Source: a virus. From it: a stretch of 28,919 nt of DNA. Position numbers and translations under genes: made by a program. Location of the stretch: IMG/VR virus record IMGVR_UViG_3300037264_009905, positions 1 through 28,919 of that record; one strand, written 5' to 3'. Below are positions 1 through 28,919 of the stretch, one piece after another. Position 1 is the stretch's first letter, and the number at the start of each line of letters is the position of its first letter. The notes below the pieces were generated by a model. It was not told the DNA's origin, ran no database searches, and worked only from the letters and a program-made list of their open reading frames with translations.

Positions 1-72
1 CTACTGACAAAACCAAGGGATATGGCAAGGGCACAAGTGAAGCAAAATGGACACCCAAAAAAGCTTAAGTAA
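1..72 (+). pseudogene. C-terminal remnant of an unidentified, possibly transposase, gene
   Basis: An open frame enters from the left edge and stops with TAA at 70-72. The 23 residues are basic and end in a Lys/Pro-rich tail (...QNGHPKKLK), as some transposase C-termini do. It runs antisense to the nonsense tail of the truncated recombinase at 1-234. This suggests that another mobile element ends around position 75-105 and interrupted the recombinase. I do not recognise the family from so short a piece. A chance open frame is possible. Confidence 0.3.
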
Positions 73-234
73 GTGCCATTCTGGTCTGTCCCCTATTCTC
101 CTAAAATAAACCGCAGCCCGACGCACTCCGTGAGAATACAGCGCAATAGTTTTGGGCTGCATCCCGTGCAGCTTCAAGCAATTGAGCAGGCATTGATAAT
201 TGCGCGCAAAATGCGCTGGAAATTCTGATGTCAT
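1..234 (-). pseudogene. Truncated tyrosine recombinase (N-terminal SAM-like domain only)
   Basis: The first 45 or so residues (HFARNYQCLLNCLKLHGMQP... then KTIALYSHGVRRAAVYF) look like the N-terminal SAM-like DNA-binding domain of phage/XerC-type integrases, the type often found beside IS91-like elements. A real gene would run on for about 250 residues to a catalytic domain with the R-H-R-Y residues. Here similarity stops after about residue 47 (YFRRIGD), and a hydrophobic, unrelated tail follows to a TAG at 1-3. The break coincides with plus-strand sequence that looks like the end of another element. The start is ATG at 234, just left of the IS605-type left end. It is almost certainly inactive and is not the integrase of the neighbouring phage. 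Confidence 0.6.
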
Positions 235-239
235 TAAAG

Positions 240-287
240 TTCATCCTCATGTAAAGTATAAAAAATCCCTTTCGGGTTGAGGATGAA
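240..287. repeat. Left-end hairpin of the IS605-type element
   Basis: A perfect 10-bp inverted repeat, TTCATCCTCA (240-249) and TGAGGATGAA (278-287), encloses 28 nt. It lies immediately before the ATG at 290 and immediately after the start of the recombinase relic. Subterminal hairpins of this sort are what the Y1 transposase TnpA recognises in IS200/IS605 elements. Confidence 0.55.
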
Positions 288-289
288 TT

Positions 290-604
290 ATGTTATTGAA
301 TCGGGACTTGGGGGGCTATTTCTCCGCGATAGCGGCTCCGTTCAGCCATGTATCTGCCGAGAATCGCAAGACACAATCCAAATTTGAGTGCGTTGAATGC
401 GGGTATGCGGAGAATGCAGACCTCAATGCGGCCATCAATATTCTAAGGGCAGGACATGCCCGGCTCGCCTGCCAAGTGAACGGTGCTGTAATGCCGTCAG
501 CAACAGGAACTCACCGAAGCTATCTACCCCATTCCGGGGGGGAAGCGGTAGGAATCCCCTGCCTAAAGGCAGGGGAGGATGTCAACGCTGGTTACGTGGG
601 CTAA
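290..604 (+). pseudogene. tnpB: tnpB relic: C-terminal zinc ribbon and last RuvC motif only
   Basis: Residues 20-60 ([20 protein letters not shown], then [20 protein letters not shown]) are the classic end of TnpB, the RNA-guided nuclease of IS200/IS605 elements. They contain the second CxxC of the zinc ribbon (C34, C37) and the NAD motif whose Asp (D44) is the third RuvC catalytic residue. The first CxxC and about 300 upstream residues are absent. The start region (residues 1-19) is unrelated sequence, so an internal deletion joined the left end to the last part of the gene. After residue 60 the frame runs through the element's right end. It cannot be an active nuclease. The right-end RNA scaffold region (omegaRNA in intact elements) is still present downstream. 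Confidence 0.75.
556..575 (+). repeat. Right-end hairpin of the IS605-type element
   Basis: CCCCTGCC and GGCAGGGG form an 8-bp perfect stem around a TAAA loop. It is followed by AGGATGTCAA, typical of the right end of tnpB-bearing elements and of the 3' end of the omegaRNA scaffold. The stem also carries the G-rich stretch just upstream of the ATG at 579. Confidence 0.6.
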
Positions 605-917
605 ATCGGTAAAGAGCCGGGATGGCAACAAATGCGCGAAGTGCTTCGGAACCGAAAAGATACATGCACATCACACTCGCCCAGTTGCGAGAGGCGGGAA
701 AAATACTCTTGAGAATGGAGTCACGCTTTGTCGTAAATGCCACACGGCAGAGCATAGCCTAGAGTTTAGAGGTGCTGAGCAAGAGCGTATTGCGGTCGGG
801 TTGAAGCTCCCCCGCTGGCTGGTGGAGTGGATGCGCGAACAGCCAGAGAGCCAAGCTGTGCTAATCGAGGAAGCCCTTAAACGGCGGCACAAACTAAAAC
901 CGCCCGAAGGGGCATAA
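579..917 (+). CDS. HNH nuclease-like protein with ribbon-helix-helix-like tail
   Basis: This 112-aa protein has two parts. Residues 14-59 form an HNH (beta-beta-alpha-metal) module: CxxC at 19/22, the H29-x-H31-H32 cluster, an ARGG turn, N46, a second CxxC at 51/54, then H55 and H59. Residues 70-106 (IAVGLKLPRWLVEWM then REQPESQAVLIEEALKRRH) resemble a MetJ/Arc-type ribbon-helix-helix unit, with one amphipathic strand and two helices, which would give dimerisation or DNA contact. The likely role is a small DNA endonuclease, such as a phage moron or homing-type enzyme. The ATG at 579 lies inside the right end of the IS605-type relic, directly abutting a GGAGG. The original start may therefore have been replaced by the insertion, and the HNH similarity begins only near residue 7. 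It is followed 105 bp later by the Tad2-like gene on the same strand. Confidence 0.7.
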   Translation: MSTLVTWAKSVKSRDGNKCAKCFGTEKIHAHHTRPVARGGKNTLENGVTLCRKCHTAEHSLEFRGAEQERIAVGLKLPRWLVEWMREQPESQAVLIEEALKRRHKLKPPEGA

Positions 918-1022
918 CGCATGAATTCAGGGGTGACCGGCAGCTTTATCGCCGGGCGTCCCTTGCAATGACGGGTTAGCCGTGCGCCCGATGAATGCAC
1001 GGCAACAGCGGAAGGAAAAAAC

Positions 1023-1259
1023 ATGGACTTCGGCGCAGCACTACAAGAACTGAAACGCGGAAACAAGGTGGCCCGTAGCGGCTGGAACGGAAAAGGTTTG
1101 TGGGTCGAACTGCAAACACCTGACGAGCACAGCAAGATGACGCTGCCTTACCTGTACCTCAACTATCCGACCGACGCACAGAACACGCCGGGAGCGAGGG
1201 TGCCGTGGCTGGCCTCGCAGACCGACATTCTGGCCGAGGACTGGAGCATCGCAGCCTGA
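1023..1259 (+). CDS. tad2: DUF2829 / Tad2-like protein (Thoeris anti-defence family)
   Basis: The 78-aa product has the hallmarks of DUF2829: an N-terminal helix MDFGAALQELKRGNKVARSG leading into WNGKG, a middle segment with YLYLNYP, and the C-terminal signature VPWLASQTDILAEDWSI. Phage Tad2 proteins of this family bind and sequester the cyclic ADP-ribose-type signal made by the ThsB TIR protein, which stops activation of the Thoeris effector. The length is close to the 75-95 aa usual for the family. A strong ribosome-binding site, GGAAGGAAAA, sits 3 nt before the ATG. The gene points towards the lysis end of the phage late operon and follows the HNH gene, a typical moron position. The family call is from pattern recognition. 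The anti-Thoeris role is inferred from the family, since DUF2829 is broad and not every member has been tested. Confidence 0.75.
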   Translation: MDFGAALQELKRGNKVARSGWNGKGLWVELQTPDEHSKMTLPYLYLNYPTDAQNTPGARVPWLASQTDILAEDWSIAA

Positions 1260-1268
1260 TGAATAGGT

Positions 1269-1296
1269 GCCGTCATCGGTGCAGACTGGTGACGGC
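1269..1296. terminator. Hairpin between convergent genes, possible bidirectional terminator
   Basis: GCCGTCA (1269-1275) and TGACGGC (1290-1296) form a perfect 7-bp stem. It lies in the 55-bp gap between the convergent ends of the Tad2-like gene (stop 1259) and the holin gene (stop 1315). The position suits a two-way terminator. No clear U-tract follows on either strand, so a Rho-independent mechanism is doubtful. Confidence 0.35.
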
Positions 1297-1314
1297 TAAC
1301 AGGTATTAGACCGA

Positions 1315-1830
1315 CTATTTTATCCGTGCCAGCGCATCAACGCTCTTGCCGATCTGGCGCAGTCCAGCGTATGTCCACGGCAATGCCAGCAACAGTAACA
1401 ATATTTCCACGCTCGGGGTATTGTTTATGAATACATAAACAAGCGCGGCGAGCAGGCTGATCCACGACTGCGCGGGGCGCGTGCGTCGAACGAACGGATC
1501 GTCAACGTTGTCACCACTGCGTACCGTCTCCTGAGTCTGCCTGTGTTCCTCCTGAGCGTCACGCAGGCGCACTTCTTCAATTGATCTGATATGCTCCCTG
1601 ATTGATGCCTCCTCCTGAACTGCCAGCTCTCGCAGACGTAGCGTAGTGGCAGGGTCAGACTGAAGCTTTGCCAGCGCCTGCGCAGGGTCATTTGTCCCCG
1701 TTGCGGAACTGACCAGTGCAACTCCAGCGGCTACAGCGCCAGGAACGTTGCCGGTAAGCAGACTGCCGACAAGTGCCGCACCGGAGCCTGCATTATTTTT
1801 CAGCCAACCACCGACATCGCTCCAGCTCAT
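1315..1830 (-). CDS. Holin of the 3TM family
   Basis: The protein is 171 aa from the ATG at 1830, which is preceded by AAGGGGAGG at good spacing. An in-frame start at 1905 is less likely because it has no such site. An N-terminal hydrophobic segment (AALVGSLLTGNVPGAVAAG, about residues 18-40) is followed by a charged, probably helical middle part (REHIRSIEEVRLRDAQEEHR). A C-terminal hydrophobic pair follows (SWISLLAALVYVFINN, then VEILLLLLALPWTYAGL). This matches the holin_3TM family found beside M15 endolysins in tailed phages and gene transfer agents. It would form inner-membrane lesions that release the endolysin. It is the last minus-strand gene of the lysis region. Confidence 0.7.
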   Translation of the reverse strand: MSWSDVGGWLKNNAGSGAALVGSLLTGNVPGAVAAGVALVSSATGTNDPAQALAKLQSDPATTLRLRELAVQEEASIREHIRSIEEVRLRDAQEEHRQTQETVRSGDNVDDPFVRRTRPAQSWISLLAALVYVFINNTPSVEILLLLLALPWTYAGLRQIGKSVDALARIK

Positions 1831-1841
1831 ACATCCTCCCC

Positions 1842-1916
1842 TTATATGTGCGACATTATCCACATCACTAAAATGCTGGACATCACGGTGAAATATATGA
1901 ACCAAAATGCCATCAT
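1842..1916 (-). CDS. Tiny hydrophobic peptide, 24 aa
   Basis: A short frame starts at ATG-ATG (1916/1913) and ends with TAA at 1844-1842. It encodes an almost wholly hydrophobic peptide (MMAFWFIYFTVMSSILVMWI...), enough for one membrane segment. It starts 8 nt after the stop of the 39-aa gene and ends 11 nt before the holin start, so it fills the gap between them exactly. The ribosome-binding site is weak (AGG). It may be a small lysis-accessory or coupling peptide, or a chance frame. Confidence 0.35.
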   Translation of the reverse strand: MMAFWFIYFTVMSSILVMWIMSHI

Positions 1917-1924
1917 GGACCTAT

Positions 1925-2044
1925 TCATTGGATGTGTACCATATGGTTGAAAAACAGGCGGGATGCTCCAGCAATGGCAAACAACAATCCGAACACCCAC
2001 CAGTATTCAGCCATGAAAATAGTCAGTTTAAACAATGTGTTCAT
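1925..2044 (-). CDS. Small single-span membrane protein, 39 aa
   Basis: The ATG at 2044 has GGAG seven bases upstream and begins MNTLFKLTIFMAEYWWVFGL, continuing LFAIAGASRLFF. There is one clear membrane segment with a short polar C-terminus. An upstream in-frame ATG at 2056 lacks a ribosome-binding site. The gene lies between a hypothetical gene and the holin, so a lysis-related role (antiholin-like or accessory) is possible, but no family is recognisable. Its leader is one of two exact copies of a 25-bp sequence, the other being at 27820-27844. Confidence 0.5.
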   Translation of the reverse strand: MNTLFKLTIFMAEYWWVFGLLFAIAGASRLFFNHMVHIQ

Positions 2045-2046
2045 GC

Positions 2047-2071
2047 TTTTCTCCATCGCGTCAGTAAGTTA
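2047..2071 (-). repeat. 25-bp exact repeat, copy 1 (leader of the 39-aa gene)
   Basis: This 25-bp sequence (minus strand begins TAACTTACTGACGCGATGGA) is identical to 27820-27844. It contains the stop codon (TAA) of the upstream gene and the GGAG ribosome-binding site of the 39-aa gene. The second copy likewise carries the ribosome-binding site of a small frame starting ATGAAC. The two copies lie 25.8 kb apart in the same orientation. Confidence 0.8.
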
Positions 2072-2290
2072 TAAAATTAAATCTTCGAGGGATTGGCCTA
2101 CATTCCAAGCAGAGCAGCGATAGGCATCATCACTAAGGATTTCTGTATTCTCGCCATCTGACACATGCAAATGTTCATCATGGATTCCACGCAGGTCGCT
2201 GCGTGGTGAACAGCCAAACCCAATATGCACACCATATTTTGTCATAAGCGCTGCAAGCTCTATTTTGAAACATAGTATATTATTGCTCAT
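2069..2290 (-). CDS. Hypothetical protein in lysis region, 73 aa
   Basis: The start is taken as the ATG at 2290, whose ATGA overlaps the stop of the M15 peptidase gene (2289-2287) with AGGTGA upstream. A longer start at 2323 would overlap that gene by 37 nt. The protein (MSNNILCFKIELAALMTKYG..., with an acidic C-terminal half) is soluble, has no membrane segment and has a conserved-looking core (IGFGCSPRSDLRGIHDEHLH). I do not recognise the family. Translational coupling places it in the lysis cassette. Confidence 0.6.
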   Translation of the reverse strand: MSNNILCFKIELAALMTKYGVHIGFGCSPRSDLRGIHDEHLHVSDGENTEILSDDAYRCSAWNVGQSLEDLIL

Positions 2291-2763
2291 GATTTTTTCA
2301 CCTGTTCTGGTAATGGTTGGCAAAGTGGCTTTGCTGTTGATGGTATAAAAACACGCCTACCGGAGCATGGAGGATCAAGCTGGAAGTGACACCAGTTCGG
2401 AGTCCATTGTGGGTCCTCCATCCACAACCCAACACGCTCAAGCACATCAAGATTCCGTAGACACCAGCGCGCAAGATCACGATTGACTGTATCGAATACA
2501 TCCACGGCGCGTCCCATAATGTGATTGCTTTTTAATGCAGCACCAGGCGTAACCCTGTTTAGTGACGCAGGACGCCAGCCGCTGGACAGCACATTTCCGC
2601 CAATTCCTGACACACCCGGAACGACCCCATCCTGTGCAGCATATCGAAGCAATTCGTTAATTCGATTGACTGTAGTTTCTGCGTTGCGTCGAATCTCGTC
2701 AGTCAGTTCATTGAAGTGACTGATATCACGATTCATAAAATACTGCTCGACTGTAATCATCAT
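2287..2763 (-). CDS. Endolysin, peptidase M15 (D-Ala-D-Ala carboxypeptidase-like)
   Basis: This 158-aa single-domain protein has the zinc ligands of the M15A family (PF08291): H81 and D88 in SNHIMGRAVDVF, and H126 in NWCHFQ. The upstream motif SSGWRPASLN is also characteristic. The enzyme would cut peptide cross-links in peptidoglycan after the holin gives it access. It has no signal peptide, consistent with a holin-dependent endolysin. Its ATG overlaps the stop of the small membrane gene upstream (ATGA, 2760-2763), and its stop overlaps the next gene. Confidence 0.85.
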   Translation of the reverse strand: MMITVEQYFMNRDISHFNELTDEIRRNAETTVNRINELLRYAAQDGVVPGVSGIGGNVLSSGWRPASLNRVTPGAALKSNHIMGRAVDVFDTVNRDLARWCLRNLDVLERVGLWMEDPQWTPNWCHFQLDPPCSGRRVFIPSTAKPLCQPLPEQVKKS

Positions 2764-2987
2764 TTGATTGCCCCTTTAATGTACTGCCACAATGCTGTAC
2801 CGGTGACGACAAGAGCGGCCCATATCAAACCAGTAAGAGTTTTTTCTATAACCGCCCGTCGCAATGCCTCCCGACGCTCTTCGCGTCTCGCTTCGCGTGC
2901 TATAACCACACCGATGTATTCATGGTGCCGAGTGTGTTCATCGCGATCTGACTCCCTGCGTTTCTGACCCAGACATTTTTCAATCAT
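2760..2987 (-). CDS. Small membrane protein of the lysis cassette, 75 aa
   Basis: The N-terminal 47 residues are highly charged and probably helical (REARREERREALRRAVIEK). They are followed by one membrane segment, TLTGLIWAALVVTGTALWQY, and a short basic end. Similar small proteins occur beside endolysins in many phages of Gram-negative hosts and are sometimes called putative holin or antiholin. It overlaps the gene upstream by 8 nt and the endolysin by 4 nt, so it is translationally coupled with both. A holin-regulating or spanin-like role is inference only. Confidence 0.6.
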   Translation of the reverse strand: MIEKCLGQKRRESDRDEHTRHHEYIGVVIAREARREERREALRRAVIEKTLTGLIWAALVVTGTALWQYIKGAIK

Positions 2988-3324
2988 TTGGGTTTGATCC
3001 TACCCATCTCTGTGCGCTCTCGTTCCAGAACACGTCTCCGTTATCTGGCATGAGTCTCGGAGGCATCCATCTGCATGAATTTTCATCCAGAATCCACGAC
3101 GGGAACGGCCTCTGAGCAATAAATGCATCTCTCGCTGCATCATAACTGCACCCTACACTGGCATAATTTTTTCTGATATTTCCACCCGGTGACGTCTGAA
3201 CCCATCGGCCCCCTAATTTCAGATCATAGGCCAGATACACCTCACCTCTAAATTCATGTTCATCATCCACATGAACTACTCTATGGACAACATTGTTTGT
3301 GCCTAGCTCCGCGAAATATACCAT
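2980..3324 (-). CDS. Tail-fibre-associated hypothetical protein
   Basis: The 114-aa soluble protein has the conserved core NIRKNYASVGCSYDAARDAF, then FPSWILDENSCRWMPPRLMP. That pattern recurs in phage and especially cyanophage proteins encoded next to tail fibres. The C-terminus repeats the aromatic style (FWNESAQRWVG). The exact role is unknown; a fibre tip, fibre assembly or virion-associated role is suggested only by position right after the glycine-rich fibre. The start ATG at 3324 lies 13 bp after that gene's stop. Confidence 0.6.
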   Translation of the reverse strand: MVYFAELGTNNVVHRVVHVDDEHEFRGEVYLAYDLKLGGRWVQTSPGGNIRKNYASVGCSYDAARDAFIAQRPFPSWILDENSCRWMPPRLMPDNGDVFWNESAQRWVGSNPND

Positions 3325-3337
3325 CCGTTTCTCCCCT

Positions 3338-4654
3338 TTACGCAGTCAGGTATCGTAACGCTACCTGACCAGACCCCCCGTTCCCACCGGATCCCCCATT
3401 GTGCGACCCTCCACCACCGCCGCCGCCTCGGTTTGCTGTACCGGTACCCCCGCTACCGCCTGATAATATAGAACCTGCCCCGCCACCATGTGAAGCTGTT
3501 CCGCCTGTGTAAGTGGCGTTACCGCCTCCGCCGCCTCCGCCGCCGCAATAATTTATAGATGCGCCAGATATGGAGCTACTGCTACCAGCTCCGCCGTTGC
3601 CACAAACGGTGGATGCTGCATTAGTACCTACAGAACTGGAACCACCCCCTCCGCCACCTGCCGCCACCGATACCGTACCGGCTACGCTGTTGCCGCCGTT
3701 AAACCCGGTGCTACCGACTCCGCCAGCACTTGCTCCACCTCCACCGGCTCCGCCACCAGAAGCCCCAGCACCTCCGCCTCCGCTACCAGACCCGCCTCCG
3801 CTACCACCTCCTGCGGCTACAATGGCGCTGAATGAGGTTGCAGTACCGGTTCCACCAGGTGCAGCAATGCTACCTCCGCCGCCTGCACCAATTGTTGCAG
3901 TCAGCGTGCCTGTGAGTGTAGGGAATGAGCCAACTCTAAACTCTCCTGCACCGCCACCACCACCCCACGCTCCACCTCCACCGCCGCCGCCACCTATCAT
4001 CAGATACTCAACATCTGAGAGCGTCCCTGTTATTACGAGATTTGCAGTAGAGTTGAACGTGTGAACGGTATACAACCCGTCTGTTGTCATAGTCCCACCT
4101 GTGGCACTGCCCTGTGGTATGACTAGCTCTGCGGCAAATGCAGGATTACCCAGCACCCATTTATCCAGCACTGAATCGAATTGCAACATTATCCAATGTC
4201 CAGCACCTGCGATATCGCCTGCAACTAACGGGTCATTTGAAAATTTGACGATTGTTTTGGCAGTTAGTCCGTCCGGGGAAAATGTGGGCGTTGTTATTGT
4301 ATTCGCTGCGCCAGCTCGTACCCATACAATCTGGCCGTTTGTTAATGTCACGTCGGGCGTAAAATCTGCGGTGATAGCATCGGACGTACCCGCTGCAACG
4401 GCGACAGCCAAGTCTCCCCCGCCCATAAACGATTTCAGTAACTGTGCGGTAATGCTTTTGTCAGTTGTGCCTTGACGTATCAACATCAGATCAGCGCTTG
4501 CAGCGCCGCTTGAGGCGACCAGATCAGACAGAGTGACTTTCGTCGCCCCTAGCTTTGATATGATCGTTGCTTCCTGTGTTGCGAGCGATAATATTGCAGC
4601 CTGCTCAGCGAGCAAATCTCTAACAAGTGCTTCTTCCGTGGGGGTCAGTGCCAT
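3338..4654 (-). CDS. Tail fibre with C-terminal glycine-rich domain
   Basis: The protein is 438 aa from the ATG at 4654, which has GGAG ten bases upstream; an ATG at 4669 lies inside the previous gene. Residues 1-80 look helical (ALTPTEEALVRDLLAEQAAI...), residues 85-175 form a small beta domain, and residues 190-220 (YTVHTFNSTANLVITGTLSD) introduce the glycine-rich part. Residues 221-435 are dominated by GGGGG runs with interspersed Ser, Ala, Asn and Thr, like the Gly_rich_2 type domain. Poly-glycine sandwiches of this sort form receptor-binding tips in some phage adhesins. It is the probable host-recognition protein. The long low-complexity tract is a likely place for slippage and recombination. 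Confidence 0.75.
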   Translation of the reverse strand: MALTPTEEALVRDLLAEQAAILSLATQEATIISKLGATKVTLSDLVASSGAASADLMLIRQGTTDKSITAQLLKSFMGGGDLAVAVAAGTSDAITADFTPDVTLTNGQIVWVRAGAANTITTPTFSPDGLTAKTIVKFSNDPLVAGDIAGAGHWIMLQFDSVLDKWVLGNPAFAAELVIPQGSATGGTMTTDGLYTVHTFNSTANLVITGTLSDVEYLMIGGGGGGGGAWGGGGGAGEFRVGSFPTLTGTLTATIGAGGGGSIAAPGGTGTATSFSAIVAAGGGSGGGSGSGGGGAGASGGGAGGGGASAGGVGSTGFNGGNSVAGTVSVAAGGGGGGSSSVGTNAASTVCGNGGAGSSSSISGASINYCGGGGGGGGNATYTGGTASHGGGAGSILSGGSGGTGTANRGGGGGGGSHNGGSGGNGGSGQVALRYLTA

Positions 4655-4655
4655 T

Positions 4656-5102
4656 TTATATATCTCCAAATTGTCTTGATGATGCCCTGATTATCGTATT
4701 GGCTGATCCACCTAAAACGGGTTGGTCACCCCCCACGGTTCCAGTGCCGAGCGTCAGGGTAGCACTATTTACAATCGTCAATGTATGTAATACGCCAGTG
4801 TCCCCTTTGTAACCGATCGCCACAAGATATTTTGCAGGATCGTTTTTATCAAACGATTCTAGCCTGACAAAACTGTCCGGGATCGTAAATAACCCAACTC
4901 CTGCCGAATCTGTCACGCGGTCACGGTTGATTAACCTGAATATTTTCTGAAACAGCCAGTTTAGCCATTGCGCTGGAAGCGGTTGGCCACGCGCGCCAGC
5001 AGTTTCAGGAATAAATCCATTCATCATTACAGCATCAGGTAGCTGCCCAACATTTTGCTGACCGTCAGGGTATCCTACATACGTTTCCGCGAATTCAATC
5101 AT
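4656..5102 (-). CDS. Baseplate/fibre-attachment protein
   Basis: The 148-aa protein has an N-terminus (FAETYVGYPDGQQNVGQLPD...AVMMNGFIPET, then QPLPAQWLNWLFQKIFRLIN) typical of short proteins between the DUF2612/gpI-like baseplate protein and the tail fibre in contractile-tailed phages. The second half is beta-rich (LHTLTIVNSATLTLGTGTV). It overlaps the DUF2612 gene by 4 nt and ends 2 bp before the fibre start. The role is probably to link the fibre to the baseplate wedge; this is inferred from position. Confidence 0.6.
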   Translation of the reverse strand: MIEFAETYVGYPDGQQNVGQLPDAVMMNGFIPETAGARGQPLPAQWLNWLFQKIFRLINRDRVTDSAGVGLFTIPDSFVRLESFDKNDPAKYLVAIGYKGDTGVLHTLTIVNSATLTLGTGTVGGDQPVLGGSANTIIRASSRQFGDI

Positions 5103-5833
5103 TGAAAAACTCCGGTTAAATTATAATGTCCAAGCGTGGTCAGTGTATTCGGATTATATACCGCAAGCGTAGCCCCACCGATATCAAGATATACGCCACC
5201 AGCACCTACCTCAAGTTCAGCGGGAACAATGCCGCCTAATGTTGACGCGCCTGACGCCACAGCCCCCTGGCTAACCTGAATGTCACTATTGTTTGCAGTC
5301 AGATAACTGGCGCCGCCGTTTACAAACAATTCTCCTGGTGGAGGCTCTTTTGAAAATCTAAACGGCTTATCTGCAAATGAGACTGCAACAGGAACTGTAC
5401 TGATCCCTGCTGGTGACAAATCCTGCATAACCGACTGAATTTTGTAATCAACAAAATATCCGTTTGTAAACAGTAACGCGGTTGCAGGATACGATTCGAG
5501 ATATTGACAGTCAGTCGGGTTGGTTATGAATTTTAGCCCGTCAATCAGTGCAACTGGCGTGCCCTCGGACACATTGACGAATACCCTAAATTTTATCGCT
5601 ATGCGATATTCGTCATCATTGCGTCCAAGGCGCGGTTCACCGACAATTTCGCCGCATCCATCCAACTGTTTGCCGATTGAAGTATCAATCCATCTATTTT
5701 CAATCAGTGCATCTGCGTCTGTTTCCAGCACGGAAATAGGGGAGACAATTGCAGACATTAGAGCCGTCAGCTTCGTAGAATTTTGAAACTGGCTGGCTAG
5801 TCTGGCAATTGCAATTGTAGAATAATCGAGCAT
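5099..5833 (-). CDS. Baseplate wedge protein, DUF2612-like
   Basis: The 244-aa protein has an N-terminal region (ARLASQFQNSTKLTALMSAI, then a segment with WIDTSIGKQLDGCGEIVGEPR and RNDDEYRIAIKFRVFVN) that fits the DUF2612/gpI-like family following the J protein in myophages. The WxDTSxGxQLDxxGxxVGxxR pattern is the strongest marker. The protein would form part of the baseplate wedge and carry the fibres. The C-terminal 80 residues are beta-rich and may contact the fibre. Confidence 0.75.
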   Translation of the reverse strand: MLDYSTIAIARLASQFQNSTKLTALMSAIVSPISVLETDADALIENRWIDTSIGKQLDGCGEIVGEPRLGRNDDEYRIAIKFRVFVNVSEGTPVALIDGLKFITNPTDCQYLESYPATALLFTNGYFVDYKIQSVMQDLSPAGISTVPVAVSFADKPFRFSKEPPPGELFVNGGASYLTANNSDIQVSQGAVASGASTLGGIVPAELEVGAGGVYLDIGGATLAVYNPNTLTTLGHYNLTGVFQ

Positions 5834-5856
5834 TGTTATAGCCTCTTTTCATAACT

Positions 5857-7284
5857 TTAAACACCCACCACAATCACTCTTGCAGGGTCGAAAACAGCAA
5901 TATTAACCCTGTCTACAACCACATTTGTGGATACATATGTGGGCGTGTCACCGATCAATGTGGTCAGTGCCAATTCAATCGTGACTGACCCTAGCCCCTG
6001 TGTCGCTTCGTATATGGCACCGAAGAATTTTTGGATGATAATGTCGTTACCAATTCCGATGGTGTTACCGAATGCGACTACCGCATCCTTGATTTTTTGA
6101 GCAATACCTGTTGACAATGTCTCTTCTGTATTGAATGAATTAATCGTCACCTTAATCCATGCGAATTTATCTGTCGCACGAGAAAAACTGCACGTCTGTG
6201 CATCACCGTTACTGTCAATAACCTGAATATCGGTATTGCCAAATGTCTCAATCCCGGCGGGTTTTACCTCGAATAATTTTTCTGCAATAGCCTGATCAGT
6301 TCCCCCGGCAACAATTGTTTCAAATGAGTGCGCGGGCAGCCCGAACGCATCAACTGAATTTGTTCTGTTTTCAAAAATCGAAACGTAACTAACGGATGGC
6401 ACCTCCGCCAGCAATCGCGCTTTTATCGCCTTGACAGTCGCCGCTCCCGTCACTCGTACACTGCTCGAATGCCTGATGCGCAGTTCCTCGTCGGTCTCAA
6501 CAAAATGACCAACCGCCCCTGCAACAAGATTATTAACCGAATCCCACCCTGCAATTGAACTATCCATTGTGGTTAATGCATTTGCAGGCAGTGTAAATGC
6601 CCCTGGCTCAACACACTCAAAAGTGACCGGTGAACTGAGCGTAGAAATGGTCAGCTTACTATCACAGGTCAAAGTGAATCCACTTTGCAGATCAATAAAA
6701 CGTAATCGTAAAACTCCGTTTAATGCTGACGCAACAAAATTCACGGGGTTAAACAATGCAGCGAGCCCGGCAGTGATCTCCGCTGCCGTCGCAGACGCAT
6801 CAGCTGTATAAACCACACTAACCCCGCCAGCAATGATCTGATAGTTTCCGCCGTTGGTAATGGTGTTCGGTTCAATCAGTACATCACCAGCGTTCGATCT
6901 ACTAATAACAGAATCAGAGACTGCCGCATATTGCCGATTATCGAGCGAGCGAGTGAGCGCCCCAGCCGGGATTAATGTGCCTTCAATGCCGTAGCACATA
7001 GCAACCACGGATGTGGCGCTGGAACCTATTCGCTCAAGCCCTACGAACGACACCGCACCGTCCAGTGATGTACCCTCTGCGGTTGACGGATACATACTAT
7101 CGTATGTGTTTTGTAATGCCTCGTATGCATCATCCAGCGCCGCTGCAAAGATACCAATAATCTGACCTACCACAGCATCGGCGTTCGTATTCACCGGGCC
7201 TAGTGCGTCAGTGAATCGCTGATCATAATCAGCTTTAATTTCATTAAGTCGCGGACGTTCAAAGCCCTCTGTTGTCAGACTCAT
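5857..7284 (-). CDS. Baseplate J-like wedge protein
   Basis: The 475-aa protein has the Baseplate_J/gp47 layout. An N-terminal segment contains RLNEIKADYDQRFTDALGPV, a long helix with AAALDDAYEALQNTYDSMYP, and the GTSLDGAVSFVGLERIGSSA signature. Later come LTTMDSSIAGWDSV and ETDEELRIRHSSSVRVTGAA. It forms the wedge of the contractile baseplate with the gp25-like protein encoded immediately upstream. The start codon overlaps the upstream stop (ATGA, 7281-7284). Confidence 0.9.
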   Translation of the reverse strand: MSLTTEGFERPRLNEIKADYDQRFTDALGPVNTNADAVVGQIIGIFAAALDDAYEALQNTYDSMYPSTAEGTSLDGAVSFVGLERIGSSATSVVAMCYGIEGTLIPAGALTRSLDNRQYAAVSDSVISRSNAGDVLIEPNTITNGGNYQIIAGGVSVVYTADASATAAEITAGLAALFNPVNFVASALNGVLRLRFIDLQSGFTLTCDSKLTISTLSSPVTFECVEPGAFTLPANALTTMDSSIAGWDSVNNLVAGAVGHFVETDEELRIRHSSSVRVTGAATVKAIKARLLAEVPSVSYVSIFENRTNSVDAFGLPAHSFETIVAGGTDQAIAEKLFEVKPAGIETFGNTDIQVIDSNGDAQTCSFSRATDKFAWIKVTINSFNTEETLSTGIAQKIKDAVVAFGNTIGIGNDIIIQKFFGAIYEATQGLGSVTIELALTTLIGDTPTYVSTNVVVDRVNIAVFDPARVIVVGV

Positions 7285-7625
7285 GCCGTCACCTCAACGA
7301 TTCCATATTGCGTATCAGCCGAGAAATTAACTGTCAGCTTCCGTGTCAGATTGCTAAAACTGTAATCCAGCGATTGTATTCCACGTACCCCGCTAACTTC
7401 GAAAATACTTTTACGCAATGCTGCAATTGCACCAGATAGCGTCAACTGTTTACCTAGAATTTTTTGAAGATAAGGTGTTCCGAATTCAGTATCCAAAAAC
7501 CATTCCCCTTGCCACAATTTTAATTTGATTAAAAGTTGCTGGCGAACCTGTTCCGCACCGTCGATAAGATTTAAATCCATCCCGGAAACATCAAGGTCGT
7601 GGTCAATTAGCGCAATATCAAACAT
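7281..7625 (-). CDS. gp25/gpW-like baseplate wedge protein (DUF2634-type)
   Basis: The 114-aa protein has the gp25-like core: LIDGAEQVRQQLLIKLKLWQ, then GEWFLDTEFGTPYLQKILGK. The EWFLD...G.PY element is diagnostic. It nucleates sheath assembly at the baseplate and joins the J-like protein. It sits between the spike and J genes, as in most contractile-tail clusters. No strong ribosome-binding site is visible before the ATG at 7625. Confidence 0.85.
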   Translation of the reverse strand: MFDIALIDHDLDVSGMDLNLIDGAEQVRQQLLIKLKLWQGEWFLDTEFGTPYLQKILGKQLTLSGAIAALRKSIFEVSGVRGIQSLDYSFSNLTRKLTVNFSADTQYGIVEVTA

Positions 7626-7643
7626 GGTTTATTGTACATTCAA

Positions 7644-8339
7644 TTATGCATTTGGGCTTGATGTGTTGCTGCTACCAGCCTGCACCCCGCCGTGCGTATG
7701 CGTTCCGTCGATGCGCTTACCCAGACTTGTGATGGTTCCAGATGTATGGTTTAAATCGCCCTGAATGACTGTGCCATTCCCGCCACCGAATCCTGCCATG
7801 CCGCTCTCATACGTCATTAGACCCTCTGTCGTCAGAGTGCCGGTGTTGAGTGTTGACGGGGTCTTTATTGTCACGCCGCCGGGGGCGTTGATCTTCAGTT
7901 CACCTGAAGCGGTTAGTCGGATATATGCAGCCCCAAAAAACATGGTCATATCCTCATTGTTGCCACTGTCACCCTGACCAGCATTGCCAAGATCGCACAT
8001 AACCGCGTATGCGTCCTGAAGATCGAACATTCTTCTGTCGTCACTACCATCAAGGGCTTGCTGTGAAAATACGAGCAGGCACCTGTCACCTGGCTTTACA
8101 GCCCCTTTTATTCCGGCGGCGCCACCGGAAAACGAAGGCCAGCATATACGCACGTTTGGAATAATCGGGTAGTCAAGCACATCGCCGTCAGCAAACCGCT
8201 TTTTAACGTCCGGTGCAATTCGTGCCAGTCCATTGCTGTATGAAACGATCCTGCCGGGCAGGGCTGTATTTACGTCCAGCAACTGAGATTTGATAAGCCC
8301 AAGCAGCGATTCTACTGTGTTATTCGATGACTCAGCCAT
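7644..8339 (-). CDS. Gp138-type membrane-puncturing spike (gpV-like)
   Basis: The 231-aa protein has an N-terminal OB-fold region (PGRIVSYSNGLARIAPDVKK..., then PNVRICWPSFSGGAAGIKG and KPGDRCLLVF) typical of Gp138/gpV spikes. A repetitive beta-helix stretch follows (residues 140-205, LTASGELKINAPGGVTIKTP). The end carries an HxH motif (H214, H216 in DGTHTHGGVQ) that in related trimeric spikes coordinates an iron ion at the tip. It caps the tail tube and pierces the outer membrane, which supports a Gram-negative host. It overlaps the hub gene by 8 nt. Confidence 0.85.
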   Translation of the reverse strand: MAESSNNTVESLLGLIKSQLLDVNTALPGRIVSYSNGLARIAPDVKKRFADGDVLDYPIIPNVRICWPSFSGGAAGIKGAVKPGDRCLLVFSQQALDGSDDRRMFDLQDAYAVMCDLGNAGQGDSGNNEDMTMFFGAAYIRLTASGELKINAPGGVTIKTPSTLNTGTLTTEGLMTYESGMAGFGGGNGTVIQGDLNHTSGTITSLGKRIDGTHTHGGVQAGSSNTSSPNA

Positions 8340-9261
8340 TTTTCACATACCTCAAAGTTAATTCGGTGAACCATTCGGTTCCGTGCGTGTCGCCAGTGTG
8401 CGATAGTTCCTCAACCCGGAAAAATTCACCTGCGATGCTTTTTGATTTAATCTGCACGTAGCCACCTGGCTCAATCAGCGGCTGAAGAAGTGTTGTTACC
8501 TTGTAACCGAGTACCTGCAACATCCGTCTTTCGGTTCCGTCAGCATCGCGTTCAGCGGTTTTGCGAACGCCGGGTTGAGCGGCTGTTACTCCGCCCTTCG
8601 ATGCCGCCTCTTCAGTCATGGTTTTGGACTCCTGCGCCGGTGAACCGATTAACCCTGTATCTACAGAAATAAGATATGCATTACGCTTGAACGCCTCGCC
8701 TTTTTTGATGATTTGTATTTCACGGTTTTGAATTGACCATTCCAGCCCAGCGTTTTCACAAGCTCGGTCCATCCCATCGCGCACACGTCCAACGAATGCA
8801 AATCCTGATGGATATTGTCTTTTTACAATGTCGGATGGCAGTGGACGCACGGGCAATCCGAATTTACCACTTAACGATGAAACAACCTGTTGCACGGTTG
8901 CGCCCTTTGAAAATGAAATTGATACTTTTGTATCACGGAATTCTATAAATCCGTCTTCCATCTCCAGCTCCGTAATCCAGTCTGCGCCTTCGCGCACGGT
9001 CAGCGACCGCGTAACGTTTCCGCTGAAAATTGTTTTTGCACCGATATCCTCTGAATAACCAGCCTTCAGGATCAGAACATTCCCAATAATTTCTATCAGT
9101 TTTTGTGTTTCAGGTGCTGCATTCCAGACCCTCGTCGTGCATTTGTTCGGTGATTTTGTTGCGCCTTTTTGGATCGAGAATGCAATGCGAAGACCTGTCA
9201 GCTCACGACCCTTGCCTCCCTCTTTACCGATTACCAGCGAGCATTCACGATTGAATAGCAT
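8332..9261 (-). CDS. Baseplate hub protein (gpD/gp44-like)
   Basis: The 309-aa protein starts LFNRECSLVIGKEGGKGREL and continues with a phage hub-type N-terminal beta domain, a middle part with GRVRDGMDRACENAGLEWSI, and an end with TTLLQPLIEPGGYVQIKSKS and ELSHTGDTHGTEWFTELTLR. The last motif is common in hubs of compact contractile tails. It forms the ring between tail tube and spike. It lies between the plug and spike genes, as expected. Confidence 0.75.
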   Translation of the reverse strand: MLFNRECSLVIGKEGGKGRELTGLRIAFSIQKGATKSPNKCTTRVWNAAPETQKLIEIIGNVLILKAGYSEDIGAKTIFSGNVTRSLTVREGADWITELEMEDGFIEFRDTKVSISFSKGATVQQVVSSLSGKFGLPVRPLPSDIVKRQYPSGFAFVGRVRDGMDRACENAGLEWSIQNREIQIIKKGEAFKRNAYLISVDTGLIGSPAQESKTMTEEAASKGGVTAAQPGVRKTAERDADGTERRMLQVLGYKVTTLLQPLIEPGGYVQIKSKSIAGEFFRVEELSHTGDTHGTEWFTELTLRYVKNG

Positions 9262-9264
9262 GAT

Positions 9265-9696
9265 TTATTGATCCCAGGATGTCGAACCACTGTCCCAGAT
9301 GCTTGCACCACCATCCCAGACTGACCCAATTGCCACGGCTGACGCAGCAGGTGCTGGGTGAGACGGAATCTCTGCATCAGGATCATAATAATACAGCCCA
9401 AAATTCACTGCTAGATCGCTATAACCAGGACGGTCAATACTGCCATTTTCCTGCACAAAAAACAGATTGCCAGCGGGCAGCAAGTCTTTTTTAAATCTGC
9501 CGGTCAACGAATAATTTTTAACCATTTTGATATTGGTCAAAATTGGCTGTTCGTCTGCCGTCAAAATTGAAAGTGCAAAATACCCAGCCCGTTCATTCCA
9601 CAAAATCCGCAAAATATATGGAGCCCCGCCAAGCTCAACGCTTACAAGTTGATCTGTCGTTTCAGGCTGAAGCGGTATTTTCTGAAGCGTGGCCAT
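9265..9696 (-). CDS. Baseplate plug protein (Pam3 gp18-like)
   Basis: The 143-aa protein has the pattern of the small baseplate plug family: IPLQPETTDQLVSVELGGAP, then YILRILWNERAGYFALSILT, GNLFFVQENG and LAVNFGLYYYD. In the cyanophage Pam3-type tail, this family closes the lumen below the tape measure. The C-terminal 20 residues are rich in Trp, Ser and Asp (WDGGASIWDSGSTSWDQ). The start shares one base with the stop of the upstream gene. Confidence 0.7.
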   Translation of the reverse strand: MATLQKIPLQPETTDQLVSVELGGAPYILRILWNERAGYFALSILTADEQPILTNIKMVKNYSLTGRFKKDLLPAGNLFFVQENGSIDRPGYSDLAVNFGLYYYDPDAEIPSHPAPAASAVAIGSVWDGGASIWDSGSTSWDQ

Positions 9697-10280
9697 TATT
9701 TCAGAATCCTGAAAAGCGCACTTGAGGGTTTTTCTACATTAGCTGCCTGTTTTTTTCCGCCGTCTTTTTTGGGTTCAGTTTTTTTTCCTGTAGCAGCATC
9801 ACTTTTTTTGTCTTTTTTTGGATTAATACCAATGGGGACGTCGACGATCTCTGTAGCGACTTTACGAATATTAATGAACTCTGCATTAAATTCGATAGCC
9901 TCGCCTACGCCAGCGGCACGAGGGATGGTAACGTTTGTCAAAATCATAGCATCGTAAATGCGATGCTTCGTATAGACAGTCATCGGTTCCTTGATTTTGA
10001 TCAATCTGTATAACAGGTCAAATACGTCCTGGCTGCGGCTAAACCTGCTCAATGATGCGCTGGCGTTCAGGGGCGCATCAGTGATGAATCCTGTTATTGT
10101 GAGTTTGTCAGATCGATCAATAACATGATCAGTTACCGGAGAACCGATTTCAACTGGGTTAGATGTGGCCTCAACAGACCATTCGTGATTTTCATCAAGG
10201 GCCGCGTCCAGCTCAATATTGCCGTACTGATTACCGAATGCGGTTTGAAACCATTGTCCGCCGAAATACAATCCGATCAT
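9696..10280 (-). CDS. Dit-like baseplate/tail protein
   Basis: The 194-aa protein resembles the N-terminal beta-sandwich of Dit-like proteins encoded right after the tape measure: WSVEATSNPVEIGSPVTDHV, then IDRSDKLTITGFITDAPLN. These form the hexameric ring at the tail end. The C-terminal 45 residues are an extended Lys-rich linker (PKKDKKSDAATGKKTEPKKD) that may thread into a neighbouring subunit. It overlaps the tape measure gene by 4 nt. Confidence 0.7.
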   Translation of the reverse strand: MIGLYFGGQWFQTAFGNQYGNIELDAALDENHEWSVEATSNPVEIGSPVTDHVIDRSDKLTITGFITDAPLNASASLSRFSRSQDVFDLLYRLIKIKEPMTVYTKHRIYDAMILTNVTIPRAAGVGEAIEFNAEFINIRKVATEIVDVPIGINPKKDKKSDAATGKKTEPKKDGGKKQAANVEKPSSALFRILK

Positions 10281-11818
10281 GGCGCATAAACCGCCATATC
10301 ACGCGCCAGCTTGTTGTCTCTGGCTTTATTGAATGATTCCTGTGCAGCACCTTGTAAAAATTTTGCCTGCTCTGCTGTTGTGCCCGGCGGGACAGTAACG
10401 GTAACACTGGTATTGTTGTTTACATTTCGTTGAACCATACCCGATGATGACTGTGAAATGCTCGACGGTGTTACCGATGCCGATGGCGTCATACCAAGGA
10501 AACTCCCTATTGCCCCCCCCACCCCAAGGCCACCCTTTATGGCGCCGACAATAGCGCCCTTGAGCGCGTCGAATATCAACGACCCCCACCATTTTGCTGC
10601 ATCTTCAAAAAAACCGCCGAGGTCCCGAAGGATGCTCGCAAAAGTATTGTAGTCTAGCGTAAATGCACTGATTATTAATCCCCCTACGGCATAGACCGCT
10701 GTCCCCAGCATCCCCAGAATTGCGACGACCGAACCGATGACGCCGTAAAGTATTTCACTAGATTGTATCCAGCCAACAATTTCTTCAGTGACGGAATCAC
10801 CTGTGCCAGTCCACCAGACATACAAATCTTCCAGTACCAGCGAGACCAGGCCAATTACCGCCGCCATTTTTATGAACGGCAGGATCACAACCCATGAAAA
10901 CGCGCCAAGCGCAACCATAACGGCAATGGCTTTTGCTCCGAACGCAACTCCGATCGAGATGCCAACAAAACGTAGCATGTTGTTCCAGCCATCGAATGAT
11001 TTTGCAACTTTCATTACACCAGACTCGATCATGTCGAATGCTGCAATAATTTTATTCGCAAGAGCGGTAATGAACAGGGATTCTCTGTTCATTTTGTCAA
11101 TCATCAATGAAAAACGGTTGCCGACTACCGTCAGCGCACGCCCCACTGTCATTGGCAACTTGGCAAATCTCTCATTGAAAACTTTTGATAATTTCAGGGT
11201 CGCTTCAATCACTGCCTTAGAGGTGAGCTTCCCTTCAGACCCCATTTTTTTTAATTGCTCACGAGGGATGTTCATCGCCTCGGCGAGTTCGTTCATAAAT
11301 GTCGGAGCTGCCTCTGCTATCGAGTTAAACTCCTCACTCTGCAAGACCCCGGCACCCAACGCTTGTGATAGCTGGAGCATGACTGACGCAGATTCTTGTG
11401 CAGTTGCACCGTTCACGAGTAGCGCCTTGGAGATAGTATCCGTTATTTGAAGCAGCTCTTCTTGCGAATTAACGTATTTTTTTGAAGCATGGCCAAGTCG
11501 AGTATAGAATGATATGTACGCACCAATTTTTATGCCTGCCGCTGTCGAATGTGCGGCAACATCATCAAATGCCGCCGCCACATCACCCACCGTCTGGGGG
11601 ATCATTCCCATGCGAATGCGCAGATTTTGCATTTCGTCGCCGATGCCGATAATGGCTTTTGCAGTTACAAAACTGGCAAGTGCGGTAGCGATGTTTCGGA
11701 ATGTCGAAGCAGCGCGCTCTGCGGAATCCCTTACCCGATCAACGCCCTTTTCAGCGTTATGCAGCTGAGACATGTCAAGAGAAAAGCCAAGTTTTGTAAT
11801 CAGCTCACGTACAATCAT
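10277..11818 (-). CDS. Tail tape measure protein
   Basis: The 513-aa protein has the tape-measure N-terminal domain in residues 80-210 (GDVAAAFDDVAAHSTAAGIK..., then LQLSQALGAGVLQSEEFNSI and EAAPTFMNELAEAMNIPREQ). Hydrophobic segments follow in residues 285-400, then a Gly/Ser-rich part and a C-terminal helix. It sets tail length and is ejected with DNA. At roughly 1.5 angstrom per residue, this length suggests a fairly short tail of some 75 nm. The start ATG overlaps the TGA of the frameshifted chaperone extension (ATGA). Confidence 0.85.
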   Translation of the reverse strand: MIVRELITKLGFSLDMSQLHNAEKGVDRVRDSAERAASTFRNIATALASFVTAKAIIGIGDEMQNLRIRMGMIPQTVGDVAAAFDDVAAHSTAAGIKIGAYISFYTRLGHASKKYVNSQEELLQITDTISKALLVNGATAQESASVMLQLSQALGAGVLQSEEFNSIAEAAPTFMNELAEAMNIPREQLKKMGSEGKLTSKAVIEATLKLSKVFNERFAKLPMTVGRALTVVGNRFSLMIDKMNRESLFITALANKIIAAFDMIESGVMKVAKSFDGWNNMLRFVGISIGVAFGAKAIAVMVALGAFSWVVILPFIKMAAVIGLVSLVLEDLYVWWTGTGDSVTEEIVGWIQSSEILYGVIGSVVAILGMLGTAVYAVGGLIISAFTLDYNTFASILRDLGGFFEDAAKWWGSLIFDALKGAIVGAIKGGLGVGGAIGSFLGMTPSASVTPSSISQSSSGMVQRNVNNNTSVTVTVPPGTTAEQAKFLQGAAQESFNKARDNKLARDMAVYAP

Positions 11819-12431
11819 TTGCTTCCCTTTTTATATTGTGCCGCTTCAATATCATGCTGCATATCCAGTAGAGCATTGATTGCAAATAGGTTTTCTATAC
11901 TTGCTATACCAGATTTAACTTCTGTAAGAGTCACTTTTCCAGCAAGGACAGGCCTCCATATCCAAAGCTCGCATGATAGAGATTCATCTAGTTCACCGTT
12001 GACTGCCCCGTTTTCACGCCGCTCGTCAGGGCGCCAAAGCGCTCGATTAGAACTGTAAAAAAAGGGGCGAACTGAAACTTCGCTACCTCAAAGATCAGTT
12101 CGTACAGGTCGAACAGGTTTTCGGTCGTGAAGCACTGATCGATATCAATCGCGGATTTGATAAATTTTTTTGAATCGACACAATAAACGCGAGATTCTGA
12201 AAAAAGTGGCAGCACGATGGTATCCATTATTGATTCATCAAGGTTCATGGCGATAATCTGCGCCGCCTCTTTTACATCAACATCCCCCAGGCTTTTGCCC
12301 CCGCCCATCAGAGTTCCAATAAGTGGCACTGCAATTTTCTGAAACCGCATGAGCAGCCTGTTTGCGGCAAATGCATTCATGCGTACACAGGTGAACTCAC
12401 GTGAACTGATAATAAATGTTTCTTGTGTCAT
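11815..12431 (-). CDS. Tail assembly chaperone, -1 frameshift fusion (about 205 aa)
   Basis: The zero-frame product (11988-12431, 147 aa) begins MTQETFIISSREFTCVRMNA and is the chaperone encoded between tube and tape measure in tailed phages. At codons 124-125 it reads CCT TTT TTT ACA. The heptamer T-TTT-TTT (12063-12057) is an ideal -1 slippery sequence. The -1 frame beyond it is open for 80 codons (YSSNRALWRPDERRENGAVN..., ending DIEAAQYKKGSK) to a TGA at 11817-11815 that overlaps the tape measure ATG. The extension has an acidic/helical domain (ELWIWRPVLAGKVTLTEVKS) with no start codon of its own and no other way to be translated. This matches the lambda G/GT scheme. Efficiency and any stimulatory RNA structure cannot be read from the sequence alone. 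Confidence 0.85.
11988..12431 (-). CDS. Tail assembly chaperone, short (zero-frame) form
   Basis: This is the 147-aa product made when ribosomes do not slip; it ends ...ALTSGVKTGQSTVN. It lies 11 bp downstream of the tube gene. In known tailed phages the short form outnumbers the frameshifted form, and both coat the tape measure during tube assembly but are absent from virions. After the slippery site (residue 125) the zero frame adds just 22 residues. Confidence 0.75.
   Translation of the reverse strand: MTQETFIISSREFTCVRMNAFAANRLLMRFQKIAVPLIGTLMGGGKSLGDVDVKEAAQIIAMNLDESIMDTIVLPLFSESRVYCVDSKKFIKSAIDIDQCFTTENLFDLYELIFEVAKFQFAPFFTVLIERFGALTSGVKTGQSTVN
12057..12063 (-). promoter_or_regulatory. 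TTTTTTT slippery heptamer for -1 frameshift
   Basis: Seven consecutive T on the coding strand are phased as T TTT TTT in the chaperone gene, so both tRNAs re-pair perfectly after a one-base backward slip. The -1 frame is open for 80 codons downstream. Confidence 0.8.
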
Positions 12432-12442
12432 GTTATGCCCTT

Positions 12443-12886
12443 TTAGACATTGTTGCCACCATGAAATATTTTCAGGTCAGCGGCACTGAAAATCCATGCG
12501 CGTTCGGAAACCTCTTTTCCCAAGATAACCTCTGGGATGGTTTTAATCCAGCATTGCGTGGCAACGACTAGCGAGCGACCGGAGCCATCAACGATGGTGA
12601 TTGACAGAACTGGCAATCCGTCGTTAACAAGATCGTCGATAGCCAGCAACGACGACAGCGAATCATTGACAGCGCTGGTTTGCAGGAGTTTTATTTCAAT
12701 CTCGCCCATTTTGTTTGCGTTTCGCGCCCGCGCCACGCCGCCATCCGTACCAACCCGGGTGAAATACATATCCTCAGCGCGCCGGGCGATGATTGAATCA
12801 CCATCACTGAATCCGGTAATTATTACTCCACCAATAGTCACAATCACTCTCGAAGGATCGTATGTGCCTGTCAGAATTGCGCTCAT
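12443..12886 (-). CDS. Tail tube protein (DUF3277-like)
   Basis: The 147-aa protein begins MSAILTGTYDPSRVIVTIGG and continues IITGFSDGDSIIARRAEDMY..., then NKMGEIEIKLLQTSAVNDSL, matching the DUF3277 tube family of myophages. It forms the inner tube inside the sheath. The gene follows the sheath gene directly, the standard order. Confidence 0.85.
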   Translation of the reverse strand: MSAILTGTYDPSRVIVTIGGVIITGFSDGDSIIARRAEDMYFTRVGTDGGVARARNANKMGEIEIKLLQTSAVNDSLSSLLAIDDLVNDGLPVLSITIVDGSGRSLVVATQCWIKTIPEVILGKEVSERAWIFSAADLKIFHGGNNV

Positions 12887-12901
12887 TATCGTCCCCTTTT
12901 T

Positions 12902-14230
12902 TTACAGTTCGTAGGCTAAAGCGCCCGAAATTTCAACCATGTGAATTGCACCAGCAAGTCGCGCAACAAATTCCAGCGAAAGAATTCTAGATGACTTGGT
13001 TGCAGGTGATATATCGACAGATCGCGGGTAGGTGACGATAAAACCTGGCACAGTAGTTCCGTTTTCGTCCAGCTCATCAGGCGCAATGCCGCCCACATTC
13101 ACACCCTCTTGCAATGATTTTCTTAGGTTATTGACGCACAACTGTATGCCCTGATCCGTGTATGGGACCTTGTCTCGGTTGATCATCATCTGTATCAGAT
13201 TCACCTGAATGTTGTCTTTTAGCCAATCCCGGAAACGGATCACGTCAATCCATTCTCCCGCTGCCACTTTGCCTGGATTTGTTAACGCCAGCTGGGTTTG
13301 ATAGAACTCGAATGTATTCCCGCCCTTGTTGTAGATTGTCTGCTTTTGCGTCGCGGTCAATGGCGATGGGGTCACGCTTGCAAGCCCTTTCAATGCCCAC
13401 GTTTCGGCTCCAGGCTGAATGGTGAAGACCCGCGCCGCCCAGGCTGCATCAGGATATTCTGTTGCAGCGTTTGTATGAAAAAGTGCAGCAGTTCGATAGT
13501 AACGGGTGTTCTTTAGTACACTCAGCAAATCAGTTGAAAGCCCGGCGTTCAGCACGTCCGCTTCGTCGGTTGCCGTGATGAACAAACGGTCATTTGCTTC
13601 GGTCCATTCAGCTGCGTCGAGCTGCGTTTGCTTCACGCGCTCAACCATTACCAGACCGTACCACGCTGGGTCTTCGCCCGTGATTGCGTCCAGATCGTCC
13701 GCAACTGCACTCAATGCAGCCAGCGGGCTGATCAATCCCCACTGCAAATTAGTCAGAAGCTCAATTGATCCGACTGTGCTGATCCATGCAACCTCCAGTG
13801 TGTCACCGACTGCCACCGCCGTAATTGTTTCGTCTGTATCTGCCAACACAACCGCTGCCAGCCCTGCAACGATTTCAGCCGCTGTAGGCGTTCCGTCTGC
13901 TACAAAACTGTACGTATCGTTATCGACCTTGAACGAATACGTTCCCAGCGCAATCAGGCTGGCAACATTAATTACACCCTTCAATACAGCCCGACGCCCA
14001 ACTTTGATTTGGCGTGGGCGCGGAATCTGACCGAAAGCGTCTGACAGTGCAGTGAGCACGTTAGGTGGCAGATCGTCTTCGGATGCCGCGTTGTAGCTAG
14101 TGTAAACTCTCACACGCTCTGCAAAAGTCATGAGTGGGGCGACAATCATCGGGGTTCCGAAATTGCCTTTTGCCACTCCTGTCGTCTGAAGCGCAATCTG
14201 AACCGAAACAATATCATCTAAAGTAGACAT
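12902..14230 (-). CDS. Tail sheath protein (DUF3383-like)
   Basis: The 442-aa protein starts MSTLDDIVSVQIALQTTGVA and has the conserved PMIVAPLMTFAERVRVYTSY region. An inserted domain (residues about 95-170) follows, and the C-terminal part contains WIDVIRFRDWLKDNIQVNLI, QLCVNNLRKSLQEGVNVGG and VARLAGAIHMVEISGALAYE. This is the DUF3383 sheath of contractile tails. With the tube and baseplate genes it shows that the particle is a myovirus. Confidence 0.88.
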   Translation of the reverse strand: MSTLDDIVSVQIALQTTGVAKGNFGTPMIVAPLMTFAERVRVYTSYNAASEDDLPPNVLTALSDAFGQIPRPRQIKVGRRAVLKGVINVASLIALGTYSFKVDNDTYSFVADGTPTAAEIVAGLAAVVLADTDETITAVAVGDTLEVAWISTVGSIELLTNLQWGLISPLAALSAVADDLDAITGEDPAWYGLVMVERVKQTQLDAAEWTEANDRLFITATDEADVLNAGLSTDLLSVLKNTRYYRTAALFHTNAATEYPDAAWAARVFTIQPGAETWALKGLASVTPSPLTATQKQTIYNKGGNTFEFYQTQLALTNPGKVAAGEWIDVIRFRDWLKDNIQVNLIQMMINRDKVPYTDQGIQLCVNNLRKSLQEGVNVGGIAPDELDENGTTVPGFIVTYPRSVDISPATKSSRILSLEFVARLAGAIHMVEISGALAYEL

Positions 14231-14251
14231 CTGACCCCCATTTTTATCAAT

Positions 14252-14794
14252 TTACAACACAACAGAAATAACCTGACCAAGGTCAGGATTCAGCTCATCA
14301 AACCCTACGCTTTGGTTTGTAATATACCCTGCATCCGTTACTACAGTTTCAATTATACCGACATTATCAAGCAACTCAGTTCCGAACCTGATGAACAAGT
14401 CCACGTTTGCACGTGGTTCGTAATGTTCGTTGTCAAGTTTGTATACAACATCTAAAACATCTCCAGTGTTGAATACTGATATTTTTGCAACCTGCCACCC
14501 CTCTTGCACAGTGATTTTTGATAGTGAATCACGCAAATTCGATACTGCAATATCCGAACCATCACCAAACCTCTGGATTTGTAACGTGGCCTCCCTGACG
14601 CCACTGACAATCTGATCACCATTCAAATCCACCCCCTGACTGTATGCGTCCCATCCCAGCTTGCGCATGGATGACAGTCGCATAGTCCAGTACGGCAGGT
14701 TTGGACGCGGGGCGTTCTGGTGCTGCCAGATGACCGGCTCTACCCCAGTCATTGCGCTGATCAACTGATACAGAGCAAGGTGCAATCCGTCCAT
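14252..14794 (-). CDS. Neck / tail terminator protein (gp12-like)
   Basis: The 180-aa protein has a pattern common to tail terminators that precede DUF3383 sheaths: IWQHQNAPRPNLPYWTMRLS, then a strand-rich core and the end YEPRANVDLFIRFGTELLDN with NVGIIETV. It would cap the tube and sheath at the neck. It ends 21 bp before the sheath gene. The assignment rests on pattern and position. Confidence 0.6.
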   Translation of the reverse strand: MDGLHLALYQLISAMTGVEPVIWQHQNAPRPNLPYWTMRLSSMRKLGWDAYSQGVDLNGDQIVSGVREATLQIQRFGDGSDIAVSNLRDSLSKITVQEGWQVAKISVFNTGDVLDVVYKLDNEHYEPRANVDLFIRFGTELLDNVGIIETVVTDAGYITNQSVGFDELNPDLGQVISVVL

Positions 14795-14795
14795 T

Positions 14796-15419
14796 TTACT
14801 GAATTTTCATTAAATGAACAGCCATTGCAGGCTGGCTTGGCGCTATTGCAGATGCAGGGATTGACACTACACCGACAGATTTCGTAACGTCAGTACAATA
14901 CTGCATAATCCTGAATTTTGTTCCAGCCAGCGCAATTACAGCGTTAAATCCAATCGAATTATGGGTACGCTGGTTTGCGTCTGCGCCAGAAAATGACGAC
15001 ATCCATAGGGTAGCCGGGGATTTTACCCAGACGCCTGATGCAGGTAACTGATATTCAGTGAATATCGCATGATCTACCAGCCCGCCGGTTCCGATTTTGC
15101 GAATTGCACTATAGTCGTATGATCCGACATATGAACCGGCTTCGTTGAATGTTATGAACCCGCCGCCGGGGTCAAGTGTAATTGCCCCGCCTATGTCGTA
15201 ATATAGACTGTTGAATAAAATCGGTTGAGGGACATTATTTACAGCACAAGCCTGAAAGACTTCGACAAGCTCATCGATGCTAAGCATCGTAAAAATTTTA
15301 CTTGAGTGCAATTCCTGAAGCGCCTCAATTTCAGCCTTTGCGGCTGCAAAATTAGCCCGAACGCCCAACGTTGTAGGGTTGCCGAAAGGTGGGATTGCTA
15401 CGTCAATATTGCTCGCCAT
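14796..15419 (-). CDS. Hypothetical structural protein, beta-rich C-terminus
   Basis: The 207-aa protein begins MASNIDVAIPPFGNPTTLGV and RANFAAAKAEIEALQELHSS, a segment often seen at the start of phage structural or fibre-like proteins with a short coiled coil. The rest is beta-rich (residues 70-207) and ends PAMAVHLMKIQ, reminiscent of small trimeric jelly-roll heads. It lies in the neck region between a hypothetical gene and the terminator, so it may be a neck or collar fibre. I do not recognise a specific family. Confidence 0.5.
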   Translation of the reverse strand: MASNIDVAIPPFGNPTTLGVRANFAAAKAEIEALQELHSSKIFTMLSIDELVEVFQACAVNNVPQPILFNSLYYDIGGAITLDPGGGFITFNEAGSYVGSYDYSAIRKIGTGGLVDHAIFTEYQLPASGVWVKSPATLWMSSFSGADANQRTHNSIGFNAVIALAGTKFRIMQYCTDVTKSVGVVSIPASAIAPSQPAMAVHLMKIQ

Positions 15420-15422
15420 GTT

Positions 15423-15806
15423 TTACGGCCTTTTCAATGCGCCAGACAACCAGTCTGCCGTTGTTGTGAATTTAAACACTTTTGCAGCAACATATTTGTA
15501 ATGATTGATTACATTCGACCTGTTTGCAAAAATGCTGACCAGCTCGTAACCATACCCCTCATGAACAATGATATCAGGTTGCACACCCTCGCCATCGGCT
15601 GTTACAGAAAGCCTGTCATCCGTGTAGATTTTAATAAAATCAGACAGATGCCTTCCTTCCGGTAGCGCCTGCAAATCCTGCCCGATGATTACAGGCTGCA
15701 AACTTGCAGACGTTGATAGAGTGGATTTTGTCCCAGCCACCCAAACGCCGTTCACATATGCGCCTGGCGATTCTGACAGAACAGTTCTGACATTACGAAA
15801 ACTCAC
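15423..15806 (-). CDS. Hypothetical neck-region protein, GTG start
   Basis: The 127-aa protein begins at a GTG whose GTGA overlaps the stop of the gp10-like gene (15806-15803). It contains YVNGVWVAGTKSTLSTSASL and LPEGRHLSDFIKIYTDDRLS, a beta-rich pattern seen in head-tail completion proteins of contractile phages. The order connector, gp10-like, this gene, terminator is conserved in such phages. The role is probably head closure or neck; this is inferred from position. Confidence 0.55.
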   Translation of the reverse strand: MSFRNVRTVLSESPGAYVNGVWVAGTKSTLSTSASLQPVIIGQDLQALPEGRHLSDFIKIYTDDRLSVTADGEGVQPDIIVHEGYGYELVSIFANRSNVINHYKYVAAKVFKFTTTADWLSGALKRP

Positions 15807-16273
15807 GAGCGATTTCTCACGCTGATCTGAACTGAATTCACCATCACAGAAGAATCTATCAAAGTTTTCGTTGACCCCTTTTTGCGCGCTATCGTTGCAT
15901 CTGCCAGTTTAGGAAGGAAATTGCGGCCTGTAATGACCGATTTTATACTGCCAACATGCTTCAGCCCGATTGCCGTTAACGCGCCCCTTGCGGTCTGTGC
16001 ACCGCGCAATATTTTACTATACTGCACAGTAAAATCATTACTGATCGATGCTGCATTTTCATCAAAAGATGTTGCCATAAACGGGCGCGAAGGAATTTTT
16101 TCGGTTCCAAATTCATTGTAAGTTGCATATTCGGCAACGCTTACCCCGTCGTTTTGCGCCCCGTCGTTTTGCGCCCCTTCGAGAATGCCTACTGCAACCT
16201 CAAGTGAAGCTGCGCGCTTAGTCTCTTTTAGTAATTTGTTCCAACCTTTATCGATAATGTGAACGTTGCGCAT
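15803..16273 (-). CDS. HK97 gp10-like tail completion protein
   Basis: The 156-aa protein has the gp10-like markers EYATYNEFGTEKIPSRPFMA in the middle and ATIARKKGSTKTLIDSSVMV near the end, followed by a basic end (ISVRNRS). It joins connector and tail. Residues 33-42 contain a duplicated pentapeptide (GAQND GAQND) caused by a 15-bp tandem duplication in the DNA, in a loop before the conserved YATYNEFG motif. The start overlaps the preceding stop by one base. Confidence 0.65.
   Translation of the reverse strand: MRNVHIIDKGWNKLLKETKRAASLEVAVGILEGAQNDGAQNDGVSVAEYATYNEFGTEKIPSRPFMATSFDENAASISNDFTVQYSKILRGAQTARGALTAIGLKHVGSIKSVITGRNFLPKLADATIARKKGSTKTLIDSSVMVNSVQISVRNRS
16144..16177. repeat. 15-bp tandem duplication inside the gp10-like gene
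   Basis: CCCCGTCGTTTTGCG occurs twice in direct succession (16144-16158 and 16159-16173), followed by a third partial CCCC. The duplication is in frame and adds five residues. Confidence 0.85.
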
Positions 16274-16638
16274 TATGTGGCTCCGCGCGTCATAATTGAC
16301 GATCCAGCGCAGACCGTCGTAATGTCGAGATATTGTAGCCCGTAGCTGGTTTGACCGATATACGTTTCACTGCCCGATGTCGTTCCATATGTCCGCTGCA
16401 AGTCACCTTCTTTTTCGCTTCTTACCGTACCAGTTGAAGCACTGCCACCCTTCGCCGCACGGGTTGCCAGCGATAGTAGGTGTGCTGCATATAGCGCCTG
16501 AGCCATGGCAGCCCGTTCAGCGTCCAGACAGTCGGTAACAATCAAATAGCTGGCAGATGTCAGCCATACCGTCACATCTGCGTCGATAACTGCCGAAAAT
16601 TCAGCGGCGAACAGGCGAAAATATTGAAGCGCATTCAT
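16273..16638 (-). CDS. Head-tail connector (DUF4054-like)
   Basis: The 121-aa protein has an N-terminal helix (NALQYFRLFAAEFSAVIDAD), a middle helix AQALYAAHLLSLATRAA, and the conserved stretch TGTVRSEKEGDLQRTYGTTS with a C-terminal SYGLQYLDITT. This is the DUF4054 family that docks under the portal. ATG overlaps the stop of the 59-aa gene (TAATG). Confidence 0.75.
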   Translation of the reverse strand: MNALQYFRLFAAEFSAVIDADVTVWLTSASYLIVTDCLDAERAAMAQALYAAHLLSLATRAAKGGSASTGTVRSEKEGDLQRTYGTTSGSETYIGQTSYGLQYLDITTVCAGSSIMTRGAT

Positions 16639-16817
16639 TATTCAATTGCTTGCGCTTCGTTTGTAATTTGCCTTTTCGTGTAAGCCCGCCTTACTTCAAC
16701 AAGTTCGGATCTGTTAATCGAACTCTCAAAACATTCAGGAATTTCCTTCTCCTCGCCGGGGGCGAGGGAAACATTGCCAACATGATGAAGCCGGGCTGAT
16801 ATGTTTTTAACTTTCAT
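16638..16817 (-). CDS. Small hypothetical protein, 59 aa
   Basis: ATG at 16817 follows AGGAG at eight bases. The protein starts MKVKNISARLHHVGNVSLAP and continues GEEKEIPECFESSINRSELV, with a basic C-terminus. The first half looks like a small beta unit (NISARLHHVGNVSLAPGE), as in short decoration or connector-associated proteins encoded after capsid genes. It is tightly coupled to the connector gene by TAATG. I recognise no family, but the coding signals are good. Confidence 0.7.
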   Translation of the reverse strand: MKVKNISARLHHVGNVSLAPGEEKEIPECFESSINRSELVEVRRAYTKRQITNEAQAIE

Positions 16818-16836
16818 TTAAATCTCCTGTTTAATT

Positions 16837-16859
16837 GAGAGGGCTATCGCCACCCTCTC
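16837..16859 (-). terminator. Hairpin just after the major capsid gene
   Basis: GAGAGGG and CCCTCTC form a 7-bp perfect stem with a 9-nt loop, 7 bp after the capsid stop. On the coding strand it is followed by AATTAAACAGGAG, not a U-tract. It may stabilise the capsid mRNA 3' end or act as a weak attenuator rather than as a true terminator. Confidence 0.45.
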
Positions 16860-16865
16860 TCCCTG

Positions 16866-17831
16866 TTAGATACCGTCAGCGAACGCGAATGCCAGCGGAT
16901 ACTCAATGATTACCCCCGCGAAACGTGATTCAACCGGCACCTGAAATTCCAGCCCGGCTTGCTGTGGAGCATGCTGCTTGATCATCATCGGGATTTCCAG
17001 CTGCCAGTTTTCACGAGAATTTTCCATTGCGTACATGCGATCTACACCACCGGCTCCGGCTGCGTCCATTTCGACAACCTGATTAAACTCAACACCCGGA
17101 TGAACCTGTTTCAGAAATGCTAGAATAGTCGTGTCGCTTGCCGCGCTGTTTTGAGTGGTAGCAATCAGAGCATATTGCTCGACAGGAAGCCAAACCTGAC
17201 TCACATGATGAATGCCTTTTGATTGCGTAATGACCTTGTTAATCAATGAGTTAATGTCACGAACAACCTTGTCGGCCGTTTTGCTTGCAAATGTTTTTGA
17301 TGCGCCAGTGCCGTCCGCTGCCAGCGTGACTTCCGGCACGTTAGTATTATTCAGCAAACCAGGCAGGCCATGATCCGCGTCACCAGCAAACGCAAGTTGA
17401 TTGATTTTTTCCTGGTGCGCGCGTGTCGCAGCCATTGCTTTTTTACCGTTCAGATTTATTCCGGCGAACAGCGCAGAGCGAATTTCTTGCATATTGTAGC
17501 CGTAAGCGTTTCCGATTGAGCGAATCGGGTTAGTAAATTCCTTGCCCGTCACGTCCGCACGAGGTAGATCGTCTGCGTAGTTAGCAATGACTTTGGCCAT
17601 GCCTACACTGTCATACTGACGATATGTGTGAGTAGTGGCACCCTCAGGAATAGAGGTGGACACTGGCATCAATGTTAGGGCATTCAGCGCGACACGTTTA
17701 ATGTCGTACGTTTGCGATTTAACGAATTCTAGTTGACGCGCGAAAAACATACTTTCGTTCGCATCGAAACGGCCAGAATTTTGAATTACGCGAAAATCTG
17801 TTTCATCATATTTCATTTGTGATTTGTTCAT
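16866..17831 (-). CDS. Major capsid protein (DUF2184-like)
   Basis: The 321-aa protein begins MNKSQMKYDETDFRVIQNSG and has the capsid family's typical sequence: RQLEFVKSQTYDIKRVALNA, EGATTHTYRQYDSVGMAKVI, GNAYGYNMQEIRSALFAGIN and, at the end, QQAGLEFQVPVESRFAGVII. These match the HK97-fold DUF2184 capsids of myophages. It has no N-terminal delta domain of its own, consistent with a separate scaffold in the DUF2213 protein. Start and upstream stop overlap (TAATG). Confidence 0.85.
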   Translation of the reverse strand: MNKSQMKYDETDFRVIQNSGRFDANESMFFARQLEFVKSQTYDIKRVALNALTLMPVSTSIPEGATTHTYRQYDSVGMAKVIANYADDLPRADVTGKEFTNPIRSIGNAYGYNMQEIRSALFAGINLNGKKAMAATRAHQEKINQLAFAGDADHGLPGLLNNTNVPEVTLAADGTGASKTFASKTADKVVRDINSLINKVITQSKGIHHVSQVWLPVEQYALIATTQNSAASDTTILAFLKQVHPGVEFNQVVEMDAAGAGGVDRMYAMENSRENWQLEIPMMIKQHAPQQAGLEFQVPVESRFAGVIIEYPLAFAFADGI

Positions 17832-18286
17832 TATTTAATCTCCACCAGTGCCAGACCGGCGGCGGTCGTGGCAGTTAAAAAAGTCACGCCAATCTGTGTG
17901 AACGCCTCAATGCCCGCCGCAACAGCTGCATCAGTTAACGTACCGTCCGCTACAGTCAGGTTTGCCACCGCACCGGCAACCACAGCATCTGACGTAAGCA
18001 CCCACATTCTGCCCGCCGTCAAAACATTAACCGTCTCAGTGATAGCGTACTGCACGACCCCAGCGGATGTTTGCTCTCGTGCATGATCATGCAAGGCAAA
18101 ACCGATAGACCCTGCGCCAGTTGTGGCCTTTTTCACCTCTTTTTCAGGGTCTGTACCCAGCTTGATCGGATAACCGACCGGTATAATTTCTTCAGCCGCG
18201 TAACTTCTGACAAACTTCAGACCAATGCCGTCCTGCATCCCCCGGAATGCTGCTGCGCCATACTGCCCTGCCGTAGTTTGTACCAT
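17831..18286 (-). CDS. Capsid decoration / structural cement protein
   Basis: The 151-aa protein starts MVQTTAGQYGAAAFRGMQDG and has a beta-rich core (VGYPIKLGTDPEKEVKKATT..., GFALHDHAREQTSAGVVQYA) rich in Ala and Thr. It fits the Gp24/DUF2190-type cement proteins encoded directly before DUF2184 capsids. It would strengthen the expanded capsid. Both ends overlap neighbouring genes by one base, so it should be made in step with the capsid protein. Confidence 0.7.
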   Translation of the reverse strand: MVQTTAGQYGAAAFRGMQDGIGLKFVRSYAAEEIIPVGYPIKLGTDPEKEVKKATTGAGSIGFALHDHAREQTSAGVVQYAITETVNVLTAGRMWVLTSDAVVAGAVANLTVADGTLTDAAVAAGIEAFTQIGVTFLTATTAAGLALVEIK

Positions 18287-19377
18287 TATTTTTGCTCCCT
18301 TTTTTCTAATTGAGACATGAATTGCTTGTAGCCACCGGCTTCCTGCTTTGAGCTGTTACCGTCATTTCGAGCCGCGCCTGACTGTCGTTGTGCAGCCATT
18401 GCAGAATCTGCGCGCATCGCTGAAGCCAGCTCAAATGCAGCGTCAATATACTCATCTGATTTGCCTGTCAGCTCAGCATCTGACCGAACGGATTTAATTA
18501 CCAGTTCCTTAATTTCACGATCTGTTTTGTTTTCGCAGTCAATCTTGAAGCTCTCAGCGACATTGTCCAGCTCAGCACGAGCTTTTACCTCGTTGCGCGC
18601 AATAGTCAGCGCGTCGGAACGTACTTTTTCTTCAGATGACACTTTCGAAGTCAGTGCATCACGTTCTGCTGACAGAACATCCTGTTTCTTTTTTAAATCC
18701 TCAGCAAGCGTAAAAAGTTCTTTATTTTCTGCCCGAAGTTTTTCAATTTCAACAATAACCTCTGGAGCAGCGGAATACTCCAACCCATTCAACAGCTTTA
18801 TTTTGCTCATATTTTCTTGCATATCGCATTCCTTTTCATTATGGTTAAATAAAATTGTGGCATTACTGTCCAGATTTAGCCTGGCATTTCCTGCCCGTCC
18901 TCTTTGTACAATTGCCAAATGATTCACTCTGATGTTGCGCTGAATTGCATCGTATTTCTGCCCGTTCCATTCGCCCGGGCTTTCTTCAAGATCAACTTTG
19001 TATCCCAGCGACAATTCGCGCTTGCCGCCGCGCATGATTTTATCAATCAGTTCGCCGTCATGAATGACGATTGGAGCTGTCAGATTGTCACCGTCCTGCA
19101 CTGCCTCACCTCTCATTACTCCGGCCATGAGTTTTTTTGCATTTTTTGCAGTAACTGGGGCGTCCGGATGGCCATCTGTAATGGGTTTTCCAGCAAAACT
19201 TTTCAGTGAGTCAGAATTGAAAATGTCTTCCGGCAAACGCAATTCACGCCGGATCGTGCCGTCAGGATTTTTATACAACTGAATTCCAGCGCGCCCGACA
19301 ATAGGGGCGTCTATTAAATACCCGTCATCCGTAATGGTGGCATTTATTGCCGCGCGATCGTAACGTATGTTATTCAT
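18286..19377 (-). CDS. Prohead protease-scaffold fusion (DUF2213)
   Basis: The 363-aa protein has an N-terminal protease domain (residues 1-165). Likely catalytic residues are H70 in DGHPDAP and S123 in KRELSLGYKVDL, with H153 in VNHLAIVQRGRAG as the conserved terminal motif. Residues 195-300 form a long charged coiled coil (IEKLRAENKELFTLAEDLKK, RDALTSKVSSEEKVRSDALT) that acts as scaffold. The protein would assemble the prohead core, then cut itself out during maturation. The ATG at 19377 has no ribosome-binding site, although a 50-bp gap separates it from the previous gene. A promoter-like sequence and a palindrome lie on the start. Confidence 0.85.
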   Translation of the reverse strand: MNNIRYDRAAINATITDDGYLIDAPIVGRAGIQLYKNPDGTIRRELRLPEDIFNSDSLKSFAGKPITDGHPDAPVTAKNAKKLMAGVMRGEAVQDGDNLTAPIVIHDGELIDKIMRGGKRELSLGYKVDLEESPGEWNGQKYDAIQRNIRVNHLAIVQRGRAGNARLNLDSNATILFNHNEKECDMQENMSKIKLLNGLEYSAAPEVIVEIEKLRAENKELFTLAEDLKKKQDVLSAERDALTSKVSSEEKVRSDALTIARNEVKARAELDNVAESFKIDCENKTDREIKELVIKSVRSDAELTGKSDEYIDAAFELASAMRADSAMAAQRQSGAARNDGNSSKQEAGGYKQFMSQLEKREQK

Positions 19378-19391
19378 AATTGTGAATTATG
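19375..19391. promoter_or_regulatory. 7-3-7 palindrome on the DUF2213 start codon
   Basis: CATAATT-GTG-AATTATG is a perfect inverted repeat covering the start codon of the protease-scaffold gene (ATG 19377-19375) and the putative -10 box. It could be an operator or an RNA hairpin that hides the start. AT-rich palindromes can also arise by chance. Confidence 0.35.
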
Positions 19392-19414
19392 CGTCTATTT
19401 TACGTGCATCACAA
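19386..19414 (-). promoter_or_regulatory. Putative sigma70-like promoter before DUF2213 gene
   Basis: On the coding strand, TTGTGA (19414-19409), a 17-bp spacer and CATAAT (19391-19386) match 4 of 6 and 5 of 6 consensus bases. A start of transcription about 7 bases on would fall at or next to the ATG, giving a leaderless message. This agrees with the absence of a ribosome-binding site. Confidence 0.35.
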
Positions 19415-19426
19415 TATATTATTTTT

Positions 19427-20248
19427 TCAATCCGGTTCGCTATCATCATCCCAAATCGCCTCAGCATGACACCTGCAACGAACCGGCTCGCCGGGGTGCT
19501 CACCTCCCGCCCCATTCTCCCATGAATAAATGCGCCCTTCACGCTCGACATGTTCAGGCCTGACGCGATTATCTTTGACAGTGCGCCAGACGTATCTTTT
19601 GACACCAACGCTCTGTAATCGGTAGCGCGTCAAGTCAGCATTCAGTTTTAAAATCTGATCTTGTGCAATGAGTTTTGCACGAGAATCTGTTGTGCCGTAC
19701 TGTTTTTTAATTTGCTCTTTGATCGTTTTGACTGAAGCCCCATTCATCACACCGCGTCTGATAATGCCCTCCAGGTCGGGATGCAGGCGTGTCGGCAATG
19801 ACTTGATGAGTGATGTATTTTCACTGATCCAGCCCTCAGCCAGCGGCTGCAAAAATGGCTCGCTACGGAATACATTTACGCCCAGAATTGAGCTTTTGGG
19901 GGCGCCAGGCATCACAGGTGGCAAAGGTAATTTGGTGTTCGCTTTAACAACCAGCTTGAACTGCCCTTCATTGAATTTACTGACAGCATCAAATTGTTTT
20001 GGTAATTTTGTTACCGTTACAAATATCGCATGAAAAGCCAATTTTGCGAGCTCAGCCATGACTGTATCGAGCGTGTCAGTCCACCCGTCAGCCCGTGACT
20101 CAGTCTTGAATTGTTCAATAATTTCATCAATTTTGGGCAACAGAACCAGTGTCACGTCTCGCTGCAACTGTTTTGAAAAACGCAACAGAGCACGAATCTG
20201 CTCGCGCTCTTGTGAATCAGGACTACTGAATGTCTTTTTCTTCGCCAT
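19427..20248 (-). CDS. Minor head protein (SPP1 gp7 / MuF-type)
   Basis: The 273-aa protein has helices in residues 15-90 and ends with the diagnostic MuF C-terminal motif: VWRTVKDNRVRPEHVEREGR, then IYSWENGAGGEHPGEPVRCR with CHAEAIW. The conserved H, W, HPGE and CRC residues are all present. It binds portal and DNA and is packed in the head. It overlaps the portal gene by 26 nt, a strong coupling. There is no added C-terminal toxin or enzyme domain as seen in some MuF proteins. Confidence 0.85.
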   Translation of the reverse strand: MAKKKTFSSPDSQEREQIRALLRFSKQLQRDVTLVLLPKIDEIIEQFKTESRADGWTDTLDTVMAELAKLAFHAIFVTVTKLPKQFDAVSKFNEGQFKLVVKANTKLPLPPVMPGAPKSSILGVNVFRSEPFLQPLAEGWISENTSLIKSLPTRLHPDLEGIIRRGVMNGASVKTIKEQIKKQYGTTDSRAKLIAQDQILKLNADLTRYRLQSVGVKRYVWRTVKDNRVRPEHVEREGRIYSWENGAGGEHPGEPVRCRCHAEAIWDDDSEPD

Positions 20249-21512
20249 TTTGCAAATCTAATTCACTGATTTCAGTATCGTCGTTTATATCGTAGCCCTC
20301 GTTTTTAAGCATTGCTCTAACCTCTGATGCGTCCAGCGCCCCGATGTTGTTCAGGATTTCAAATGTCTGCGCCCGTTTATGATTTGTTTCAGCGATTTCT
20401 TTTGCCGACGGCACGGATAACGGATTGAATTTAATCAGATAATCGTCTGTGTACGCATTCATTGCGTAAAGCTGGATCGTGATGAGCACGTCAAGTGCGG
20501 GTAAAAGAATTGTGTTCTGATCCTGCCCTATTTTTGCGTACCAATTCTCAAGGTCGGCCTGGCCTGTGCTGTTCAATCCGCCCTGCTGCCTGCCAAAAAG
20601 CAGCGATTCTGGAATGCCTGAAACGGCGGACAATGCGAGTCCCAGCCGGTCTACGATATCCGACACGCCTGATAATGACGTAGATTTTAAATCGTAATTC
20701 TCTTCTGAATCAATGACTACTGTATTGTTGATCGAGCGCGTCATGTCTACCAGGTCAACCCGTTTTCTAACTAACGCCTCCCCCCCGGGTGAGCGTAATA
20801 AATTTGTAAGTTCTGGGATTCCGTGCACCGCCTGCTGCGCACGTTCGATCAGTGCATTTACCCAGACGTGCGACATACCAAACCTGGTTAATTGACTGTA
20901 ACAGTGTTGCAGCTTGCTCGCACCCCATCCGTCATTACACACCCGAACCCGATCCGGCACAGGGATTCCGTCCATAACTATACAGCGCGACTCATGAACA
21001 GAATATGGCATGCCGTCAGCTGGAGATATCATGTATATCTGAGTTTTTCCGAATCTCGTATCGTTCACGTCCTGATATTTTTGATAGTGAGAAACAGACC
21101 AACGGTCATAAACTCGCAACTGTTCGATAGATTTTATATGCCCCACATTCAGCGGGTCTTCGAGCGTTCCCCCGTCGTTAATGAGCATGATTATGACAGA
21201 ACCGCCAAAAAGAGCATTCCATCGTAGCGCATCACACAATTTTTCTGGCGCAGAAATATCCTCGAGTGCCGCAAGCACTTTTTGATCGTCAGCGACGCCC
21301 TGAATTCTGAAGCCAGCCCTTACCATTTCTTCTGATGGTAAGTCTATGATTTTTCTAGCAAATCCGTCGCATTCATAAAGACTTTCCAGCTCAGACTGCT
21401 GAAGCCGGGCGGTCGCAGCAGATTTTGTAAATGAACTTCTGTCACGACTGTTACCGATGTTCATAAACACATTTTCGTATTGCCCGTCATTACGTTTCAC
21501 TTTTTTTCTCAT
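20223..21512 (-). CDS. Portal protein (DUF1073 family)
   Basis: The 429-aa protein contains LQQSELESLYECDGFARKII, the motif DLPSEEMVRAGFRI and ALRWNALFGGSVIIMLINDG. Later come the portal-like SGIPESLLFGRQQGGLNSTG, QADLENWYAKIGQDQN and SAKEIAETNHKRAQTFEILN. These are marks of the DUF1073 portal family. Some database entries carry an Acb1 anti-CBASS label because certain members have a fused phosphoesterase domain. This one ends 60 residues after the portal core and shows no such domain. It forms the dodecameric DNA gate. Confidence 0.85.
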   Translation of the reverse strand: MRKKVKRNDGQYENVFMNIGNSRDRSSFTKSAATARLQQSELESLYECDGFARKIIDLPSEEMVRAGFRIQGVADDQKVLAALEDISAPEKLCDALRWNALFGGSVIIMLINDGGTLEDPLNVGHIKSIEQLRVYDRWSVSHYQKYQDVNDTRFGKTQIYMISPADGMPYSVHESRCIVMDGIPVPDRVRVCNDGWGASKLQHCYSQLTRFGMSHVWVNALIERAQQAVHGIPELTNLLRSPGGEALVRKRVDLVDMTRSINNTVVIDSEENYDLKSTSLSGVSDIVDRLGLALSAVSGIPESLLFGRQQGGLNSTGQADLENWYAKIGQDQNTILLPALDVLITIQLYAMNAYTDDYLIKFNPLSVPSAKEIAETNHKRAQTFEILNNIGALDASEVRAMLKNEGYDINDDTEISELDLQNGEEKDIQ

Positions 21513-21522
21513 AATGCCCCCG

Positions 21523-22938
21523 CTAAGTCATTGTTCCTAGATCGAATTTACTTCCGGCTGCCAGCACATTCAATGCACGAGATGCTGCATCGACCTGATC
21601 ATCATATGCTCCGCCAGGAAACACACACAGTTCGTCAAAAAATATATCATTCCACCCGCCCTCCAGAATATCTACGTTTCCAACCTCGGCCTGGGCTGCA
21701 AATGGGCTGGCGCGTACCTCTTTGCTCCCAGATTCTGTAGTCGCATGTGCAATGTACCCGGCCATCTTTTGGATATAGTATGCTGCCTGCTGCTTTCCTG
21801 CCTGCCCAGGGTCTTGCGGCAGGGATATTTCAGTCGTGTAACCATCGTGACTTGCTGTATTAACGAGCAACCTTTCCACGCCAGCCGGTGACAATTGATC
21901 CCTTGCTATGTGCGCAATTATAAATCGCCCGTCTTTTTGCCGCCCGATCTTGACGCCTACAGTCCAGTCGCCAGCCCCCTCTGTTGCAGCTAAGTCCCAC
22001 CCCCGAACGAATCGTGTCCCAGCCTGTACAGCTCGCACAATCGGGAACCATGATTTTTTGAACATACCGCCGTCGCGTGGTGCTGGGCGCTGCTGAAATT
22101 GTCCAGCCGCCGCATAGCTGCCCAAGGTCCTTTCTAGTTCACTAACAATTTCCTCAGAAAATCGTTCCGGAAACAGTAGCTCACCATCTGTTTGACGGGG
22201 GTCACTAAACCCTATTTTTGTCACGCACCGTCTGTCACGCTCAAAACGCATCGGCAAACACAGATGTGTATAATCAAATTCACGTTTTAAAATGATGCCT
22301 GATGTATCGTTTTCGTGCAAACGTTGCATTATAACGACAATTGCCGATTTATCATTATTGACACGTGTAGGAAGCGCTTCAGTAAAAGCGACCTCTGCTG
22401 ATTTTAAATCTACCGCGCTTCTGGCTTGTCGAACTGACAATGGGTCATCTATCAGAACCCGATCTCCACGCGAGCCAGTTATTGAATCAAACGCTATCGC
22501 CTCCCGGAATCCGGTTTTCGTGTTTTCAAATTTTATTTTTGCGTTCTGGTCGCCCGTCAACTCAATCCCCCAGAGCCTGGAATACCATTCAGACTGAATT
22601 AATCGACGACATTTTGCGCTGTCGCGAACAGCCAAATCCTGTTTGTACGCTGTGCTGATGTACCTCAATTCCGGACGCGCTTTTGCGCCCCATTCCCACG
22701 CTGGCCAAAATACGCAGACGAGTAGAGACTTCATGCAGCCTGGTGGGATGTTGATCAGTAACCTGTTGATTTCATTGTCTGTTACAGCTTCGAGGTGGTC
22801 ACAAACAGCTTCAATCGCCCAGCCTGTTTTTAATTCTACCCCTGGCTCTAGAATGTGCCACGCTCGTTTTACAAAATTCAGTAGCGAGCGTGCACAATAT
22901 TCACGCTCTACAGATAGAATTTCATCGTCAGAAAGCAT
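21523..22938 (-). CDS. terL: Terminase large subunit
   Basis: The 471-aa protein has an ATPase domain with Walker A-like NIPPGCMKSLL (residues 63-73), adenine-side and linker segments with STAYKQDLAVRDSAKCRRLI, and Walker B VLIDDPLS (161-168). The C-terminal RNase H-like nuclease includes RGWDLAATEG (D315), SLPQDPGQAGKQQAA (D376) and YDDQVDAASRAL (D446, D447). It cuts concatemers and pumps DNA through the portal. It starts one base after the small subunit gene. Confidence 0.92.
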   Translation of the reverse strand: MLSDDEILSVEREYCARSLLNFVKRAWHILEPGVELKTGWAIEAVCDHLEAVTDNEINRLLINIPPGCMKSLLVCVFWPAWEWGAKARPELRYISTAYKQDLAVRDSAKCRRLIQSEWYSRLWGIELTGDQNAKIKFENTKTGFREAIAFDSITGSRGDRVLIDDPLSVRQARSAVDLKSAEVAFTEALPTRVNNDKSAIVVIMQRLHENDTSGIILKREFDYTHLCLPMRFERDRRCVTKIGFSDPRQTDGELLFPERFSEEIVSELERTLGSYAAAGQFQQRPAPRDGGMFKKSWFPIVRAVQAGTRFVRGWDLAATEGAGDWTVGVKIGRQKDGRFIIAHIARDQLSPAGVERLLVNTASHDGYTTEISLPQDPGQAGKQQAAYYIQKMAGYIAHATTESGSKEVRASPFAAQAEVGNVDILEGGWNDIFFDELCVFPGGAYDDQVDAASRALNVLAAGSKFDLGTMT

Positions 22939-23400
22939 TTATTTTTTTGCTGCTAAAATTTCTTCCAATGCTGAATCAGATAATTTTGTAGCGTCAAGCG
23001 CGGATTTTGGTGTCATGCTGCCATCTGGCGAGGTATGTTCAAGATGGTGAACCTCAGACCATCTCATCTGTGTTTTTGTCCACCAAATCATAGATGTAGT
23101 GTCCCCCCCGACCGCCTTATCAAAAAGTGTTTGAGCAACTTTGGAGTTCGCTTGTGCTTTGCCTAATTTGAGCTCTTTTCCAAAATATTTAAATAGAGTG
23201 TCTTCGCTGATTCCGTCCCGCACCAGCGCCGCAATTTGAGGCTGGGGCAGTCCGCATCCAGAAAACCTGGCTACCTGCCTACGCTCAGAGTCGGTCGGAG
23301 CAAACTGTTTCCTACCCGCCCCATCCCTCGCCCCGCCATTTTTCCCCGGCACTCTTTTTGTTTTTACCTTTTCCTTCATAAGCTGTTCTTTTTTATGCAT
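22939..23400 (-). CDS. terS: Terminase small subunit
   Basis: The 153-aa protein has a basic N-terminus with the common KNGGARDGAGRKQF motif. A helix-turn-helix-like region follows (LPQPQIAALVRDGISEDTLF, KYFGKELKLG). Residues 80-110 (VAQTLFDKAVGGDTTSMIWW, TKTQMRWSE) are typical of phage TerS. It marks the packaging start site and recruits the large subunit. Another in-frame ATG seven codons on may be the true start; neither has a strong ribosome-binding site. A pac site might lie in or near this gene. Confidence 0.82.
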   Translation of the reverse strand: MHKKEQLMKEKVKTKRVPGKNGGARDGAGRKQFAPTDSERRQVARFSGCGLPQPQIAALVRDGISEDTLFKYFGKELKLGKAQANSKVAQTLFDKAVGGDTTSMIWWTKTQMRWSEVHHLEHTSPDGSMTPKSALDATKLSDSALEEILAAKK

Positions 23401-23481
23401 TTTTCAGCACCCGAATATTATTTTGTATTTTCAGTAGAAACGTTATGCGATTGATTATATATGTTTTGTTTACTTTATATT
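23401..23481 (-). promoter_or_regulatory. AT-rich stretch before the terminase genes, possible late promoter
   Basis: This 81-bp gap is markedly A/T-rich. It has a TATAAT on the coding strand (23459-23454) about 54 bp before the terminase start. I see no good -35 box, so it may need an activator or be a chance match. It is the longest non-coding interval inside the structural operon and marks the early/late boundary. Confidence 0.3.
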
Positions 23482-23592
23482 TTAATATATTATTAAAAAA
23501 ACAAATTCATCGTTATCACTTGCCCGGTACAGGGCATCAATTAAAAACGATCTGGCTATTTCTGAGCGTGTTGTGAACTGCTTATTTGCCAT
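23482..23592 (-). CDS. Ribbon-helix-helix-like fragment, start unclear
   Basis: From ATG 23592 the frame gives 36 aa (MANKQFTTRSEIARSFLIDA...). The same frame continues upstream without a stop to about 23640 (FDLGIDALERLDAMAN). Together these look like a strand plus two helices of a ribbon-helix-helix repressor, with TRSEIARSFLIDAL as the second helix pair. The upstream part has no ATG, GTG or TTG before an in-frame TAA that lies just before an AAGGAG. Either a rare start codon is used, or the 5' end was lost or shifted by an indel. Confidence 0.45.
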   Translation of the reverse strand: MANKQFTTRSEIARSFLIDALYRASDNDEFVFLIIY

Positions 23593-23626
23593 CGCATCAA
23601 GCCGCTCAAGCGCATCAATACCTAAA

Positions 23627-23947
23627 TCAAACTTGCTCCTTCGTTAATGCCATATTTTTAGCCTCCCACGCCATCCGGTACTTTTCTGCGCTTGGCTTCC
23701 ATTTGTGGGTCTTCATGCACTCCGTACACTTCCTATATTTTTTTCCGATCCACGCCAGATCATCTATCCTCGTCGGTGCCTGACACATGCCGCACTTTGC
23801 GATACCCATCACTCTGACGCCTGCCAGCGATGCCTCCCACGGTTCGCGTTTTGCACCAGCTATGCGCATGAGCATTTCGCCAGTGGTTGGCATGTTCGGG
23901 GGACAGCCCGTCTGTCGTGTCTGGTTGCTCCGTTTCACGTTTAGCAT
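23627..23947 (-). CDS. C4 zinc-ribbon protein, 106 aa
   Basis: The start is taken at ATG 23947, which follows GAGG and comes just before the end of the preceding gene's stop context. A start at 24013 would overlap that gene by 65 nt. C52/C55 and C74/C77 (KCGMCQAP...RKCTEC) form a C4 zinc ribbon. The rest is basic, with a helix WEASLAGVRVMGI and a C-terminal helix. Such small zinc-ribbon proteins are common before terminases and may bind DNA. No specific family is recognised. Confidence 0.6.
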   Translation of the reverse strand: MLNVKRSNQTRQTGCPPNMPTTGEMLMRIAGAKREPWEASLAGVRVMGIAKCGMCQAPTRIDDLAWIGKKYRKCTECMKTHKWKPSAEKYRMAWEAKNMALTKEQV

Positions 23948-23948
23948 G

Positions 23949-24191
23949 TCATTCCTCACATTCCGGAATCTTCCATATAGATACTGGCAGCGGGATCGTG
24001 CAAAGGTAATCAACGAAAAAATTCCCTTTTTCAGTTATTCTGAATTTAGTACTGTTGAATATATAATATTCAATCATCCCGTCGTCGCAAAAACGGTTCA
24101 TTGCGTCTGCAACTGCCGGTGCATCCAGATCCCGAAAGTCACCTAACAGACTATGATAGTGAATCAGAATGCTGAGCTGTAGCGGTGTCAT
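23949..24191 (-). CDS. Winged-helix-like conserved phage protein, 80 aa
   Basis: The ATG at 24191 overlaps the TGA of the upstream gene (ATGA). The protein MTPLQLSILIHYHSLLGDFR, DLDAPAVADAMNRFCDDGMI, then FRITEKGNFFVDYLCTIPLP has the layout of a short winged helix (helix, helix, recognition helix, strand pair with TEKG turn). Similar proteins occur in many phages of Gram-negative bacteria before the terminase. It may be a DNA-binding or adaptor protein. The function is unproven. Confidence 0.6.
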   Translation of the reverse strand: MTPLQLSILIHYHSLLGDFRDLDAPAVADAMNRFCDDGMIEYYIFNSTKFRITEKGNFFVDYLCTIPLPVSIWKIPECEE

Positions 24192-24370
24192 TTTGTCACC
24201 CTCATGTTCTTCTTGTGCGTCTCGATTCCTAATTTCAGCAAGCATAGCGTCATATTTGCCAGTGTTCGATCCTGCGCGGCCGCTTCTGCTTCAACATATT
24301 CGCGTGTTTCGGCGTCTGATCTGATGGCTGGCAGCGTAGAAACTTTGGTAGTTTTTGATTTTTGTTTCAT
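24188..24370 (-). CDS. Ribbon-helix-helix (Arc-type) protein, 60 aa
   Basis: After a basic start (MKQKSKTTKV) comes a strand STLPAIRSD, then helices ETREYVEAEAAAQDRTLANM and TLCLLKLGIETHK. This is the order of a MetJ/Arc ribbon-helix-helix repressor. A ribosome-binding site AAAGGAT stands before the ATG. It is coupled to the winged-helix-like gene by ATGA. It may regulate early-to-late switching, but no target can be read here. Confidence 0.6.
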   Translation of the reverse strand: MKQKSKTTKVSTLPAIRSDAETREYVEAEAAAQDRTLANMTLCLLKLGIETHKKNMRVTK

Positions 24371-24398
24371 TTTTTATCCTTTGTTGTGTTTTGGTGGC

Positions 24399-24638
24399 TC
24401 ATTGTTTCATACGATCCGAAACAATGCAACGCAATGCATGCAGCCAGTCATGGTGAAGGTCGTCACAGATCACTGCGCATCTTTCGTGCTCTTTTGCGAG
24501 CAGCTCTGCAACGGCATCAGGGCTGTACCAGTGTCCGATCTCTGCTGTGACAGTCTCCTGGCCTTCGCAGATAAACATCGTTAGCGCCTGTCCATCGCGC
24601 TGCGCGGGTAGTTCATATTTCTCTCGTGGTGTTTTCAT
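24399..24638 (-). CDS. Hypothetical acidic protein, 79 aa
   Basis: The ATG at 24638 shares its first base with the TAA of the preceding gene (TAATG), with GAGGG upstream. The sequence EKYELPAQRDGQALTMFICE, then IGHWYSPDAVAELLAKEHER with CAVICDDL and a C-terminal helix, is soluble and compact. I do not recognise the family. Position in the coupled early cluster supports it as real. Confidence 0.55.
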   Translation of the reverse strand: MKTPREKYELPAQRDGQALTMFICEGQETVTAEIGHWYSPDAVAELLAKEHERCAVICDDLHHDWLHALRCIVSDRMKQ

Positions 24639-24880
24639 TAATTAACCCTCGCATGCTCCATCATCGTATAGAGCAAAATCGCCTTGCCCGCTTTCGTGAT
24701 GTGTCCAGTTTCTGTTTTCGCCCAATCCGGCCAGCACTCGTAGCTGTATCCACATCGATCAAGGTGCTCTCGCATACTATCCAGATTTTTGTAGCCAAGC
24801 TCCAGTCCAAGAAAAAAACAGCGCGGAGCGTCTATCATTTCCTCAGTTAATTTCGATTCTGTTATCTCTGTTATCTGCAT
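24638..24880 (-). CDS. Hypothetical protein, 80 aa
   Basis: The ATG at 24880 has AAGGAG eight bases upstream. The protein (MQITEITESKLTEEMIDAPR, CFFLGLELGYKNLDSMREHL, DRCGYSYECWPDW) is soluble, with a helix-rich first half and a C-terminal GHITKAGKAILLYTMMEHA helix, which looks like the end of a small winged helix. No family is recognised. It lies 96 bp after the exonuclease gene. Confidence 0.55.
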   Translation of the reverse strand: MQITEITESKLTEEMIDAPRCFFLGLELGYKNLDSMREHLDRCGYSYECWPDWAKTETGHITKAGKAILLYTMMEHARVN

Positions 24881-24934
24881 GTCATTCTCCTTGTAATCTA
24901 TTCAAATGGACTGGGGGTTCCCGGTCGGAGCTAG

Positions 24935-24961
24935 GCCTCGGTGGGATCATCGGGGCTTTTT
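24935..24961 (+). terminator. Weak terminator-like hairpin on the plus strand
   Basis: GCCTCG (24935-24940) pairs with CGGGGC (24951-24956, one G-T pair) and is followed by TTTTT on the plus strand. The genes here run on the minus strand, so it would stop antisense transcription only. The short imperfect stem makes it uncertain. Confidence 0.3.
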
Positions 24962-24976
24962 GCTTCGTCAGCCGGT

Positions 24977-26593
24977 TTAGCGAAACTCCATTTTGTTTTG
25001 CAACTCATCATCCAGAGCTCTGGCTGCATTCCTGATACTCTGTTCAACAATTTCGCGCGTTGTTTTGTAATGATCCATTAATGTGTCGATCAAATCATCG
25101 GGTGAAATTAAATCCGGTACAGATTTAACTGGCACAGCCTGCACATGAACAGGCCTAACGTTTGACCGTGCAGATTCATCTGCCCTGACTTTTTCTGTTT
25201 CTTCTGACAGAGCATCCGCCGCTTTTGCAGCAACATTTATGCGTTCCTGTTCCGCCGCCTGCGCTTTTTTATCAGCATCGGCCTGAATTTTTTGGCGTAA
25301 AGTTTCGGCTTTTTCTTCCTCTGCCTTTTTGTGCATATCAATTCTTGATGTGACGATCAGCTTAAAATCGTCACATTCTTTAACTACAATCTGCTGTAAA
25401 TCGCTGAACAGAAAATTAAATGAATCCGCCTCATCTTTGTACCATGCCATTTTTTTGAGATAGTCGTTTGCATAAATGACCGCATTAACTTTTGCGTTTG
25501 CCAATGCCGCATTTAGTGCCTCTTGCATTGATTTGAGGGATTTAAGGTTTTTCGTTGCTGCCCCAAAATCAACTTTACCGATTGCCTGGGGGAAATTAAT
25601 TTCGAATTCGTTCAGGTATGTTTGATATTCATTTCGAACATTTAAAATTAGTGACGTTTTTCGCGCCTCTTTTTCCGTTCGTACCAGGGCCGCCAGTAAC
25701 AAACGTTTTTTACTCAATTGCGCTTTAATATTGTCAATAATGCGCAGCGCGTCATCAATGCTGGCCGTCTGTGCGAGTATCGCCAATTTCGTCGCGTCCA
25801 GTTTTTTCTCAGTTTCAGCGCAAAAATTCACGACTGCCACAGCATCAACGAAATGCTGATCTGTCTGCAAATCCATGTTGATATTCTGAATATACAGCTC
25901 TGCAACACGCTGGAATTCTGGTAGATTCGATTTTGTAATTCGTCCTTCAGCATGAGCAAACACTGTAGGCAGACCCATAATTAACTCAGCTTTTAGTTGC
26001 TGCTCTGGTTTTACATATTTGCAATTCTGTAGGTCAATTTCAAATTGATTCCAGCCTGCGACAATGCGCTCCCGCAGATCAAAATTTGGGGAGTACCAGG
26101 CGTGGAATTCTTCAATTAATACGTCAGAATCGTCCCATTTTGACGCCATAAACAAACATTTTTCAGCACCAGAAATCATTAATTGCTGTTCTATCTGTGG
26201 GTGGTATTGGTCAGGAATTAGCCCATCAACCAGCCTGGCTTTCAGTTCAATGTTGAGTTGTTTGTGTTCCCACGCAATTAGATCGTTAGCAGTAATTCCA
26301 TCGAACGATGCAGACAGTTTTCCTGCGCTGCCGGTAACCGGGTAGATAGATGCACCAGTAATTTCTTCCGCTAAAGTCCGAGCCAATTCTTCAAACCTAT
26401 GACCTTTATCAAAGATTTTCTGAGTGAATTCACTCGCGTCTGCTGTCATACCCAGAAATTTCTCCAGCAACAATTCATCCCTCGATTTATTCGGGTCAAT
26501 GCCCAGCATCGCGGCGCACTCACTTGCGTTAAAATGTGTTGCACGGTGAGCGTGCCATTCTTGACTGCCTTGCGTAATGTCGTGTGTTCTCAT
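24977..26593 (-). CDS. YqaJ / lambda-exonuclease-type recombinase
   Basis: The 538-aa protein has an N-terminal nuclease domain of the YqaJ family (residues 1-170): QGSQEWHAHRATHFNASECA, KGHRFEELAR (E68/E69), LSASFDG (D98), then WEHK (E109, K111) and HPQIEQQLMISGAEKCLFMA. It degrades one strand of duplex ends and delivers single strands to the RecT protein encoded directly upstream. Residues 170-538 are far longer than a minimal nuclease and contain a predicted coiled coil near residues 440-500 (EEEKAETLRQKIQADADKKA). The ribosome-binding site AGGAG precedes the ATG. Confidence 0.85.
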   Translation of the reverse strand: MRTHDITQGSQEWHAHRATHFNASECAAMLGIDPNKSRDELLLEKFLGMTADASEFTQKIFDKGHRFEELARTLAEEITGASIYPVTGSAGKLSASFDGITANDLIAWEHKQLNIELKARLVDGLIPDQYHPQIEQQLMISGAEKCLFMASKWDDSDVLIEEFHAWYSPNFDLRERIVAGWNQFEIDLQNCKYVKPEQQLKAELIMGLPTVFAHAEGRITKSNLPEFQRVAELYIQNINMDLQTDQHFVDAVAVVNFCAETEKKLDATKLAILAQTASIDDALRIIDNIKAQLSKKRLLLAALVRTEKEARKTSLILNVRNEYQTYLNEFEINFPQAIGKVDFGAATKNLKSLKSMQEALNAALANAKVNAVIYANDYLKKMAWYKDEADSFNFLFSDLQQIVVKECDDFKLIVTSRIDMHKKAEEEKAETLRQKIQADADKKAQAAEQERINVAAKAADALSEETEKVRADESARSNVRPVHVQAVPVKSVPDLISPDDLIDTLMDHYKTTREIVEQSIRNAARALDDELQNKMEFR

Positions 26594-26615
26594 ACTTTCT
26601 CCTGTTTGATTAATT

Positions 26616-26645
26616 CACCATGCTCAGACATAACTGAGCATGGTG
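26616..26645 (-). repeat. 12-bp perfect inverted repeat between recT and exonuclease
   Basis: CACCATGCTCAG (26616-26627) and its exact complement (26634-26645) flank a 6-nt loop. On the coding strand the sequence AATTAATCAAACAGGAG with the exonuclease ribosome-binding site follows. There is no U-tract, so it is more likely an mRNA processing or stability element or an operator than a terminator. Confidence 0.65.
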
Positions 26646-26670
26646 TTCGTATACAGCGGCGGCAGACGCT

Positions 26671-27597
26671 TTATTGCCCCTCTTGTTGCCACGCCGAAAC
26701 CTGCATCTGCTGCTCATCACTCAGAGTGTATTTTTTGCTGATTGTGATTAGCGCTTCTGCTGCCGTTTTTTTCCCTGACCGAATAACAGATTCCCATTCT
26801 GCTGCCAATTTTGCGAACTGCTCAGCGGTGCATTCTGGGATCGTTTTTTTTGTCGTTTCTGGCGCCGATTGACCTTCCTGCTGTTCATCCGGATCAATCA
26901 CAATTCCGTTTTCAATCGTTACACTATGCCCTGATTCTGATGCATTGCTGACTGTAATCGCGTTTGATAATTCGACAGAACTGGGCATGTATTTCAGAAT
27001 ATGCAGAAGTGGAATTTTTCGGCAATACATTTCCCAATGCGCAAAACTGTAATGCCGACCCCCTTGTTTGTTATTTTTGTCCCTGTATTTTGTGAGTTTT
27101 TCAACTGTCCACAATTCAATGTGTGGAATGATTGAATCTTTTACCCAGCCTACCGCATATGCATGGGTGATATCTGCCTGGTCATGCAAATCCGTTTCGT
27201 TATGAATTACCAGATCACGCCGTGAGCCATCTGTGAATGTGTATTGCTGGTCCTTGAAAATCACCCCTGTAAAAACGGTTGCGCGACCACTGCGTGAGAC
27301 CAAATCCAACAGCCCTTTCCAACCGGGGACGAACGTGCAAGTATCTCTGTATGGCATTAAATAACCTGCACCATTAACGCCCGGCTCCAGCCCTAGCTGT
27401 CCTGCAATCATGGTGCTGGCGGCAATACTTTTGTGAGTGCACGCCTGCAACTGAGGGTTTATGCTGAATGCTGTCAGAACCAGCCTGGTCATGCGATCTG
27501 CTGTCAGATGTTTTGGTAATACCAGTGCCAGCTGAGGTTTTAATTTCTCCATGAAATTGCTGAGTGCAACAACAGGGTTTTGTGGGGTTGTGTTCAT
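26671..27597 (-). CDS. recT: RecT single-strand annealing protein
   Basis: The 308-aa protein has the RecT core: RMTRLVLTAFSINPQLQACT, then KSIAASTMIAGQLGLEPGVN, GAGYLMPYRDTCTFVPGWKG and LLDLVSRSGRATVFTGVIF. Residues 165-215 contain KLTKYRDKNNKQGGRHYSFA and HWEMYCRKIPLLHILKYMP. It anneals complementary strands made by the neighbouring exonuclease and acts in phage recombination and replication. A ribosome-binding site AAAGGAG precedes the start. The C-terminal 80 residues are acidic and less conserved. Confidence 0.9.
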   Translation of the reverse strand: MNTTPQNPVVALSNFMEKLKPQLALVLPKHLTADRMTRLVLTAFSINPQLQACTHKSIAASTMIAGQLGLEPGVNGAGYLMPYRDTCTFVPGWKGLLDLVSRSGRATVFTGVIFKDQQYTFTDGSRRDLVIHNETDLHDQADITHAYAVGWVKDSIIPHIELWTVEKLTKYRDKNNKQGGRHYSFAHWEMYCRKIPLLHILKYMPSSVELSNAITVSNASESGHSVTIENGIVIDPDEQQEGQSAPETTKKTIPECTAEQFAKLAAEWESVIRSGKKTAAEALITISKKYTLSDEQQMQVSAWQQEGQ

Positions 27598-27608
27598 GTA
27601 AAGCTCCT

Positions 27609-27818
27609 TTAATTAATTGTCATTGACGATTGACGCCACGCCGATCTGATCGTGTACCCGTTTCTGATGAAAAAAATAAAATGCGAACACATGCGTATTG
27701 CATTTCGTGATGCGCATGAAATTCTGCGTAATACGCGGCGCCTTGATCTGCCCTGTATGCATGTGCGGCCTGCTTGTATCTTGCGTTTTTCGTTTATTTT
27801 TTGTGCGTGATCGTTCAT
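27609..27818 (-). pseudogene. Small gene with probable frame breaks
   Basis: ATG 27818 has GGAG six bases upstream in the second copy of the 25-bp leader. The first 12 codons (MNDHAQKINEKR) read well. Then the zero frame turns into Arg/Ser/Cys-rich text, while the next frame gives NARYKQAAHAYRADQGAAYY and AEFHAHHEMQYACVR, and the third frame ends HQKRVHDQIGVASIVNDN. The changes fall near the homopolymers AAAAA and TTTTTTT. The likeliest reading is one ~70-residue helical protein interrupted by two indels, either real decay or sequencing error. Confidence 0.4.
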
Positions 27819-27819
27819 T

Positions 27820-27844
27820 TTTTCTCCATCGCGTCAGTAAGTTA
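27820..27844 (-). repeat. 25-bp exact repeat, copy 2 (leader of small frame)
   Basis: Identical to 2047-2071. It carries the ribosome-binding site for the ATG at 27818, and its first three coding-strand bases (TAA) would end a seven-codon mini-frame (MPHEFYT) that starts at 27865. Confidence 0.8.
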
Positions 27845-27875
27845 CGTGTAAAACTCGTGTGGCATCCGTGTAATT

Positions 27876-28655
27876 TCACTCTCTAAGCAGACTGCCGCAA
27901 TATTTCAGTGCAGTACCAGGCCGCCGTTTGACGCACCAGTCCAGCAGGGCAGGGGTTAGCAGGCTGCCGCAATATACCAGTGCAGTACCAGGCTGCCGTT
28001 TGACGCACCAGTCCAGCAGGGCAGGGGTTAGCAGATTGGTGCAATATTTCAGTGCAGTACCAGGCCGCCGTTTGGCGCACCAGTCCAGCCGCTCAGGGGT
28101 TAGCAAACTGCCGCAATATACCAGTGCAGTACCAGGCCGCCGTTTGGCACACCAGTCCAGCAGGGCAGGGGTTAGCAGATTGGTGCAATATTTCAGTGCA
28201 GTACCAGGATGCCGTTTGGCACACCAGTCCAGCAGGGCAGGGGTTAGCTGGCTGCCGCAATATCCCAGTGCAATACCAGGCTGCTGTTCTGCACACCAGT
28301 CCAGCAGGGCAGGGGTTAGCTGGCTGCCGCAATATACCAGTGCCGCATCAGGATGCCGTTTGACGCACCAGTCCAGCCGCTCAGGGGTTAGCAAACTGGC
28401 GCAATATGCCAGTGCGGTACTAGGCTGCTGTTCTGCGCACCAGTCCAGCCGGGCAGGATACCGCGTATCCGCCTGCGCCAGACTGAGGTACAGGTCTGCG
28501 AATCTGCTCACGCCCCATAGAAAATAGCCGGGGCGCAGGCTTAGTGGGCCAGGGTTGGCCTTCCATGCATTTACGCCGCCAGTGCAGGCGCATAATTTAC
28601 GCAGTACGTCCATGGTTATGTCGGTCAGTAATGTTATTTGAACTGGGGTTTTCAT
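27876..28655 (-). CDS. 24-residue repeat protein (DWC/YC repeats), 259 aa
   Basis: The ATG at 28655 has AGGAG ten bases upstream; an in-frame ATG at 28706 lies inside the promoter and is rejected. A 64-residue head (MKTPVQITLLTDITMDVLRK, ...GYFLWGVSRFADLYLSLAQ) is followed by eight tandem 24-residue units and a three-residue tail (LRE). The consensus unit is LTPALLDWCAKRRPGTALKY plus C-(TN/GS)-L. Invariant L, D, W, C, P, A, L, Y and C suggest a helix-pair solenoid, resembling DUF4116-type repeats (...ALxYAS..L..). Each unit differs only at a few positions that alternate between fixed choices. No enzyme motif or membrane segment is present; a protein-binding or decoy role is a guess. It is the first gene after a strong promoter, upstream of recT. 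Confidence 0.75.
   Translation of the reverse strand: MKTPVQITLLTDITMDVLRKLCACTGGVNAWKANPGPLSLRPGYFLWGVSRFADLYLSLAQADTRYPARLDWCAEQQPSTALAYCASLLTPERLDWCVKRHPDAALVYCGSQLTPALLDWCAEQQPGIALGYCGSQLTPALLDWCAKRHPGTALKYCTNLLTPALLDWCAKRRPGTALVYCGSLLTPERLDWCAKRRPGTALKYCTNLLTPALLDWCVKRQPGTALVYCGSLLTPALLDWCVKRRPGTALKYCGSLLRE
27888..28463 (-). repeat. Eight 72-bp tandem coding repeats
   Basis: Eight units of 72 bp encode the 24-residue repeats. Units near the 3' end are nearly identical in DNA. Variation comes as linked blocks, such as the codons for K...CTN versus V...CGS. The oldest-looking units are at the 5' end (RYPARLDWCAEQQPSTALAY). A 68-bp stretch, 28022-28089, is identical to 28796-28863 in the neighbouring gene. 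Confidence 0.9.
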
Positions 28656-28695
28656 TTCAGTATCTCCTGTTATGTGCTGTGTTTCGATGGTTCCC

Positions 28696-28723
28696 ATTAT
28701 ACACACAATTCAAAACATGTCAA
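28696..28723 (-). promoter_or_regulatory. Strong sigma70-type promoter for the repeat gene
   Basis: On the coding strand TTGACA (28723-28718), a 16-bp spacer and TATAAT (28701-28696) match both consensus boxes perfectly. Transcription should start near 28689, leaving about 34 nt of leader with AGGAG before the ATG at 28655. It is the strongest promoter in the window and may drive the operon with recT and the exonuclease. Confidence 0.8.
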
Positions 28724-28733
28724 CACAATTCAA
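28703..28733 (-). promoter_or_regulatory. Two 11-bp direct repeats over the promoter, operator-like
   Basis: TTGAATTGTGT occurs at 28733-28723 and again at 28713-28703 on the coding strand, exactly 20 bp apart (two helical turns). One lies upstream of the -35 box and touches it; the other fills the spacer up to the -10 box. This is the layout expected for cooperative binding of a repressor on one DNA face. Confidence 0.6.
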
Positions 28734-28760
28734 TGCAAAGATTCAAAATAAATAATCGTA

Positions 28761-28919
28761 TCACTGAGTTTTTTCGGCACACCAGTCCAGCCGCTCAGGG
28801 GTTAGCAGATTGGTGCAATATTTCAGTGCAGTACCAGGCCGCCGTTTGGCGCACCAGTCCAGCAGGGCAGGGGTTAGCAGATTGGTGCAATATTTCAGTG
28901 CAGTACCAGGCCGCCGTTT
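28761..28919 (-). CDS. Second 24-residue repeat gene, 5' part outside the window
   Basis: The last 52 residues of a second repeat protein enter from the right edge. They comprise a partial unit, one full unit LTPALLDWCAKRRPGTALKY + CTNL, and a last unit cut short as LTPERLDWCAEKTQ before TGA at 28763-28761. Its DNA is almost identical to parts of the neighbouring gene. It ends 28 bp before the operator-like repeats of that gene, so the two form a tandem pair. The shortened last unit may reflect a recombination end point. Confidence 0.75.
   Translation of the reverse strand, partial: KRRPGTALKYCTNLLTPALLDWCAKRRPGTALKYCTNLLTPERLDWCAEKTQ

Follow-up and report, generated by a model that had tools for sequence, protein, structure and literature searches.

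The nearest working analogy to the locus described here is provided by the HNWD WD-repeat genes of Podospora anserina, whose units are under concerted evolution and are rearranged by recombination. In these arrays rearrangement alters recognition, and the change of specificity has been proven by experiment (PMC2873952); the HNWD repeats, however, form the eukaryotic WD-repeat domain of STAND proteins and have no homology to the phage protein. In viruses, the BACON repeats of crAss-like phages (PMC6949934) are likewise tandem and probably act as binding modules, but they are tail-associated and are a different domain. A third point of comparison is DUF4116, a repeat protein of giant viruses, bacteria and some phages that has itself been modelled as an alpha-solenoid (PMC8078820): among phages, DUF4116 genes are annotated or detectable in Fusobacterium phage phiFN37, Pseudoalteromonas phage Slicky01 and Salicola phage SCTP-2, with three genes close together in Slicky01 and copies at several places in SCTP-2. 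One of the neighbouring Slicky01 genes (L207 2364-3444) consists of 22-residue TPEICLAAV repeats, and the record describes them as hypothetical.

We analysed a phage contig of 28,919 nucleotides (IMG/VR record IMGVR_UViG_3300037264_009905; hereafter the window), which ends in two adjacent genes made of 72-bp repeats. To us the odds are about even that these tandem paralogues encode early accessory alpha-solenoid binders whose units are reshuffled by recombination. A previous reading of the sequence without database searches (the sequence-only reading) had presented such a solenoid as new for this kind of phage; this has to be softened, since other phages carry DUF4116 solenoids, one of them with three neighbouring genes, and the repeat genes are better seen as a variation on a fold already known than as a novel system.

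The repeat genes and their setting

The region contains the following features, all on the minus strand except the 70-bp match, to which no strand applies:

28850..28919: 70-bp exact match to 28004-28073
28761..28919, minus: 3' part of the second repeat gene, about two units visible, ending ...LLTPERLDWCAEKTQ-stop (28761-28763) and cut by the contig end
28703..28733, minus: two exact 11-nt direct repeats TTGAATTGTGT, 20 bp apart, the sole two exact copies in the window
28696..28723, minus: candidate sigma-70 consensus promoter TTGACA-16-TATAAT, matching at 12/12 positions
27876..28655, minus: complete repeat gene, 259 aa by translation, ATG at 28655, stop at 27876-27878
28467..28655, minus: N-terminal 63-residue segment of the complete gene, unlike the relatives' conserved cap in alignments, with pLDDT <50 for residues 1-51
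27891..28466, minus: array of eight 72-bp units, from unit 1 (28466-28395) to unit 8 (27962-27891)
27609..27818, minus: small ORF (69 aa) lying between repeat gene and recT and matching no Pfam family
26671..27597, minus: recT, gene of the single-strand annealing protein, codirectional and downstream (PF03837, E 7e-23)
24977..26593, minus: YqaJ-type exonuclease gene (PF09588, E 2.2e-11)

The 72-bp repeats reported in both genes are real, the same period being recovered independently by TRF in the complete gene (7.9 copies, 85% matches, score 776, 27886-28457) and in the second one (2.0 copies, 94%, score 260, 28776-28919). In the 259-aa product, residues 1-63 are followed by eight units (residues 64-255) and a short tail, LLRE; every unit from residue 64 on is exactly 24 aa long and centred on LDWC, and unit 1 is the most divergent. 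Across seven units the amino acid is invariant at 12 of the 24 positions and changes are confined to the other twelve (1, 5-6, 11-14, 16-17, 20 and 23-24). All the residue alternatives that the sequence-only reading had listed (at positions 3-5, 10 and 11-13 and at the unit end) are found in the units, and the unit ends show further combinations: K-Y-CGS in unit 8, G-Y-CGS in unit 3 and A-Y-CAS in unit 1.

An SD-like AGGAG (ACAGGAGATACTGAAATG) lies upstream of the ATG at 28655, and a GTG at 28706 (276 aa) is the less likely start. The candidate promoter stands ~40 nt upstream of this ATG, and the 11-nt direct repeats, a candidate operator, flank and overlap its -35 hexamer. Downstream, the repeat gene, the 69-aa ORF, recT and the YqaJ exonuclease gene follow one another in a single direction, and the two domain matches confirm the recT-exonuclease pair that had been proposed there. 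With this promoter in front and recT and the exonuclease gene behind, the repeat gene is probably the first of an early operon; it would probably lead a strong early transcript, in an arrangement that may resemble a repressible early operon.

Unique DNA with the promoter lies between the first gene and the second, and the two are tandem paralogues. The 68-bp exact match noted between them (28022-28089 and 28796-28863) was verified, and the longer match of 70 bp occupies exactly the final 70 bases of the contig, which indicates that the second gene is truncated there and that the assembler probably stopped at the repeat.

Near the other end of the window, a C-terminal fragment of a TnpB/Cas12f-like protein (290-604, plus strand; PF07282, 31 bits) is directly followed by an HNH endonuclease gene (579-917), and a protein of 443 aa whose C-terminal domain is long and rich in glycine (3338-4669, minus strand; PF21722) is probably a tail fibre.

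Relatives and predicted fold

Searches of viral contigs found the repeat family in five further phage contigs, with arrays at contig ends in three. The members are G001/L003 (3300028388_001406), G002/L004 (3300028388_002907), G003/L006 (3300049048_000059) and L021/L022, the last a short form of 95 aa; all have the 24-residue unit (HMM E 5.7e-22 or better), with the family consensus LLTPERLDWCAEQ.P..ALKYAsd. Four repeat genes occupy 3.7 kb of G002 (79049-82691), and G001 has two, the second truncated. The final 130 bp of G001 equal gene b of G002 with one mismatch and its start resembles gene a, so that this end either combines two paralogues in a mosaic or is a chimera of the assembly; G001 and G002 come from a single sample, and one genome that broke at the array may have given rise to both. 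Within one repeat gene of G001, the N-terminal cap region carries an exact 84-bp tandem duplication (L003 4832-4999). The repeat array touches the contig end in the window, G001, G002 and G003 (4/4), which suggests that these genes are points where virome assemblies are prone to break.

The relatives have from ~2 to at least 5 units, against eight in the window protein. A conserved N-terminal cap (W....FT..HA.FI...GAC..VY.FVG) is common to G001, G002 and L021; the window protein has none, and G003 is cut off at that point. Unit position 22 is A, S, T or V in the relatives but a second Cys in the window units; the Cys at position 10, on the hydrophobic face, is invariant in all family units examined. 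The positions that vary in the window are those that vary across the family (Spearman 0.68, p = 3e-4).

Beyond these contigs, a Dolichospermum phage gave a weak match (27.6% identity) and is a possible distant relative, and tblastn on plasmids returned matches to MucBP/Ig-like proteins. The motif TPALLDWC gave nothing in a DNA pattern scan of viral contigs, and short motif patterns did not find the family in bacterial genomes, which is weak evidence of absence. A scan match in L017 lay in a gene resembling, by eye, dihydrodipicolinate reductase and was put down to a chance motif match. The TIP49_C AAA-lid (PF17856) scored 28.8 bits (cut-off 24.5) on one 24-residue unit of a 66-residue model, in a protein with no AAA domain, and was judged a chance repeat match; PHROG matches covered stretches of ~14-40 residues to unnamed families and were attributed to composition or repeat chance; and the PADLOC anti-phage defence profiles gave no significant match (best E 0.011 over 14 residues). 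A sequence search of solved structures found nothing. The phage repeats gathered here form a family without a name, to which no PHROG, PADLOC or Pfam entry is a convincing match.

From an input alignment of 8 sequences, AlphaFold2 predicts the window protein to be an alpha-alpha solenoid with pLDDT ~88-98 over residues 71-250 and two helices per unit (positions 4-13 and ~15-24); the relative L004:2792-3361 gave a matching fold with a mean pLDDT of 94.1. The proposed solenoid is thus borne out as a predicted fold; overconfidence of AlphaFold2 on near-perfect repeats has been reported for beta-solenoids (PMC11795689). In a viral fold library the best matches of both models were DUF4116 proteins, at probability 1.00 and an E value of 3e-3 (above 1e-3), among them a 184-aa DUF4116 protein of Siphoviridae sp. 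ctYh54 (TM 0.52/0.53).

The resemblance to DUF4116 that had been seen by eye therefore holds in fold but not as formal membership by sequence. Against DUF4116 (PF13475; gathering cut-off 24.9 bits), the window protein had no match at E values up to 10, the best relative reached 13.0 bits and no match was found in the window, G001-G003, L021 or Dolichospermum phage records. Aligned by hhalign to DUF4116 repeats, the family gave a probability no higher than about 5% (5.4% with a pairwise E value of 0.007), against 97.7% for a positive control of two DUF4116 subtypes; column-permuted controls scored as well in 1/200 and 0/150 cases (local, 25-residue units) and in 2-9/150 at other settings. Two-helix units of similar length and an A-L-x-Y in the second helix are common to both, but DUF4116 has a period of 25 in one array and 22 in another where the window family has 24, and the window family is set apart by its invariant Cys at position 10 and its LDWC motif. 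The models predict an alpha-solenoid of two-helix units, as in DUF4116, and on these grounds the repeat protein appears DUF4116-like in fold, not a member. The variable positions lean away from the hydrophobic face, a weak trend in which exposure was judged by a helical-wheel proxy (Spearman 0.43, p = 0.06).

Mosaic units

The mosaic structure of the units was measured on seven units plus one complete unit of the second gene, with 15 informative sites giving 105 pairs. By the four-gamete test, 66 of the 105 site pairs were incompatible, showing all four combinations, and parsimony over all 10,395 trees required at least 33 changes for a minimum of 23, or 10 homoplasies. In 120 simulated clonal histories with an equal number of changes, homoplasies averaged 0.7-1.2 and never exceeded 4, so that 10 were reached in 0 of 120. 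The mosaicism described from the sequence thus exceeds clonal expectation and is statistically stronger than first stated: the units have exchanged pieces. Silent differences (TGC/TGT, CTG/TTG, AGC/AGT) are reassorted between units too, so that selection for protein convergence does not explain the mosaic; strain-to-strain assembly chimerism keeps a residual chance of being its source.

Identity is 76% among the window units and 49-59% between these and the units of relatives, indicating that amplification of the array postdates the split of the lineages. Between window units pN/pS is 1.06-1.12, which is compatible with diversification or with relaxed constraint and decides neither; the relatives' arrays have values of 0.28-0.47, so that selection for diversity does not extend to the family at large. 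The window array is known from one haplotype of this phage, and viral contig searches found no close relatives with a different array order.

Proposed role and competing explanations

In the mechanism that we propose, the repeat genes would code for short proteins folded as alpha-alpha solenoids, belonging to a phage family built on a 24-residue repeat and acting inside the cell, the complete copy being expressed early from the candidate promoter. The conserved residues would form the helical core, and the variable positions, mostly on or near the exposed side, may make contact with a protein of the host or of a defence system. Within and between the paralogues, homologous recombination of the 72-bp units would delete, duplicate and recombine units and thereby alter the length and surface of the solenoid. 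A counter-host role is conceivable but on balance doubtful. The same phage has a gene for a Tad2-like (Thoeris anti-defence 2-like) protein of 78 aa (1023-1259, plus strand; full-length PF11195 match, 84.3 bits), which is evidence only that probable counter-defence cargo is present in its genome.

The functional link to recT and the exonuclease gene suggested by the sequence-only reading was not upheld. The repeat gene was found around 0 of 80 RecT relatives and 0 of 80 terminase relatives in the flanks covered, some of them short, and the genes immediately preceding recT vary between the nearest relatives; in other phages the family lies close not to recT but to PhoH, an N6-methylase-like gene, an AAA ATPase or a helicase. 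This absence and the variable genes before recT argue that the repeat gene is most likely an accessory gene carried in a variable slot and not part of the recombinase. A partner of the RecT-exonuclease system, for instance one that mediates loading of the recombinase or regulates it, would suit a gene of the same direction and probably the same operon, but many of the 80 RecT relatives have the same recT-exonuclease order without it, and we think such a partnership very unlikely. The phage's own RecT might have some role in the reshuffling, which we would not bet on.

The competitor that deserves most weight is neutral repeat instability, in which the solenoid tolerates surface change and slippage or recombination shuffles its units without selection for diversity. 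It falls well short of even chances but is a serious contender: the pN/pS between window units is the neutral value, and the same positions vary in relatives at low pN/pS, as relaxed surface constraint predicts, although the twelve invariant positions reveal that constraint is present. Much less probable is an assembly artefact, with the second gene or the unit order produced by repeat collapse or chimeric joining. The 70-bp repeat stands exactly at the end of the contig, the arrays of G001, G002 and G003 are similarly placed, and the G001 end has 73 exact bases in common with G002, but the C-terminus and stop of the second gene are its own and lie beside unique promoter DNA, and tandem paralogues are also present in independent contigs. 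The order and number of units in the window array are nevertheless unsafe. An RNA-binding solenoid of the Pumilio (PUF) type, each unit recognising a base, is less likely than an artefact: Pumilio structures are the commonest near the top of a fold search of solved structures and each unit has variable residues at fixed positions, yet the best fold E value is 0.037 with TM at most 0.50, there is no match at E 1e-3 and no PUF family match in the profile search. PUF repeats are of ~36 residues with three helices, against units of 24 residues here. Least likely of all is a virion or receptor-binding protein that diversifies host range, a role proposed for the tail-associated BACON repeats; phage tandem repeats can occur in tail proteins (PMC6949934), but the gene sits in the recombination region behind a consensus promoter, far from the tail genes, which lie at positions ~3-14 kb.

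We thus retain early accessory solenoid binders with recombining units as the preferred reading. Its boldest form, that the tandem early genes make a variable recognition protein, continuously reshuffled, possibly by the phage's own RecT, and presenting a new surface in each lineage against host or rival targets, is a long shot.

As the arrays lie at contig ends in viral metagenomes, their number and diversity are likely undercounted. If the array truly changes within phage populations, new binding specificities could arise simply by recombination, much as in eukaryotic repeat-based recognition genes.
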